Assembly: GCF_009932555.1 (NCBI RefSeq)
Contig: NZ_BLJO01000004.1
Coordinates: 136,962 to 195,615 of the forward strand
Length of the DNA: 58,654 bases
Reading direction: 5' to 3'
Source of the DNA: Steroidobacter agaridevorans
GTDB lineage: Bacteria; Pseudomonadota; Gammaproteobacteria; Steroidobacterales; Steroidobacteraceae
Position 1 is the first letter of the stretch. Every line of letters starts with the position of its first letter. The notes under the pieces were generated by a model. That model was given only the letters and a program-made list of their open reading frames with translations. It was not told where the DNA came from and did not search any database. Shown piece by piece: positions 1 through 58,654 of this stretch. A program made the translations under genes and the position numbers.

Positions 1-1217
1 CCCAGGCCGCGTGAGCGGTCGCGCGCCGGATTGTTGAGCTGGTAGAACTCTTCGAAGATGCGCTCGTGCTGTTCGGGCGGAATGCCGATGCCCGAGTCCC
101 ACACTTCGATGCTCACGCCGTTGCGCCGCTTGCGGCACGCAACGATCACGCCGCCTCGCTCGGTGTAGCGAAGCGCATTCGAGACCAGATTGGACAGCAC
201 TCGGAACAGCAGGGTGGGATCCGTGTACAGCACGCCTCGCGAGCGGCGCACGACGAACTTGAGTCCCTTTTCTTCCGCAGACTTGGCGAACGTGCTGCGC
301 AGACGGTCGAGCACCAGGTTCGCCGGCACGATTTCTTTCTTGACTTCGACCTGGCCGGCATCGAGCTTGGAAATATCGAGCAGGTTATCGAACAGCTGCT
401 CCAGCGATTCGGTGGCTTGCAGGATCTGATCGATCATGCGGCGTCCTTGTTCGTCCACCTTGCCATTGCGCAGAGCTGTCGCGAACAAGCCGAGCGAATG
501 CAGTGGCTGCCGCAGGTCGTGATTCGCAGCCGCGAAGAACAAAGATTTCGATCGGCTCGCGGATTCGGCGCGGGCGCGGGCCTGGTCGGCGAGCGCATAT
601 TGCTGCTGTAACTGACCGACGAGCTGCTCGTTTTCATAGCGCAAGCGGATTTGCGCAACGAGCTCTCGGGCCTGGCGATCGCCGAACAACAACAAGTAGC
701 CGAGCACCGCGAACCACATCACGCCGAGCGCGGCATTCCCATAACCGCCGAGCATGATGTAACGAAGCGCCAACAAGCCAAACACCGGCGCGGTGAATGC
801 ATGCAGCGCCGGGGGGAAGTGAGCGTGAGTAATGACGCTGATCGTCGCACGGGCAGCCAGGCAGGCTGCAATTAGTGCCAACGTCAGCGACTGGTTCGAG
901 TCAACCAATACGAACGCCGAAGAGCCCCACACGCAACCCGCGATGCCCGAAGCGGCCGCGAAGCGCCAGCCCCACGAGCTCGACGCGGTCGCGCGATCGT
1001 CTGCGTGTCGAAAGCCCGTGGTCAGCACCAGGCTGCCGACCTGCACGAGCAGGGTCGCGATCGACCAGCCGACGATTCGTGTGTGAGAAGTGTGCGGCCA
1101 GGTGATGACCGCAATCATCGCGACCATGAGCAATGCGGAGCCGGAGACGGCCAGCGCATTCCCATACAACATTTCCACGCGCTGCTGCTCAACGCGTCGC
1201 AACAGTGCGGCGTCCAT
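1..1217 (-). CDS. Membrane sensor histidine kinase, partial (C-terminus beyond window)
   Basis: The frame is open from an ATG at 1217 to the window edge, about 405 codons, with no stop. The first ~190 residues hold several hydrophobic membrane segments. A linker leads to an H-box reading NHDLRQPLHSLGLF, an N-box LVSNALRYT, the G1 motif DSGIGI and FEEFYQL. That is a complete HisKA plus most of an HATPase_c domain. NHDLRQP-type kinases are often hybrids with a C-terminal receiver, which would lie off the window. It follows a LuxR-type regulator by 28 bp on the same strand, so the two probably form one phosphorelay. The signal sensed is not evident. Confidence 0.88.
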   Translation of the reverse strand, partial: MDAALLRRVEQQRVEMLYGNALAVSGSALLMVAMIAVITWPHTSHTRIVGWSIATLLVQVGSLVLTTGFRHADDRATASSSWGWRFAAASGIAGCVWGSSAFVLVDSNQSLTLALIAACLAARATISVITHAHFPPALHAFTAPVFGLLALRYIMLGGYGNAALGVMWFAVLGYLLLFGDRQARELVAQIRLRYENEQLVGQLQQQYALADQARARAESASRSKSLFFAAANHDLRQPLHSLGLFATALRNGKVDEQGRRMIDQILQATESLEQLFDNLLDISKLDAGQVEVKKEIVPANLVLDRLRSTFAKSAEEKGLKFVVRRSRGVLYTDPTLLFRVLSNLVSNALRYTERGGVIVACRKRRNGVSIEVWDSGIGIPPEQHERIFEEFYQLNNPARDRSRGL

Positions 1218-1245
1218 GGGGAGGCGGGTTTGTTAGAGAAACGAG

Positions 1246-1878
1246 TTAGCGCGCGTTGGCGTAAGCCGGCGCCGACGGCAGGAAGCCCCGCTTCTGCGCG
1301 ACCAGCACTGCTTGAGTCCGATTGCGCACATTGAGCGCCTCGAACACCGCGCTCACGTGTGCCTTCACCGTACGTTCGGCAACATCGAGCGCCCGGGCGA
1401 TTTCTTTGTTGGAAAAACCGCGGCCCAACATGCTGATGACTTCCAACTGACGCAGCGTGAGCCCGTTGGGCTGCTCGGCGGCGGTGAGATTGGTGGTCTC
1501 GGGGACGAAGACTTCGCCGGCGAGCACCTTGCGGATCGACGCAATCATCTCGTCGGCGGTGAACGACTTGGGAATGAAACCGGAAGCCCCGGCGGCAACC
1601 GCGCGGGCCGCGACGGCTTGCTGATCGTCGCCGGAAATCATGATGCAGGCGGTGGTCGGGAAGCGCTCGCCGATCACCTTCAGGGCGTTGAAACCGTCCT
1701 CGCCCTTCAGGTGGATGTCGAGCAGCACCAGGCCGATGTCACCATCTGTCTGCAGGGACTGCAGCGCCTCGGGGACCGAGGACACGCTCAGCACACCGGC
1801 ATCCAGGTCGCTCTGCTCGAGCACCGCATGGAAACCGGCGCGAAACAACGGATGGTCATCGACGATGAGGATTTTCAT
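1246..1878 (-). CDS. NarL/FixJ (LuxR-type) response regulator
   Basis: A 210-residue protein beginning MKILIVDDHP. The frame is open further upstream, but this ATG begins exactly at receiver strand 1, so I chose it. Residues 1-120 form a receiver with the phospho-acceptor Asp54 in LVLLDIHLKG and the conserved Lys in FIPKSF. Residues ~145-200 form a GerE helix-turn-helix (LTLRQLEVISMLGRGFSNKE). It is transcribed just before the histidine kinase and is presumably its partner, acting as a DNA-binding transcription factor. No clear target site was seen near the gene. Confidence 0.92.
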   Translation of the reverse strand: MKILIVDDHPLFRAGFHAVLEQSDLDAGVLSVSSVPEALQSLQTDGDIGLVLLDIHLKGEDGFNALKVIGERFPTTACIMISGDDQQAVAARAVAAGASGFIPKSFTADEMIASIRKVLAGEVFVPETTNLTAAEQPNGLTLRQLEVISMLGRGFSNKEIARALDVAERTVKAHVSAVFEALNVRNRTQAVLVAQKRGFLPSAPAYANAR

Positions 1879-2023
1879 GACACTGCCCCAAAACCAGTTG
1901 CCTACCAGAAGTACGTGCGGGCGGTCCGTCGCCGTGCGGATCGGTTGTATTCCCGAACTGGATCGGGAGCCATCGTACTTCTGCGCTAGGGGGTGGGCAA
2001 TGACCCTTTCGTGCCAGAGCGCG

Positions 2024-3502
2024 TCATTTGCTTGACGCTGGGGATTCCTCACAGCTACAGCGCTGTTCCTTCAGCCAGCCGCGCAGCCGGCGGAGGACCT
2101 CGGGGCTGGCTTGCGGGTCCTGCTTCAGCCTCTGATACCCCTCGCACAGCAGGCGGCAGGCTTCCGTATCGTCGCTCCGTTGCAGTCCGATGGCGCGGCC
2201 CAGGTAGGCCTTGGCCAGATTCTCGCCCGGGGTGTTCGGGCCGAGTTGGGCCGGCCAGATCTCGAGGGCTTTGCGCAGCAGGGGCTCGCCTTCCTTGCCG
2301 CCCGCCGCGGTGTCGCGCTCGACCGCGATCCGGCCCTGCCAGGTGAGGGTTTCGGCAATGAAGAAATGATTGGCCGGCAACGCGCGCTTGCGAACGTTGC
2401 TGGAGTAGATGGCGAGCGCTTGGACAAAACCCTTGGTCGCTCCGTCCCGGGCGCCGCTGTCGTACTGCCAGCGCGCCAGGTTGGCGTAGTCGTTGCCCAC
2501 CAGCACGTGCGACTCGCCTCGGATCTGCAGGCCGAGGTCCAGCGCCTTCTGCAGGTACTTGCCGGCTTCTTTGGCCTGTTTGGGCAGCGACCGTAGCAGC
2601 GAGCCCAGGTTGGCGTAGGTGTCGATGAGATTCGGGTGGCGGTCCCAGTTCAGCGTGCCAGCATAGAGATCGATGGCGTTCTTGTAGGCGCGGACCGCGC
2701 CGGCGCGCTTGCCTCGCTGTTCGAGCACCAGGCCGAAGTTCGCCAGGTGAGTGGCGTACTTGGGATGTTTGCGGGTGCCGAGTTGTTTTTGATCGATCGG
2801 CAGCAGCGACTTGTATGTTTCTTCCGCGGCGTCCAGCTCATGGAGTGCGCATTGCGCACGGCCCAGCACGTCCAGCAGGCGTGTCGTATTCGGATCGGTT
2901 TCGTACAAACCGGTATGTTTCAGGATCTCGAGACCCTCGCTCGCAGCGCTGCGCGCATCGGCGAACAGACCTTGCAACAGTTGCGCGAGCCCCAGCTCCT
3001 TGAGGCTCACCGCTACCGGCAGGCCGCGCTCGCCATAGACCTTGCGATTGATCCGCAGCGCGTCCTGCACCGCTATCACGGCTGCTTCATAGTCGCCGCG
3101 CTCGCGTTGTACCCGGGAATAGCTGTTCAGGCTCAGGCCGGTGGCGGGATGATCGTTGCCGAAAAATTTGCGCCGGATCCGCAGGGCAAGCTCGATGAGC
3201 CTCGCGCCTTCGTTCAGCATGCCGCTGTTCAGCAGCGTAATGCCCAGCGCATCGAGAATCGTGGCGGCGTGTTCAGGTTCGTCGCCGAGGTCGAGGCTGT
3301 TACTGCCGGGCTGCGCACTGCCGGCGCGACCTTTGCTGACTTTGCCCGCGCCCTTGCGCGGTGCTCGAGCAAGGATCAATCGGCCGATGTCGGGAGCGCC
3401 GGCGGTGGCGCGAATCTTCGATTTTCCCTTGCCGCCGGCTGCGAACAGCGGGCGCAGCGTTTTGGATTGAGCGACTTCATCGTCCGCGATCAGGATTCGC
3501 AC
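2024..3502 (-). CDS. Tetratricopeptide-repeat protein with a receiver-like N-terminal stub
   Basis: 492 residues from a GTG at 3502. The first ~20 residues (MRILIADDEVAQ) look like strand 1 and the acidic pair of a response-regulator receiver. The rest of a receiver is absent. A basic, Gly/Lys/Ala-rich stretch (~22-60) follows, then ~400 residues of TPR units of the kinesin-light-chain/TPR_12 type, with spaced GDYEAAV, HPKYATHLANFG and HPNLIDTYANLG motifs. There is no signal peptide or membrane segment, so it is probably cytoplasmic and used for protein contacts. It lies 97 bp downstream of a Ser/Thr kinase whose own C-terminus has similar TPRs, so a scaffold or substrate role is an inference. 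The N-terminal 60 codons are the least certain part. Confidence 0.75.
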   Translation of the reverse strand: MRILIADDEVAQSKTLRPLFAAGGKGKSKIRATAGAPDIGRLILARAPRKGAGKVSKGRAGSAQPGSNSLDLGDEPEHAATILDALGITLLNSGMLNEGARLIELALRIRRKFFGNDHPATGLSLNSYSRVQRERGDYEAAVIAVQDALRINRKVYGERGLPVAVSLKELGLAQLLQGLFADARSAASEGLEILKHTGLYETDPNTTRLLDVLGRAQCALHELDAAEETYKSLLPIDQKQLGTRKHPKYATHLANFGLVLEQRGKRAGAVRAYKNAIDLYAGTLNWDRHPNLIDTYANLGSLLRSLPKQAKEAGKYLQKALDLGLQIRGESHVLVGNDYANLARWQYDSGARDGATKGFVQALAIYSSNVRKRALPANHFFIAETLTWQGRIAVERDTAAGGKEGEPLLRKALEIWPAQLGPNTPGENLAKAYLGRAIGLQRSDDTEACRLLCEGYQRLKQDPQASPEVLRRLRGWLKEQRCSCEESPASSK

Positions 3503-3599
3503 AGCAGCTTCTCTCGTTGTTCGGAAGGTGGGGAGCGCTGGTCGCAGCGGATACTGCAGTCTCCCGTCCCTCGTTGCAACCGGACGAATGCACTAGTCG

Positions 3600-6281
3600 C
3601 TAGCGCTGCTGCAAAGAGGAGAAATATTCCGTGGCTGCCGTCGGCCGCCCTGTGTCCGAATATAACTTCTCGATCCATCTGCGGACGTCGGCCGCCATTT
3701 CTCGATCGCTCTTGCGGGTCGAAGCGCTGAGCTTGGGATAGGATTTGAGCAGGGCCGGCTCGGCCTCCGTGTAATTGCCTTGTAATGCCTTGGCCCACGC
3801 CAGCGCGGCGTTGGCGATGTGATAGCCGGAGCTGTCCTGGCCATACTCGACCTGCCAGATCTTCACGGCCTCGAGCAACGACTGTTGCGCCTCTGCGGGC
3901 CGACGTAGCGCCAGCTGCGTCCGGCCCAGCGTGGTGAGCGAGGTCGCGATGAAACCATGGGTCGGCGGCAGGCGCTGGCGATAGATTTCGAGCGCGTCCT
4001 CGAGATAGCGCTCGGCGCCGGCGAAATCGCCCCGCCGATAGGCGAGCCGGCCCAGGTTTTCCAGGTCGTTGCCGATGTAGCTGTGCGTGGCGCCGCGCAC
4101 GCGCCGGTTGGTTTCGAGTACCGTCGTGAGCACTTTCTGTGCTTCGGCCAGTCGATCGGTTTCCAACAGAAATGTGCCGAAAGCACTCAATGTATCGATG
4201 CTGTCGGGATGCTCGGGGCCCAGCACGCGCTGATTCAACGCGACCACCTTGCGGTACAGAGCTTCCGCCTCGGACGTTTCGCCCAGATCGTGCGTCACTT
4301 CCGCGAGCCGTATCAAATGACGAATGTATTGCGGATGTTCTTCGCTGCGCGTCCTGCGATCGATCTCGAGGGCTTCGGCGAGATAGGCTTTTGCCAGCTG
4401 GCTGTCGCCGCGCTGTGAAGCGATGTGCGCGAGGTTGTCGATCGGTATGGTGATGAGCGCGTCATGCGGGCCGAGGCGCACTCGCTGGATGTCGAGGCAG
4501 GACTGCAGCAGCTTCTCGGCCGCGGCGAACTCTCCTCGCATTTTTTTGATGATGCCCAGTCGACACATGCTGGTGGCCGTGGCCGTGCTCGCCGGGCCGG
4601 TCTGGCGCCGATTGATGGCCAGGGCCTGACTCGCCAGCTGTTCGGCGAGGTCCAGATTGTCCTCTTTTTCGTAGACCTGATTCAGCGTGTTCAGGCTGCT
4701 CGCTACCGCCGCGCTGTCCTCCCCGAACAACTGCCGACGCACGGCGAGACCTTGTTCGATCAGCGGCCGGGCCTGATCTGGCAAGCCGAGCCCGAGATAG
4801 GCGCTGCCGATCGTGTCGAGGACGTCGGCCTTGATCGCCTGCTGGTCGTTGAGCTCGTGCGCGATGCGTGCGGCGCCATTGTCCAGAATCTGGCGCGCAG
4901 TGATCACTTTGCTGCCCTCGGCAATCGGATCGACGACTTTGAAAGAGTCGATGAGAAACTGGGAGACCGTTTCAGCGCGCTCGCGCTGCGAATCGGCGAT
5001 GTTGCGCTGGGCTTGCGCCAGGTCGCGCTCCTGCTCGATGCGCAACGATTGCATATAAACCGTGACCGTGAAGCCGATCAGCGTTGCGACCAGCGCCGCC
5101 GATAGCGCCACACCGAGTGCGTAACGCTGCACGAACTTGCCGGCCCGATAGTTCCACGAATCCGGGCGGGCCAGCACCGGCATCCCCCGCAGATAGCGAT
5201 CGACATCGCCGGCCAGCTGCTCGGCCGAGGAATATCTGCGCTCGGGCTCCTTGCGCATCGCCATGGCGACGATGTTGTCCAGGTCGCCTTGCAGTTCGCG
5301 TCGCAGCTTGGCGATGCCGGTGGAGCGTTGAGCCGCGACGGCGCCGATGCCGCTGTCTTCCTGCCGCTCGGCCGTTGCGATCACCTCGCTCGGCATCGCC
5401 GGCACGTCCTCGCAGATGGTCCGCTCGACTTCTCCGAAGTGTTTGCCGCGCAAGGAGAACGGCTTGTAGCCGGTCAACAATTCATACAACAACACGCCCA
5501 GCACATAGATGTCGCTCGCGGTCGAGATCAAGTCGCCGCGGACTTGTTCGGGGCTGGCGTGATCCGGTGTCATGACCCGCATGTCGGCTTGTGTCACCGC
5601 CATCGTGTACATCGCAGCCTGTTCATCCAGATCCAGCCGTTTCGCAATTCCGAAATCCAGCAGCTTCGGCACGCCGTCGCGAGTGACCAGAATGTTGGAG
5701 GGCTTCAGATCGCGGTGAACGATCAGATTCTGATGAGCGCGATGCACCGCGGAGCAGACTGTGATGAACAGCCGGAGTCGCTGCGCGACGGTCAGCTGGC
5801 GCCGGTCGCAATGAATATCGATCGGCTCGCCGTCGATGTACTCCATCACGATGTATGGAGTGCCGTCCGGCGTCGTGCCGCCGTCATACAGCCGGGCGAT
5901 ATTCGGATGATCGAGCGAAGCGAGGATCTGCCGCTCCTGGCGCAGCCGGCCTTGCACCTGCCCTGACAGCAAGCCCCGCCGCACCAGCTTGATGGCGACG
6001 TTCTGACGGAACTGAGCGTCGGCGCGCTCGGCGAGAAATACCTCGCCCATGCCGCCGCGGCCCAGGCTGCGAATCAATCGATAGGAGCCGATGATCGACC
6101 CGGCGGGATCGGGTTGCGAACCGAGCTCATCGAACGGCGCATCGAGCGACCCGACACTATTCGGCAGCAACGGATCGCTCTGCTCATTGCTGGCGCCGGC
6201 CGACTGCGACGAATCGTCGCGCAGGAGGGCGCTCGCCTTCTCGAGGAACCGATGCCCCACGCCTTTGCGAGTCTTGGTCAT
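3600..6281 (-). CDS. Membrane-anchored Ser/Thr protein kinase with C-terminal TPRs
   Basis: 893 residues. Residues ~65-370 form a Hanks-type kinase: glycine loop GRGGMGEV (~74-81), catalytic Lys98 in VAIKLV, HRDLKPSN with Asp191, DFG at 209-211 and SPEQ in the activation region. All catalytic residues are present. One transmembrane helix spans ~387-410, placing the kinase in the cytoplasm and the ~470-residue TPR region outside the membrane. The TPRs carry kinesin-light-chain-like units with HPDSIDTLSAFG and related motifs. It lacks PASTA repeats, so it belongs to the TPR-bearing PknB-like group common in Xanthomonadales-type bacteria. A TPR gene follows on the same strand. Confidence 0.92.
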   Translation of the reverse strand: MTKTRKGVGHRFLEKASALLRDDSSQSAGASNEQSDPLLPNSVGSLDAPFDELGSQPDPAGSIIGSYRLIRSLGRGGMGEVFLAERADAQFRQNVAIKLVRRGLLSGQVQGRLRQERQILASLDHPNIARLYDGGTTPDGTPYIVMEYIDGEPIDIHCDRRQLTVAQRLRLFITVCSAVHRAHQNLIVHRDLKPSNILVTRDGVPKLLDFGIAKRLDLDEQAAMYTMAVTQADMRVMTPDHASPEQVRGDLISTASDIYVLGVLLYELLTGYKPFSLRGKHFGEVERTICEDVPAMPSEVIATAERQEDSGIGAVAAQRSTGIAKLRRELQGDLDNIVAMAMRKEPERRYSSAEQLAGDVDRYLRGMPVLARPDSWNYRAGKFVQRYALGVALSAALVATLIGFTVTVYMQSLRIEQERDLAQAQRNIADSQRERAETVSQFLIDSFKVVDPIAEGSKVITARQILDNGAARIAHELNDQQAIKADVLDTIGSAYLGLGLPDQARPLIEQGLAVRRQLFGEDSAAVASSLNTLNQVYEKEDNLDLAEQLASQALAINRRQTGPASTATATSMCRLGIIKKMRGEFAAAEKLLQSCLDIQRVRLGPHDALITIPIDNLAHIASQRGDSQLAKAYLAEALEIDRRTRSEEHPQYIRHLIRLAEVTHDLGETSEAEALYRKVVALNQRVLGPEHPDSIDTLSAFGTFLLETDRLAEAQKVLTTVLETNRRVRGATHSYIGNDLENLGRLAYRRGDFAGAERYLEDALEIYRQRLPPTHGFIATSLTTLGRTQLALRRPAEAQQSLLEAVKIWQVEYGQDSSGYHIANAALAWAKALQGNYTEAEPALLKSYPKLSASTRKSDREMAADVRRWIEKLYSDTGRPTAATEYFSSLQQR

Positions 6282-6599
6282 GGTCGATTGAGGCTCCGGG
6301 CGGTCCGTACCAACGATCAGTTGTTGGCCCGCCTGGCTTGTGCAACTATCCTCTCGCCGGTACTACGTGCAAGGGATGAGTCCATGTGTAAAGAACAACG
6401 CGACGAATCTCAATACGCCAAAGGCTTGTATGGCGGCGGCGGCGTCGGCCGCAGCGTCAGGCCGTTCACGCCGGCCAGGGAATAGCTGCCGCTATCCTAG
6501 CGTTCCCCCGTTCCGAGTCAAACGATACCGCCTCGCGGTTTTCGTAGTGGAGGTAACGCTCACATCATCGTAAGCTCACTGCAAAAGGAGTGAGCACAC
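6282..6599. other. Intergenic region between the kinase gene and the Gfo/Idh/MocA gene
   Basis: 318 bp between divergent genes. It must hold promoters for both, but no -35/-10 pair stood out. It contains one possible 33-codon frame (6384-6485, listed separately). A strong Shine-Dalgarno, AAAGGAGTGAG, ends just before the ATG at 6600. Confidence 0.6.
6384..6485 (+). CDS. Possible small Gly-rich peptide (33 aa)
   Basis: The frame begins ATG TGT AAA GAA and encodes 33 residues. The start is polar (MCKEQRDESQYAKG), followed by YGGGGVGRSVRPFTPARE and TAG. An AAGGGATGAG sequence sits at ribosome-binding distance before the ATG. It lies wholly inside the gap between divergent genes and does not overlap either. 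I recognise no family. Being short, it could be chance in GC-rich DNA. Confidence 0.25.
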   Translation: MCKEQRDESQYAKGLYGGGGVGRSVRPFTPARE

Positions 6600-7697
6600 A
6601 TGCATGAACTTTCCCGCCGTCACTTCATGAAGGGCGCGGCCGCGGCCACGTTTGCGGCGCCATTCATCAGCACCGCCGCCACACGAGAGAAGGCCGGTCC
6701 CAATAAAAAACTGGGCGTCGCCCTGTGCGGACTCGGCAAGCTCAGTACCGACCAGATCGCGCCAGCCTTGCAAAAGACCCAGCACTGCCGACTCGCCGGC
6801 ATCGTTACGGGCTCGAGCGGCAAAGTCGACACATGGCGCAAGAAATACAACCTGCCGGCGCGCAGCGTTTATACATACGACACCATGCATCGCATGGCTG
6901 ACAACGACGACATCGACATTGTGTATGTCGTCACTCCCAACGCGCTTCATCTGGAACATACCGTCGCGGCCGCCAAGGCCGGCAAGCATGTGTTCTGCGA
7001 AAAGCCGTTGGAAATCTCGGTGGAGCGCTGCCAGCAGATGATCGATGCCTGCAAGGCGGCGGATCGCATGCTCGGCACCGCTTACCGCTGCCGGTTCGAG
7101 CCGCATCACCTCGAATGCATTCGGATCGCGCGCGAGCAGGAGTTGGGGCCGGTGCGCATCATCGAAGCGGGATTTGGTATCGACGTGGGCGCGGCCGATC
7201 AGTGGCGAGTCAAGCGTGCGTTGTCGGGTGGCGGCGCGTTGATGGACGTTGGCATCTATGCGTTGCAGGCGACGCGTTATCTCACCGGCGAAGAGCCGGT
7301 GCTGGTGTCGGCGACTGAAACCAAGACCGATCCAGTGAAGTTCGCGGAAGTCGACGAGACTGTGACCTGGACGGCGCAGTTCCCGGGTGGTGCGAACGCG
7401 TACTGCACGGCCAGCTTCAAAGTCGGGGGGATCAAGAACTTTCGCGCGACCGCCGATCGCGGCTGGTTCGAGCTTGATCCCGCTTACTACTACGGCGGGA
7501 TCAAGGGCATGCGCAGCGACGGCAAGCCGCTGTCGTTTCCTCAGGTCGACATGTTCGCCGCCGAGCTCGACGACTTTGCCCGCTGCGTCCTGGAGAAGCG
7601 TCCGACCGTCGTGTCCGGCGAAGAGGGCATGCAGGACGTGAAGATCATGTCGGCGATTTACGAGTCCATCCGCACCGGCCGGGCGGTGAAGATTTAA
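6600..7697 (+). CDS. Tat-exported Gfo/Idh/MocA-family oxidoreductase
   Basis: 365 residues from an ATG with a strong AGGAG 9-10 bases upstream. The N-terminus has a twin-arginine signal (SRRHFMKG followed by an Ala-rich core ending near residue 27). The NAD(P)-binding Rossmann fold begins at LGVALCGLGKL. The family EKP motif is in GKHVFCEKPLE (~130-140), and the C-terminal domain carries GGGALMDVGIYALQATRYL. Family members oxidise or reduce sugars. The best-studied exported one, Zymomonas glucose-fructose oxidoreductase, carries tightly bound NADP through Tat. The substrate here cannot be told. It is monocistronic and ends at a clear terminator. Confidence 0.92.
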   Translation: MHELSRRHFMKGAAAATFAAPFISTAATREKAGPNKKLGVALCGLGKLSTDQIAPALQKTQHCRLAGIVTGSSGKVDTWRKKYNLPARSVYTYDTMHRMADNDDIDIVYVVTPNALHLEHTVAAAKAGKHVFCEKPLEISVERCQQMIDACKAADRMLGTAYRCRFEPHHLECIRIAREQELGPVRIIEAGFGIDVGAADQWRVKRALSGGGALMDVGIYALQATRYLTGEEPVLVSATETKTDPVKFAEVDETVTWTAQFPGGANAYCTASFKVGGIKNFRATADRGWFELDPAYYYGGIKGMRSDGKPLSFPQVDMFAAELDDFARCVLEKRPTVVSGEEGMQDVKIMSAIYESIRTGRAVKI

Positions 7698-7716
7698 GAG
7701 AAGACCCACCCCCTAA

Positions 7717-7768
7717 CCCCCTCCCGCAGACGGGAGGGGGAACTTACCTTTATTTAATAAGGTTTTTT
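7717..7768 (+). terminator. Rho-independent terminator / tandem hairpins
   Basis: A perfect 10-bp stem CCCCCTCCCG / CGGGAGGGGG with a CAGA loop (7717-7740) is followed by a second hairpin ACCTT...AAGGT (7746-7763) running into six T residues. It lies between the convergent oxidoreductase and efflux genes. The plus-strand T run fits termination of the oxidoreductase gene. The first hairpin may also act on transcripts from the other side. Confidence 0.75.
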
Positions 7769-7806
7769 CCCGAAACGATCCATGCCAGCGTGATTGCGGC
7801 GACGGA

Positions 7807-9363
7807 TCAGTCCGCTGCGACGTGCGCCGCGCCGCCGGTGTGCGGCCGGCGCGCGAGCCAGACCAGCGCGATCATGGCCAGCGTCAGCCACGACGAGATC
7901 CAGAAATAATCCAGCGACGACAGCAAGTACGCCTGGTTCACCATTTGTTTGTTGAGCGCCGCCAATGCGGCGCTATCGGACATGCCAAGCGAATGCATGT
8001 GTTCCAGCGCCTGCTGCATCGGGGCGTCATACACGCTCGAGCTGTTCGCAAGATGCGCTTGATGGAACGCCTCGCGACGATCCCAGAACGTCGTCGTGAT
8101 CGACGTGGCGAAGCTTGCCGCGATGGTGCGCAGGAAGATCGCAAGACCCGAGGCCGCCGGCACTCGCTGCGGCTCGATGCCGTCGAGCATGATGGTCAGA
8201 ATGGCGACGAAGAACGTGCCCATCGCCAGGCCCTGAATCAGCTGCGGGATGATGAAGTCCATGACGGCGGCTTCGGCGGTCAGCTGCGCCCGCATGTAAT
8301 AAGAAACGGCGAACGCGACGAACGCCATCGAGGTCAGCCAGCGAGCGTCGTATCTCGCCAGAAAGCGCGCTGCCAGCGGCGAGACAATCACCGCGATCAG
8401 GCCGCCTGGGGCGGCCAGCAATCCGGCCCACGTCGCCGTGTAGCCAAGCTGCGTCTGCATCCACAGCGGCAGCAACACGATGTTGCCGAAGAACACCGCG
8501 TAGCCCAGGCACATCGGGATCAGCGCGAACGTGAAGTTGCGATGTTTGAACAGCGACAGGTCGACGATGGGATGCTTCTCGGTCAGCTCCCAGATCAGCC
8601 AGGCGGCGAATGCGATCACCGAGACGATGGTGAGCACGACGATGAACGGCGAGGAGAACCAGTCTTCATCCTTGCCCTTGTCCAGCATGATCTGCAGCGC
8701 GCCGACCCACACCACCAGCAGCGACAGGCCGATCGTGTCGACCGGCAGCTTGCGCGTCGGCGTCTCGCGGTTGCGCAACTGGAACCAGCACACCGCGAAG
8801 GTGAAGATGCCGACCGGAATGTTGATATAGAAAATCCACGGCCAGGTGGCGTTGTCCGAGATCCAGCCGCCTAGCATCGGGCCCATGATGGGCGCGACCA
8901 GCGTGGTCATCGACCAGAGCGCCAGCGCCAGCCCTTTCTTGTTGGGCGCAAACAGCATCAGCATCAGCGCCTGCGAGCCGGGCACCATCGGCCCGGACAC
9001 GGCGCCTTGCAGGACGCGGAAGAAGACCAGCGATTCCAGATTCCAGGCCACGCCGCACAGGAACGATGCGACGGTGAACGCCAGCACGGCGGCAACGAAC
9101 GTCCGCACGATGCCGAAGCGTTGCATGAGCCAGCCGGTGAGCGGCACGCTGATGCCGTTCGCGACGGCGAACGAAGTGATGACCCACGTACCCTGGTCCG
9201 CCGATGCGCCGAGATTGCCGGCGATGGTCGGAATGGAAACGTTGGCGATGGTCGTGTCCAGCACCTGCATGAAGGTGCCCAGCGCCAGTGCCAGTGAGGT
9301 CACGGCGAGTGCGCCGCCCGTCATGGGCGCGTGCTCGGATGCGGCCGCAGCGTTCGTGCTCAC
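7807..9363 (-). CDS. emrB: DHA2-family MFS multidrug efflux transporter (EmrB-like)
   Basis: 518 residues, GTG start (MSTNAAAA). About 14 membrane segments are seen, the DHA2 arrangement. Motif C-like and family motifs are visible: LDTTIANVSIPTIAGNLG in helix 1, WVITSFAVANGISVPLTGWL, then RVLQGAVSGPMVPGSQAL. It is the inner-membrane pump, driven by protons, of a tripartite system. The periplasmic adaptor gene lies 15 bp upstream and an outer-membrane channel gene before that. Substrates are likely hydrophobic drugs or uncouplers, judged by family only. Confidence 0.95.
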   Translation of the reverse strand: MSTNAAAASEHAPMTGGALAVTSLALALGTFMQVLDTTIANVSIPTIAGNLGASADQGTWVITSFAVANGISVPLTGWLMQRFGIVRTFVAAVLAFTVASFLCGVAWNLESLVFFRVLQGAVSGPMVPGSQALMLMLFAPNKKGLALALWSMTTLVAPIMGPMLGGWISDNATWPWIFYINIPVGIFTFAVCWFQLRNRETPTRKLPVDTIGLSLLVVWVGALQIMLDKGKDEDWFSSPFIVVLTIVSVIAFAAWLIWELTEKHPIVDLSLFKHRNFTFALIPMCLGYAVFFGNIVLLPLWMQTQLGYTATWAGLLAAPGGLIAVIVSPLAARFLARYDARWLTSMAFVAFAVSYYMRAQLTAEAAVMDFIIPQLIQGLAMGTFFVAILTIMLDGIEPQRVPAASGLAIFLRTIAASFATSITTTFWDRREAFHQAHLANSSSVYDAPMQQALEHMHSLGMSDSAALAALNKQMVNQAYLLSSLDYFWISSWLTLAMIALVWLARRPHTGGAAHVAAD

Positions 9364-9378
9364 TGGAGGTTCCCTCGA

Positions 9379-10620
9379 TTAGCGGCTGGCCCGCACGCCG
9401 GCGGAGTCGATCGACGCGACCGTGGCGCCGCGAGTATTCCGAGGGCTGCTCGCGACCGCGCTATTGGCCGTCGCGTTCTGATGGATGATCTCGGCGATGC
9501 GCTGCTCGATGCCCGTATCCTCACCGACGCTCTTCTGCACCGGTTGCGGCGTGTTGCGAACCTGCGATGCCACCAACGGACCCGATGTGTCGCGCACTTC
9601 GATCTCCGCGTGCATCGACAAGCCGACACGCAGCGGATTCTGCTTCAGTTGTTCGGGATCGAGCGTGATGCGCACCGGCACGCGTTGAACGATCTTGATC
9701 CAGTTGCCCGACGCGTTCTGTGCAGGCAGCAGTGCGAACGCGCTGCCGCTGCCGGCGGCGAGGCCGGCGACGGCGCCTTTGTATTCGACATCCTTGCCGT
9801 AAATGTCGGCATGGACGGTGACCGGCTGGCCGACGCGCACGCTCTTCAGCTGGCTCTCCTTGAAGTTCGCGTCGATCCAAACATCGTCGAGCGGCACGAC
9901 CGCGAGCAGCGGCGCACCCGGATTCACATGCTGACCGAGCTGAACGCCGCGCTTGGCGATCGTGCCGGACACCGGCGATCGAATGGTCGTACGACGCAGA
10001 GCAAGCGATGCATCGCGAAGCTGAGCCGCAGCGGCGAGCACATTGGGATGATCTTCGAGCGTCGTGCCTTCGATCTGCGCGAGCGTGGCATCGAGCTGAC
10101 GTTGCGCGGCCTGCAGTGAGGCGCGCGTTTGAGCAATCGTGTCCTGAGCGTGCGCGAGTTCTTCACCGGACACGGCGCCATCGGCGACCAACGCCTGACG
10201 GCGAGCGTAATCGTTCTGTGACTTATTCAGATCCGTTTGACGCTCAGCGATCTGGGCGCGCAGCTGATCGGCCTGCGAGTAGAGTGCGCGAACTTGACGA
10301 ACGGTGCGTGCGAGTTCTGCTTCCGCAGCGGATACGGCGATGTTTGCATCGGCCGGATCGAGCTCGACGAGCACCTGGCCGCGCTCGACGCTTTGCGTGT
10401 CATCGACGTGCACGCCCAGCACGGCGCCCGACACTTCGCTGGTGATCTGCACGATGTCGCTGGCGACGTAAGCGTCGTCGGTGCTTTCGTAATAGCGCCC
10501 GACCGTCAGCCAGTAGGTGGTGTAGCCGATGGCGCCGAGCGCGACGACGGCCGCCAGGATCAGCAGGCCTCGCTTGCGGGCGCCGTTGCCGTTGGCAGCA
10601 GGAGCAGGGGTGTCGCTCAT
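9379..10620 (-). CDS. emrA: HlyD/EmrA-family periplasmic adaptor protein
   Basis: 413 residues. One N-terminal membrane anchor (GLLILAAVVALGAIGYTTYWL, ~19-39) is followed by the first biotinyl-lipoyl half (YYESTDDAYVASDIVQI). A long alpha-helical coiled-coil hairpin spans ~90-210, then the second lipoyl half (TTIRSPVSGTIAKRGVQLGQ) and a beta-barrel domain. It links the MFS pump to the outer-membrane channel. It sits between those two genes with short gaps (24 bp after the channel gene). The C-terminal tail after ~370 is low-complexity. Confidence 0.95.
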   Translation of the reverse strand: MSDTPAPAANGNGARKRGLLILAAVVALGAIGYTTYWLTVGRYYESTDDAYVASDIVQITSEVSGAVLGVHVDDTQSVERGQVLVELDPADANIAVSAAEAELARTVRQVRALYSQADQLRAQIAERQTDLNKSQNDYARRQALVADGAVSGEELAHAQDTIAQTRASLQAAQRQLDATLAQIEGTTLEDHPNVLAAAAQLRDASLALRRTTIRSPVSGTIAKRGVQLGQHVNPGAPLLAVVPLDDVWIDANFKESQLKSVRVGQPVTVHADIYGKDVEYKGAVAGLAAGSGSAFALLPAQNASGNWIKIVQRVPVRITLDPEQLKQNPLRVGLSMHAEIEVRDTSGPLVASQVRNTPQPVQKSVGEDTGIEQRIAEIIHQNATANSAVASSPRNTRGATVASIDSAGVRASR

Positions 10621-10644
10621 AGGAATTCCGTTGATGAGTAACGA

Positions 10645-12054
10645 TCAGCTGGCGGCGGTGAAGTTGCCGCCGACAGCCAGCAGCAGCGACACGCGAGCGA
10701 GCGCTTGTTGATGAAGGATGTCGACAAACGTGGTGCGTGCGTTCAGCACCTGCGTCTCGGTGGTCAGCACCGACAGATAATTCGCGAGCCCCGCTTCGTA
10801 GCGCTTCTGTGCCAACCGATAGGCTTCTTCCGCAGCGGTAAGCGTGGCGCGCGCCTGTTGTAGCTGCTGCGCGCTGTAGTTCACCTGGGTCAGCTGATCG
10901 GCGACCTGCTGGACGGCGGAGAGCACGACGCCGTTATAAGAGCTCACAGCTTCGTCCTGCAGCGCTGTCGCGGTGTTGAATTGGGACTTGAGGCGTTTCG
11001 ATTCGAACAGCGGCAAGCTGATTGCCGGGCCGATGCCATAAGTGCGATTGTTCGCTTCGAACAAGTTGTCCAGGCCGATCGCCTGGAAGCCCGCGAACGC
11101 ACTTAGATTCACATTTGGATAGAACGCCGCGCGAGCTGCAGCTCTTTCCGAGGTGGCGGCTTCTACTCGTGCGCGAGCCGCGAGGATGTCGGGGCGACGG
11201 CCCAGCAGATCGGCCGGCAACTGCGTGGGAATCGACAGTGCGGCTTCGAGATTCAGCGTGGGCTTGCCGATCTTCTCGTAAGCGTCCGCGCCGTCGCCGG
11301 CCAATGCAGCCAGACGATGTACAGCGACTTCGCGCGCGGCTTCGGCCTGCAGTCGAGCAAGCTCGGCCTGCGGTACGGCGGACTCGGCTTCACGCAGCTC
11401 GACATTTGTGTCGAGACCGGCGTCGATGCGCTTACGTGTAATGTCGAGAATTCGCTTTCTCTGTTCCAGAGACTGCCGCGCGATGTCCGCGAGCGCGATG
11501 GCGCGATTCAGATCTAGATAGGTTTGTGACATTGCCACGGTCGTCGCGAGCCGCGCGGCCTCCGAGTCAAGCCTCGCGGCTTCGACAGTCGATTTGGCAG
11601 CGTCGATCAGTGCGGCCTGCTTGCCCCAGAAATCCAGGTCCCAGGACAGGTTGGCGAGCAGTTGGCCTGACCAGTAAGTGCCGCCGCCGAACGGCGGTGG
11701 GTAAATATATTCCTCGGGCCAGCGGGCGCGTTGTTCTGCACCGTTCAACGTCACGCCGGGCGTGCGCTGGGCAACGGCCAGCGTCACTTGAGATTGAGCG
11801 GCGCGCACGCGAGCCAATGTTTGCTGCAAGTTCGGGTTGCGCTCGAGCGCGGTGCTGACGAGCTGATCGAACTGCGGATCGCCGTACTGTTCCCACCAAC
11901 GGTCGGTCACCGTCGGCGCAGTTGTAGCGCCGAGGCCGACACTCTCATCGGCGATCGATTGCACCTGCGGCTCGGTCTTCGGCGGGGTCACGCAGCCGCT
12001 GAGCGCGGCGGCGATTCCGAGCAGCAATGCGCTCGTGCGAGCAGCTGCCTTCAT
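10645..12054 (-). CDS. NodT-family outer-membrane efflux lipoprotein
   Basis: 469 residues. The signal peptide ends in the lipobox LSGC (Cys21), so it is an outer-membrane lipoprotein. Two OEP (TolC-like) repeats follow, with helices rich in Gln/Ala and the motifs WWEQYGDPQFDQLVSTAL and RRPDILAARARVEAA. It forms the trimeric exit duct of the efflux system. Its ATG overlaps the stop of the marR-like gene by four bases, indicating translational coupling. A GAGAAGG ribosome site lies inside the end of that gene. Confidence 0.95.
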   Translation of the reverse strand: MKAAARTSALLLGIAAALSGCVTPPKTEPQVQSIADESVGLGATTAPTVTDRWWEQYGDPQFDQLVSTALERNPNLQQTLARVRAAQSQVTLAVAQRTPGVTLNGAEQRARWPEEYIYPPPFGGGTYWSGQLLANLSWDLDFWGKQAALIDAAKSTVEAARLDSEAARLATTVAMSQTYLDLNRAIALADIARQSLEQRKRILDITRKRIDAGLDTNVELREAESAVPQAELARLQAEAAREVAVHRLAALAGDGADAYEKIGKPTLNLEAALSIPTQLPADLLGRRPDILAARARVEAATSERAAARAAFYPNVNLSAFAGFQAIGLDNLFEANNRTYGIGPAISLPLFESKRLKSQFNTATALQDEAVSSYNGVVLSAVQQVADQLTQVNYSAQQLQQARATLTAAEEAYRLAQKRYEAGLANYLSVLTTETQVLNARTTFVDILHQQALARVSLLLAVGGNFTAAS

Positions 12055-12548
12055 GACACCTTCTCCTTGTCCGATGCTGCTGCGGAGTTCGGCATCAGCT
12101 CTTCCATCCGGCCGATCAGACGCCTCAACATCGACTGCAACGTCTTCACTTCTTCACGCGTGAATCCATCCAACGCGCTGTTCAGCGCATCGCATGCGGT
12201 TGGAATCAGGGTGTCGAGAACTTCGGCGCCGGCCTCGGTCAGCGACAGCTCGACGACGCGTCGATCGTCGGCACTACGGCGTCGCTCGATGAGCTTGCGG
12301 GATTCGAGCTGATCGACGAGGCGGGTCATCGCGCCGCTGTCGTGATGCAGGTTGCGGCACATGTCGGCGGTCGTCGTTGCGAGACCGTCGCGCAAGTACA
12401 TGAGCACTGCCCACTGCTGCAGGGTGAAATTCTGCTGCTCGAACAGACCTTCGATGCGTTCCTGCATCAAGCGCTGCGAGCGCTTGATGAGATAGCCGAT
12501 GCTGTCGCGCAGGTGAAAGGAATCGGGCTTGTAGTGCGACTTGGGCAT
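12051..12548 (-). CDS. MarR-family transcriptional regulator of the efflux operon
   Basis: 165 residues from the ATG at 12548 (MPKSHYKPDSF). A TTG 15 bases upstream would extend it, but it lies within a palindrome and has no better ribosome site, whereas GAGG precedes the chosen ATG. The winged helix is visible: LQQWAVLMYLRDGLATTTADMC, then a recognition helix DSGAMTRLVDQLESRKLIERR and a DDRRVVELSLTEAG wing. MarR proteins repress their own operon and release DNA on binding phenolic or drug ligands. First gene of the marR-channel-adaptor-pump operon. Confidence 0.95.
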   Translation of the reverse strand: MPKSHYKPDSFHLRDSIGYLIKRSQRLMQERIEGLFEQQNFTLQQWAVLMYLRDGLATTTADMCRNLHHDSGAMTRLVDQLESRKLIERRRSADDRRVVELSLTEAGAEVLDTLIPTACDALNSALDGFTREEVKTLQSMLRRLIGRMEELMPNSAAASDKEKVS

Positions 12549-12551
12549 TGC

Positions 12552-12608
12552 TTGCCTCGGCAATGACTGCCTGGGCAGGCATTATAGGCGGGGCCGCCGG
12601 CCTCACAA
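12552..12608 (-). promoter_or_regulatory. Promoter and tandem palindromic operators of the marR-efflux operon
   Basis: On the minus strand a consensus -10 TATAAT (12586-12581) lies 16 bp from a TTGTGA -35 (12608-12603). Two perfect inverted repeats follow directly: TGCCTGCCCAGGCA (12568-12581) touching the -10, and TTGCCGAGGCAA (12552-12563) next to the start codon. Their centres are 17 bp apart. The position suits MarR-type autorepression. Binding itself is inferred. Confidence 0.7.
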
Positions 12609-12633
12609 GGCGGAAATTTCGCGCTTTCAGGAA

Positions 12634-15297
12634 CTAGTCAGCGGAATCCTGGGCACGAAATGGCGTGGCGGCTGGCACGCCCGTGCTCATCGGAGGGCGG
12701 CCCAACCAACGGGCCGGCAGCGACAGGGCGCTGATCAGCGACATGACCAGGGACGCCGCATGAGGGATTGCCTGAATGAGCAGCACCGCCACCCATAGCG
12801 ATACATCCGGCGCCTTCAATTCCTCTGGAATTCCGACCACCAGGCCGGGGGCGATCGTGTACTGGCCTGTCAGGCCAACTGCGGCGAGCACCAGTACAAC
12901 CATCCAAGCCGTTTCGGCGCGCGCAGCGGCGAAGCCTTCGATCAATGCGTGCGGCTGTTTGCCTTTGGGTGTTCGGAAGAAAGGTTGGCTGCGTGTCAGC
13001 AACCCTTGCACGACAGCGACGCTGACGACATGCGACAACGCCAGGCCCGCCAGCGCGGCGGCCAATGTCTGACGAATGTTCGCGCCGACGCGCGACGCAT
13101 AGAGATGCGCCAGCTTGGCGAGCTTGAATGCGAACAGCGCGAGCGGCAGCACCGAGAACATCATCAGCGGGGGATCGAAGCGATGGGGCGCGACGATCAT
13201 CGCGGCCGACCACACCAGAGCGAACAAATTGAAGACCAGGTTCAGGCCATCCATCATCCATGGCAGCCACCCCGCGATGAAGTGGTATCGCTGGCCTTTG
13301 GTCAGACGCGCATCGGAGCTCAACAGCACATCCGCATGCGCACGCAGGATCTGAACCGCGCCGTAGGCCCAGCGGAAGCGTTGTTTCTTATAGTCGATGA
13401 AGGTCTCGGGCATCAGTCCGCGCCCATAAGTCGCAGGCAAGTACTGCGCTTCGTAGCCATGCTCGAATAAACGCAGCCCGAGCTCGGCATCTTCGGTGAT
13501 GCACCACTCGGCCCAGCCGCCCACCCTGGTCAGCGCGGAGTGCCGGACCAAGGTCATCGTGCCGTGTTGAATGATGGCGTTGCGCTCGTTGCGCACGACC
13601 ATGCCGATGTGAAAGAAGCCGCGGTACTCGGCGTAGCACATCGCCTTGAAGGCGCTCTCTTCGGCGTCACGATAATCCTGCGGTGACTGCACGATCGCGA
13701 GATTGTCGTCCGCGAACGCCGGCACGAGCGTGCGCAACCAATGCGGCTCGACCTTGTAATCGCTGTCGATCACCGCGACCACGCGAGCATCGGTGGCCGT
13801 GTGTTTGAGTGCGTAATTCAGCGCGCCGGCCTTGAAGCCCTTGAGTGGCGCGACGTGATAGAACTTGAAGCGCTCGCCGAGTGTCCGGCAATGCTCTTCG
13901 ACGGGCCGCCAGGTGGCGAGATCGGGTGTGTTGTTGTCGACGACGATGACTTCGTAGTCGGGATAGTCGAGGGCGGCGAGCGCGTCGAGCGTGTCGATCA
14001 ACATCTCCGGCGGTTCGTTGAACGCCGGCACATGAATCGAAACCTTGGGCAGCACGGGCATGTCGATCGCCGATAGATCGAACGGCCGTTTACGCGGCTT
14101 GCCCCAGCGCGCCTCGGCCCATTCCAATGCTTCCGTGATCAGCACCGCGATGACGCCGAGCATGCCCAGGATCAGCAAGGTCCCGATCAAGATGCTGGAC
14201 ACGGTGAGATAGCGCCGCGAATAGTCATAAATGATCCAGACCAAGGTCGTGGCGACGCCATACACGACGACGGCCAGCAAACTGCGGCCCCGCGTGCCGA
14301 GGGCGAGGCTGTGGATGTAGAGCAGGGCCAGGATCACGGTCGAGATCGCCACGGACACCGCGGCCAGGGTTTGCCACTGGGGAATGCGGACGATGGGCTC
14401 GACGAATGCGAACTTGGGCTGGCGATACACGTCATACACGCCCCAGTACGCTTCGACTGCGCCTTGGTAGCGGGCCTTCCAAGGCTGATCGAAGGCTTCC
14501 ATCAGGTAGTAGACATAGCCCTCGCGTCTGGCGAGATCGAGAAAGCGCCGAAGAAACATCGCCTGATTGCTGGTCGAAGCGACCGCGCCGCCGCGCGTGC
14601 GCCCATCCGATGGCCAGCCCACCTCGGCGATCACGATGGGCTTGCTCGGATAGGCGCGATGCAATTGCTCCATGTTCGAGACCACGTACTCGATGGCGCG
14701 ATCGACCGGGATGCCTTCCCAATAAGGCAATAAATGCACGGCCAGATAGTCGACGTGCTCGACCAGCTCGGGATATTTCAGCCAGACATGCCACGGCTCC
14801 GCAGTGCTGACGGGCTGCGCCACGGCTTCTCGTACGCGATCCAACTGCTGGGTTAACTGAGCGACATTGAGGTCGCCGCGCAGGATGGCTTCATTGCCAA
14901 TCACCAGGCGGATCACATTGGGATGCTGCCTGGCCAGCTCGATGGCGGCCGCCACTTCCTTATCGTTGGTGGCGAGACGTCGATCGAGCCAGGCGCCCAC
15001 CGTGACTTTCAAATCGTAACGGGCGGCGAGCTCCGGAATCCGGCCCAGGCTCTTCAGCGTGGAATAGGAGCGGACGGCGGTAACCTTGCCGGCCAACAAT
15101 CGCAGATCGCTGTCGATCTGTTGCTCGTCAGGCAGCGCCTGGACGAACGGATCCTGCCCCGCCTGGAACGGCGAGAACGCCATGCCCTGCACGCGCGCGG
15201 GCCAGGGCGGCTCGGCGGTCGGCCGGTTCACGTAAGCCCACAGGCCGAACGTGAGCGCGGCGAAGACAGCCGCAACCAGAAAACCCGACCACTTCAT
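12634..15297 (-). CDS. GH17-GT2 fusion, beta-glucan synthase-like membrane glycosyltransferase
   Basis: 887 residues from the ATG at 15297 (MKWSGFLVAAVF), which starts directly at a signal anchor. The frame runs 19 codons further up, without membrane character. Residues ~35-300 are a GH17-like domain with IGNEAI and VIAEVGWPSDGR, the usual two Glu sites. Membrane helices follow, then a family 2 glycosyltransferase (KVSIHVPAFNEPPEMLIDTL, the DSD in VAVIDSDYK, TEDAELGLRL, QRFRWAYGA) and more helices. This layout matches NdvB-type proteins of Pseudomonas and Bradyrhizobium that make periplasmic or cyclic beta-glucans. The substrate here is inferred from that match. Confidence 0.88.
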   Translation of the reverse strand: MKWSGFLVAAVFAALTFGLWAYVNRPTAEPPWPARVQGMAFSPFQAGQDPFVQALPDEQQIDSDLRLLAGKVTAVRSYSTLKSLGRIPELAARYDLKVTVGAWLDRRLATNDKEVAAAIELARQHPNVIRLVIGNEAILRGDLNVAQLTQQLDRVREAVAQPVSTAEPWHVWLKYPELVEHVDYLAVHLLPYWEGIPVDRAIEYVVSNMEQLHRAYPSKPIVIAEVGWPSDGRTRGGAVASTSNQAMFLRRFLDLARREGYVYYLMEAFDQPWKARYQGAVEAYWGVYDVYRQPKFAFVEPIVRIPQWQTLAAVSVAISTVILALLYIHSLALGTRGRSLLAVVVYGVATTLVWIIYDYSRRYLTVSSILIGTLLILGMLGVIAVLITEALEWAEARWGKPRKRPFDLSAIDMPVLPKVSIHVPAFNEPPEMLIDTLDALAALDYPDYEVIVVDNNTPDLATWRPVEEHCRTLGERFKFYHVAPLKGFKAGALNYALKHTATDARVVAVIDSDYKVEPHWLRTLVPAFADDNLAIVQSPQDYRDAEESAFKAMCYAEYRGFFHIGMVVRNERNAIIQHGTMTLVRHSALTRVGGWAEWCITEDAELGLRLFEHGYEAQYLPATYGRGLMPETFIDYKKQRFRWAYGAVQILRAHADVLLSSDARLTKGQRYHFIAGWLPWMMDGLNLVFNLFALVWSAAMIVAPHRFDPPLMMFSVLPLALFAFKLAKLAHLYASRVGANIRQTLAAALAGLALSHVVSVAVVQGLLTRSQPFFRTPKGKQPHALIEGFAAARAETAWMVVLVLAAVGLTGQYTIAPGLVVGIPEELKAPDVSLWVAVLLIQAIPHAASLVMSLISALSLPARWLGRPPMSTGVPAATPFRAQDSAD

Positions 15298-15435
15298 TGT
15301 GACTCGATTGGCGGCGTGGGGGCGAATAGGTGGTGAAGGGCAACGTTCAGGCAACGAACCTGCGACATGTTAACTTAGCCGGCGCGACGGTCAGCCGAAG
15401 CCGGTCCGCAGCCGCACCGAAGGAGTCTTTAGGCT

Positions 15436-16110
15436 ATGCATTGGCACATTGGTAAGTGGTTCTTTCCACGACAGATTTCTCTGCGCAACTGGATGCGCGC
15501 CGCGCTCGGCGTAACCCTGCTGGCGGCCGCGGCCAGCGCTTCTGCGCAACGGGCGCCCGATAAATATGCGAACTGGGAGTTCACCCCGTTCTATGGATAC
15601 ATGGCCGGCGGCGAATTCGAAGACCCGACCACCAATACCGACCGCGACCTGGAAGGGGACAGCAGCTTCGGCCTCTTCATCAATGCCGCCGCCGATCAAT
15701 GGCGGCACTACGAGCTGATTTACGCCAAGCAGGGCAGCTCGGTCGATGGCGCCGTGCCGTTCGATCTGGACGTGGAGTATCTGCAGATCGGCGGTACCGT
15801 CATGTACCAGGACGCCAAGACCGTCATTCCCTATTTCGGCATGACGATCGGCGGCGCGCGCTTCAGCCCGGACGGTCCGGGCCTGGATGACGAGACCAAG
15901 TTCGCGTTCACGGTGGGCGGCGGTTTCAAGGTGCCGGTCACGGATCACTTCGGCGTGCGCTTCGATGCGCGTGCCTTCGTATCGCTGTTCGATAGCAGCG
16001 GCAATGCCTTCTGCGTATCCGATAACGGCGTGGGCACCTGTGGGATTCGCACCAAGTCCGATACGTTCGTGCAGTACCAGGCTGCGCTCGGAGTCATCAT
16101 CGGCTTCTGA
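15436..16110 (+). CDS. Outer-membrane beta-barrel protein
   Basis: 224 residues. The N-terminus has a basic start and an Ala-rich core ending ASASAQ near residue 38. An internal Met20 (MRAALGVTLL) would give a shorter signal peptide. An AAGGAG site lies 11 bases before the first ATG. The mature part has alternating polar/aromatic strands (WEFTPFYGYMAGGEF, HYELIYAKQGSS, DLDVEYLQIGGTVMY) typical of an eight-stranded OmpW/OmpA-like barrel. Its stop overlaps the ATG of the ABC ATPase gene by one base, so it is coupled to an ABC system. It is probably an outer-membrane partner. Exact function unknown. Confidence 0.8.
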   Translation: MHWHIGKWFFPRQISLRNWMRAALGVTLLAAAASASAQRAPDKYANWEFTPFYGYMAGGEFEDPTTNTDRDLEGDSSFGLFINAAADQWRHYELIYAKQGSSVDGAVPFDLDVEYLQIGGTVMYQDAKTVIPYFGMTIGGARFSPDGPGLDDETKFAFTVGGGFKVPVTDHFGVRFDARAFVSLFDSSGNAFCVSDNGVGTCGIRTKSDTFVQYQAALGVIIGF

Positions 16111-16799
16111 TGCTGCAGGTCGAGAACATCAGCAAATCCTTCGGAGGAACGCCGCCGCGACAAGTGCTCGGCGGCGTTTCTTTGCAGCTCGCGCCGGGAG
16201 AGTACGTCGCCGTCATGGGCGAGTCGGGCACGGGCAAATCCACATTGCTCAATCTGATTGCCGGCCTCGACACGCCGGACGCCGGGCGGATCTCGCTCGA
16301 CGGTCGGGACATCGGCGCGCTCGATGACGATGCCCGCACGCGCCTGCGTCGGGCGCGCATGGGCTTTGTGTTTCAAGCCTTCCATTTGTTGCCGCACTTG
16401 AGCGTCGAGCGCAACGTCGCGTTGCCGCTGGCTCTCAATGGTCAGCAAGGTCGTGAAGCTGCCGATCGAGTGCGTGAGTTGCTGGATGCCGTTGGCATGT
16501 TGGAACGTGCCAACGCCGCGCCGTCCCAACTCTCTGGTGGCGAAATGCAACGAGTGGCTGTAGCTCGCGCGCTGGCGCATCGTCCGGCATTGGTGCTGGC
16601 GGATGAGCCCACCGGCAATCTCGATTCCGACTCCGCGGCTGAAGTCCTCGAGCTGCTGGCCGCGCAACTCAAACGTGACAATGCGGCCGGCATTCTGGTC
16701 ACACATTCGGAGCTGGCGGCCGGCACCACCGATCGCATCCTGCAACTTTCCCGGCAAGGATTGGCGCCGCGCGCTGCAGGTTCCTCCCGTCAGTCGTGA
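16110..16799 (+). CDS. ABC transporter ATP-binding protein (LolD/MacB/YbbA type)
   Basis: 229 residues with all ATPase motifs: Walker [11 protein letters not shown]-loop [12 protein letters not shown], signature LSGGEMQR, Walker [14 protein letters not shown] and switch His in LVTHS. The FxAFHLLP and DEPTGNLD sequences are the marks of the MacB/LolD/FtsE group, which pairs with FtsX-type permeases in mechanotransmission rather than classic transport. It shares a base with the upstream barrel gene and four bases (GTGA) with the downstream permease gene, so the three are tightly coupled. Confidence 0.95.
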
Positions 16800-19351
16800 T
16801 CGCCCCGCTGCTCATCGAGGCCGCGATCACCGGCCCCATGCGGCGCTCCCCTGGGCGCACATTGCTTGCCGTTCTCGCCATTGCCTTGGGCGTGGCGCTC
16901 GGCCTCGCGATCTATCTGATCAATCGCTCCGCAGCCGATGAGATTTCATTGGCGGCGCGCAGCCTGTATGGGCTCGCCGATCTCGCCATTGAAGCCGGCG
17001 CAGAAGGCTTCGACGAAAATTTATATCCGCGCGTCGCTCGGACACCCGGTGTGGCGGTGGCCAGCCCGGTCGTCGAAGTCGAGGCGAAGATCGTTGGTCG
17101 TCGCGGCCCGTTGCTGGTGCTCGGGATGGATGGCTTTCGCTCGAAGCTATTGCAGCCGGCGTTCGCGGCGTCGGTGGTGGGCGCCGGCTCCGATGAAGAC
17201 AGATCGGGCGGTGAACCGCACGACGAAGAGGCTGACGACCGGTTTGACAGTCGCTCGATTCTTCTGAGCGCAAGCGCAGCTCGTGAGTTGCAGCTGCAGC
17301 GTGGCGACTTCGTCGAATTCCAAGTCGGCGTGAAACGCGAGCGACTGAAGGTGTCCGGTGTGCTGCCGCCGGCGGCGCTACAGGATTTTGGCGGTGTCGT
17401 CGACATCGCGACGGCTCAGTGGGTGTTCGAACGACTCGGCAAGCTGTCGCGCATCAATCTGCGCCTCGCGACAGGTTCGAGTCCGGAGCAAGTGAAAGCA
17501 GCGCTCGCGGAGCTGCTGCCACCGACGGTGCGGGTTACCACGCCGGGTCAAGCCACCGACGATGCTTTGAGATTGTCGCGCGCGTATCGATCCAATCTCA
17601 CCGCACTGGCGCTGGTCGCATTGTTCACCGGCGGCTTCTTTGTTTATTCCACGCAGTCGCTGGCGGCGCTGCGTCGGCGTCGCGAGTTCGCGGTCATGCA
17701 TGCGATTGGCGTGACTCGCACGGAGCAGTTGCTATTGATGCTTTCGAGCAGCGTAATCGTCGGGGTGCTCGGCGCCGCGCTAGGCATCGTGCTCGGGGTG
17801 ATGATCGCGAGGATCGGACTGAGCGCGCTCGGTGCGGACCTGGGCGCGGGTTACTTTCGTGGGCTCGCGCCTGGGTTGAATGTTCATATCGCCGAAGTCA
17901 CGGTGTTCTCGTTGCTGGGCATCGGCGTGGCTGTTGCGGGAGCCCTGCGGCCTGCACTCGACGCGGCTCGCGTTTCGACGGCCAGTGCGCTGAAGGCGGG
18001 CGACATCACTAGTGGGGAAATTCGTCCGCATGGCTGGACGGTGTTGACGCTCGGCGCGCTGGCGGCGATCACCGTGAGTTTGCCGCCGATTGCGGGGCTG
18101 CCGTTGCCTGGCTTCGTTGCTATCGCTTTGTTCCTTATTGCGTGCGTGGTGGCGATGCCATCGGTCGTCCGCTTCGTACTGCGCCACGCGCCGCGCTGGC
18201 GTCGCATTCCGTATGAGATTGCCATTGCGCAGATCGCAGGCACCGCGAAGTACGCGACGCTCAGTGTCTCCTCCATCATCGTCAGCTTCAGCTTGATGGC
18301 GTCGATGGCCATCATGGTCACGTCGTTCCGCGACTCGCTGGATCAATGGACGCAGAAGGTGCTGCCGGCGGATTTGTATGTGCGCGTCGGTTATGTCGGT
18401 CAGTCGTCGTATCTGGACGAGTCGCTGGCGCAATCGATGGCGCGGATACCGGGTGTCGAGCATGTGGAATACAACCGCTTTGCTCGCGTGCAATTGTCGC
18501 CCGATCGCCCGGCGTTGACCTTGATTGCCCGGTCGATGAATCGCGATCACCCCGATAAGACGTTGTGGATGATGAGCACTGCGAGCAACGACGTTCCGAG
18601 TGGAGCGCTGCCGGTATGGGTGAGCGAGGCGGCGTCGGATCTGTTCGCGATCTCGGCGGGCGATGAGCTCAGGTTCGAGCTCGCCGGCAAACAAGTTGTT
18701 GGTTCGGTGCGAGGCGTGTGGCGCGACTATGAGCATCAGAACGGCGCCATCGTCATGGGGCGCGACGAATACGTGGCCTTGACCGGCGACCGCGCTGTGA
18801 ACACGGTGTGGTTCTGGCTCGACGACGGGGCGGACATCGGCAAGGTCGGCAATGCGATTCGCGACCTGATGCCGCCGGGCACGGATCACGATATGCGAAC
18901 GCCTGGCGAGTTGCGCAAGCTGTCGCTCGCGGCGTTCGATCGAACGTTTGCGATCACTTATTTGTTGGAACTGGTCGCGGTGACTATCGGTCTGTTCGGC
19001 ATTGCCGCCGGCATCAGTGCTCAAGTGTTGGCGCGGCGAAGCGAGTTCGGCGCACTCAGGCATCTGGGCTTTACACGCAGCCAGGTGGCGACGATGCTGG
19101 CGATCGAAGGCTCGGTGCTCGGCGCGCTCGGCGTGATCGTCGGTTTGCTCGCCGGCACTGTGATCAGCTTGATTTTGATCTATGTCGTGAACCGGCAGTC
19201 GTTTCACTGGAGCATGGATTTGAGTGCGCCGGTCGGATTGCTCGCTGGCTTGAGTGCGGCCCTGGTCGCGGCCGCTGCATTGATTGCGGTGGTCAGTGGC
19301 CGGCAGGCGATGGGTGGCGAAGTCGTGCGCGCAGTCAGGGAGGATTGGTGA
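16796..19351 (+). CDS. FtsX-like ABC permease (YbbP/AttFG type)
   Basis: 851 residues, GTG start overlapping the ATPase stop. A first membrane helix (TLLAVLAIALGVALGLAIYLI, ~21-41) is followed by a periplasmic domain. An FtsX core sits around ~260-400, several central helices around ~410-530, a second periplasmic domain and a second FtsX core at the C-terminus (~715-840). This two-FtsX layout with about ten helices resembles YbbP and the AttF/AttG permeases. An acidic, Asp/Glu-rich insert lies near 125-145. It works with the neighbouring ATPase. The next gene starts on its stop codon. Confidence 0.93.
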   Translation: MIAPLLIEAAITGPMRRSPGRTLLAVLAIALGVALGLAIYLINRSAADEISLAARSLYGLADLAIEAGAEGFDENLYPRVARTPGVAVASPVVEVEAKIVGRRGPLLVLGMDGFRSKLLQPAFAASVVGAGSDEDRSGGEPHDEEADDRFDSRSILLSASAARELQLQRGDFVEFQVGVKRERLKVSGVLPPAALQDFGGVVDIATAQWVFERLGKLSRINLRLATGSSPEQVKAALAELLPPTVRVTTPGQATDDALRLSRAYRSNLTALALVALFTGGFFVYSTQSLAALRRRREFAVMHAIGVTRTEQLLLMLSSSVIVGVLGAALGIVLGVMIARIGLSALGADLGAGYFRGLAPGLNVHIAEVTVFSLLGIGVAVAGALRPALDAARVSTASALKAGDITSGEIRPHGWTVLTLGALAAITVSLPPIAGLPLPGFVAIALFLIACVVAMPSVVRFVLRHAPRWRRIPYEIAIAQIAGTAKYATLSVSSIIVSFSLMASMAIMVTSFRDSLDQWTQKVLPADLYVRVGYVGQSSYLDESLAQSMARIPGVEHVEYNRFARVQLSPDRPALTLIARSMNRDHPDKTLWMMSTASNDVPSGALPVWVSEAASDLFAISAGDELRFELAGKQVVGSVRGVWRDYEHQNGAIVMGRDEYVALTGDRAVNTVWFWLDDGADIGKVGNAIRDLMPPGTDHDMRTPGELRKLSLAAFDRTFAITYLLELVAVTIGLFGIAAGISAQVLARRSEFGALRHLGFTRSQVATMLAIEGSVLGALGVIVGLLAGTVISLILIYVVNRQSFHWSMDLSAPVGLLAGLSAALVAAAALIAVVSGRQAMGGEVVRAVREDW

Positions 19352-20475
19352 TGCGCCGGCCCAACGCGTCTTTGTCAGATGCGCAGCGCGTGCTGGCGCG
19401 CATTTCTGCGCGTGTGTGCATGGCGCTGTCGGTTGCGATCCTCGTGGTTGCCGGCGCACGTGCGTATGTGGTCTATCCTTCAGTAGAGCCGGGTTATCGG
19501 ATCCAGCTGCCTCGCGACGAGGGCAGTCATCCGCTGTTCAAGACTGAGTGGTGGTATGTCACCGGCTGGGTCGAAGACGCCTCCGGCGCGCCGCTCGGCT
19601 TTCAACTGACTTTCTTTCGCTCACGCACCGGCATCGACGACGACAATCCTTCGCGATTCGCCTTGCGCCAGGCCTTGTTCGCTCACCTGGCGATCAGCGA
19701 TCCGAAGCGAGGCTCGTTGCTACATCACGAGAAATCCGCCCGCCCTGGATTTGGTCTCGCCGAAGCAGCCGAAGGATCGCTCGATGTTTTCATCGACGAT
19801 TGGCAGCTGCGTCGCGACGGCGACGGCTATGTTGCCGTGGCCAAAGCCGCTGACTTGCAACTCGATTTGAAGTTGCAGCCGAAAGCGCCGCCGTTACTTC
19901 AGGGCGAGCAAGGCTTCAGCCAAAAAGGCCCGAGCCCAAGCTCGGCATCGTATTACTACAGCCTGCCGCAACTCGCCGTCACGGGAAGTATCGGCATCGA
20001 CGGAAAGGATCAGTCCGTGCGCGGCGTCGCCTGGTTCGATCACGAATGGTCCGGCGCCATCGTGGACGAGCGTGCGCAGGGTTGGGATTGGGTCGGGCTC
20101 AACCTTGACGATGGTGGCGCGTTGATGATGTTTCAAATGCGCGGCACCCAGGATAGCGAGCTGTGGGCCGCCGCGAAGTGGCGTGCGGCCGGTTCAAGCG
20201 AAGGTGTTTCATATAAGCCCGAAGCGGTGGCATGGAAGCCCGTGCGTTACTGGCGCTCGTCCCGCACGGGCGTTCGCTATCCGGTTGAGTGGCAAGTGAC
20301 GGTCGGCGACCGCGTGATCACGTTGAAGCCGCTCATGGACGACCAGGAAAACGACGCCCGCGGCAGCACTGGAACGATCTATTGGGAGGGCGCCGTCCGT
20401 GCGTTCGAAGGCGACAAACCCATAGGTCGCGGGTATCTGGAGCTGACGGGCTACGCAGGGAAGATGCGCTTGTAA
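19351..20475 (+). CDS. AttH/CrtC-family lipocalin-like exported protein
   Basis: 374 residues from the ATG at 19351, which overlaps the permease stop (TGATG). The open frame continues far upstream, but only inside the permease gene. A signal anchor (ALSVAILVVAGARAYVVY) precedes the family hallmark HPLFKTEWWYVTGWV (~64-78), then LGFQLTFFRSRTG, VRGVAWFDHEWSG and QGWDWVGLNLDDGGALMMF. The family (PF07143) has two lipocalin folds and includes carotenoid 1,2-hydratase and AttH. Next to a LolD/FtsX pair it matches the attEFGH gene order, so a periplasmic lipid-handling or export-linked role is more likely than carotenoid synthesis. Confidence 0.9.
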   Translation: MRRPNASLSDAQRVLARISARVCMALSVAILVVAGARAYVVYPSVEPGYRIQLPRDEGSHPLFKTEWWYVTGWVEDASGAPLGFQLTFFRSRTGIDDDNPSRFALRQALFAHLAISDPKRGSLLHHEKSARPGFGLAEAAEGSLDVFIDDWQLRRDGDGYVAVAKAADLQLDLKLQPKAPPLLQGEQGFSQKGPSPSSASYYYSLPQLAVTGSIGIDGKDQSVRGVAWFDHEWSGAIVDERAQGWDWVGLNLDDGGALMMFQMRGTQDSELWAAAKWRAAGSSEGVSYKPEAVAWKPVRYWRSSRTGVRYPVEWQVTVGDRVITLKPLMDDQENDARGSTGTIYWEGAVRAFEGDKPIGRGYLELTGYAGKMRL

Positions 20476-20572
20476 CGTCCGCCAACGTTTTCCTGGCCCA
20501 GGCCGCCCCGCCGGCCGGGATGTGAGCGCTGCACGCGCCGGGCCCGTGGGTCCGCGCTTATGCTTCCGGCCA

Positions 20573-20902
20573 ATGAGGACGTTGTTAACTTACATTGGCG
20601 TGTTCGTCGGTTTGACGGTCGCCGTGGTATTGCTTGCTCAGGTCGGCGAGGTCATTCGTGCCGGGACGCCGACGTCCATGCACGAACCGTTGTCGGTCGC
20701 GGGAGCCGTCATCGTCACGGCAGGGATCCTCAGCCTCGTGACATTCGAAGTGCCGCCGTTCGCCATGAGCGTGCTGGCCTGGCGAATATCGATGATCGCG
20801 GGTATCGCCGTCGGGCTCCTGATGTTCTGTTTCTACGTCTCCGGCATCGAATGCGAACACACCGGGCGCCGCTCTGCCTGCCATTTCACCGGTTACAAGT
20901 AG
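20573..20902 (+). CDS. Small conserved-type membrane protein, unknown function
   Basis: 109 residues from an ATG at 20573 (MRTLLTYIGVFVGL). An upstream GTG at 20522 would add 17 residues of non-membrane character. Three hydrophobic segments are visible (~5-25, ~40-60, ~70-92), followed by a short polar tail with two Cys (GIECEHTGRRSACHF). I recognise no family. It is 97 bp after the AttH-like gene and could be co-transcribed. Confidence 0.6.
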   Translation: MRTLLTYIGVFVGLTVAVVLLAQVGEVIRAGTPTSMHEPLSVAGAVIVTAGILSLVTFEVPPFAMSVLAWRISMIAGIAVGLLMFCFYVSGIECEHTGRRSACHFTGYK

Positions 20903-20923
20903 ACGCTCCGCTATCGATGGTCG

Positions 20924-21406
20924 TTACTTGACCAACGGCCGGCGCGCGACGATGACGCCATCCTCGTCCGCATACAACCAATCGCCGGGACGGAACGTTA
21001 CGCCGCCGAAGCGAACGACGAGGTCGCGCTGGCCTTCGCCGCGCTTGTCGGTCTTCAGGGGATGCGTGCCGAGCGCTTTGACGCCGATGGGCATGTCGGC
21101 CATCGCGGCGGAGTCGCGAATGCAGCCGTAGACCACGATGCCGGCCCAGCCGTTATCGACTGCTTTCTTGGCGAGCATATCGCCGACCACTGCGCGACGC
21201 ATGGATCCGCCGGCATCGATCACGAGCACGCGGCCGTTGCCGGCCTCGGCGGTCAGCTCGCGGACCAGCGAGTTATCTTCGAAGCATTTGATGGTGGCGA
21301 TCGGCCCGCCGAACTGGAGCTGTCCGCCGAAGTCGCCGAACAAGGGCTCGCAGATTTCCAATTCGTCGCTGAATTGATCGCAAAGGTCGGCGGTTCTGAT
21401 ATCCAC
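20924..21406 (-). CDS. rraA: RraA-family protein (ribonuclease E activity regulator / aldolase-like)
   Basis: 160 residues, GTG start with GAGG about 9 bases upstream. The family core is clear: VLVIDAGGSMRRAVVGDMLA (~81-100), GIVVYGCIRDSAAMADMPIG (~108-127) and a C-terminal VTFRPGDWLYADEDGVIV. RraA binds RNase E and lowers mRNA decay. Many relatives sharing this fold are 4-hydroxy-4-methyl-2-oxoglutarate aldolases, and the GCIRD site keeps that possibility. The length suits RraA. It is the second gene behind the SPOR-domain gene, so it may share its riboswitch-controlled transcript. Confidence 0.92.
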   Translation of the reverse strand: MDIRTADLCDQFSDELEICEPLFGDFGGQLQFGGPIATIKCFEDNSLVRELTAEAGNGRVLVIDAGGSMRRAVVGDMLAKKAVDNGWAGIVVYGCIRDSAAMADMPIGVKALGTHPLKTDKRGEGQRDLVVRFGGVTFRPGDWLYADEDGVIVARRPLVK

Positions 21407-21412
21407 GGCGCA

Positions 21413-21435
21413 GCCTCGTCAGGATGGGACGAGGC
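21413..21435 (-). terminator. Intergenic hairpin between the SPOR gene and rraA
   Basis: A perfect 8-bp stem GCCTCGTC / GACGAGGC with a 7-base loop lies just before rraA. There is no T run, so it is at most an attenuator or an mRNA-stabilising hairpin. Its 3' arm on the transcript contains the GAGG used as the rraA ribosome site. Confidence 0.3.
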
Positions 21436-21488
21436 AGTGTGCCGCAGGCCGGAGGGCCGGCGCGAGAGGGCGCGCCGAAATGCCGCAG

Positions 21489-23543
21489 TTACTTCTTTTT
21501 GCCTAGCAGGCGCGACAACAACGAGTTGTTTTGCGGCAGCTTGCGAACGCCGCTCTCGGACAACTCGACTTCGCGCGCCTCTTCCATCAGCTCCTCGGCC
21601 AGGCTCTTCTTGAGCTGCTTGTGCTTGCCGGTGTTACCGGCGCGAGTCGGCTCGGAGCGCCTGGTGGCTGGGGAGGCGGATTTGGCGGCGACTCTGCTGT
21701 CCAGCGCCTTATGCACGCCGGTGGAGTTCAGCTTGAACGCGCCCGTGGCATTGGCTTTGAACGCGCCGGTCGCGCCAGGCTTGAACGTGCCAGTGGCGGA
21801 GTTCAGCGCGCCGGTAGCGTTCGGTCGGAACGCACCGGTCGCGTTGGGACGGAATGCACCGGTCGCCGACGTATCGACTTCCATGGTGATGGTCGGCACA
21901 ACCGGCGCGCGATTGGCGCGGGCGTTGTTGAGCTCGACGACGTTGTTCTTCGGCTCTTCCGGCTCGGCGCGACGTGGCTGCGGAGCATCCTTGAAGCGCG
22001 CCTGTTCGGCGACGCTGATGCGCAGCACGGACGGCGCTGGGAAGAATGTCTTCAGATATCCCGAGACTGCTTCGGCCGACACGGCTTCCTTGAAGAAGCC
22101 CAGGCGCAGCGAGTGCACGATCTTGCCGCTGCCCGCGGTCGCGACCGAATACAAACGATAGGCCTCGAAGATATCGAGGTGTGGCAGGATGTCCAGGTTC
22201 ACCGGCTGCTCGGACGCGGCCAGTTGAATCGCAAACCACTTCTCCTGCGCGTTGTCGTTCAGCTCATCGTTGGTCAGCGCGCGAATGGTCTGCGTGCTGT
22301 CGAGATTCGGATGCGCGTGCGACGAGCCGCGAACCAGTGCGGGCGGCACTTGTTTCGGCAGCGGCACGGCGGCCTTGTTTGCCACAGCAGGAACCGAGGG
22401 CTTGGCTGGCTCCGCCTTCTTGGCAACCGTCGGCGCCGCAGGCTTTGCAGCGGCGGGCTTCGGCGCAGCGGCCGCTTTGTTTGTTACAGCGGGCGCCGGC
22501 TTCACAGCTGCGGCGGGTGCGGCGACCTTCGCCGGCGGGTCGTCGCGCAGGTCGAGCTCGAACGCATCGATTTCTTCGATGTCGATGCCCTTGCCGACGT
22601 GATACGGCTCATTCGACGCTTTGCTCTTCTGTGCAGCGGCGGGAGTCGGTTGCGGATCGGAGAACGTCAGCGCGGGCACGCGCACGCTCGCTGCCGTATC
22701 CAGCTTCGGCGGGACGGCGACAGGGGCGGGCGGAGTAGCTGCCTTGTTCGCAGCGGACGCAGGCGCCGCTGGAGTGGTCTTGATCTTCAGCTTGCCGGTG
22801 TCGAGTGCGGCGAACTTGCCGCTCAACAAACCCACGGCCAGCGGCTCTTTCGACGCTGCAGCCGCGGGGGCGGGATCGTCGTTCCAGCTCATCTCATCGA
22901 GGCCAGGCGCTTCGGTGAGCGCTTTGATCTTCGGCAACGAGGCCGAAGTGACCGCGGCCTTGGTGGCTTCGTCCGGCTCCCAGGTCATCTCGACGATTTC
23001 GTCGTTCGGCGCCTTCTTCGCGGCGGGTTTCGCCGGTTGAGCGGGTTTCGTCGCAGCGGGTTTCGCAGCGGCCTGTGGCGCGGGCGCTGCCTTCGGAGCG
23101 GGTGCGGCTTTCGCAGCGGGGGCTGGGGCAACAGGAGCAGGCGGCGGTGCATTGACGACAGCAACAGCGGGGCGCGGTGCAGGCGCCGGCGCGGCGGCCG
23201 GCAAATAGCCGCGAGCGAAGCGGCGGTCTTCATCGCTCAGGCTGGTCGTGAAGGCGGTCGGATACTGCTGGCGAACGACGGTGAGCACGCGTTCGGCATG
23301 CGCTTCATTGGTAAAGAAACCGAGGCGCAAACGATGCCGCGTGCGGCCGTCTTCGACGCGCGCGACCTGATAAAGCTTGTAATTCTCGAGCCCGGGAATG
23401 TTACGGCCCGTCGTCGACACCGGCGCGATCGACGCGCACAGGTTGATGACAAACAGCTGCGTGCCGCTCCCTGCGTTCTGGGAGACGAGCGGCGGCTGTG
23501 AGCGTTCCGGCTCCACATAGACCTTGCTGGTATTGTCTTCCAC
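21489..23543 (-). CDS. Two-SPOR-domain protein with Pro/Ala linker and ATGAF octapeptide repeats
   Basis: 684 residues from a GTG at 23543 with GGGGAAG upstream. The open frame reaches 23666, but the extra 41 residues are basic and lack a ribosome site. A first SPOR-like domain is at ~25-105 (FVINLCASIAPV...RTRHRLRLGFF). A ~300-residue Ala/Pro/Lys-rich linker follows, then a second SPOR-like domain (~445-535, WFAIQLAASEQPV...KIVHSLRLGFF). A run of ATGAF-type repeats (~565-615) and a basic tail ending RLLGKKK close the protein. SPOR domains usually bind denuded septal peptidoglycan, but there is no signal peptide or membrane helix here. That makes a cytoplasmic role likely. A cyclic-di-GMP riboswitch lies in its leader. 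Confidence 0.82.
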   Translation of the reverse strand: MEDNTSKVYVEPERSQPPLVSQNAGSGTQLFVINLCASIAPVSTTGRNIPGLENYKLYQVARVEDGRTRHRLRLGFFTNEAHAERVLTVVRQQYPTAFTTSLSDEDRRFARGYLPAAAPAPAPRPAVAVVNAPPPAPVAPAPAAKAAPAPKAAPAPQAAAKPAATKPAQPAKPAAKKAPNDEIVEMTWEPDEATKAAVTSASLPKIKALTEAPGLDEMSWNDDPAPAAAASKEPLAVGLLSGKFAALDTGKLKIKTTPAAPASAANKAATPPAPVAVPPKLDTAASVRVPALTFSDPQPTPAAAQKSKASNEPYHVGKGIDIEEIDAFELDLRDDPPAKVAAPAAAVKPAPAVTNKAAAAPKPAAAKPAAPTVAKKAEPAKPSVPAVANKAAVPLPKQVPPALVRGSSHAHPNLDSTQTIRALTNDELNDNAQEKWFAIQLAASEQPVNLDILPHLDIFEAYRLYSVATAGSGKIVHSLRLGFFKEAVSAEAVSGYLKTFFPAPSVLRISVAEQARFKDAPQPRRAEPEEPKNNVVELNNARANRAPVVPTITMEVDTSATGAFRPNATGAFRPNATGALNSATGTFKPGATGAFKANATGAFKLNSTGVHKALDSRVAAKSASPATRRSEPTRAGNTGKHKQLKKSLAEELMEEAREVELSESGVRKLPQNNSLLSRLLGKKK

Positions 23544-23714
23544 GTTTCTTCCCCGACCCGTTGCGCCGCCGAATACCGCCCGCTTGCGGTGGACGCACTC
23601 CAGCTGAACGGATTCTTCATTTCGGCGGGGGGAGTGAGCGCGCTTATGCGCATCGCGCTCGTTCACGGCAGTTTCGCTGTTGTCTTTTGTGGCGAAACCG
23701 TTGCCGCATCATGT

Positions 23715-23812
23715 CGCGGCCCCGTGGCAACCCCGCTGTCTTAGGAAATGAATCCGTTAGACCGGAAGCTTTGCGTCCTCGCCTTTCGGCGAGTTTGCCC
23801 AGAAAAAATCGA
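23715..23812 (-). promoter_or_regulatory. Class I cyclic-di-GMP riboswitch (GEMM-I)
   Basis: Read on the minus strand, the conserved GEMM-I blocks occur in order: GGGCAAAC, a stem capped by a GAAA tetraloop (TCGCCGAAAGGCGA), GGACGCAAAGC, CCGGTCTAA and AGCGGGGTTGCC. These match the well-known Vibrio Vc2 aptamer block for block, including the tetraloop and the GACGCAAAGC receptor side. A promoter lies ~30 bp upstream. The SPOR-domain gene starts ~170 nt downstream. The leader between contains a hairpin (GTTTCGC / GCGAAAC, about 23667-23706) that could be the expression platform. No T run follows it, so I cannot say whether ligand turns the gene on or off. The rest of the 427-bp gap (23544-23970) shows nothing else. 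Confidence 0.9.
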
Positions 23813-23841
23813 CCAAGAAATTTCTTTGTAGGAACGTTTTG

Positions 23842-23870
23842 ATCATCGGCACGCTGAAGGCATAAGTCAA
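23842..23870 (-). promoter_or_regulatory. Sigma-70-like promoter of the riboswitch transcript
   Basis: On the minus strand TTGACT (23870-23865) and GATGAT (23847-23842) are separated by exactly 17 bp. Transcription would start near 23835, about 30 nt before the aptamer. The -35 matches 5 of 6 and the -10 matches 4 of 6 consensus bases. Confidence 0.6.
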
Positions 23871-23970
23871 GCAGTACGGTCGCTTTCAGCAGACATGGCG
23901 ATTGGCGACAGGTGACTGGCTGGCCCGGCCTTGAGCTTATGTCTCATTCAGCTGTTTTGCCGGGGCTGCT

Positions 23971-24306
23971 TTACACCGCCATGCGCGTCCAGGCTTCCTT
24001 GCTGGCGCTCGCCGGCTCGCCCGCCATGATGCGTGGCGCGAGCTGAGAAACGATATGGACCTGGGCGGCATCGGACAGGCCGAGCGCACGCAGCGCGCCT
24101 TCCAGGCCCTCGATCAGCTGGCGACGCTCGTTCTCCGTCGGACAGCTGTCACGGGCCAGCGCAGCGAGCTCATCGCCCACGCTCTCCAGGGTTTCGGCGA
24201 TCGAGGGCGCGAACTCGCTCAAGTCCCCGCGCAGGCGCGCGGCGAAGCGAAACGAGTTGTATGCGCACACGTACGCGCGATGTCTGAGCTTCAAGTTCTT
24301 CAACAT
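23971..24306 (-). CDS. Hypothetical protein, mostly helical
   Basis: 111 residues from an ATG at 24306 (MLKNLKLRHRAYVCAYNSFRFAARL). A GTG at 24372 in the same frame would add 22 residues (MEFVSPFTL). Neither start has a convincing ribosome site, so the start is unsure. The sequence is predicted helical, with an acidic middle (SIAETLESVGDELAALARD) and no membrane segment or signal. I recognise no family. Confidence 0.55.
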   Translation of the reverse strand: MLKNLKLRHRAYVCAYNSFRFAARLRGDLSEFAPSIAETLESVGDELAALARDSCPTENERRQLIEGLEGALRALGLSDAAQVHIVSQLAPRIMAGEPASASKEAWTRMAV

Positions 24307-24518
24307 TCCCACCGCATCGGTCTCCCGCACGAAGGTCGCGGGCGAAAGTGTGAAGGGCGACACGAATTCCACGGTGTGCGCCAGATCGCAAAACGGGGTC
24401 GTATTTCGGCGTTGTATTTACGCCGCATTACGGATCAAACACGTACACGCAAACTATTTTTTGCTGCGAAAAATTCACGCGCGCGCCGTTGACAATGAGC
24501 AACTGTCGTGATGCTGGG

Positions 24519-24543
24519 CGCGTGGCGAAAAATTCGCCACGCG
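24519..24543 (-). terminator. Hairpin downstream of the 99-residue gene
   Basis: A perfect 11-bp stem CGCGTGGCGAA / TTCGCCACGCG with a 3-base loop, about 30 bp after the stop at 24575 on the minus strand. No T run follows, so it could be a Rho-assisted terminator or a transcript-end stabiliser. Confidence 0.4.
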
Positions 24544-24574
24544 GGCAACGGGCGTGAGCTTCGGACCGCGCTAC

Positions 24575-24874
24575 TTATGCGCGGCCCACATTGCGGTCCG
24601 TGGGCGAATGGAAATATTCGCTTTCTTCGGCGAATTGACGCATCAGTTTGCGCAGCTCCTCGATCCGGCCCTCGGCGGTGCTGATCGGCTGGCATTCTTC
24701 GCATTCGGGATCCGAGCAGGGCTGCCGGGAGTACAACCAGTACTGCACGGCTCCCGCCAGCAAGCCGTCGGCGATGTCCCAGATATCGGCCTTGTCATCC
24801 GTGTCGGCGATCCGGTTGCCCAGATCGACGGCCTTGCCGAAGGCCTCGCTGAAGGGGTTATCGGGTTCCTGCAT
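24575..24874 (-). CDS. Hypothetical protein with a Cys cluster
   Basis: 99 residues, acidic. A central WDIADGLLAGAVQYWLYSRQP segment is followed by CSDPECEECQP, three Cys in a CxxxxCxxC pattern that could bind a metal. The C-terminal part (RIEELRKLMRQFAEESEYF) looks like an amphipathic helix. It has no signal peptide. The ATG at 24874 is the first start in the frame. I recognise no family. Confidence 0.65.
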   Translation of the reverse strand: MQEPDNPFSEAFGKAVDLGNRIADTDDKADIWDIADGLLAGAVQYWLYSRQPCSDPECEECQPISTAEGRIEELRKLMRQFAEESEYFHSPTDRNVGRA

Positions 24875-25059
24875 GGGTCGTCACTCGAGGCGGCGGGGCG
24901 CCCGTTGCTCTCATTGAAGATGGCCCCATTGTAACGGCGTTGTGCCCCCTGACGAAGACCGTTCGCCTTGAAGACAGAGCCGCCGACTGGTCTACTGTCA
25001 TAAAGCACTCGCAGCTACCGTAGCCTGCTGCAAGCGGGCGAATTCATTAGAGGTTTCAC

Positions 25060-25449
25060 ATGGCCGAAGACCGCAATCAAGACCCGCAGATGGACGCCGA
25101 GGGGCTCTACCAGGAGGACAATTTCACCGACCGCCGCGTCGGTGCGATCCGCCGCCTCTCCCCGGTGCGCGCCGACGGCTCCGCCGACCCCGGCCGGCCA
25201 GTGCTGTTCATCGGCCAGGCCGAGATCATGACCAACATGGGCCCGGTGCCCATCAACTTCGAGATCGAGGGCCAGACGCTGGCCGATGCCGTCATCGGCT
25301 TTGCCCCGGCGGCCCAGGTCGCCATCGAGCGCACCGTCCAGCAGATCCAGGAAATGCGCCGCCAGCAGGCTTCGCAGCTCGTGGTTCCGCAGGGCCCGGT
25401 GCCGGGCATCACCGGCGGCCGGGGCGGCGGCAAGATCCAGATGCCTTGA
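25060..25449 (+). CDS. Conserved-type hypothetical cytoplasmic protein
   Basis: 129 residues with an AGAGG site 6-7 bases before the ATG. The N-terminal part is acidic. The middle (GRPVLFIGQAEIMTNMGPVP) reads as a beta-rich core, and a helix follows (AAQVAIERTVQQIQEMRRQQ). The tail is Gly/Pro-rich (GITGGRGGGKIQMP). No signal or membrane segment. It looks like a compact single-domain protein. I cannot name the family. A strong hairpin follows the stop. Confidence 0.7.
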   Translation: MAEDRNQDPQMDAEGLYQEDNFTDRRVGAIRRLSPVRADGSADPGRPVLFIGQAEIMTNMGPVPINFEIEGQTLADAVIGFAPAAQVAIERTVQQIQEMRRQQASQLVVPQGPVPGITGGRGGGKIQMP

Positions 25450-25457
25450 GCCGATCG

Positions 25458-25483
25458 GAGGATGGGGCGCCCGCCCCATCCTC
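25458..25483 (+). terminator. Terminator-like hairpin
   Basis: A perfect 11-bp stem GAGGATGGGGC / GCCCCATCCTC with a GCCC loop, 9 bp after the stop of the hypothetical gene. It separates that gene from the Anbu operon. It lacks a T run. Confidence 0.55.
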
Positions 25484-25571
25484 GTGCGTGGGGCCCGTCG
25501 AAGGGGCCTTATGCTGGTGCGTTCCGCCTCCCGGTGCCCGTAAATCACGCATAACCAGCTGCTTTTGGCGC

Positions 25572-25587
25572 TGGCACGTTTTTCGCT
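25572..25587 (+). promoter_or_regulatory. Candidate sigma-54 (RpoN) promoter of the Anbu operon
   Basis: TGGCACGTTTTTCGCT matches the -24/-12 consensus TGGCACG-N4-TTGCW at every specified base except one T to C. The essential GG and GC pairs are at correct spacing. It lies 61 bp before the ATP-grasp ATG. No obvious enhancer-binding (NtrC-type) site was seen upstream, so activity is unproven. Confidence 0.55.
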
Positions 25588-25647
25588 CCGTCGTCCGACA
25601 TCAAGCCCGAGTCGTGGCATCGCTGCCCGGCTACAACAGAGGTCGGG

Positions 25648-27063
25648 ATGTTGGCGACTCCGTACGATGAAATGCATGCCAGCGACGGCGGCGTGCGCGA
25701 GCACTACAAGACCTTCGCTTCCTGGCTCGCGCGCACGCCGAGCGAGCGCGTGGCTCACAAGCGCGCCGAGGCCGACACGTTGTTTCATCGGGTCGGCATC
25801 ACGTTCACCGTTTATGGCGAGGACGCGGGCACCGAGCGCCTGATTCCCTTCGACATCGTTCCTCGCATCATTCCGGCCAACGAATGGAAGCACCTCGCCG
25901 CCGGCTTGAAACAACGCGTGCGCGCGTTGAACGCGTTCACCAACGATATCTATCACTCGCAGGAGATCTTGAAGGCCGGCCGCATTCCCGCCGAGCAGGT
26001 GCTGTGCAATGGGCAGTACCGGCCCGAGATGCAGGGCATCGACGTGCCGGGCTCGATCTACGCGCACATCGCCGGCGTCGATGTGGTGCGTGCCGGCGAG
26101 GGCGAGTTTTACGTTCTCGAAGACAACCTGCGCGTACCCTCGGGCGTGTCCTACATGCTCGAAGACCGGCGCATGATGATGCGATTGTTTCCCGAGCTGT
26201 TCGCGCTGCATTCGGTGGCGCCGGTCGAGCACTATCCCGATCTGCTGCTGGAGAACCTGCGCAGCGTCGCGCCGTCGGGTGTGAACGATCCGACGGTCGT
26301 GCTGCTGACGCCGGGTGCTTATAACAGCGCGTACTTCGAGCACGCGTTTCTGGCGCAGCAGATGGGCATCGAGCTGGTCGAGGGACAGGATCTGTTCGTC
26401 GACGACGAGTTCGTCTACATGCGCACCACCCGCGGCCCACAACGAGTGGATGTGATTTATCGGCGCATCGACGACGACTTCCTGGATCCGCTGGTGTTTC
26501 GGCCGGATTCGATGCTGGGCATTCCGGGACTGTTGGCCGCGTATCGCGCGGGGCGCGTGACGATTGCGAATGCGATTGGCACGGGTGTGGCGGACGACAA
26601 ATCCATTTATCCCTATGTGCCGGAGATGGTGCGCTTCTATCTCGGCGAAGAACCGTTGCTGTCGAACGTGCCGACGTTTGTTCTCCGGCGGAAAGAGGAT
26701 CTGGCGTATACGCTCGCGCACCTGCGGGAGCTGGTCGTCAAGGAGGTTCATGGGGCCGGCGGCTATGGAATGTTGATCGGCCCCGCGGCCAGCAAGGCTG
26801 AGCTGGAAGCGTTCCGTCAGCGGATCCTGCGCTCGCCGGAGAAATACATCGCACAACCGACACTCACGTTGTCGGCATGCCCGACGTTTGTAGATGCCGG
26901 CATCGCGCCGAGGCACATCGATTTGCGACCGTTCGTGTTGTCAGGCCGCGAAGTTACGTTGGTGCCGGGTGGGCTGACCAGAGTCGCGTTGAGAGAAGGA
27001 TCGCTGGTGGTGAATTCGTCGCAGGGCGGCGGGACGAAAGATACGTGGGTGTTGGAGCGATGA
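25648..27063 (+). CDS. Circularly permuted ATP-grasp enzyme (DUF404/DUF407)
   Basis: 471 residues with AGAGG 7-8 bases before the ATG. Family hallmarks: RIIPANEWKHLAAGLKQRVR (~73-92), FYVLEDNLRVPSGVSYMLE (~154-172), NAIGTGVADDKSIYPYVPEM, VKEVHGAGGYGM and a C-terminal RPFVLSG...VVNSSQGGGTKDTW. These enzymes are predicted to use ATP to form amide (peptide-like) bonds. In many genomes they stand with an alpha-E protein, a transglutaminase-like protease and the Anbu peptidase, as here. The actual substrate is not known. First gene of the operon, behind the sigma-54-like site. Confidence 0.93.
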   Translation: MLATPYDEMHASDGGVREHYKTFASWLARTPSERVAHKRAEADTLFHRVGITFTVYGEDAGTERLIPFDIVPRIIPANEWKHLAAGLKQRVRALNAFTNDIYHSQEILKAGRIPAEQVLCNGQYRPEMQGIDVPGSIYAHIAGVDVVRAGEGEFYVLEDNLRVPSGVSYMLEDRRMMMRLFPELFALHSVAPVEHYPDLLLENLRSVAPSGVNDPTVVLLTPGAYNSAYFEHAFLAQQMGIELVEGQDLFVDDEFVYMRTTRGPQRVDVIYRRIDDDFLDPLVFRPDSMLGIPGLLAAYRAGRVTIANAIGTGVADDKSIYPYVPEMVRFYLGEEPLLSNVPTFVLRRKEDLAYTLAHLRELVVKEVHGAGGYGMLIGPAASKAELEAFRQRILRSPEKYIAQPTLTLSACPTFVDAGIAPRHIDLRPFVLSGREVTLVPGGLTRVALREGSLVVNSSQGGGTKDTWVLER

Positions 27064-27091
27064 ACGCAGGCAGCCCGCAGGGCGTACGCGC

Positions 27092-28039
27092 ATGCTGAGC
27101 CGCACCGCCGATCATCTCTACTGGATGGCGCGCTACACGGAGCGTGCCGAAAACCTCGCTCGCATGCTCGACGTCAACTCGCGCATGTCGCTGCTTCCTC
27201 AAGGGGCTGAAATCCTCGAGCAGGGCTGGATCGCCACCCTCACCATCATCGGCCTGATGGAAGCATTCCGGCAGCGCTATGACTCCGTGACTTCATCGAA
27301 CGTCATCGCATTCATGGCATTCGACCGCGACAACCCTCTGAGCATCTGCAGCTGCGTCCACGCCGCCCGTGAAAACGCGCGAGCCGTGCGAGGCACGCTC
27401 ACTTCAGAGATCTGGGAAACGTTGAACGCGACCTGGCTGGAAATGCGTGGCATGAGCCTGCGCTCCGCCAACGAGACGGAAGTGGGCAACTTCTTCGAGT
27501 GGGTGAAATATCGTTCGCACGTCGCGCGGGGCGTCATTCAAGGCACGATGTTGCGCGATGAAGCCTGGCACTTCGCCTGGCTCGGCACTTATCTCGAACG
27601 CGCCGACAGCACTGCTCGCATTCTCGATGTGAAGTATCACTTGCTGCTCCCTCGCGGCGAGCAAGCGGGCGGAGCGGCGGATTACTACCAGTGGAGCGCG
27701 CTCTTGCACTCGGTGTCCGCGTTCGAAATCTATCGTCGTGTGTATCGCGACTTGATTACGCCAAGGCGCGTGGCAGAACTGCTCGTTCTGCGCGACGACA
27801 TGCCTCGCTCGCTGCGTCGATGCATGTCTCAAGTACACATGCATCTGCAATCGGTGCGGAATGCGCAGTCGGCGGAGACCGAGCGGCGGGCCGGTGAGCT
27901 GCAGGCGTCGCTGCATTTCGGTCGCATCGACAGCGTGTTCGAGATCGGGCTGCACGAATACCTGGTGCGATTCCTCGGTCAGGTGCGCGATCTCGGCGAT
28001 CGGGTGTCCCGAGACTTCCTGGTGTCGGCCACCGACTAG
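27092..28039 (+). CDS. Alpha-E domain protein (DUF403)
   Basis: 315 residues, all-helical. The family signature opens the protein: MLSRTADHLYWMARYTERAE. Later motifs include FDRDNPLSICSCVHAARENA, LRDEAWHFAWLGTYLERADS and MPRSLRRCM. It starts 28 bp after the ATP-grasp stop. Alpha-E proteins are nearly always found with circularly permuted ATP-grasp enzymes, sometimes fused to them, and are thought to be their partner. The biochemical role is unknown. Confidence 0.93.
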   Translation: MLSRTADHLYWMARYTERAENLARMLDVNSRMSLLPQGAEILEQGWIATLTIIGLMEAFRQRYDSVTSSNVIAFMAFDRDNPLSICSCVHAARENARAVRGTLTSEIWETLNATWLEMRGMSLRSANETEVGNFFEWVKYRSHVARGVIQGTMLRDEAWHFAWLGTYLERADSTARILDVKYHLLLPRGEQAGGAADYYQWSALLHSVSAFEIYRRVYRDLITPRRVAELLVLRDDMPRSLRRCMSQVHMHLQSVRNAQSAETERRAGELQASLHFGRIDSVFEIGLHEYLVRFLGQVRDLGDRVSRDFLVSATD

Positions 28040-28047
28040 GAGACGGC

Positions 28048-28854
28048 ATGCAACTGCATATCCGACACGAAACGTTCTATCGCTACGGCGAGCCGGTGAA
28101 ACGCAGCGTGCAGAACCTGCGGCTGACGCCTCGTCGCGATCCCATGCAACGCGCGCTCAGCTGGAACATGGCGACGCCGGGGCATTGTCGCTCGCAAGTC
28201 GATGCGTACGGCAACATCGTGCATTTGCTCACGCTCGATGAGCCGCACAAGGAAATTCGCATCGTCGTGAACGGCATCGTCGAGACCGAGGATCATCCCG
28301 CCGTGTCGGTGCCTGACGAGGGTCAGCTCTCGCCGCTGGCGTTTCTGGCCGAAACGCCGCTGACTCGTCCGGATGAGGCTATCGCAAGCTTCGCGCGCGC
28401 TCGCTTGCAAGCGGGCGGCGACGTGCGAGGCAAGTTGCTCGAGCTGGCGGACGCCGTGTGTGAAGAAGTGCGCTATGAAAAAGGCGCCACCGACGTGCAC
28501 GAATCCGCGTCGCGAGCGTTCGCGCGTGGTGCGGGCGTCTGCCAGGATCATTCGCACATCTACATAGCCAGCTGCCGCAGCGCCGGCATTCCAGCACGCT
28601 ATGTCAGCGGTTACTTTTACGCAGGTCCGGAGGGCGAGATCGCCAGTCATGCGTGGGTGGATGTTTGGACCGGCCACGAGCAAGGCTGGATGTCCATCGA
28701 CGTGACTCATCGCACGCCCACCGACGGGCGGCATTGCCGGCTGGCGGTAGGTCGCGATTACCTCGATGCCTGCCCGGTGCGTGGTGTCCGTCGCGGCGGC
28801 GGAGCGGAGGAAATGCAGGTCGCGGTGCGGATCGCGGCAGCCGCGCAACAGTGA
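28048..28854 (+). CDS. Transglutaminase-like cysteine protease family protein
   Basis: 268 residues with AGGAG upstream, only 8 bp after the alpha-E stop. An N-terminal beta domain (MQLHIRHETFYRYGEPV, LRLTPR) is followed by the transglutaminase core. The catalytic triad is visible: Cys165 in GAGVCQDHSH, His201 in SHAWVDVW and Asp218 in SIDVTH. Proteins of this group act as peptidases or amidases rather than cross-linkers. With the ATP-grasp enzyme next door it may cut the bond that enzyme makes. Confidence 0.92.
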   Translation: MQLHIRHETFYRYGEPVKRSVQNLRLTPRRDPMQRALSWNMATPGHCRSQVDAYGNIVHLLTLDEPHKEIRIVVNGIVETEDHPAVSVPDEGQLSPLAFLAETPLTRPDEAIASFARARLQAGGDVRGKLLELADAVCEEVRYEKGATDVHESASRAFARGAGVCQDHSHIYIASCRSAGIPARYVSGYFYAGPEGEIASHAWVDVWTGHEQGWMSIDVTHRTPTDGRHCRLAVGRDYLDACPVRGVRRGGGAEEMQVAVRIAAAAQQ

Positions 28855-28927
28855 TGCCAATGTTTTGCAATGGAGTCTATAGTTCGCGTTTCCTGGGCAC
28901 TGCCGCCCACTGACTGCGGTTGTAGCT

Positions 28928-29665
28928 ATGACGTATTGCGTAGGCATGCTGCTGGATGCCGGGCTGGTGTTCCTTTCCGACTCGCGCACCAACGCGGGCG
29001 TGGACCAGATCAGCACGTTCCGCAAGGTGACCATCTTCGAACGGCCGGGCGATCGGGTCATGGTGCTGATGGGCGCCGGCAATCTCGCGATCTCCCAGGC
29101 GGTCGTGAATGTTTTGCACGAACACGAGAACGAGCCGGGCATCAAGGGGATCTGGACCTCCAAGAACATGTTCGAGGCGTCGCTCGCGGTCGGCGAGGCG
29201 CTACGGGAGGTTCACAAGCGCGATGCCGAAGCGCTCAAGGATCATCACATCGAGTTCAACGCCTCGCTGATCTTCGGCGGCCAGATCGGCGGCGAAGAGC
29301 CGCGGCTGTTTTGTATCTACGCGGCCGGCAATTTCATCGAGGCCACGCCGGAGACGCCGTATTTCCAGATCGGCGAGTCGAAGTATGGCAAGCCGATTCT
29401 GGACCGGGTCATTTCCCGCAGCACCAGCCTCGCGCAAGGCGCCAAGTGCGCGCTGATCTCGATGGACTCGACGATCAGATCGAATCTCTCGGTCGGTGTG
29501 CCGTTGGATCTGCTATCGATCAAGCGCGATGAGCTGAAGATCCACAGCCACGTGAACATCGACGAGAACCACGCGTACTTCCGGATGATCCGCACGCGCT
29601 GGAGCGAGAGCCTGCGCCATGCGTTTCACGAGATTCCCGATCCGGAATGGATGCGGCGGAGCTGA
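28928..29665 (+). CDS. Anbu proteasome-like peptidase (ancestral beta subunit)
   Basis: 245 residues. The Ntn-hydrolase nucleophile is Thr2, exposed once Met1 is removed (MTYCVGMLLDAG). Asp18 (FLSDSRTNAG) and Lys33 (FRKVTIF) complete the proteasome-type site. The core GDRVMVLMGAGNLAISQAVV and HIEFNASLIFGGQIGGEEPR fits Anbu rather than HslV. Length is also that of Anbu. No HslU/ClpX-like ATPase gene is nearby, as is usual for Anbu. Last gene of the four-gene set, 73 bp after the transglutaminase gene. Confidence 0.93.
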   Translation: MTYCVGMLLDAGLVFLSDSRTNAGVDQISTFRKVTIFERPGDRVMVLMGAGNLAISQAVVNVLHEHENEPGIKGIWTSKNMFEASLAVGEALREVHKRDAEALKDHHIEFNASLIFGGQIGGEEPRLFCIYAAGNFIEATPETPYFQIGESKYGKPILDRVISRSTSLAQGAKCALISMDSTIRSNLSVGVPLDLLSIKRDELKIHSHVNIDENHAYFRMIRTRWSESLRHAFHEIPDPEWMRRS

Positions 29666-29668
29666 GGC

Positions 29669-30262
29669 TCAGCGCTTCTCCATCGACTCCACGTAGAACA
29701 GCTCGCACGCGCCATTGCCCCGGTCGGTGCGGCTCAGCGAGCTCCTCCACGTGAAATTATTCGGCCCGAGTACGCTGACGAGCTGGCCGCGCAGGCGCAC
29801 GATGTTGCCCGGCTTCACGTCCTTCAGGCGGTCTTCGAGCAGACCGTTGGCGGGAATCAGATGCATGTTGGAGGCGTTGAGCATGGCCGTTTTCAGATCG
29901 ATGGCCTGCTCGTCGGGATAGATCGTAAAGAAGCGCGCGCCCTGGCTGATGCGAAAGTGAGAGAGCACGGCGCTGTCGGACATCGGGCCCCAGCCGAGCG
30001 CGAAATCGATGGGCGAGACGCGAGCGCCGCCGTCCATGCTGTATTCCTCGACCGACAGCACACGTGCTTCCAGATCGAAGTCGGCTAGCGGAGTCAGCTC
30101 ATATTCCCCGTGGGCAAACGGCGCCTGTTGCACCAGGCGCTGCGTCGGCTCATCGGGAACCAAGACTCCCGGCGGATGATCGATGGCGCGGCCTTCCACC
30201 AGCGCGGCGATACCCGCACCGACGGCGCCCAATGCCACGACGACTCGCCAATGAGCAAACAT
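29669..30262 (-). CDS. Exported hypothetical protein
   Basis: 197 residues. A hydrophobic N-terminus (MFAHWRVVVALGAVGAGIAAL) is a signal anchor. The rest is soluble, with LSVEEYSMDGGARVSPIDFALGWGP and a C-terminal IVRLRGQLVSVLGPNNFTW, an OB-like beta-rich region. I cannot name the family with confidence. It ends 4 bp from the Anbu stop on the opposite strand, so the two are convergent. Confidence 0.7.
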   Translation of the reverse strand: MFAHWRVVVALGAVGAGIAALVEGRAIDHPPGVLVPDEPTQRLVQQAPFAHGEYELTPLADFDLEARVLSVEEYSMDGGARVSPIDFALGWGPMSDSAVLSHFRISQGARFFTIYPDEQAIDLKTAMLNASNMHLIPANGLLEDRLKDVKPGNIVRLRGQLVSVLGPNNFTWRSSLSRTDRGNGACELFYVESMEKR

Positions 30263-30359
30263 GACGCGCAGGGTACTGGGCGGTTGCCAGCGCCCGCAGT
30301 GCGCGCATCACATCAAGGTTGACAGTGAAGAAACATTCGACGGGTCGATGTGACCCGGA

Positions 30360-31169
30360 TCACTGGGCGTCGACCTTCACCCATACCGCCAGCTCGTTGC
30401 CGCCGGTGCTGTAGCTGCGGCTGAGGATGCCGCTTTGGGTGCCGCTGGACGATTCACTCACCGCGCCGAGCTGGATCCACGTTCCCAGCCGGCCGATGAC
30501 TTGCGTATTCAACGACTGCGTCTCGATACCGTTGCCGCCGACGCGCTCGTCCTGTTGATCGATCTGCAGGATCACCTGATCGCCGTTCACGCGCGGCGTA
30601 ACCATGAAGCCGCGTTGCAGATTGCGATGCTCGACTGCGCCCGCGACGAATGGGCGTTTGCCGCCGCCGACTGCGAACGCCGTCACAATCGGTACGCTCG
30701 TGCCCGTGGCAATGAAGGCGGAATTGCCTTCGAGCACCTGCACACTGGAAACACTCGAGTCGTTGGTCTGCAAGTTCCGCTGGCCGGCGCGCACCGTCGC
30801 TGAAACGCCATCGCGCGTGCTCAACGTTCCGGACGCCGATGCCTGCTCCTGTTGAATATCCGACGCTGTGCTCCGGCGCACAGAAACCAACATCTGTCGC
30901 TGTTGCTTATCCAACTGGGCGACTGCGGAGCGCAGCTGCGAGAGATTGCCGCTGCTGGTGCGGACGAACAGTTTGTAATCCTGCCCGGTCAGCGCGCCGC
31001 CCTGTTCGAGCAAGGGCTGCAATACCGGGATCAGCTCGTCGGCGCGCCGGTACTTCAAATCGATGACCGTCAGCGACTGCGCCCAGCTCACCGCCGCCAT
31101 CAGACAGGCCGCGATGCCGAGCCAGGACCATCGCTGCAAGCCGCGAAATTGCCTTCTCGAAATATTCAT
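30360..31169 (-). CDS. Stand-alone secretin-like (NolW-type) periplasmic protein
   Basis: 269 residues with a Sec signal (LGIAACLMAAVSWAQS, ~18-32). A secretin N1/NolW-type domain follows (LTVIDLKYRRADELIPVLQP, then LVSVRRSTA). The C-terminal part has secretin-like beta features (FMVTPRVNGDQVILQIDQQDE). It is far shorter than a pore-forming secretin (usually over 500 residues), and no type II, III or IV pilus gene is nearby. It is either a pilotin-like accessory or a shortened paralogue. Confidence 0.72.
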   Translation of the reverse strand: MNISRRQFRGLQRWSWLGIAACLMAAVSWAQSLTVIDLKYRRADELIPVLQPLLEQGGALTGQDYKLFVRTSSGNLSQLRSAVAQLDKQQRQMLVSVRRSTASDIQQEQASASGTLSTRDGVSATVRAGQRNLQTNDSSVSSVQVLEGNSAFIATGTSVPIVTAFAVGGGKRPFVAGAVEHRNLQRGFMVTPRVNGDQVILQIDQQDERVGGNGIETQSLNTQVIGRLGTWIQLGAVSESSSGTQSGILSRSYSTGGNELAVWVKVDAQ

Positions 31170-31273
31170 AAAGCCTCGTCGAACGCCGCTAAGTGCCTGT
31201 CTGGCGCTGATTTAACAACCCTCTAAGGCATTCGCCTAGGAGGAAACCGCGGATTTGCCACGCCGGTCGCGCC

Positions 31274-31300
31274 TCAAGCCGCGCGGGATTATGCCGAATC
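31274..31300 (+). promoter_or_regulatory. Candidate sigma-28 (FliA) flagellar promoter of motAB
   Basis: TCAA (31274-31277), a 15-bp spacer and GCCGAATC (31293-31300) fit the sigma-28 pattern TAAA-N15-GCCGATAA with the correct spacing. The start point would be about 45 nt before the motA ATG. The same 182-bp gap also holds a perfect 16-bp palindrome, GCGGCCCGCGGGCCGC (31310-31325), in the leader. Confidence 0.5.
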
Positions 31301-31351
31301 AGTGACTGTGCGGCCCGCGGGCCGCGAGCTGATCGTTCCTACGGATAATCA

Positions 31352-32209
31352 ATGAACCTGATCCTCGGCATCGTCGTGGTGTTTGGCTGCGTGCTGGGCG
31401 GCTTTGCCGTCCACGGCGGCCAATTGGGCGCCCTGTGGCAGCCCTCCGAGCTGCTGATCATCGGCGGCGCCGCGGTCGGCGCGATGATCATTGCCAATCC
31501 GTTCAGCGTCACCAAGAAGATCGCCGCCGGCATTCCGGCGCTGCTGAAAGGCTCGCCTTACAACAGGGATCATTACCTCGCGCTGTTCTCGGTCATGTAC
31601 GAGCTGCTGTCGATCGCGCGCAAGGAAGGCATGATGGGCCTGGAGCGCGTCATCGAGGAGCCGGAGAAGAGCGATCTGTTCAAGAAGCGTCCGCTGATCC
31701 TCAAGGATCATCACGCGGTCGAATTCATCCAGGATTATCTGCGCCTCATCATCAGCGGCGACATGGACCAGCATCAGCTCGAAGCGCTGATGGATCTGGA
31801 AATCGAGACCCATCATCACAGCGGCGAAGAGCCGGCGCAGGCGCTCAACAAAGTGTCCGACGCGATGCCGGGTTTCGGCATCGTGGCCGCGGTGCTCGGC
31901 ATCGTGAACACCATGGGTGCGCTCGGCGGCCCGCCGGAAGAGATCGGCATCAAGGTCGCGGCGGCGCTCGTCGGCACCTTCCTCGGCATTCTGCTCGCGT
32001 ACGGTCTGCTCGGCCCGATGAGCACGGCCATGGAACGCCGCGCGCGCGATGAGACCGCTTTCTACACCGCCATCAAGACCTGCATCATGGGATTCCTGCA
32101 GGGTCACCCGCCGCAGATCGCGATCGAGTTCGGCCGCAAGTCGACGCCGGCGGATCTGCGTCCGAGCTTCAAGGATCTCGAAGCCCAGTTGCGCGGCAAG
32201 AAGGCCTGA
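31352..32209 (+). CDS. motA: Flagellar motor stator protein MotA
   Basis: 285 residues with four membrane segments: ILGIVVVFGCVLGGFAV, LLIIGGAAVGAMII, FGIVAAVLGIVNTMGALGGP and LVGTFLGILLAYGLLGP. The large cytoplasmic loop carries the charged residues that contact the rotor (LLSIARKEGMMGLERVIEEP). MotA forms the proton-driven stator ring with MotB. Length matches E. coli MotA. No other flagellar genes are in the window, so the stator pair stands alone here. Confidence 0.96.
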   Translation: MNLILGIVVVFGCVLGGFAVHGGQLGALWQPSELLIIGGAAVGAMIIANPFSVTKKIAAGIPALLKGSPYNRDHYLALFSVMYELLSIARKEGMMGLERVIEEPEKSDLFKKRPLILKDHHAVEFIQDYLRLIISGDMDQHQLEALMDLEIETHHHSGEEPAQALNKVSDAMPGFGIVAAVLGIVNTMGALGGPPEEIGIKVAAALVGTFLGILLAYGLLGPMSTAMERRARDETAFYTAIKTCIMGFLQGHPPQIAIEFGRKSTPADLRPSFKDLEAQLRGKKA

Positions 32210-32229
32210 TCTCGTAACCGGGATACGCC

Positions 32230-33285
32230 ATGGCACGCAAGGGCAAAGACGGCGAGGCGCTCGCGCCGATCATCATCAAGAAGGTCAAGAAAGGCGGCCA
32301 TGGCCACCATGGCGGCTCCTGGAAGGTCGCGTTCGCCGACTTCGCGACTGCGATGATGGCGTTCTTCCTGCTCATGTGGCTGATGGGTTCCACCACTCAG
32401 GAGCAGAAGGGCGCGATCTCGGAATATTTCAACAATCCTTCCGCCGTGCCGGGCACGAGCACGGTGCCTGCGGCCACCTCTATGCCAGGTCCCGGCGGCG
32501 CCAGCACCAGCATGATCCAGCTGGGCGGCGGCATGGAGCTGCACACCTCCAGCGACAATCCGGATGCGCCGCCCGCGCAAGTCGTCAACGACGACGAGGC
32601 AGAGAAGCGCGCCGAACAGCTTGATCGGGAACGTTTGAATTCGCTGTTGCGAGAGTTGAAAGAAGCTATCGATGCGCGCGAGGCGCTCGCGAAATTCAAG
32701 GATCAGATCCTGCTCGATATCACGCCGGAAGGCGTGCGCATTCAGATCGTCGATCACGAGCGCCGTCCGATGTTCCCGCTCGGCAGCTCGCGACTCGAGG
32801 AGTACAGCGCCAGGATTCTTTATGAGCTGTCGAACATCATCAACAACGTGCCGAACCGCATCAGCATCAGCGGTCACACGGACATCAAACCGTACATCGC
32901 CAACAATTACAGCAACTGGGAGTTGTCCGCGGACCGCGCCAACGCAGCCCGTCGCGCGTTGATCACCGGCGGCTTGCCGCAGGAGAAGGTGGGTCGCGTC
33001 GTGGGCCTTGCGTCGAGCGTGCTGCTCGATAGCGCGGTGCCGGATAGCCCGGTGAATCGGCGTATCAGCATCATCGTGATGAACCGCCGCACCGAAGAAG
33101 CGATCATGCATGAGAACGGCACACTGCTCAGCGTGATGCCTCCCGGCGCGACGGAAGCGGGGTCGACGCCGGTGGCTGAGAGTGAAGGCGGTGAAGCTGG
33201 CGCCGTTGCGCCTGCCGATGGCGGTAGCGACTCCGGCGGCGGCGGCGCGCCTGTCACCGCGGCGATGGCGCCGATTACGGGGTAA
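32230..33285 (+). CDS. motB: Flagellar motor stator protein MotB
   Basis: 351 residues. The single N-terminal helix has the plug region and proton-carrying Asp37 in SWKVAFADFATAMMAFFLLM. A flexible linker precedes the OmpA-like peptidoglycan-binding domain (ISGHTDIKPYIANNYSNWEL, then LSADRANAARRAL). The last ~45 residues are Gly/Ala/Ser-rich and disordered. It starts 20 bp after motA. Its 3' end overlaps the convergent histidine kinase gene by 11 bp. Confidence 0.96.
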   Translation: MARKGKDGEALAPIIIKKVKKGGHGHHGGSWKVAFADFATAMMAFFLLMWLMGSTTQEQKGAISEYFNNPSAVPGTSTVPAATSMPGPGGASTSMIQLGGGMELHTSSDNPDAPPAQVVNDDEAEKRAEQLDRERLNSLLRELKEAIDAREALAKFKDQILLDITPEGVRIQIVDHERRPMFPLGSSRLEEYSARILYELSNIINNVPNRISISGHTDIKPYIANNYSNWELSADRANAARRALITGGLPQEKVGRVVGLASSVLLDSAVPDSPVNRRISIIVMNRRTEEAIMHENGTLLSVMPPGATEAGSTPVAESEGGEAGAVAPADGGSDSGGGGAPVTAAMAPITG

Positions 33286-34795
33286 CGAAAGCGACGCCGG
33301 TGGCAACCTCTTTGCGCACCGGCAACACACATCGCACCAGCAGCCCCGGATGATTGTCGAGCAGCTCGATCGTCGCTCGATGTAATCGCATCACCGCGGC
33401 GACCAGGCTCAGCCCGAGGCCGCTGCCGACTTGATCGCGATCTCTGTCGAGGCGGACGAACGGTTGCAGGATGCGGGCGCGGTCGGCTTCCGGAATGCCG
33501 GGGCCGTTGTCGGCGACGGTCAGGGTGAGGGAGTCGCCGATGGTGCGGACGCTGGCTTCGACTTTGCCGCCCTCGGGGACGTACTTGATTGCATTCTCCA
33601 GCAGATTGACCACGGCTTGCGCGAGCAGCTGACGATTGCCGTGCACCGAGGCGGTCGCGTCGCCTCGATAGTCGAGGCTGATGTTTCTATTGCCCGCTTC
33701 GGGCTGATACAACTCGACGAGTTCTTGAGCGAGCGCGGCGACGTCGACGTCTTCGGTGGGCACGTCGCGGCCGCGGCCGTCGGTTTGGGCGATTTGCAGC
33801 AACGTGCCTAACGTTCGCTGCACGCGGTCCAGTTCGGCGAGGGTTGCATCCATCGTCTCGCGAACATTATCGGCAAGCCCCTCGTGCTGAAGGGATTCTT
33901 CGATTCGCACGCGGGCGCGATACAGCGGAGCGCGCAAATCGTGAGCGGCGCTATCGAAGGTCGTGCGCAGCGTCTCGGTCTGTTGCTCGATGGTTTCGAG
34001 CATGCGGTTCACGGCGGTTGCGAGCGCGTCGAACTCGTCGTGCGCGGGTTCGACGGGCAGGCGTTGTGACAAGTTGCCGGCCATGATGGATTCGCACGTC
34101 GCCGCGACGGCTTTGACGCGCCTTCGAATGCGCCGGCTGTAACTCAAACCAAACAAAGTGGCGAGCAGCACGCTCGCGCCGACGCCCCAGAACATGGCCG
34201 TCCGCAAGCGCGAAGCGAGGCGGCTGCGATCGAGAATGTCCGTGCCGACGAGCAGCCAGCGATTGCCGGGCAAGCGAATGATCTGCGCGCGCACCGGATG
34301 CGAGACCGAGCCGCCGGCGTCGCTGGCATCGATCTCGAATTCCACCCAATCGTTGTATCGACTGACGACCTGCGGCCAGCGGGCGAGGTTGCCCGCGATG
34401 GGAAAGCCATTGTTCTCGACCAGCAGATAAACGGCGCCAGTGCGACCCCAACCGTCCGCGCGACGATGCAATGTCGCTACGAGCTGCAGCAGGCCGCCGC
34501 GTGAATAGTCATCGACCAGATTGTTGACTTCCGAGTTGATGACGGCATCGACTTCATTGTCGAGCACGCGCGCGGTGAGGAAATAAACGGCGGTCAGCAC
34601 CAGCGTGACGCCGACGGCGAAAATCACGATGAACAGGGTCGCGAGCCGCGACGTGGACAGTCGCATGCGCGGTCGCGGGCGCGTGGTCGGCCCGACGGCA
34701 TCCGGACGGCCGGCCTCGGTCATGCGTTCGCTGCTCTGAAGAACCTCTGAAGTGGCGGCCATTGTACGACGTCCCGCGCCGCCGCCCCGATACAT
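33275..34795 (-). CDS. Sensor histidine kinase (HAMP-HisKA-HATPase)
   Basis: 506 residues from the first ATG (34795). ATGs at 34762 and 34723 are also possible, because the first ~45 residues are non-conserved cytoplasmic tail. A first membrane helix (LATLFIVIFAVGVTLVLTAV) and a second near residue 185 flank a periplasmic sensor domain. HAMP, H-box AAHDLRAPL, N-box LLENAIKYVPEGG, DNGPGIPEAD and GSGLGLSLV follow. All kinase motifs are intact. It lies 10 bp downstream of an OmpR-type regulator and forms a pair with it. The signal is unknown. Confidence 0.92.
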   Translation of the reverse strand: MYRGGGAGRRTMAATSEVLQSSERMTEAGRPDAVGPTTRPRPRMRLSTSRLATLFIVIFAVGVTLVLTAVYFLTARVLDNEVDAVINSEVNNLVDDYSRGGLLQLVATLHRRADGWGRTGAVYLLVENNGFPIAGNLARWPQVVSRYNDWVEFEIDASDAGGSVSHPVRAQIIRLPGNRWLLVGTDILDRSRLASRLRTAMFWGVGASVLLATLFGLSYSRRIRRRVKAVAATCESIMAGNLSQRLPVEPAHDEFDALATAVNRMLETIEQQTETLRTTFDSAAHDLRAPLYRARVRIEESLQHEGLADNVRETMDATLAELDRVQRTLGTLLQIAQTDGRGRDVPTEDVDVAALAQELVELYQPEAGNRNISLDYRGDATASVHGNRQLLAQAVVNLLENAIKYVPEGGKVEASVRTIGDSLTLTVADNGPGIPEADRARILQPFVRLDRDRDQVGSGLGLSLVAAVMRLHRATIELLDNHPGLLVRCVLPVRKEVATGVAFVTP

Positions 34796-34805
34796 CCGAA
34801 CAGGG

Positions 34806-35477
34806 CTATTCCTTGAGTACGTACCCGGCGCCGCGCACCGTATGGATCAGTGGCCGGGAAAATCCTTTGTCGACGGCATTGCGCAGGCGGCTCATGTGCA
34901 CGTCGGTGATATTGGTCTGCGGATCGAAGTGCAGGTTCCACACGCCTTCGAGCAGCATGGTGCGCGTGACCACCTGGCCGGGCCGGCGCATCAGGAACTC
35001 CAGCAACTGGAATTCCTTGGTGGTGAGATCGATGTTCTGGCCGGCGCGCGTGACTTTGCGGGCCAGCAGGTCCAGCTCCAGGTCCGCGACCTTGAGCCGG
35101 CTCGATTCGGCCAGCGCCGTGCCACGGCGGCTCAACGCCTCGATGCGCGCGAGCAGTTCGGCGAAGGCAAAAGGTTTGGTGAGGTAGTCGTCGCCGCCGG
35201 CTTTCAGGCCATGGACGCGGTCGTCGACCGTGCCGAGCGCGGACAGGATCAGCACCGGGGTGCGATCGTTGCGCTCGCGCAGGGAGGTGATGATGGTCAG
35301 CCCGTCGAGGTGCGGCAGCTGGCGGTCGGCGATGATCACGTCGTAATGACGCTGCGTCGCCTTCTCCAGGCCGTCACGCCCGTCCGGGCTGTGATCGACG
35401 CTGTAGCCGATTTCGCGCAGGCTTTTCAGCAGATATTCGGCGGCCTGCAGATCGTCTTCGATGAGCAGTAGTTTCAT
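34806..35477 (-). CDS. OmpR/PhoB-family response regulator
   Basis: 223 residues from the ATG at 35477 (MKLLLIEDD). The frame is open upstream, but the receiver begins here. Phospho-acceptor Asp51 is in YDVIIADRQLPHLDG, and Lys in YLTKPF closes the receiver. The C-terminal winged helix has FQLLEFLMRRPGQVVTRTML and VHMSRLRNAVDKG. It precedes its kinase on the same strand. Sequence style resembles the CopR/CusR/QseB subgroup, but the regulon is not visible. Confidence 0.94.
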   Translation of the reverse strand: MKLLLIEDDLQAAEYLLKSLREIGYSVDHSPDGRDGLEKATQRHYDVIIADRQLPHLDGLTIITSLRERNDRTPVLILSALGTVDDRVHGLKAGGDDYLTKPFAFAELLARIEALSRRGTALAESSRLKVADLELDLLARKVTRAGQNIDLTTKEFQLLEFLMRRPGQVVTRTMLLEGVWNLHFDPQTNITDVHMSRLRNAVDKGFSRPLIHTVRGAGYVLKE

Positions 35478-35562
35478 TCGGGTAACCGGTGAGCCGACCG
35501 ACGACGGCAACAGGGATGGACGAGTTTCCGCCATTCGCCGGTCGCTCACCATAGCTACATCC

Positions 35563-37062
35563 TTAGCCAGTCCGCACCGGGACGAAGATCTGCGCGCTGT
35601 CGCGTTCGATCAGCAGCGCCACGACCTTGCCCTTGGACTTGCGTGCCGCGGTCTTCAGCTCTTCCACCGACTTCACCGGCTTGCCGTTGACGCCGAGGAT
35701 GATGTCGCCCCGCTGCACGCCGGCGGCGGCCGCCGGTCCATCGGAGTCTTCGACCACGAGATCGCCGTCGGTCTCGACCTGCTGCTTCTCCTGCTTCTGC
35801 AGCGGGCGTACGACCAGGCCGAGCTTGGCCGTCTCGTCGGCATCCGCGCTGTCACGATTGGCGACCTTCACGCCTTTCTCCGCGATCTCGACCGGCTTCG
35901 CGCTCAGGCGCTTGACGCCGCCGTCACGCCACACCTCGAGATTGACGGTGGTGCCGGGCTTCTTCGAGGCGATCAGGCCAGGCAATTGCGAGGACTGATC
36001 GATCTCGGTGCCGTCGACCTTCAGGATCACGTCGCCCGCCTTGATGCCGGCCTTCGCGCCCGGGCCGTCGTCTTCGACCATGCCGACCAGCGCGCCCTTC
36101 GGCCGATCGAGGCCGAACGACTCGGCGAGCTGCGCATTCACGTCCTGGATCGAGACGCCGATGCGGCTGCGGGTGACTTTGCCGGTCGAGACCAGCTGGG
36201 TCTGTACGTTGTTCGCGACATCGATCGGGATGGCGAATGACAGGCCCATGTAACCGCCGCTGCGGCTGAAGATTTGCGAGTTGATGCCGACCACTTCGCC
36301 CTGCAGGTTGAACAGCGGGCCGCCGGAGTTGCCGGGGTTCACTGCCACGTCGGTCTGAATGAACGGCGCGTAGTTGCTGCCAGGCATGGAGCGCGAGGTC
36401 GCGCTGACGATGCCGGCGGTGACGCTGTTCTCGAAGCCGAACGGCGAGCCGATGGCGATCACCCACTCACCGGGACGCAGCTTGGATGGATCGCCGATCT
36501 TCACGGTCGGCAGATTCTTGGCGTCGATCTTCAACACGGCGACGTCGGTGGCTTCGTCGACACCGATGACCTTCGCGGTGTACTCGCGACGATCGGTCGT
36601 CTTCACCGTGACTTCCTCGGCTTCGGCCACCACGTGCGCGTTGGTCAGAATGTAACCATCGGCGCTGACGATGAAACCCGAACCTTCACCGCGCGGCGGC
36701 GGCTGATTGCCGCGAGGCATCGGCTGGCCGAAGCGGCGCAAGAAATCATTGAGCGGATCGTTGGGCGACATGCCGGGCATGTCGTTGCTGACGGGCTGTG
36801 ACTTGCCGACCACGGCGACGTTCACCACGGCGGGGCCGTAGTGATCGACCAGGCCAGCGAAATCGGGCAGGGCAGCGGCGACATTGCGCGGCGACGCCGT
36901 TTGGATGGCAGGCGCAGCGCCCGCGGCTGCGGCCTGAGCGGCTGGGTTGTTATCGGCGAAGCTGCCGGAGCAGCCAGCCAGTGCGATACCGAGCAACGTG
37001 GCGGTGGAAACCACGGTCGCGCGGGCACGATTGAAGGGGGCTCGATTCTGTCTGACAAGCAT
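35563..37062 (-). CDS. degP: DegP/HtrA-family serine protease with lipoprotein signal
   Basis: 499 residues from the ATG at 37062, chosen for the perfect GGGAGGAG before it. The signal ends in a lipobox, LAGC at Cys31, with Ser at +2. The protease triad is His143 (LTNAHVV), Asp173 (ATDVAVLKI) and Ser246 (NPGNSGGPL). Two PDZ domains follow (~280-370 and ~405-490). It is the Do-type periplasmic protease/chaperone for misfolded envelope proteins. Most relatives are soluble, so membrane anchoring is notable. A sigma-E-like promoter lies upstream and an OmpR-type pair downstream. Confidence 0.95.
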
Positions 37063-37101
37063 GGATGCTCCTCCCAATGTGGGTTTCCAATGCAATGCCA
37101 G

Positions 37102-37129
37102 TAAGACGCCCCTTCGCAGTCAAAGTTTG
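37102..37129 (-). promoter_or_regulatory. Candidate sigma-E envelope-stress promoter
   Basis: On the minus strand CAAACTT (37129-37123), 16 bp, then TCTTA (37106-37102) resembles GGAACTT-N16-TCTGA. The AACTT core and the spacing are exact. It lies 40 bp before the degP-like ATG. sigma-E control of degP is well known in enteric bacteria. Here it is inference from the motif. Confidence 0.4.
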
Positions 37130-37145
37130 CGTCCAAGCCGCTCTA

Positions 37146-37829
37146 TTACGAGGACTTAATGCTACTGCGTAGTTCTTCCAATTCCTGACGTAGGGCGGCG
37201 ACCTGCGCTTCGAGAGTAGCGATGCGCGCCTGCAAGGAATTTCGGGCGTCGGCAGCCGCGGCGTTTGGCTGCGGTTCAGCGGTGTGCTCGGTCTCGGCCG
37301 GCGTCACCGGGATCGCATCCTCACCACTGAACAAATGTGCATAACGCGAATCGCGACGCCCGGGCTCGCGCGGCAGCTGCTTTACAAAAGGACCGTCGGG
37401 GCGGGTCGCAAGGTCTTCGAGCGCCGATTCGATCTCGGCGGGGTCGCTCACTTGAGCCATGCGTGGCACGCGAGTGCGCAGCTCACCCGGCGTTTGCGGT
37501 CCTCGCAGCAGCAGCTCACAAACGATCGCGGTCTGCACCGGCGTGAACTCGAACGAGCCGAAGCCGGTATTGCAGAAGCGGTGCTGATACTTGGGCACGC
37601 GGCTGCCGAAGCCCGATTTTTCCAGCACCAGATGCTTCTTCACCAAGCCCTCGACACTGTCTTGCACGGTGCGTTCGTCGAGGCTCAGCACCGGCTCGCG
37701 ATTGCTTTTCTGATTGCAGGCGTTCAGCAGCGCGTTTAGCGACAGCGGATACTGATCGGGGGTGGTGATGGCTTTCTCGATCAGGCTGCCGATCAACCGG
37801 GCTTCCAGGGCGGTCAGATGGGTGTTCAT
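37146..37829 (-). CDS. yceH: YceH-family protein (DUF480)
   Basis: 227 residues. The family pattern is clear: [20 protein letters not shown] (~4-23), [20 protein letters not shown], then [24 protein letters not shown] and [20 protein letters not shown]. Two winged-helix domains are expected from known YceH structures. A C-terminal coiled coil ([20 protein letters not shown]) is present. Function is not established. It lies 83 bp upstream of the protease gene on the same strand and diverges from the large dehydrogenase. Confidence 0.95.
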
Positions 37830-37988
37830 GGCGGTAGTTCGGCTGCCGTGGCCTTATGCAGTTTGGTTTGGGGAATATAAAGGATTGGCGAGATCAAGGG
37901 CTTATCGTTGATTTCTGCCTTCTTGGACTGGACTGTAACCGCGTACAATTACGGTCCATACCTCGCTTGGGCTCTTAGCCTTACTACC

Positions 37989-40900
37989 TTGCGCAACTTG
38001 TCCCTACCGATTGCTGCCACGGAGCCGGAAGCCGCCGTCGCGGGCCCGGCCGCTCGTCTGCGCGAAATCCCTTACAACTACACCTCGTTCTCGGATCGCG
38101 AAATCGTCATCCGCCTGTTGGGCGAGTCGTTGTGGACCATTCTGGACGAACTGCGCAGCGAGCGCCGGACCGGCCGCTCGGCGCGCATGTTGTACGAGGT
38201 GCTGGGCGACATCTGGGTCGTGCAGCGTAATCCGTATCTGCAGGACGACCTGGTCGACAATCCCAAACGTCGCCGCCTGCTGATCGAAGCTCTGCATCAC
38301 CGGCTCAACGAGATCGAGCGTCGTCGCGATGTTTCCGATCCGGAGCGCGATCGCAAAGTGGGCGAGCTGCTGCAAGCGGCGCGGCGTGCCGTCGAATCGT
38401 TCGCCAACGATTTCGATCGCTTCGTTCAGCTTCGCAAGCGCGCGCGTCGTCTGCTCGAGCGACACACGCGCGACGACAACATTCGCTTCGATGCGTTTGC
38501 TCGTGTTTCGCATGTGACGGACGCGACCGACTGGCGTATCGAATATCCCTTCCTGGTGTTGTCGCCGGACACCGAGGCGGAGATTCCCGCCCTGGTGCGC
38601 GATTGTATCGAGCTCGGTCTCACGATCATCCCGCGCGGTGGCGGTACTGGTTACACCGGTGGCGCGATTCCGCTCACGCCGCTCGCGGCGGTGATCAACA
38701 CGGAGAAGTTGGAGCAGCTGGATCCGATCGACATCATCGACGTCCCCGGCGCGAGCACGCCCGATGCGAAGGTGCCGACGATTTTCAGCGGCGCCGGCGT
38801 CGTCACTCGTCGCGTCTCCGATGCGGCCGAGCATGCGGGCCTGGTGTTTGCTGTCGATCCCACCTCCGCGGATGCCTCCTGCATCGGCGGCAACGTCGCG
38901 ATGAATGCCGGCGGCAAGAAGGCAGTGCTGTGGGGCACGGCGGTCGACAATCTCATCTGGTGGCGGATGGTCGATCCCGACGGCAACTGGCTCGAAGTGA
39001 CTCGCCTCGACCACAACCGCGGCAAGATTCACGATGTCGAAGTCGCGAAGTTCGAGCTGACCTGGAAGGACGGTCGCGACAATCCGCAGCGTGCGCGTGT
39101 GTTGCGCACGGCGCGTGTCGACATCGAAGGTCGCAAGTTCCGCAAGGAAGGTCTGGGCAAAGACGTCACCGATAAATTCCTGGGCGGCCTGCCGGGCGTG
39201 CAGAAGGAAGGCTGCGACGGCGTGATTACGTCCGCCCGCTGGATCCTGCATCGCATGCCGAAACACACGCGCACCGTGTGTCTGGAATTCTTCGGTCATG
39301 CACGTCACGCCATTCCGTCCATCGTCGAGATCAAGACGTTCCTCGACAACGAAGCGCGTACGACGGGTGTGCAACTCGCGGGCTTGGAACATCTGGACGA
39401 ACGCTATCTGCGCGCCGTCGGCTATGCGACCAAGTCCAAGCGCGGCGCATTGCCGAAGATGGTGCTGCTCGGTGACATCGTTGGTGACAACGAAGACGCC
39501 GTGGCGCGTGCGACTTCCGAAGTCGTGCGTATTTCCAACAGCCGCGCCGGTGAAGGCTTTGTCGCCGTCAATCCCGACGCGCGCAAGAAGTTCTGGCTGG
39601 ATCGCTCGCGCACGGCTGCTATCGCGAAACACACCAACGCCTTCAAGATCAACGAAGACGTGGTGATTCCGCTCGACCGCATGGGCGACTACACCGACGC
39701 CATCGAGCGCATCAACATCGAGCTGTCGTTCGCCAACAAGATCAAGATGCTGCGCGAGCTGCGGGACTTCTTCGAAACCGAGCTGCCGCTGGGCAAAACC
39801 GACGATCCCGATCTCTCCGGCGTGTCACGAGCCGAACTGCTCGGCGATCGGCAGATCCAGGCGCAGCAGGTGATCGCGGAGACGCTCGCGCGTTGGACCT
39901 ATCTCGCCGAACATCTGGATACCCCGCTGAGGGAGGCGTTGCCCGAGTTGGCGACGCTCGGCTTCGCGCCGTTGCGTGGCGACTTCGAGCGGCGCGTCGA
40001 ACGCGAGCCGAACGTTCGCCTCTTCGATCTGGTTCAAGATCGTTCGCTGCGTACTTCGTGGAAGACGGAAGTGCGCGCGCATCTGCGTCGCCTGTTCGTT
40101 GGTGGCGCGTGTCTGCCGATCCTCGAAGCGGTCGAGGAAATCCACAAGCGCGTGCTGCGGGGTCGCGTGTGGGTGGCGTTGCACATGCATGCCGGCGACG
40201 GCAACGTGCACACCAATATTCCGGTGAACTCGGATGACTACGAGATGCTGCAAACGGCGAACCGCGCCGTCGAGCGCATCATGGAGATTGCCCGTAGCCT
40301 GAACGGCGTGATCTCGGGCGAGCACGGCATCGGCATCACGAAGCTCGAGTTCCTGACCGACGCCGAGACCGAGGAGTTCCGTCGATACAAGGATCGCGTC
40401 GATCCGGACGGGCGCTTCAACAAGGGCAAGCTGATGCCGGGCGGCGATCTGCGCAACGCGTATACGCCCAGCTTCAACCTGATGGGACATGAGTCCCTGA
40501 TCATGCAGCAGTCCGACATCAACTCGATCTCGGACGCGATCAAGGACTGTTTGCGTTGTGGCAAGTGCAAGCCAGTGTGCGCGACGCACGTGCCACGCGC
40601 GAACTTGCTGTACTCGCCGCGTAACAAGATTCTGGCGACCTCGCTGCTCATCGAAGCGTTCCTGTACGAAGAGCAGACGCGTCGCGGCGTGTCGCTGCGT
40701 CACTGGGATGAGTTCTCCGACGTGGCCGATCACTGCACGGTCTGTCACAAGTGCGAGAAGCCGTGCCCGGTGAACATCGACTTTGGCGACGTCTCGATGG
40801 CAATGCGCGACCTGCTGCGCCGGATGGGCAAGAAGCGCTTCAATCCGGGCACAGCGGCGTCGATGTTCTTCTTGAACGCGACGAATCCGCAGACGATCAA

Positions 40901-41960
40901 GGTCGCGCGCACGGCGATGCTCGAATGGGGCTTCAAAGTCCAGCGCATGGCCAATCGCGCGTTGAAGGTGGTGGGCAATGCGCAGACGGCGCGTCCGCCT
41001 GCGACGACGGGCAAGCCGCCGGTGCGCGAGCAGGTGGTCCACTTCGTCAACAAGAAGATGCCGGGCGGACTGCCGAAGAAGACGGCCCGCGCGCTGTTGG
41101 ATATCGAGGATCGTCACTACGTGCCCATCATTCGCGATCCGGCGCGCACGACGAGCGATTCGGAAGCGGTGTTCTATTTCCCCGGCTGCGGCTCGGAACG
41201 TTTGTTCTCGCAGGTGGGCCTGGCGACGCAGGCGATGCTGTGGAAGGTCGGTGTGCAGACAGTGCTGCCGCCTGGTTATCTCTGCTGTGGCTACCCGCAG
41301 CGAGGCGCGGGGCAGTTCGACAAGGCCGAGAAGATCATCACCGACAATCGCGTGTTGTTCCATCGCGTCGCGAACACGCTGAACTATCTCGACATCAAGA
41401 CGGTGGTGGTCAGCTGCGGCACCTGTTTCGATCAGCTGCAGGGCTATAAATTCGACGAGATCTTCCCGGGCTGCCGCATCATCGACATTCACGAGTTCCT
41501 GATGGAGCGCAACGTGAAGCTCGAGGGCGTGACGGGCGTGCGTTATATGTATCACGACCCGTGCCATACGCCGATGAAGAGCTATGACCCGCTGAAGGTC
41601 GTCAACACGCTCATCAACGATCAGGTGAACGGCAAGATCGAAAAGAACGACCGCTGCTGCGGCGAGTCCGGCACGTTCGCCGTGACGCGCCCCGACGTGG
41701 CGACCCAGGTTCGGTTCCGCAAGGAAATCGAGATGAAGAAGGGCGCGGATAAGTTACGCGCCGACGGCTTCAAGGGTGACGTGAAGATCTTGACGTCGTG
41801 CCCGTCGTGCATGCAGGGCCTGAAGCGTTACAACGACGATGCGGATGTCGATGCGGATTACATCGTTGTTGAGATCGCGAAGCACATCCTCGGTGAGAAC
41901 TGGCTGCCGGAGTATGTGCAGAAGGCCAACGCGGGCGGAATCGAGCGCGTGCTCGTGTAA
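37989..41960 (+). CDS. Large FAD-linked dehydrogenase with 4Fe-4S and CCG domains (DUF3683, D-lactate/glycolate type)
   Basis: About 1323 residues from a TTG at 37989. No ATG or GTG exists before the conserved start of homology ([20 protein letters not shown]), so the start is uncertain; another TTG is at 37998. Order: DUF3683 N-terminal region, FAD-binding PCMH domain ([17 protein letters not shown]), FAD oxidase C-terminal domain ([23 protein letters not shown]), two 4Fe-4S clusters ([11 protein letters not shown] and [12 protein letters not shown]) and Cys-rich CCG motifs ([32 protein letters not shown]). It resembles GlcD and GlcF fused. Probably it oxidises a 2-hydroxyacid and passes electrons to quinone. 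Monocistronic. Confidence 0.9.
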
Positions 41961-41977
41961 CTGACTCTCGAAGAGCT

Positions 41978-42004
41978 CACGCCTCGGCGTAATGCCGAGG
42001 CGTG
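41978..42004 (+). terminator. Hairpin between convergent dehydrogenase and GH5 genes
   Basis: A perfect 11-bp stem CACGCCTCGGC / GCCGAGGCGTG with a GTAAT loop, 18 bp after the dehydrogenase stop and 48 bp from the GH5 stop. No T run on either strand. It may serve both transcripts as a Rho-assisted or stabilising end. Confidence 0.5.
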
Positions 42005-42051
42005 GCGTGCACAATCCCTGTGCCGTTCTTCTCCCTGAAGCAAAATCTCCC

Positions 42052-44487
42052 TTAGCGACCCCACAACCGATTCAGCAGATTCGTCTTGCGCTGATCGAAG
42101 GTGCGCCATTCGCCCCAGCCGGCTTCGTTCGACACCGGGTCATACGCGTGGCCATACCAGCCCGCCGTATCGCCGGACTCCGGATTGATCGACCAGTAAC
42201 ACCCCTCGATGTTCTTGCTGACCATGTAGTTCACGAACGCATCCTGCCACTGCGCATCCACGCCCGGGGTGATGTGACTCCAACGATCGCGGTCGCGGAT
42301 GCTGGCCTGGCCCTGCGGCCAATCCAGGTTGCCGCCGAACTCGCCGACCACGATGGCGTAGCCCTGCTGTTTGAGATAGCCGAAGTGCTCTTCCCAACCG
42401 GCGGCGAGCTGCGTCGGATTGATCACGATGTTGCAGTTCGCATCGCCAGCCTCATCGCCTTCCAGGCCGGCGCATTGCGGCTGTGCCGGATCCATGAACA
42501 TCCGCTGCACGAACACCGACGGACCGTAGGTGTGCGGTGAGAACACCAGCCGCTCTTTGGGAATATTGATCGGATTGGCGCCGGCCTCGAACAGGTTCTC
42601 ACCCCAGTTCGGATTGGACGCCGCCGCGCCGTGCGGTACTTGAGTGGTGGTGTTCGGCGTGCCGTCCTGCGTGCCGGCGACCGTGCCGATGCCCTGCACG
42701 AACAACAACGTGTTCGGGTTCACTGCGTTGATCGCCGTATAAGCGGATTCAACCAGCGTTTTCCACTCGGCCCACGTGTAGTCGTGCGGCTCGTTGAAGA
42801 TGTCGATGCCGATGATGTTATCCACGCCCAGTTGCGTGCCGAGGCCCGCCAGCGTGCGCAGGTTATCCAGCCACAGCGTCTGGTTGTACGGATGCGTCGT
42901 CGTCACCGTGCTCGGATTGCCGCTGGCCGCGCAGGAATAGTTCTCGCGCGTGAAGTCATAGTTGTCGCGAGTGGCGTCGACCCAAGGTGGACGTGCGTCG
43001 AGGCGGCCCTTTCTCCAGCCGACGTAGTTGGAGCAGGAGTGCACGTCGAGCATGACCTCGATGTTGTTCTGATCCGCCGCTCGGATGAACTGCTCCAGCG
43101 CCAGCCGTGAGTTGGCGACGCGCACCGACTGATGATTCTTCAGGTACGGATCGCGGCCCTGCGGATCGTTGGCGTTGAGAGTCTGCGGCACGACGGGCAA
43201 GCGGATGACGTTGATGCCCATGCCGCTGATCTCGGTCATCGTCTGTTGAATCGTGCGGCCGGTGCCGGAGCCGCCGTTCGCCCAGAAGGTGTTGCCGATG
43301 TATTGCTCCATCGGTGCGCCGCTCGGATTGGTGGGATCGTCCGAAGGCTCATGACGTCCTTCCAAACCGAACCAGGATCCGCAGCGGACCGGGAACGCCG
43401 TGCCATTCTTGGTGATGCGGCCGGTGGGATCGACTCGGAACACCGCGCCGCCCGGGCTCGTCGTCCGCGTGACCGTGATCGCCGCCGAGGTGTAGCCCGA
43501 TGCAGCCGCCGTGAACGTCGACGTTGCTGTGCCTGTTCCCGCAGCGGCGGTGAAAGTCACATTGACGCCCGTGTTCCAGTTCGAGCTGGTGAGCGTGACG
43601 CTCGTGGGCGAGTGCGTGATCGCCGTGCTGCCAGAGCGCGTGATCGTCACGGGCACCGTGCTCGTGGGCGCCGCACTCAAGCGAATCGATGACGTGCCGC
43701 TCGCGCCACCCGCCAGCGACAACGTGCTGGGAGTCGCGGTGATCGACAGCGTCGGCGTTCCCTGGATCGTGAACGGTACCGCGGCAGTCGCCGTACTCAA
43801 CGACGGCGAACCGTTGTCGAATGCGGTGGCTTGCGCCGTGTGGTTGCCGGAGGCGAGGCCCGTCGCATTGAAGCTGTAGGGCGAGCTCGTGTCGGTGGCC
43901 ACAAGGTTGCCATCCACGCGGAACTCGACGCGAGTGACAGCGCCGCCCGGATCGCTAGCCGTAGCGGCGAGCGTCACGGCCGAACCCGCAGGGAATATCT
44001 GTCCGCTGGTCGGGCTGGTCAGGCTGACGGTCGGAGCCGTGTTGCCGGTGCCGCCGCCCGTGCAGGCAGTGCCATTCAACGTGAAGCCGCTCGGTGCGGA
44101 GTTCGTCGTGGTGAACGTGCCGTTGAAGCCGATGTTGAACGTAGCGCCGCTGCCGATGGCTTGCCACGACGCGTTGCTGGACGCCGTGACCTGCGCGCTG
44201 CCGGTCGGCTGTGAGAACGACACCGGCCAACCGTTCTGGATGCGCTCGCCGTTCTGGAATGTGAATACCAGGGTCCAGTTCGTGAGTGCCGGGCCGGTGT
44301 TGAGGATGGCGATGTTGGCGCCGTAGCCATTACCGCCCTCCCAACTCTTCGTATAAGTAACCTGGCACGCCGCAGCCTGCGCAAAGGCGCCGGGCGACGC
44401 CGCCAGATAACAAATGGCCACTGCGATGAACGATAGGATCCAGCGCAATAGCGCTGGATCCCGAACATAAGAATGTGAACGAAGCAT
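42052..44487 (-). CDS. Secreted GH5 endoglucanase with CBM2 and Ig-like modules
   Basis: 811 residues with GGAGGAG before the ATG. Signal peptide ~1-37 (ending AFAQ). CBM2 ~41-145 (CQVTYTKSWEGG ... NGTACTGG). A bacterial Ig-like module ~150-240 (FRVDGNLVATDTSSPYSF) and a Calx/Ig-like module ~245-345 follow. The GH5 barrel is ~350-811, with acid/base Glu in GIDIFNEPHD and nucleophile Glu in IVVGEFGGN. It should cut internal beta-1,4-glucan bonds in cellulose. The amino-terminal modules are nearly the same as in the GH6 gene 3 kb upstream. It is third in the GH6-AA10-GH5 series. Confidence 0.94.
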   Translation of the reverse strand: MLRSHSYVRDPALLRWILSFIAVAICYLAASPGAFAQAAACQVTYTKSWEGGNGYGANIAILNTGPALTNWTLVFTFQNGERIQNGWPVSFSQPTGSAQVTASSNASWQAIGSGATFNIGFNGTFTTTNSAPSGFTLNGTACTGGGTGNTAPTVSLTSPTSGQIFPAGSAVTLAATASDPGGAVTRVEFRVDGNLVATDTSSPYSFNATGLASGNHTAQATAFDNGSPSLSTATAAVPFTIQGTPTLSITATPSTLSLAGGASGTSSIRLSAAPTSTVPVTITRSGSTAITHSPTSVTLTSSNWNTGVNVTFTAAAGTGTATSTFTAAASGYTSAAITVTRTTSPGGAVFRVDPTGRITKNGTAFPVRCGSWFGLEGRHEPSDDPTNPSGAPMEQYIGNTFWANGGSGTGRTIQQTMTEISGMGINVIRLPVVPQTLNANDPQGRDPYLKNHQSVRVANSRLALEQFIRAADQNNIEVMLDVHSCSNYVGWRKGRLDARPPWVDATRDNYDFTRENYSCAASGNPSTVTTTHPYNQTLWLDNLRTLAGLGTQLGVDNIIGIDIFNEPHDYTWAEWKTLVESAYTAINAVNPNTLLFVQGIGTVAGTQDGTPNTTTQVPHGAAASNPNWGENLFEAGANPINIPKERLVFSPHTYGPSVFVQRMFMDPAQPQCAGLEGDEAGDANCNIVINPTQLAAGWEEHFGYLKQQGYAIVVGEFGGNLDWPQGQASIRDRDRWSHITPGVDAQWQDAFVNYMVSKNIEGCYWSINPESGDTAGWYGHAYDPVSNEAGWGEWRTFDQRKTNLLNRLWGR
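43452..44367 (-). repeat. CBM2-Ig cassette, GH5 copy
   Basis: This stretch encodes residues 41 to ~346 of the GH5 enzyme. It matches 47568-48477 in the GH6 gene module by module, with long identical stretches at protein level (for example NIAILNTGPA and RVEFRVDGNL) and clear similarity at DNA level. It is a duplicated coding cassette in the same orientation. Confidence 0.8.
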
Positions 44488-44508
44488 GATCTCCTCCGTG
44501 TTGCTGCT

Positions 44509-46212
44509 TCAGAACGTGCCGGTTTGCGTGTACTGCGTGCCGCCGCTGGTGTAGGTCACCGTCCAGGTGTCGCCAGCGGTGGGATGAGCCGTGCCCGTGC
44601 CGCCGAATTGCGCGGCCAGGGTGCGGTTCGTCCCAGCGCTGAGCGTCACTCCCGACGCGAGCGTGTACTGATAAGTGATCGCCGAGGTCGTGCTCGAATT
44701 GCTTTGCTGGATCTGGCTGCCGAGCGTGTTGTACTGACCGCTGACGCTGACACCCTGAGTTCTCTGCACGACGATCGTCGCGGACAGCGCAGTGACCGGG
44801 GCCGTGTTGGCCAGACGCAGCTGCAGTTCGTTGTAGTACGGGCTGTTCGCGGCCACCGCGGGCGTCACTGTTACTCCGCCATTACCGGTCGTCGGCGGCG
44901 TCACCTGCAGGAACGCGCTCTGGATATCTGCTGAAGTTTGTGAGTACACGCGATTGGCGGTCGCGCTGCTCTGTGGGACAACCTGGCTCTGCGCATTGAG
45001 TACGCCGATGCGGACTGCGCCGTTAGCGGCATTCACAGCTTGAGCTAGCGCCAATGGCCAAGCAGTAGCGGCGGCGTTGGACGACGTGATGACCAGCGGG
45101 CTCGTTGGCCAGTATGCGTCCTGACCGCTGCCGTTGACGGTGCGAACGGATACGCGATCGCCGACTGTGAGCGTGCGCGACTCCGAAGTCAGCGGGCCGA
45201 GATCGAACCACTGCGACGCGACCGCGGGTGCATGAACGAACGTGCGCGTTGCGCTATCGGAAGATCCGCCGCCCGACACGACCAATGAAACGGTGACGTT
45301 CGCGGATGCCTGCGGATTCCCCAAGGTCAGGGTTGCGACCGACTGGGTGGCGTTGGTGAGCGTGTAGAGCGACGGATTCTGCGAGCTGACGCTCCATTGA
45401 TAGCTCAGGTTCGATCCAGTCGAGCTGCGCCCATCGAGCGTGAGCGAGCCGGCCCCCTGGAACTCGGCCACGTCGGGCGACAGAGCGATCTGCGCATCGA
45501 CGGTCGGTGTGTTGCCGCCTTGGAACATGGCGTCGATGCAGCCGTGGAAACGTTCGTACGTCCACTGATTGCGACCCCACTCGGCGTAGATCACATGCCG
45601 GCCGCTGCGCGCCGGAACGTTACACCGCGTTTGGAAGGTCGCGGCGCCCGGATTGGGAATCACATCCGGATTGGCGTTGGGCGTCGCGTCGTTGTAGTTG
45701 AGGACGCAGAACGGCGCATCCTCGAAATCGCTGAACGACAGCGCCCGGCCGGTCTGGAACACGAAACTGGGCTTGGTGATCCAGTAGCGGAACTCCTGCG
45801 TATCCGAGAAGTGCGGGCCCCACGAGATGTTCCAGGTGAACGTTTTCGACCCGGCCGTCATCGGCACCGTCGGCCAGTTGATCGGCTGATCCCATGGGGT
45901 TGCATTGCCGTTCCAGGTTTCCGAGTTGAAGCTGCAAACGTTCGAGCGCACGCCGACGCCGGCGCGGCCGGTCGTGTGCGTGAGCACGCTCATGAAGCTG
46001 TAACCGGCATTGGGATCGACGCCGGTGGCGCTGAATGCCTGGCCGCAGACCGGGTACTGCGCAGTGCCGTTGGCAACTTGATCGGGTTTGGTGATCGCGC
46101 CACAGAACCAGTTGCGCGAGGGTGGGTCCTGAATCAGTCCGTGCCCGTAAGCGCCGCCGATCATCATCAGCAGCCCTGCGAGCAGCATCGTCCGTAACAC
46201 GTCGAGCTTCAT
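44509..46212 (-). CDS. AA10 lytic polysaccharide monooxygenase, multidomain
   Basis: 567 residues from the ATG at 46212, set by GGAGG five bases before it. The signal peptide ends AYG before His24, which becomes the N-terminal copper ligand (HGLIQDPPSRNWFCG). The second ligand is His134 in SWGPHFSDTQE. Both histidine-brace residues are therefore present. The AA10 domain ends near 240 (ERFHGCIDAMFQGG). A PKD/Ig-like module follows at ~245-330, then beta-rich C-terminal modules I cannot assign, perhaps carbohydrate-binding (ending TWTVTYTSGGTQYTQTG). The enzyme oxidatively opens crystalline cellulose or chitin. Cellulase neighbours favour cellulose. Confidence 0.93.
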   Translation of the reverse strand: MKLDVLRTMLLAGLLMMIGGAYGHGLIQDPPSRNWFCGAITKPDQVANGTAQYPVCGQAFSATGVDPNAGYSFMSVLTHTTGRAGVGVRSNVCSFNSETWNGNATPWDQPINWPTVPMTAGSKTFTWNISWGPHFSDTQEFRYWITKPSFVFQTGRALSFSDFEDAPFCVLNYNDATPNANPDVIPNPGAATFQTRCNVPARSGRHVIYAEWGRNQWTYERFHGCIDAMFQGGNTPTVDAQIALSPDVAEFQGAGSLTLDGRSSTGSNLSYQWSVSSQNPSLYTLTNATQSVATLTLGNPQASANVTVSLVVSGGGSSDSATRTFVHAPAVASQWFDLGPLTSESRTLTVGDRVSVRTVNGSGQDAYWPTSPLVITSSNAAATAWPLALAQAVNAANGAVRIGVLNAQSQVVPQSSATANRVYSQTSADIQSAFLQVTPPTTGNGGVTVTPAVAANSPYYNELQLRLANTAPVTALSATIVVQRTQGVSVSGQYNTLGSQIQQSNSSTTSAITYQYTLASGVTLSAGTNRTLAAQFGGTGTAHPTAGDTWTVTYTSGGTQYTQTGTF

Positions 46213-46254
46213 ACATCCTCCGTTGAACATCTGAAGTCCCCCTCGCTTGTCAGA

Positions 46255-46288
46255 TCAGACCCGGCGCACGAGGCGACGCCGGGTCTGA
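46255..46288 (-). terminator. Intercistronic hairpin between the GH6 and AA10 genes
   Basis: A perfect 12-bp stem TCAGACCCGGCG / CGCCGGGTCTGA with a 10-base loop in the 87-bp gap. No T run. It may be a partial terminator or a stabiliser that sets different mRNA levels for the first and second genes. Confidence 0.5.
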
Positions 46289-46299
46289 AGCTTTGTTTC

Positions 46300-48585
46300 C
46301 TAAAGTGGCGGATAAGCGTTCTGCAGCAACTGCTGGAATTGCGCCGGGAACCAGTGCCCGGACAGCGGCGCATTCGGCAGCGCTCCAGTCATGTTGTTGT
46401 TATTGCGCGGGTTGCCGCCGTACGTCGGATCGCACATACGGTCGAAGCCCTTGCCTTCGTCGTTGGGAATCTCCTCGCTCGCGCCGTCGGACTCGCCGGG
46501 CGGCTTGATCCAGACGTACGCATCGATGCCGGACGCAGGAGCTGCGCGCGGACGCTCACCCAGACCCGCGCCACTCGGATTGCACCAATTGCCTTTGTGA
46601 ATGCGGCGATCGATGCGCGAGGCGTTGATGCGAGTGTTGAGATCCGTTGCGGTGCTCGGGCCGGTCGGTCGATTCGGACCGCCCCAACCGTTGCGCGAGG
46701 TATCGATCAGCATGCCGATGTTTGCATCGAAGCCGGCCTGGACCGCGCGCTGGCGGAACGCCTGCGCGTACGTCAGCTCATCGTTGAATTGATTCCAGTC
46801 GATCCAGGTCGACGGACGCGTGGTGCTGTCGACGACGATGTATGGCTCCTGCAACGCCGAGGTGTTCGCGGTGTTGGTGATGAAGCCGTGCACATTCGCG
46901 AGCGTGCTGCCAGAAGCAGTCGCCGCCGTGCGCATCATATCGACGGACGGGCCGAAGTTCGTATCCCAGCCGAGCCAGCCGTGGTGGCCGGCGTCGACGT
47001 AGTTATAAACATTCGGGATCGCGCCGAAGGTCGCGAGCGCGTAGCCGACGCCGTCGACGTAGCCGCGATTCTGCAGCATCGTGTCACATTGCGCGGTGCC
47101 GGTCGGGCGGCTCGTGACATTGGTCACCAGGTTCGGCAGCGAATCGATCTCGATGATCAACACGATGCGCAGGTTCGCGTACTCCGGGCGCCGCAGGATG
47201 CCGGCGATCACGTCGATGTACTCGGCCTTGTAGCGAGGCAGATCGTTGGGCCCGAGCTCACCGTTGGAGGCGAGCGCGGCGCAGTCACGGCCGGGCAGGT
47301 TGTAGATCACGATCTGGATGACCATGGGCGTCGCGCCGTTCGCTTGATCCTGCGTCAGCGCTTCGTTCAAGTGATCGGCCAGGCCCATGCTGCCGGTCGT
47401 CGGGCTGCCATTGCCGGCGATCGAGCTGATGCGATCCATCCACACGCCGGTGGGCTGCATGGCGATGGCGCTGCCGCCGGATGCGGCGGCATTCGCGCGC
47501 CACTGCGGATTGTTATAAACGCCCGAGCTGAGATAAGGATTGTCAACGCGACCGGTCACGACGCCGCTGCGTGTTACAGCCACTGTCGCCGATGTGTAGC
47601 CAGTTGCCGCGGCGGTGAACGTCGAGGTTGCGGCAGCTGTGCCACTGGCGGCGCTAAACGTCACCGTCACGCCGGTTTGCCAGTTGCTGCTGGTGAACGT
47701 GATGGACGTCGGGCTCGCGGTGATCGCTGTGCTGCCCGAGCGGGTGAGGGCGACTGTCACGTTGCTCGTGGGCGCGGCGTTGAGTCGCAGCGTTGCCGTG
47801 CCGCTTGCGCCTCCTGCGACTGTCAGCGACGTGGGGCTCGCTGTGATCGTGGGCTGAACCGTTCCTTGAATCGTAAATGGCACAGCAGCCGTTGCCGTGC
47901 TCAGCGCCGGCGAGCCATTGTCGAATGCGGTGGCTTGCGCGGTGTGGCTGCCGGAAGCAAGGCCGCTCACGTTGAAGCTGTAGGGCGAGCTGGTGTCCGT
48001 ATTCACCAGGTTGCCATCGACTCGAAACTCGACGCGACTCACCGCGCCGCCTGGATCGCTGGCGTTAGCGGCGAGCGTGACGGTCGAGCCGGCGGGAAAT
48101 GTTTGACCGCCGGTCGGGCTGGTCAGGCTGACGATGGGCGCCGTGTTGCCGGTGCCGCCGCCGTTGCAGGCCGTGCCGTTCAGCGTGAAGTTGGTGGGCG
48201 TCGAGTTCGTCGTCGTGAACGTGCCGTTGAAGCCGGCAGTAAAGGTCGCGCCGCTGCCGATGCTCTGATTCCACGCGGCGTTGCTGGAGACTGTCACCAC
48301 AGCACTGCCGGAAGGCTGCACGAACGCGACGGGCCAGCCGTTCTGGATGCGCTCGCCGTTGGCGAACGTGAATTGCAGCGTCCAGCCGTTGCTGATCGCC
48401 GGACCGGTATTCAGGATGGCGATGTTGGCGCCGAAGCCGGTGCCGCCTTCCCAACTCTTGGTGTAAGTGACCTGGCAGCCAGCTGCCTGAGCGAATGCTT
48501 GTGAAGTGAGCCCGAGACTGCAGATCAGCAGCAGGGCAAAAAACCAGCGCGCAGCAGGTCCTTCGGACCTTTGTCGTCCTTCCAT
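46300..48585 (-). CDS. Secreted GH6 cellulase (cellobiohydrolase/endoglucanase) with CBM2 and Ig modules
   Basis: 761 residues from the ATG at 48585, chosen because AGGGGG precedes it. The longer open frame adds residues without signal character. Signal ~1-33 (ending AFAQ), CBM2 ~37-140 and two Ig/Calx-like modules to ~340 follow. The GH6 domain is ~355-761: VIQIVIYNLPGRDCAALAS with the catalytic-base-region Asp, VLIIEIDSLPNLVTN, YVDAGHHGWLGWD, GMLIDTSRNGWGG and a C-terminal AYVWIKPPGESDG. GH6 enzymes invert beta-1,4-glucan bonds from the non-reducing end or internally. First gene of the cluster. Confidence 0.95.
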   Translation of the reverse strand: MEGRQRSEGPAARWFFALLLICSLGLTSQAFAQAAGCQVTYTKSWEGGTGFGANIAILNTGPAISNGWTLQFTFANGERIQNGWPVAFVQPSGSAVVTVSSNAAWNQSIGSGATFTAGFNGTFTTTNSTPTNFTLNGTACNGGGTGNTAPIVSLTSPTGGQTFPAGSTVTLAANASDPGGAVSRVEFRVDGNLVNTDTSSPYSFNVSGLASGSHTAQATAFDNGSPALSTATAAVPFTIQGTVQPTITASPTSLTVAGGASGTATLRLNAAPTSNVTVALTRSGSTAITASPTSITFTSSNWQTGVTVTFSAASGTAAATSTFTAAATGYTSATVAVTRSGVVTGRVDNPYLSSGVYNNPQWRANAAASGGSAIAMQPTGVWMDRISSIAGNGSPTTGSMGLADHLNEALTQDQANGATPMVIQIVIYNLPGRDCAALASNGELGPNDLPRYKAEYIDVIAGILRRPEYANLRIVLIIEIDSLPNLVTNVTSRPTGTAQCDTMLQNRGYVDGVGYALATFGAIPNVYNYVDAGHHGWLGWDTNFGPSVDMMRTAATASGSTLANVHGFITNTANTSALQEPYIVVDSTTRPSTWIDWNQFNDELTYAQAFRQRAVQAGFDANIGMLIDTSRNGWGGPNRPTGPSTATDLNTRINASRIDRRIHKGNWCNPSGAGLGERPRAAPASGIDAYVWIKPPGESDGASEEIPNDEGKGFDRMCDPTYGGNPRNNNNMTGALPNAPLSGHWFPAQFQQLLQNAYPPL
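47568..48477 (-). repeat. CBM2-Ig cassette, GH6 copy
   Basis: Encodes residues 37 to ~340 of the GH6 enzyme and matches the GH5 copy at 43452-44367. The order of modules and most residues are the same. Catalytic domains beyond it are unrelated (GH6 versus GH5). Confidence 0.8.
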
Positions 48586-48922
48586 GATACGACCCCCTGA
48601 GAGACATTCCATTGTTCGAGCCGGCGCGAACATGGGGCAATTGGCCAACGCTGTCAACATGGAAATAATTGCCATTCGAGCCAATGCGAGACATGAACGT
48701 CGCAACCTGCGCGACTCGTTTTCAAGAAAATCAGTGCACTTATTCGGTGCTCGAACGAGTCATTGCGGAGTCAATTGCGGGGCATCGCGGACTGCGTCGC
48801 GGGCGGTCTCTTCGGTGCGGGTTTGTTGACTTTCGCGCGCGTCGCGATAAGGGCCGATTCTTTGCAGGCCGGGAGCGCGTCGTTACACTCCGACGCTTGC
48901 CTTCATCGAACAGGGGAACGCC
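48586..48922. other. Divergent intergenic region (GH6 / dienelactone hydrolase)
   Basis: 337 bp between divergent genes. The left part holds a perfect -35 and an operator-like repeat for GH6 (listed separately). Toward the right, TTGCAG and TACACT 16 bp apart (about 48863-48890) could be a weak promoter for the hydrolase. No ORF with convincing features was found. Confidence 0.5.
48652..48675 (-). promoter_or_regulatory. Promoter element and operator-like inverted repeat of the cellulase cluster
   Basis: On the minus strand a consensus TTGACA (48657-48652) lies 67 bp before the GH6 ATG. The -10 at the right distance (CATGTT) is weak. Directly upstream is an inverted repeat, ATGGAAAT-A-ATTGCCAT on the plus strand (48659-48675), with 7 of 8 arm positions complementary. 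A weak -10 with an adjacent palindrome suggests activator-dependent control. This is an inference. Confidence 0.45.
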
Positions 48923-49798
48923 ATGAGCCGGGATCTGCAATCCGATATCGCCAACGTGTTCTCGCGCATGGAGCTGAACCGACGCCACATGATGGCCAGC
49001 AGCCTGGCGGCCGCCGGTTTCGCGCTCGCCGTGCAGCCGATCGGCGCAGCCACCATCACTACCGACACGACCGGCCTGGATGCGGGCGACGTGAAGATTC
49101 CGGTCGGCGACGAGACTATCCCGGGCTATCGCGCCATGCCGGCCAAGGGCGGACCGTTCCCGGTCATCCTGGTCGTGCAGGAAATCTTCGGCGTGCACGA
49201 GCACATCAAGGATATTTGCCGTCGCTTCGCCAAGCAGGGCTATTTCGCGATCGCGCCCGAGCTGTATTACCGCCAGGGCGATGTTTCCAAGCTCAAGTCC
49301 ATCGACGAGATCCGGCCCATTGTCGCCAAAGTGCCCGATGCGCAGGTGATGGCGGACCTGGACGCGGCCGTGGAACTGGCGCAGAAGTCCGGCAAGGGCG
49401 ATACCGCGAAGCTCGGCGTCACCGGGTTCTGTTGGGGCGGGCGCATCGTGTGGTTGTATGCCGAGCACAGCAAGCAGCTCAAAGCAGGCGTGGCCTGGTA
49501 CGGCCGGCTGGTCGGCGATCCCAGCGAGAATCAGCCGAAACATCCGGTCAACATCGCCGCCGATTTGAAAGCGCCGGTGCTCGGTCTGTACGGCGGCAAG
49601 GATCAGGGCATTCCGCTCGACACCGTCGAGCAGATGCGCACGGCGCTCAAGAAGGCCAAGGTGCCCTCGGAGATCGTCGTGTATCCGGAGGCGCCGCATG
49701 CGTTCTTCGCCGACTATCGGCCGTCGTACGTCGAAGCCGATGCCAAGGACGCCTGGCAAAAAGCGCTGGCGTGGTTCAAGAAGAACGGCGTGGCCTGA
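48923..49798 (+). CDS. Exported dienelactone hydrolase family protein
   Basis: 291 residues with AGGGGAACG before the ATG. A Tat-like signal, [19 protein letters not shown], begins near residue 19. The alpha/beta hydrolase core shows the family triad: Cys in [13 protein letters not shown], Asp in [11 protein letters not shown] and His in [10 protein letters not shown]. Dienelactone hydrolases open cyclic esters. Exported members are common and their substrates unknown. It lies 28 bp before a D-2-hydroxyacid dehydrogenase gene and is probably co-transcribed. Confidence 0.92.
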
Positions 49799-49826
49799 TC
49801 GGTAACTGCTTCGGCGGAGGATTCGG

Positions 49827-50930
49827 ATGAAGTGTCGCTGGCTCGTGGCTGCCGCTTGTGCGTCGGTATTGCTCGGAACGTCGCTCGAGGCCGCGGAGAG
49901 CTCCGCTGCCAATGTGATCGAGCGTTACGACCTGCAGGAGGCCGATACTCCAGTCAAGGAGCGCAAGGGCTGGCGCAAGCCCAAGCGCATTCTGGTTGGC
50001 GGCATGGCGTCGCGGCTCGGTGCGGAGCTGAAAGCCGCTGCGCCGGACGTTGAATTCATCGCCGCGGGCACGCCCGAGGCCAAAGCCAAGATCGCGAGCA
50101 TCGACGCCGTCTTCGGTTTCTGCGACGCCGACACGCTCAGCGCCGGTAAATCCATTCAATGGATTCAGATGGTGACCGCCGGTGTCGAGAACTGCGTGTC
50201 CCTGCCGGCCATCAAGGAAAGAAACATCCTGGTCACCAACATGCAGCGCATCGCCGGCCCGATCATCGCCGAGCATGTGATCGCGATGACAATGGCGCTC
50301 GCTCGCGGCCTCGATGTGTACATTCCCGCGCAAGCGCAAGGCCAATGGATTCCGCGCCTCCCGCCCGGTCGCGCGACCACCGTCGATGGCAAAACGATGT
50401 TGGTTGTCGGTCTCGGCGGCATCGGCAGCGAAGTAGCCAAGCGCGCACATGCGCTCGGCATGAAAGTCACAGCGACGCGCAACAGCGGCCGCAGCGGTCC
50501 TGACTTTGTGAGCTATGTCGGTTTATCGGACGAGCTGCCCAAGCTCGCCGCCGAAGCTGATTTCGTCGTGAACACCGCGCCACTCACGCCGCAAACCAAA
50601 GGAATGTTCAACGCGGCCTTCTTCGGGAAGATGAAGCCGACGGCGTACTTCATCAACATTGCGCGCGGCGGCAGTGTCGTGACCTCGGATCTGGTCGATG
50701 CGCTCAACAACAAGACAATTGCGGGCGCCGCGCTCGATGTCACCGATCCCGAGCCGCTGCCCGCCGGGCATCCGCTGTGGAAGGCGCCGAATCTCATCCT
50801 CACGCCGCACGTGTCGGCCGACTCGGACCTGGGCAGCGGCGCGCAGCTGGCGGTCGTGCGCGAGAATCTGAAGCGGTATTCGGCGGGCGACAAGATGCTG
50901 TCGGTGGTCGACGTAACGCGAGGCTATTGA
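49827..50930 (+). CDS. D-isomer-specific 2-hydroxyacid dehydrogenase with signal peptide
   Basis: 367 residues with GGAGGATTCGG before the ATG. The N-terminus MKCRWLVAAACASVLLG plus SLEAAES reads as a Sec signal peptide. The enzyme has the NAD site VVGLGGIGSEVAKRAHALGM (~193-212), catalytic Arg in NIARGGSVV, Glu in DPEPLPAGHP and His in LTPHVSAD, so it looks active. The family is normally cytoplasmic and uses free NAD(H). Export of such an enzyme is odd and may mean bound cofactor, or that the hydrophobic start is a membrane anchor. Confidence 0.9.
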   Translation: MKCRWLVAAACASVLLGTSLEAAESSAANVIERYDLQEADTPVKERKGWRKPKRILVGGMASRLGAELKAAAPDVEFIAAGTPEAKAKIASIDAVFGFCDADTLSAGKSIQWIQMVTAGVENCVSLPAIKERNILVTNMQRIAGPIIAEHVIAMTMALARGLDVYIPAQAQGQWIPRLPPGRATTVDGKTMLVVGLGGIGSEVAKRAHALGMKVTATRNSGRSGPDFVSYVGLSDELPKLAAEADFVVNTAPLTPQTKGMFNAAFFGKMKPTAYFINIARGGSVVTSDLVDALNNKTIAGAALDVTDPEPLPAGHPLWKAPNLILTPHVSADSDLGSGAQLAVVRENLKRYSAGDKMLSVVDVTRGY

Positions 50931-51025
50931 GCGCCGATAGCGCTCCTCTTCGGAACCGGCTGCGTGGTGCGAGCGTTTCGCCGACATCGCACCCTTTTGC
51001 ATTTTTGCCAGCCCCGCCAGCGATC

Positions 51026-53296
51026 ATGACCCTGCCCGCTGCCCCATCGACTTTGCTCCAGCCCGGCCGCAATTGCTGGCGCGTGGAGAAGGCGCAGCGC
51101 GCGGCGTTTCTGGTCGACGGCGACGATTACTTCCGCGCCTTCGTCGAAGCCGCGCGCAAGGCGAAGCGCTCCATCCTGATCTCGGGCTGGGATTTCCACA
51201 GCCGCACGCGCCTGCTGTGCCGTGATCGGAAGGATTGCGAGCTGGAGCTGGGCGATTTCTTGAACGAGCTGGCGCGTCGCAACCGCCACCTGCATATCCA
51301 CATCCTGATCTGGGACTACCCGGTGATTTTCGGACTGGATCGCGAGTGGGCGCCGTTCTACGGCCTGGGCTGGAAGCCGTACCGACGCGTGCATTTCCGC
51401 TACGACAACACCCATCCCACCGGCGGCTCGCATCATCAGAAGATCGTGGTGATCGACGACGCGGTCGCCTTCAACGGCGGCATCGATCTGACCTATCGAC
51501 GCTGGGATACCAACGATCACTCGCCCGACAACGAGTATCGACAGGTCAAAGGCACCGCTTATCCGCCGTTTCACGATTTGATGATGGCGGTGGAAGGCGA
51601 CGTTGCGAGGTCGTTGGGCGATATCGTGCGCGAACGCTGGCGCAAGGCGACGGGCGAGGTGCTGCAGCCGCCGGCGGCGCAGCGGCGTGTGTTCCGCCGC
51701 AAAGCGGCCGCGGAGGAAATGAAAACATCGCGTTGGCCGCAGTCGCTGGCGGCACATCTCAACGATGTAGAGGTCGGCATCTCTCGCACGGCGCCCGCGG
51801 TCAACGGCGATCCCGGCGTCAGAGAAATCGAAGCGCTGTATCTCGACATGATCGCTGCCGCCAGGAACAGCATCTATATCGAGAATCAGTATTTCACCGC
51901 CGACAAGGTCGGCGATGCGTTGGCCGCGCGGCTCGCCGAGCCCGACGGTCCCGAGATCATCGTCGTGTTGCGCGAGCTGAGCCATGGCTGGCTGGAAGAG
52001 CTCACCATGCAGACGCTGCGCACGCGCCTGGTCCAGAAATTGCGCGAGGCCGATAAATACAATCGTTTCCGCGCCTGCTATCCCTTCATCGCCGGATTGA
52101 AGGAAGGCACCTGCATCGACGTTCATTCCAAGATGATCGTGATCGACGACGACCTGGTGCGGATCGGCTCCGCGAATCTGGCGAATCGTTCGATGGGCAT
52201 GGATACGGAGTGCGATCTGACTATCGAGGCGCGCGGGCGCAAAGACATACAAGAGCAGATCCGCGGTCTGCGTTCGTTGCTGTTGGCGGAGCACCTGGGC
52301 TTCGAAGTGCAGCAGGTGAGTGAAGCGATCGCGACTGCCGGCAACCTGCGCGATGCGATGGATCGGCTGCATCGCGAGGACCGCACGCTGAAACCGCTGA
52401 ATGAATTGCCGCAGGTTTCCGACACGCTGCTGAATGTCATCAGCGTCGCCGATCCGGAAAAGCCGGTCGGGCTCGCGGACCTGGCGCAGATCTTCAGTCC
52501 GCGCAGCCCCGAGGCGAGCATGGCGGACGCAAATCCTGGCGCGTTCGTGACCGATCGTTCGGAACAGATCGAGCCGTCGGAAGAGTTCGGCGCCGGCCCT
52601 GCGTGGGGCAAGATCGCCGGAATCGCGCTCGTCGTGATTGCACTGACCGCGCTGTGGAAGCTCACGCCGCTGCACGTGTATCTCGAAGGCAATCGCATCA
52701 TGGGTTGGGCCCGAGAGGTCGGCCAGACCTGGTGGGTGCCGATCCTGACGGTGCTCGCGTTCACGCCGGCGTCGTATGTGATGTTTCCAAGACCGCTCAT
52801 CACTTTGTTTGCTGTCATTGCGTACGGACCCATCTGGGGGTTCGTCATCGCCATGACCGGCATCCAGGTCGCCGCGTGGTCGTCGTACGTTGCGGGCAAG
52901 CGGCTCGATCCCGTGACCGTGCGACGCATGGCCGGCGCGAAGCTGGACAAGATTCTGCAGGTGCTGCGTCGTCGCGGCCTGCTGGCGATGACTGCGCTGA
53001 GGCTGGTGCCGCTGGCGCCCTTCGCCGTCGAAGGGGTGGTGGCGGGCGCGATCCGCATGCGCCTGTGGGAGTTCTTGCTAGGGACGGCGATCGGTATCCT
53101 GCCAGGCACGCTCACCTCGACGGTGTTCGGCGATCAGCTCTCGACCTGGCTGGATGATCCTCGCCGCATCAACTATTGGGCGATCGCGTTGGTGCTGATT
53201 CTGCTCGGCGGCGCCACCTGGCTGGTGCGGCGCTGGCTGCTATCGGCAGCCTCGACGTCCTCGCGACATGGCGTCAGCGACCCGCGCGCTGTCTGA
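51026..53296 (+). CDS. Phospholipase D-family protein fused to a VTT/DedA-type membrane domain
   Basis: 756 residues from the ATG at 51026 (MTLPAAPSTLLQPGRNCWRV). The open frame extends up into the dehydrogenase gene without sense. Two HKD motifs are complete: HHQKIVVIDDAVAFNGG (~134-150) and HSKMIVIDDDLVRIGSANLA (~366-385). A membrane region of five or more helices (~530-740) holds the VTT (SNARE-associated, TVP38-like) signature, including MFPRPLITLFAVIAYGPIWG and LAPFAVEGVVAGA. Likely a cardiolipin-synthase or phospholipid-transfer type enzyme. The next gene overlaps its end by 29 bp. Confidence 0.92.
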   Translation: MTLPAAPSTLLQPGRNCWRVEKAQRAAFLVDGDDYFRAFVEAARKAKRSILISGWDFHSRTRLLCRDRKDCELELGDFLNELARRNRHLHIHILIWDYPVIFGLDREWAPFYGLGWKPYRRVHFRYDNTHPTGGSHHQKIVVIDDAVAFNGGIDLTYRRWDTNDHSPDNEYRQVKGTAYPPFHDLMMAVEGDVARSLGDIVRERWRKATGEVLQPPAAQRRVFRRKAAAEEMKTSRWPQSLAAHLNDVEVGISRTAPAVNGDPGVREIEALYLDMIAAARNSIYIENQYFTADKVGDALAARLAEPDGPEIIVVLRELSHGWLEELTMQTLRTRLVQKLREADKYNRFRACYPFIAGLKEGTCIDVHSKMIVIDDDLVRIGSANLANRSMGMDTECDLTIEARGRKDIQEQIRGLRSLLLAEHLGFEVQQVSEAIATAGNLRDAMDRLHREDRTLKPLNELPQVSDTLLNVISVADPEKPVGLADLAQIFSPRSPEASMADANPGAFVTDRSEQIEPSEEFGAGPAWGKIAGIALVVIALTALWKLTPLHVYLEGNRIMGWAREVGQTWWVPILTVLAFTPASYVMFPRPLITLFAVIAYGPIWGFVIAMTGIQVAAWSSYVAGKRLDPVTVRRMAGAKLDKILQVLRRRGLLAMTALRLVPLAPFAVEGVVAGAIRMRLWEFLLGTAIGILPGTLTSTVFGDQLSTWLDDPRRINYWAIALVLILLGGATWLVRRWLLSAASTSSRHGVSDPRAV

Positions 53297-54068
53297 AGCC
53301 GAAGTCCCGGCCGAAGCGGTCGAGGCGCCCGCGCCCGGCGTGCGCCGGATTTCCATCGGCTCGTACAATATTCATAGCTGCGTGGGACTCGATCGGCACC
53401 GCTCGCCCTCGCGCATCGCCGATGTGCTCAGAGAGTTGGACTGCGACATCTATGCTTTGCAGGAAGTCGATAACGAGCCCGGCGACGAAGAGGACTCGAA
53501 ACAGCTGGAATATTTATCCGAAGCGATGCACATGGCCGCGATTCCCGGGCTGCGCATCGTGCGACACAGTGGCGAGTACGGCAACGCGTTGCTGACTCGA
53601 TTTCCCGTCGTCAGCGTGCACCGACACGATCTGAGCTATGGCAAATGGTTGGAGCCGCGGGGCGCAATCGATGTCGAGCTGGATGTCGGTGGCCGCGCGT
53701 TACGTGTGATCGCCACGCATCTTGGGCTCAGCCGATCGGAGCGCCGCTTCCAATGGCGGCAGTTGCTGGCGGCGATCGCTGCGTCACCGCCCGAACATCC
53801 CACCGTCGTGCTCGGCGACATGAATGAATGGTTTCCGCGCGCGGGCACGCTGCGAGACGCGCACAAGATTCTGGGTGAAGCGCTGGCGCCGCCGGAGTTT
53901 CCGTCGTTCTGGCCGTTCCTGGCGCTGACCCGGATCTGGGTGCGGCCGGTGCAGGCCATCGTTTCGGTGAAAGCGCACAGCACGCCGCTCGCCAAGCGAG
54001 CATCGGATCATCTGCCGCTGCGAGCGGAGATCGATGTGGAGCGCTTCGCCCTGCGCGCGCCGACTTAA
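53268..54068 (+). CDS. Endonuclease/exonuclease/phosphatase family protein (YbhP-like)
   Basis: 266 residues, starting inside the end of the phospholipase gene. The fold motifs are visible: RISIGSYNIHSCVG (~27-40), YALQEVDNE with the metal-binding Glu, THLGLSRSERRFQWRQL, VVLGDMNEWFP and the final ASDHLPLRAEI with catalytic Asp-His. In many bacteria this family is next to a cardiolipin synthase gene (ybhP-clsB order), matching the gene order here. It probably acts on a phosphodiester, perhaps in lipids. This is inferred. Confidence 0.9.
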   Translation: MASATRALSEAEVPAEAVEAPAPGVRRISIGSYNIHSCVGLDRHRSPSRIADVLRELDCDIYALQEVDNEPGDEEDSKQLEYLSEAMHMAAIPGLRIVRHSGEYGNALLTRFPVVSVHRHDLSYGKWLEPRGAIDVELDVGGRALRVIATHLGLSRSERRFQWRQLLAAIAASPPEHPTVVLGDMNEWFPRAGTLRDAHKILGEALAPPEFPSFWPFLALTRIWVRPVQAIVSVKAHSTPLAKRASDHLPLRAEIDVERFALRAPT

Positions 54069-54814
54069 TGTGACGCGAGGATCCGCGACTTGCTCGTTTC
54101 GTACTGCTCTTCTGTCAGTACGCCCAGCTCGCGCAGTCGATGATGCTCGCGCATTTCGTCGCGCAGGAACTGATGAGGCGGCTGCGGCCGGGCGGCCTTC
54201 GCGGCGTTGATGCTCTTGATGAGCTCGACGAAAAATTTCTTGCCTTCACGCGCACTGCCGATTGCACCGGTCACGCTAACCAATGTCACGCCGCCGTGAA
54301 CACTGGTGAATTCGAGCGATTCGGTGGTCCGTCGCAAAAACATCAGCACCGAGCCGAGCGAGGCGAGCAGGGCGGCTGCGGCGGTCAGCGGCACGGGATG
54401 AATCCATTCGGCCGCGCTCTCCGGCCATAGCATCCACAGCGCGCAAGTGGCGAGCGCGGCCAGACTGATCGCGAGCGCCAGCCAGAACCAGGCGATGTGG
54501 CGCACGATCACCGGCTTTGCATTGGCGAAACGCAGATCGAAATCGTATTTGCGCGGCTCGATGTCGGGCCGCGTGAGCTGCACGGACAGGAAATGTTCGT
54601 CGAGCAAGCCCAGTTGCGTAGTGCACCCGCGCAGTTTGCTGGCGAGCGTATAGCTCATACGCGTCGGGCGATGGGGACGTTTCTTCGGCGCGACGAGGCC
54701 GTCGTCGTCATGACCTGTATCGAGGGATATGTGTTCTGCGCGTACGCGGACAGGGCGGGGTTCGGGCTCCTGCATCGTCGTGTCTGCCACCGCGTTCACA
54801 TCTGACCTCTGCAT
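54065..54814 (-). CDS. Membrane protein with C-terminal SHOCT domain
   Basis: 249 residues from ATG 54814 (a later ATG at 54775 is possible). Two hydrophobic helices (~108-131 and ~140-162) sit in the middle. The region before them (SKLRGCTTQLGLLDEHFLSVQL) and after (TSVHGGVTLVSVTGAIGS) is beta-rich. The C-terminus is a SHOCT motif: LRELGVLTEEQYETSKSRIL. SHOCT tails often occur on small oligomerising membrane proteins. Function unknown. It converges with the phosphatase-family gene, overlapping four bases. Confidence 0.78.
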   Translation of the reverse strand: MQRSDVNAVADTTMQEPEPRPVRVRAEHISLDTGHDDDGLVAPKKRPHRPTRMSYTLASKLRGCTTQLGLLDEHFLSVQLTRPDIEPRKYDFDLRFANAKPVIVRHIAWFWLALAISLAALATCALWMLWPESAAEWIHPVPLTAAAALLASLGSVLMFLRRTTESLEFTSVHGGVTLVSVTGAIGSAREGKKFFVELIKSINAAKAARPQPPHQFLRDEMREHHRLRELGVLTEEQYETSKSRILASH

Positions 54815-54947
54815 CCGACCGTCGTTGTTCTTCGAAGGGACCGGCCTCGGATGCTAGGACTGTGACGAAGTTGCAAACGAGAACGCCGTCACACTCGCGG
54901 CGTGCCCGTGAGGAATTGCGGGAGTCCCCGACGTCGAGTGTTAAATC

Positions 54948-55595
54948 TCACCCGCCGTTGATGTCGATGAAGCGCAGGAATTCGTTGCGGGTGCGCGCGT
55001 CTTCGCGGAAGTCGCCCAGCATCTTACTCGTGATCATCGACACGCCCCGCTTGTGCACGCCGCGCGTGGTCATGCACTGATGGATCGCATCGATCACGAC
55101 TCCCACGCCACGCGGCTTGAGCACGTCATCGATACAGCGGGCGATCTGCGCGGTGAGCTTCTCCTGGACCTGGAAGCGCCGTGCGTAACCGTCGACGACA
55201 CGGGCCAGCTTGCTGATGCCCACGACCTTGTTGGTGGGCAGGTAGCCCACGTGCGCACGGCCGATGATGGGCGCCATGTGATGCTCGCAGTGGGATTCGA
55301 ACTCGATGTTTCGCAACACCACCATCTCGTCGTAACCGGCCACTTCCTCGAAGGTGCGGCGCAGATAGTCGGCCGGGTCGCTCAGATAGCCGGAAAACCA
55401 GTCACGATACGCGTGGACGACGCGCTTGGGCGTGTCACGCAGGCCCTCCCGCAACGGATCTTCCCCCGCCCAGCGCAACAGCGTCTCGACCGCCTCACGC
55501 GCGTCCTGTTCGCTCACCGTCGGAGTCTGCACATGGGCCTCGGGCAGGCCGTTATTGGCGGATTTCCGGGCGCGATGGCTTTTTTTCTGGCTCAT
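54948..55595 (-). CDS. folE: GTP cyclohydrolase I
   Basis: 215 residues from ATG 55595 ([16 protein letters not shown]); an earlier start at 55619 adds eight residues. The enzyme makes 7,8-dihydroneopterin triphosphate from GTP, the first step to tetrahydrofolate. Zn and active-site motifs are intact: [20 protein letters not shown] (~104-123), [20 protein letters not shown] and the QCMTTRGV segment with the third Zn-ligand Cys. The C-terminus [10 protein letters not shown] is standard. A basic N-terminal tail is variable in the family. Confidence 0.96.
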
Positions 55596-55674
55596 GGACG
55601 CTAGGTTACCATCCTTCACCCGCAGGCATTACCATGCGCGCCTGCAGCGGTGAGTCCCTGGAGAGGAAACAATA

Positions 55675-56241
55675 ATGCGTGCATGCCTGATCGCGACGGC
55701 TGTCCTGGGCGCTTTATCGGCGACCGGCGTGGCGCGCGCCGAGATCGTCAGCGCCGGGCCCAGCGGCTTCAATCTGCGCCACACGGCCGAGACACCGAAT
55801 GTCGCGCCGCCGGTCATTTGGGCTGCGCTCGCGGATGTCGCGAAATGGTGGGATCCCGAGCACACCTACTCGGGCGATGCGCGCAATCTTTCGCTCGAGC
55901 CCTATGTGCGCGGTTGTTTCTGCGAAAAGCTGAGCTTGTATGCCGGCATCGAGCACGGCACCGTCGTGTATGCGCAGCCTGCTAAAACATTGCGAGTCAA
56001 CGGCGCGCTCGGGCCATTGCAGGAATTCGGCGTCAACGGCGTGATGACCTGGCAGATCGAGTCGGCGGCGGGCGGCTCGCGGATCACGTTCACATACAAC
56101 GTCGGTGGGTTCGCCGACCGGCCGCTGGCCGACTGGGCTCCCATCGTCGACGAAGTGCTCGGCGGGCAGCTGCAACGCCTGGCGCGTTACGTGACCAACG
56201 GCAATCCTGAAGCGCCCAAGCAGGAACCCTCCAAGCAGTAG
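55675..56241 (+). CDS. Exported SRPBCC-fold protein
   Basis: 188 residues with GAGAGGAAAC before the ATG. Signal peptide MRACLIATAVLGALSATGVARA (~1-22). The rest follows the START/SRPBCC pattern: VAPPVIWAALADVAKWWDPE near the start, a mid-chain CFCEKLSLYAGIEHG, and a C-terminal helix (WAPIVDEVLGGQLQRLARYV). These proteins bind hydrophobic ligands in a central cavity. Substrate unknown. Its stop is followed by a palindrome and the M48 gene. Confidence 0.85.
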   Translation: MRACLIATAVLGALSATGVARAEIVSAGPSGFNLRHTAETPNVAPPVIWAALADVAKWWDPEHTYSGDARNLSLEPYVRGCFCEKLSLYAGIEHGTVVYAQPAKTLRVNGALGPLQEFGVNGVMTWQIESAAGGSRITFTYNVGGFADRPLADWAPIVDEVLGGQLQRLARYVTNGNPEAPKQEPSKQ

Positions 56242-56252
56242 TGAATTTTAAG

Positions 56253-56275
56253 GGGACAGATTTAAAATCTGTCCC
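56253..56275. repeat. REP-like palindrome
   Basis: GGGACAGATTT-A-AAATCTGTCCC, a perfect 11-bp inverted repeat around one base, in the 50-bp gap between the SRPBCC and M48 genes. Closely similar palindromes are familiar as dispersed REP-type elements in gammaproteobacterial genomes. Only one copy was noticed in this window. Confidence 0.55.
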
Positions 56276-56291
56276 GTCCCGGAGGATTCCC

Positions 56292-57098
56292 ATGCGCATA
56301 CGCTCCCTGATCGTCGCCGCTGTCGCCGTGCTGGTGACTGCCTGTCAGTCCGTGCAGACAACTCAGCCCGGCGCGATCGGCGTCACTCGCAAGCAGATGA
56401 TGGCGGTCTCATCCGAGCAGGTGGACGAGGGCGCCAAGGTTGCTTACGACCAGGAAGTGAACAAGGCGCGCCAGGCCGGCGCGTTGAACAAGGACAAACA
56501 GGTCTACGACCGGGTGCAGAAGATTTCGCAGCGCTTGATCCCGCAGACCAGGACGTTTCGTCCCGACGCGCCCGGCTGGAAGTGGGAGGTCAACGTGCAG
56601 TCGTCCGAGGACGTGAACGCGTACTGCATGCCCGGCGGCAAGATCATGGTCTACACCGGCCTGATCGATACGATCAAACCCACCGATGCGGAGCTCGCCG
56701 CCGTCATCGGTCACGAAATCGCGCACGCGCTGCGTGAACACTCACGCGAACGTTTGTCTCGCGCCTATGCCGAACAGCTGGTGCTCGCCGGTGTTGCTGT
56801 GGCCACGGGCGCCGAAGCGACGACGATGCAAATCGCAAGTCAGGTTTCGGCTGTGACATTCACGCTGCCGCATAGTCGCGAGCAGGAAGCCGAGGCCGAT
56901 CGCATCGGCCTGGAGTTGATGGCGCGCGCGGGCTATGACCCGAATGCGGCCGTCACGCTGTGGCAGAAGATGAGCAAGGCGGGCGGCGGCGGTCCGCCGG
57001 AATTCCTGAGCACCCACCCGTCCGGCGAGTCGCGCATTCGCGATCTCGAAAAGAATGTGCCGCTGGTGCTGCCGTTGTATCAGGCGGCCGCGAAGTAA
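56292..57098 (+). CDS. M48-family zinc metalloprotease, lipoprotein
   Basis: 268 residues from the ATG at 56292, set by GGAGGATTCCC. The frame is open to 56241, but the added residues come from the palindrome. Signal peptide ends in the lipobox VTAC (Cys20). The zinc motif is HEIAH (~145-149, in AAVIGHEIAHALREHSRERL) and the third ligand Glu is in HSREQEAEADRIGLEL. It is the size of LoiP/YcaL-type proteases without the TPR half of BepA. Likely periplasmic quality control on the outer membrane. Confidence 0.93.
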   Translation: MRIRSLIVAAVAVLVTACQSVQTTQPGAIGVTRKQMMAVSSEQVDEGAKVAYDQEVNKARQAGALNKDKQVYDRVQKISQRLIPQTRTFRPDAPGWKWEVNVQSSEDVNAYCMPGGKIMVYTGLIDTIKPTDAELAAVIGHEIAHALREHSRERLSRAYAEQLVLAGVAVATGAEATTMQIASQVSAVTFTLPHSREQEAEADRIGLELMARAGYDPNAAVTLWQKMSKAGGGGPPEFLSTHPSGESRIRDLEKNVPLVLPLYQAAAK

Positions 57099-57099
57099 C

Positions 57100-57423
57100 C
57101 TACTGGCTGGCGGCCATCCCGATCGCAATCACGGCGACGATGATGGCCACCACCGCGGTGCCGCCCAGCCATAGCGACTGGCGGTGCAGTGAGGTGAGCG
57201 CTCGCGTCATGTTCGCGAGCTGCTGCGCCATCTCGTTGACCAGCTCGGCCTGACGCCGCTCATTTTCTTCCAGGCGCAGCACGCGCCGGATCAGCTCATC
57301 GCTGTCTTGGGGCACCGGCGCCACTTCCGGCGGCGGCATTTGTTTGGTGCGTTTCAGTAGCTCGCGCGACACGTCCACGATGGAGGGCACGAGCTGCACG
57401 ATCTGTAACCAGGGTACGGCCAT
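57100..57423 (-). CDS. Hypothetical protein with coiled coil and C-terminal membrane helix
   Basis: 107 residues. The N-terminal part is amphipathic (PWLQIVQLVPSIVDVSRELL). The middle is a coiled coil (ELIRRVLRLEENERRQAELV, NEMAQQLANMTRAL), and a single helix ends the chain (LWLGGTAVVAIIVAVIAIGM). That makes it a tail-anchored inner-membrane protein. No family recognised. It converges with the M48 gene one base away. Confidence 0.75.
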   Translation of the reverse strand: MAVPWLQIVQLVPSIVDVSRELLKRTKQMPPPEVAPVPQDSDELIRRVLRLEENERRQAELVNEMAQQLANMTRALTSLHRQSLWLGGTAVVAIIVAVIAIGMAASQ

Positions 57424-57512
57424 GGATCAAGAGTAGCAGAGACGACGAGGCCCTACCGCACCGTCATCTCCAGGCGCGATAGGGCCGGTTGCTGAACGAA
57501 TGGCAGAGCGTT

Positions 57513-57767
57513 CTAGCTCTTGGTGCGGGCCGTGAATTCGGTCTTGCTCAGATAGCCATCGCCATTGGTGTCGGCCGAGGCGAAGCTGTCCGCCAGCGAT
57601 TTGTCGGCGGCCGCTTCGGTCTTGCTCAGCTGCGCATCGCCGTTCTTGTCCAGGGAGTCGAAGGTTGCCGCGGAGGATTTCATCGAGTGATCCTTCTTGT
57701 CCTTGTCGCCGGCGAACGCAGTCACGGACAGCAGGGCCGCTGCCAGGAATGCAATCAGTTTGGTCAT
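57513..57767 (-). CDS. Small exported EF-hand calcium-binding protein
   Basis: 84 residues with GAGGAGACGATC before the ATG. Signal peptide MTKLIAFLAAALLSVTAFAG (~1-20). Two EF-hand loops are visible: DSLDKNGDAQLSKTE and ASADTNGDGYLSKTE, each with Asp/Asn at positions 1, 3 and 5 and a Glu at 12. Likely a periplasmic Ca-binding protein, role unknown. The 280-bp gap on its upstream side (57768-58047) holds promoters for it and the next regulator, but no clear -35/-10 pair. Confidence 0.85.
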   Translation of the reverse strand: MTKLIAFLAAALLSVTAFAGDKDKKDHSMKSSAATFDSLDKNGDAQLSKTEAAADKSLADSFASADTNGDGYLSKTEFTARTKS

Positions 57768-58047
57768 GATCGTCTCCTCGTTGATCGGGCTTGTTGATCC
57801 AGATAGGCGTGTCTCGTCTCATCTCTTCCCGGGCGGGGAGTGAACGCGGAGTCGTAAAACGGGGTTCCGCCGCGGGCGGAGCGCATCCTGCGGGAAGGCG
57901 CCGCCGCCGGAAAATGCCGGACATCCGCTGTAGGGCGACGGCATGCATCGACGGGGTTGCGCAAAACGAAGTATCGTCCGCCCCGGTCAAAGCTGCGTGT
58001 AGGCAGAACTTGACGAAACTTCGCAACCGACGCTTTTTTGGTGTGCC

Positions 58048-58654
58048 ATGGTCCAGCCCATGACCTTGCCTGCTTCCGTATTGATCGTGGATGACGACCG
58101 CGAGCTGGGCCAGATGCTCACCGAGTATCTGACCGGCGAAGGCTTTCAGGTGTCCATCGTGCGCGATGGCGCCGAGGCCCTGGAGCGTCTGACCGGCGAG
58201 TCGCATCCTTTCGATCTGGTGATTCTCGACGTGATGTTGCCGTCGCTCAGCGGCTTCGAAGTGCTGCGTCGTCTGCGTCACAGCCTGTCGGTCCCAGTCA
58301 TCATGTTGACGGCGCACGGCGCCGACGTGGATCGCATCGTCGGCCTGGAGTTGGGCGCCGACGACTATCTGTCGAAACCTTTCAATCCGCGCGAGCTGGT
58401 GGCTCGCGTGCGTGCCGTGCTACGGCGATTCTCGCCGCGTGATGCCGATACGCCGGCGCATCCCGTGAGCGTCGGCCCGTTGCGCCTCGATCCGGCAACA
58501 TTCGAAGTCACGTTGTCCGGTCAATCGGTGCGGCTCACTGGCACCGAGCTGCGGCTGCTCGAGGTGTTGATGCGAGCGGTCGGACAAGTGCAATCGCGCG
58601 AGTCGCTGACCGAGCGAGTGCTCGGCCGCCGTCTCACGCCTTACGACCGGAGTA
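58048..58654 (+). CDS. OmpR-family response regulator, partial (C-terminus beyond window)
   Basis: The frame is open from ATG 58048 to the window edge, about 202 codons. A second ATG at 58060 is equally possible. Receiver: VLIVDDDREL at the start, phospho-acceptor Asp in LVILDVMLPSLSG, Lys in YLSKPFNPRELVARV. The winged-helix domain begins after ~130 (LTGTELRLLEVLMRAVGQVQ) and is cut before its end. Sequence style resembles CpxR. Its kinase, if adjacent, is off the window. Confidence 0.9.
   Translation, partial: MVQPMTLPASVLIVDDDRELGQMLTEYLTGEGFQVSIVRDGAEALERLTGESHPFDLVILDVMLPSLSGFEVLRRLRHSLSVPVIMLTAHGADVDRIVGLELGADDYLSKPFNPRELVARVRAVLRRFSPRDADTPAHPVSVGPLRLDPATFEVTLSGQSVRLTGTELRLLEVLMRAVGQVQSRESLTERVLGRRLTPYDRS

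Follow-up and report, generated by a model that had tools for sequence, protein, structure and literature searches.

The closest described systems to the locus analysed here are the class I c-di-GMP (GEMM-I) riboswitches Vc2 and Cd1 and, on the protein side, the SPOR-domain (PF05036) proteins FtsN, DamX, DedD and RlpA. The window, a stretch of 58,654 nucleotides from Steroidobacter agaridevorans, shares with Vc2 and Cd1 a full aptamer with tetraloop, receptor and pocket positions, as well as an upstream promoter and a leader that precede an envelope-type gene. In contrast to both, P1 is not recognisable in the window copy and the target is a cytoplasmic-looking two-SPOR protein. Cd1 is described as transcriptional in the available part of the source (PMC9262584), whereas no intrinsic terminator was found at the window locus. 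The other GEMM-I targets in the order (He_PIG proteins, M23 peptidases and PilM) share the same aptamer class and are envelope or surface genes, whereas an aptamer-linked SPOR gene was found, as sampled, only in the window's family, the Steroidobacteraceae. Taken as a whole, the best explanation of the locus, to which we give a little better than an even chance, would be a c-di-GMP riboswitch that acts as a translational OFF switch of the SPOR protein.

A covariance-model search placed a match to RF01051 at 23809..23723 on the minus strand, covering model positions 1-87 of 87 with 81.5 bits (E 1.6e-14) against a gathering score of 35; this c-di-GMP-I aptamer is the sole gathering-level Rfam match listed in the window. 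The segment 23723-23809 is a genuine full-length class I c-di-GMP aptamer of a known, ordinary class. This outcome bears out a sequence-only reading of the same DNA, which had claimed a class I c-di-GMP riboswitch here and proposed the RF01051 search; the GAAA tetraloop and GACGCAAAGC receptor that it had named are both present in the RF01051 alignment. The genome of the window (8.0 Mb in 26 contigs) holds eight c-di-GMP-I aptamers, and the targets of the others include AhpC/TSA-type, Ig-like and fn3 proteins and an M23 peptidase. As a separate observation, two c-di-GMP-I aptamers, L004 and L006, stand in tandem 119 nt apart (G000:C10:180633-180736 and 180856-180940), and a third, L007 (C10:182624-182725), lies 1.7 kb upstream of the tandem with an Ig-like (He_PIG) protein as its next gene.

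The link between this aptamer class and the SPOR gene extends well beyond the window. At least one c-di-GMP-I aptamer was found in 163 of 200 family genomes, and 126 of the 200 match the N-terminal part of the SPOR protein; of the best 150 aptamers listed, 58 are followed on their own strand, at a distance of no more than 600 nt, by a listed SPOR match. We surveyed one SPOR locus per genome in 117 of the 126 matching genomes, the window's included, using a covariance model built from 57 SPOR-linked aptamers. A same-strand aptamer was found upstream of the SPOR gene in 99 of the 117 loci; for 57 of these the match is given by construction, for the remaining 42 it is not. The weakest, L162, is a short hit of 36.9 bits, and the remaining 98 reach at least 55. 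The distance from aptamer end to start codon in these loci is 28-262 nt, with a median of 96. The P2 and P3 helices show compensatory change across the 57 aptamers: 97.1% of expected pairs are formed, and in 35 cells both sides have changed, which 0 of 500 shuffles attain. Five aptamer pairs have both sides changed, a number reached by 46 of 500 shuffles, and two of five covariation measures fall within shuffle range (46/500 and 38/500 reach them); the covariation leans towards pairing because the sequences had been selected with a structure model. The aptamer-SPOR gene pair is conserved across many genera of the family while the neighbouring genes change. That the pair is kept while gene order changes is strong evidence that c-di-GMP matters for the role of the protein, and an uncharacterised SPOR-protein family thereby gains a regulatory handle.

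The 18 surveyed SPOR loci without an aptamer fall into several kinds. Twelve look like a paralogous subfamily: the N-terminal motif WHL[ST]I[ED]DL occurs in L088, L089, L092, L095, L105, L108, L116, L136, L173, L175 and L183, L094 carries a variant of it, and all of these are aptamer-less, while the motif, read in frame, occurs in 0 of the 99 aptamer-bearing loci. Two more, L182 and L185, look like another kind of gene. Four loci (L121, L124, L144 and L168) are true aptamer lacks, and an unfiltered search of nine aptamer-less loci that included these four gave nothing above 12.7 bits. Within one genus, L124, L144 and L168 lack the aptamer before the SPOR gene and L119 has it, so that three of the four species drawn lack it; where the promoter would be expected, L124 and L144 retain TTGACC and CACACT, as read by eye in the upstream sequence. 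The comparison of L124, L144 and L168 with L119 is a case of natural riboswitch loss. Both this genus and the paralogues without a riboswitch are natural controls.

Outside the family the aptamer serves other genes. The order was surveyed through 196 genomes, those of the window's family among them: c-di-GMP-I aptamers turned up in 145, and 50 matched the SPOR alignment. Outside the family the SPOR matches are weaker, most of them falling in frames longer than 800 codons, and among the matches and aptamers listed none adjoins an aptamer. We fetched 40 aptamer sites from outside the family, some of them near-identical, and scanned 37 with Pfam, two of the remainder being cut by contig ends and one having masked sequence in the gene. 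The 39 downstream reading frames gave 13 He_PIG, 11 M23 peptidase and 2 PilM matches, and SPOR is absent from the 25 families listed of 43, which would still allow for one SPOR target in these frames. The commonest sampled targets outside the family are Ig-like proteins and M23 peptidases. The claim that a c-di-GMP aptamer before a SPOR gene is an unusual output is supported. In the literature searched, which took in few subscription papers, we found no report of a c-di-GMP riboswitch paired with a SPOR gene and none of a riboswitch in Steroidobacteraceae. One paper that combines c-di-GMP, riboswitch and SPOR domain concerns CsrA in Acidithiobacillus caldus and, in the available part of the text, not such a riboswitch (PMC13029372). 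The riboswitch class is known, and the SPOR gene as a conserved regulon member appears to be new in the literature searched.

A sigma-70-type promoter, TTGACT-17 nt-GATGAT, was found by sequence match at 23842..23870 on the minus strand, in agreement with the 17-bp-spaced promoter that had been read upstream of the aptamer. It matches the consensus at 9 of 12 positions (shuffles average 0.1). It is also conserved: of the 99 loci with an aptamer, 87 have TTGAC at most 75 nt upstream of it, compared with 89 of 3168 background windows.

The ligand of the window aptamer is very probably c-di-GMP. At the positions equivalent to Vc2 G20, A47 and C92, the last two being what we take to be the correspondence, the window copy has G, A and C; among the 99 aptamers, 94 have G, 99 have A and 97 have C. 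Two SPOR-linked aptamers from two genomes of one genus, L084 and L086, have A at the first of these, the ligand-selectivity position. An A at this position is typical of cGAMP-type GEMM-I members, and L084 and L086 might recognise cGAMP or show mixed recognition. The equivalent of Vc2 G20 in Cd1, G11, is termed a selectivity factor in the available part of the source (PMC9262584), and cGAMP-binding members do exist within GEMM-I, as the accessible portion of another source states (PMC8835794). These members and the two relatives with A would speak for 3',3'-cGAMP as the ligand of the window aptamer instead, but the window and 93 of the 98 other aptamers have G at the selectivity position, and we regard this alternative as highly improbable.

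The gene behind the leader, at 21489..23543 on the minus strand, was assigned from its open reading frame, Pfam and homologues and encodes a SPOR protein of 684 aa. Its start is likely GTG 23543, which lies 180 nt past the aptamer and behind GGGGAAG, the predicted ribosome-binding site (23548..23554, minus strand); GGGG occurs at -18..-4 in 67 of the 99 leaders. GTG 23666, which opens the reading frame, was considered as start codon and set aside, GTG 23543 with GGGGAAG being preferred. Pfam gave a single SPOR match (PF05036, aa 54-98, E 3e-4), which is marginal at 21.5 bits against a gathering score of 21. The N-terminal SPOR domain comprises aa 31-98 (23250..23453, minus strand), with strands and a helix in the structure model. 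A C-terminal SPOR-like domain at about aa 436-510 (22014..22238, minus strand) has no Pfam match and is visible in the structure model and homologues only; it is conserved in the protein alignment A4, and pLDDT is 75-88 across ten-residue blocks from 431 to 510. The claim that the next gene encodes a two-SPOR protein is upheld with one domain from Pfam and the second from model and homologues.

The AlphaFold2 model (mean pLDDT 51.9) has two small alpha/beta domains, at about aa 30-98 and 436-510, in a chain whose remainder is for the most part predicted with low confidence. In the PDB, Foldseek ranks highest the peptidoglycan-binding domains of CwlC, RlpA (two entries), DamX and DedD; these five matches have probabilities of 0.72-1.00 and E values of 0.012 to 0.068, the output leaving unspecified which of the two domains is aligned. 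All five, the CwlC domain included, are of SPOR type. A SPOR match at E 0.01 is present in 21 of the 30 proteins of alignment A4, the window's included; a sequence-profile search found no PDB chain for the protein, and there is no NCBIfam match. With moderate confidence, the modelled structure points to a SPOR fold in the window protein.

The PDB matches to CwlC, RlpA, DamX and DedD are what the protein has in common with the FtsN, DamX, DedD and RlpA group. SPOR-domain proteins are characteristically exported and bind denuded peptidoglycan. In contrast to that group, it has no N-terminal signal and no convincing membrane segment by simple hydropathy, and its two SPOR domains are separated by a long Ala/Pro/Lys-rich linker. 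A 19-residue hydropathy window of at least 1.6 occurs in 9 of 98 SPOR proteins, mostly in an Ala/Pro-rich linker or a SPOR strand. A conserved basic helix, LLSRLLGKK here and RLLERLSERVRK in other genera (21495..21521, minus strand), forms the C-terminus; it was identified from homologues and model, and its helical moment is 0.32 in the window copy and 0.49-0.79 in four versions from other relatives. This helix may tether the protein to the membrane. Tentatively, and short of an even chance, the protein may be cytoplasmic, with a role in division or on the inner side of the envelope. A more far-reaching proposal, which we consider doubtful, is that in Steroidobacteraceae a riboswitch lets c-di-GMP directly determine how much is made of a SPOR protein that is cytoplasmic and possibly tethered to the membrane, giving control of peptidoglycan or division without a protein effector, and that the SPOR fold would here work inside the cell on a partner other than periplasmic glycan.

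For the switch itself, we propose that transcription would start at the sigma-70-type promoter and that the class I aptamer would be made first. With c-di-GMP bound, the P3 helix would be held together and the leader would be free to pair around the GGGGA-type ribosome-binding site, and this pairing would lower translation of the SPOR protein. With little ligand present, the strands of the aptamer would find other pairing partners, leaving the site more open. A translational OFF switch of this kind predicts the SPOR protein mainly at low c-di-GMP.

Control is likely translational and not transcriptional. Intrinsic or Rho-dependent termination in the leader would agree with the length of the leaders (median 96 nt, up to 262) and with the stable hairpins of the window's own, but no terminator-like site occurs on the strand of the SPOR gene in 23400-24100; moreover, intrinsic termination is unlikely because a stretch of five T precedes the start in only 3 of the 99 leaders. 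We judge transcriptional control to be improbable. One of the leader hairpins, CGGTTTCGC...GCGAAACTG at 23669..23700 on the minus strand, was found by folding and in an alignment of six sequences (the window and five relatives); five of the six, among them the window, have it intact, in L075 it is partly broken, and it lies clear of the ribosome-binding site. This hairpin, placed at about 23667-23706, had been put forward as a possible switch. It does fold, but without a U-tract; it was rejected as a terminator for that reason and is unsupported as a switch. A second leader hairpin, GAGCGCG...CGCGCTC (23636..23660, minus strand), appears in the consensus fold.

Leader folding was carried out for 96 of the 99 loci, which span 17 of 25 genus labels; L162, L093 and L154 were dropped for an atypical or very short leader. 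Predicted accessibility of the ribosome-binding site was 0.351 with the aptamer enforced and 0.410 unconstrained, against 0.410 and 0.408, respectively, in controls with shuffled linkers. The real accessibility difference exceeded the shuffled one in 63 of 96 leaders (p 2.4e-5, relatedness ignored). Real and shuffled leaders differ in the aptamer-formed state (p 1.2e-6) and not in the unconstrained state (p 0.58), and the restriction of the difference to the aptamer-formed state favours an OFF switch. The stricter contrast of aptamer formed against P3 broken gave 0.358 and 0.381 (p 0.056); the better p-value is that of the second of two contrasts, since formed against broken was run first and formed against unconstrained after it. 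By genus label, the effect is positive in nine of 17 groups and negative in eight, and all five groups with at least six leaders are positive. These figures suggest an aptamer-dependent change in predicted site accessibility as a family average, which leans on a few large genera.

The pairing partners were also compared with shuffles. Linker complementarity to the ribosome-binding site is above that of shuffled linkers (mean z -0.62, 67 of 96 below zero, 12 of 96 with p<=0.05), and complementarity to the aptamer strand GCGGGG is unenriched (mean z +0.33, 31 of 96 below zero, 2 of 96 with p<=0.05). In the window, a C-rich segment, CTCCCCCCGCCGA (23622..23634, minus strand), is complementary to both GGGGAAG and the GCGGGG strand, and in this leader shuffled linkers pair with the ribosome-binding site just as well (p 0.55). 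A strict two-strand competition, in which such a segment is common to GCGGGG and the ribosome-binding site, was rejected, as complementarity to the aptamer strand is not above shuffles.

The window leader runs opposite to the family trend, with accessibility 0.50 when the aptamer is formed against 0.29 when P3 is broken, and 0.21 with the aptamer enforced against 0.09 unconstrained. For the window's clade at least, a switch that turns translation ON would account for a leader that is more open with the aptamer enforced: without ligand the 5' strand of P3, CUUCC, would pair with GGAAG in the ribosome-binding site and GCGGGG with CCCCGC, and ligand would restore P3 and free the site. The consensus fold of the same six sequences has both pairings, but the five CUUCC-GGAAG pairs are invariant in them and thus give no covariation, aptamers of other genera (alignment A1) mostly have GCCACC there, which is not complementary to GGAAG, the C-rich segment can still cover the site with the aptamer formed, and the family-wide accessibility trend is the opposite. 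We consider an ON switch unlikely, though a serious candidate, and for the translational switch that we prefer the direction would, with modest confidence, be OFF.

It is also conceivable that the window copy is a worn riboswitch that has lost switching. Enforcing the aptamer costs 12.2 kcal/mol in the window leader, against a median of 5.5 for the 96, the stretch between promoter and aptamer is changed in the window's clade, and the P1 closing pairs GTG/CAC, present in 59 of the 99 aptamers by a simple motif test, are absent from the window copy. On the other hand, the closest relatives show hardly any change in the aptamer core, and the promoter has been retained; we hold such decay to be quite improbable.

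Downstream of the SPOR gene, 82 nt past its stop, lies rraA (20924..21406, minus strand), which reaches 238.3 with the RraA model NF006875 (cut-off 136) and barely reaches an aldolase model (196.5 against 196). The two genes are possibly co-transcribed at the window locus. An output through rraA and RNase E had been suggested for the riboswitch; the position of rraA after the SPOR gene stands, but the link is weakened and looks incidental because rraA is next to the SPOR gene in only 9 of 117 loci, all with the window's genus label. As a conserved output rraA was rejected on the same count. Upstream of the promoter lie two short hypothetical genes (23974-24372 and 24578-24874, minus strand), which have no Pfam match at E 0.1 and are present in 13 and 15 of the 117 loci. 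Further along the window, a cluster at 25648-29665 encodes, by Pfam, a circularly permuted ATP-grasp protein, together with one that weakly resembles a proteasome beta subunit, and two more reading frames in it look like alpha-E and transglutaminase proteins.
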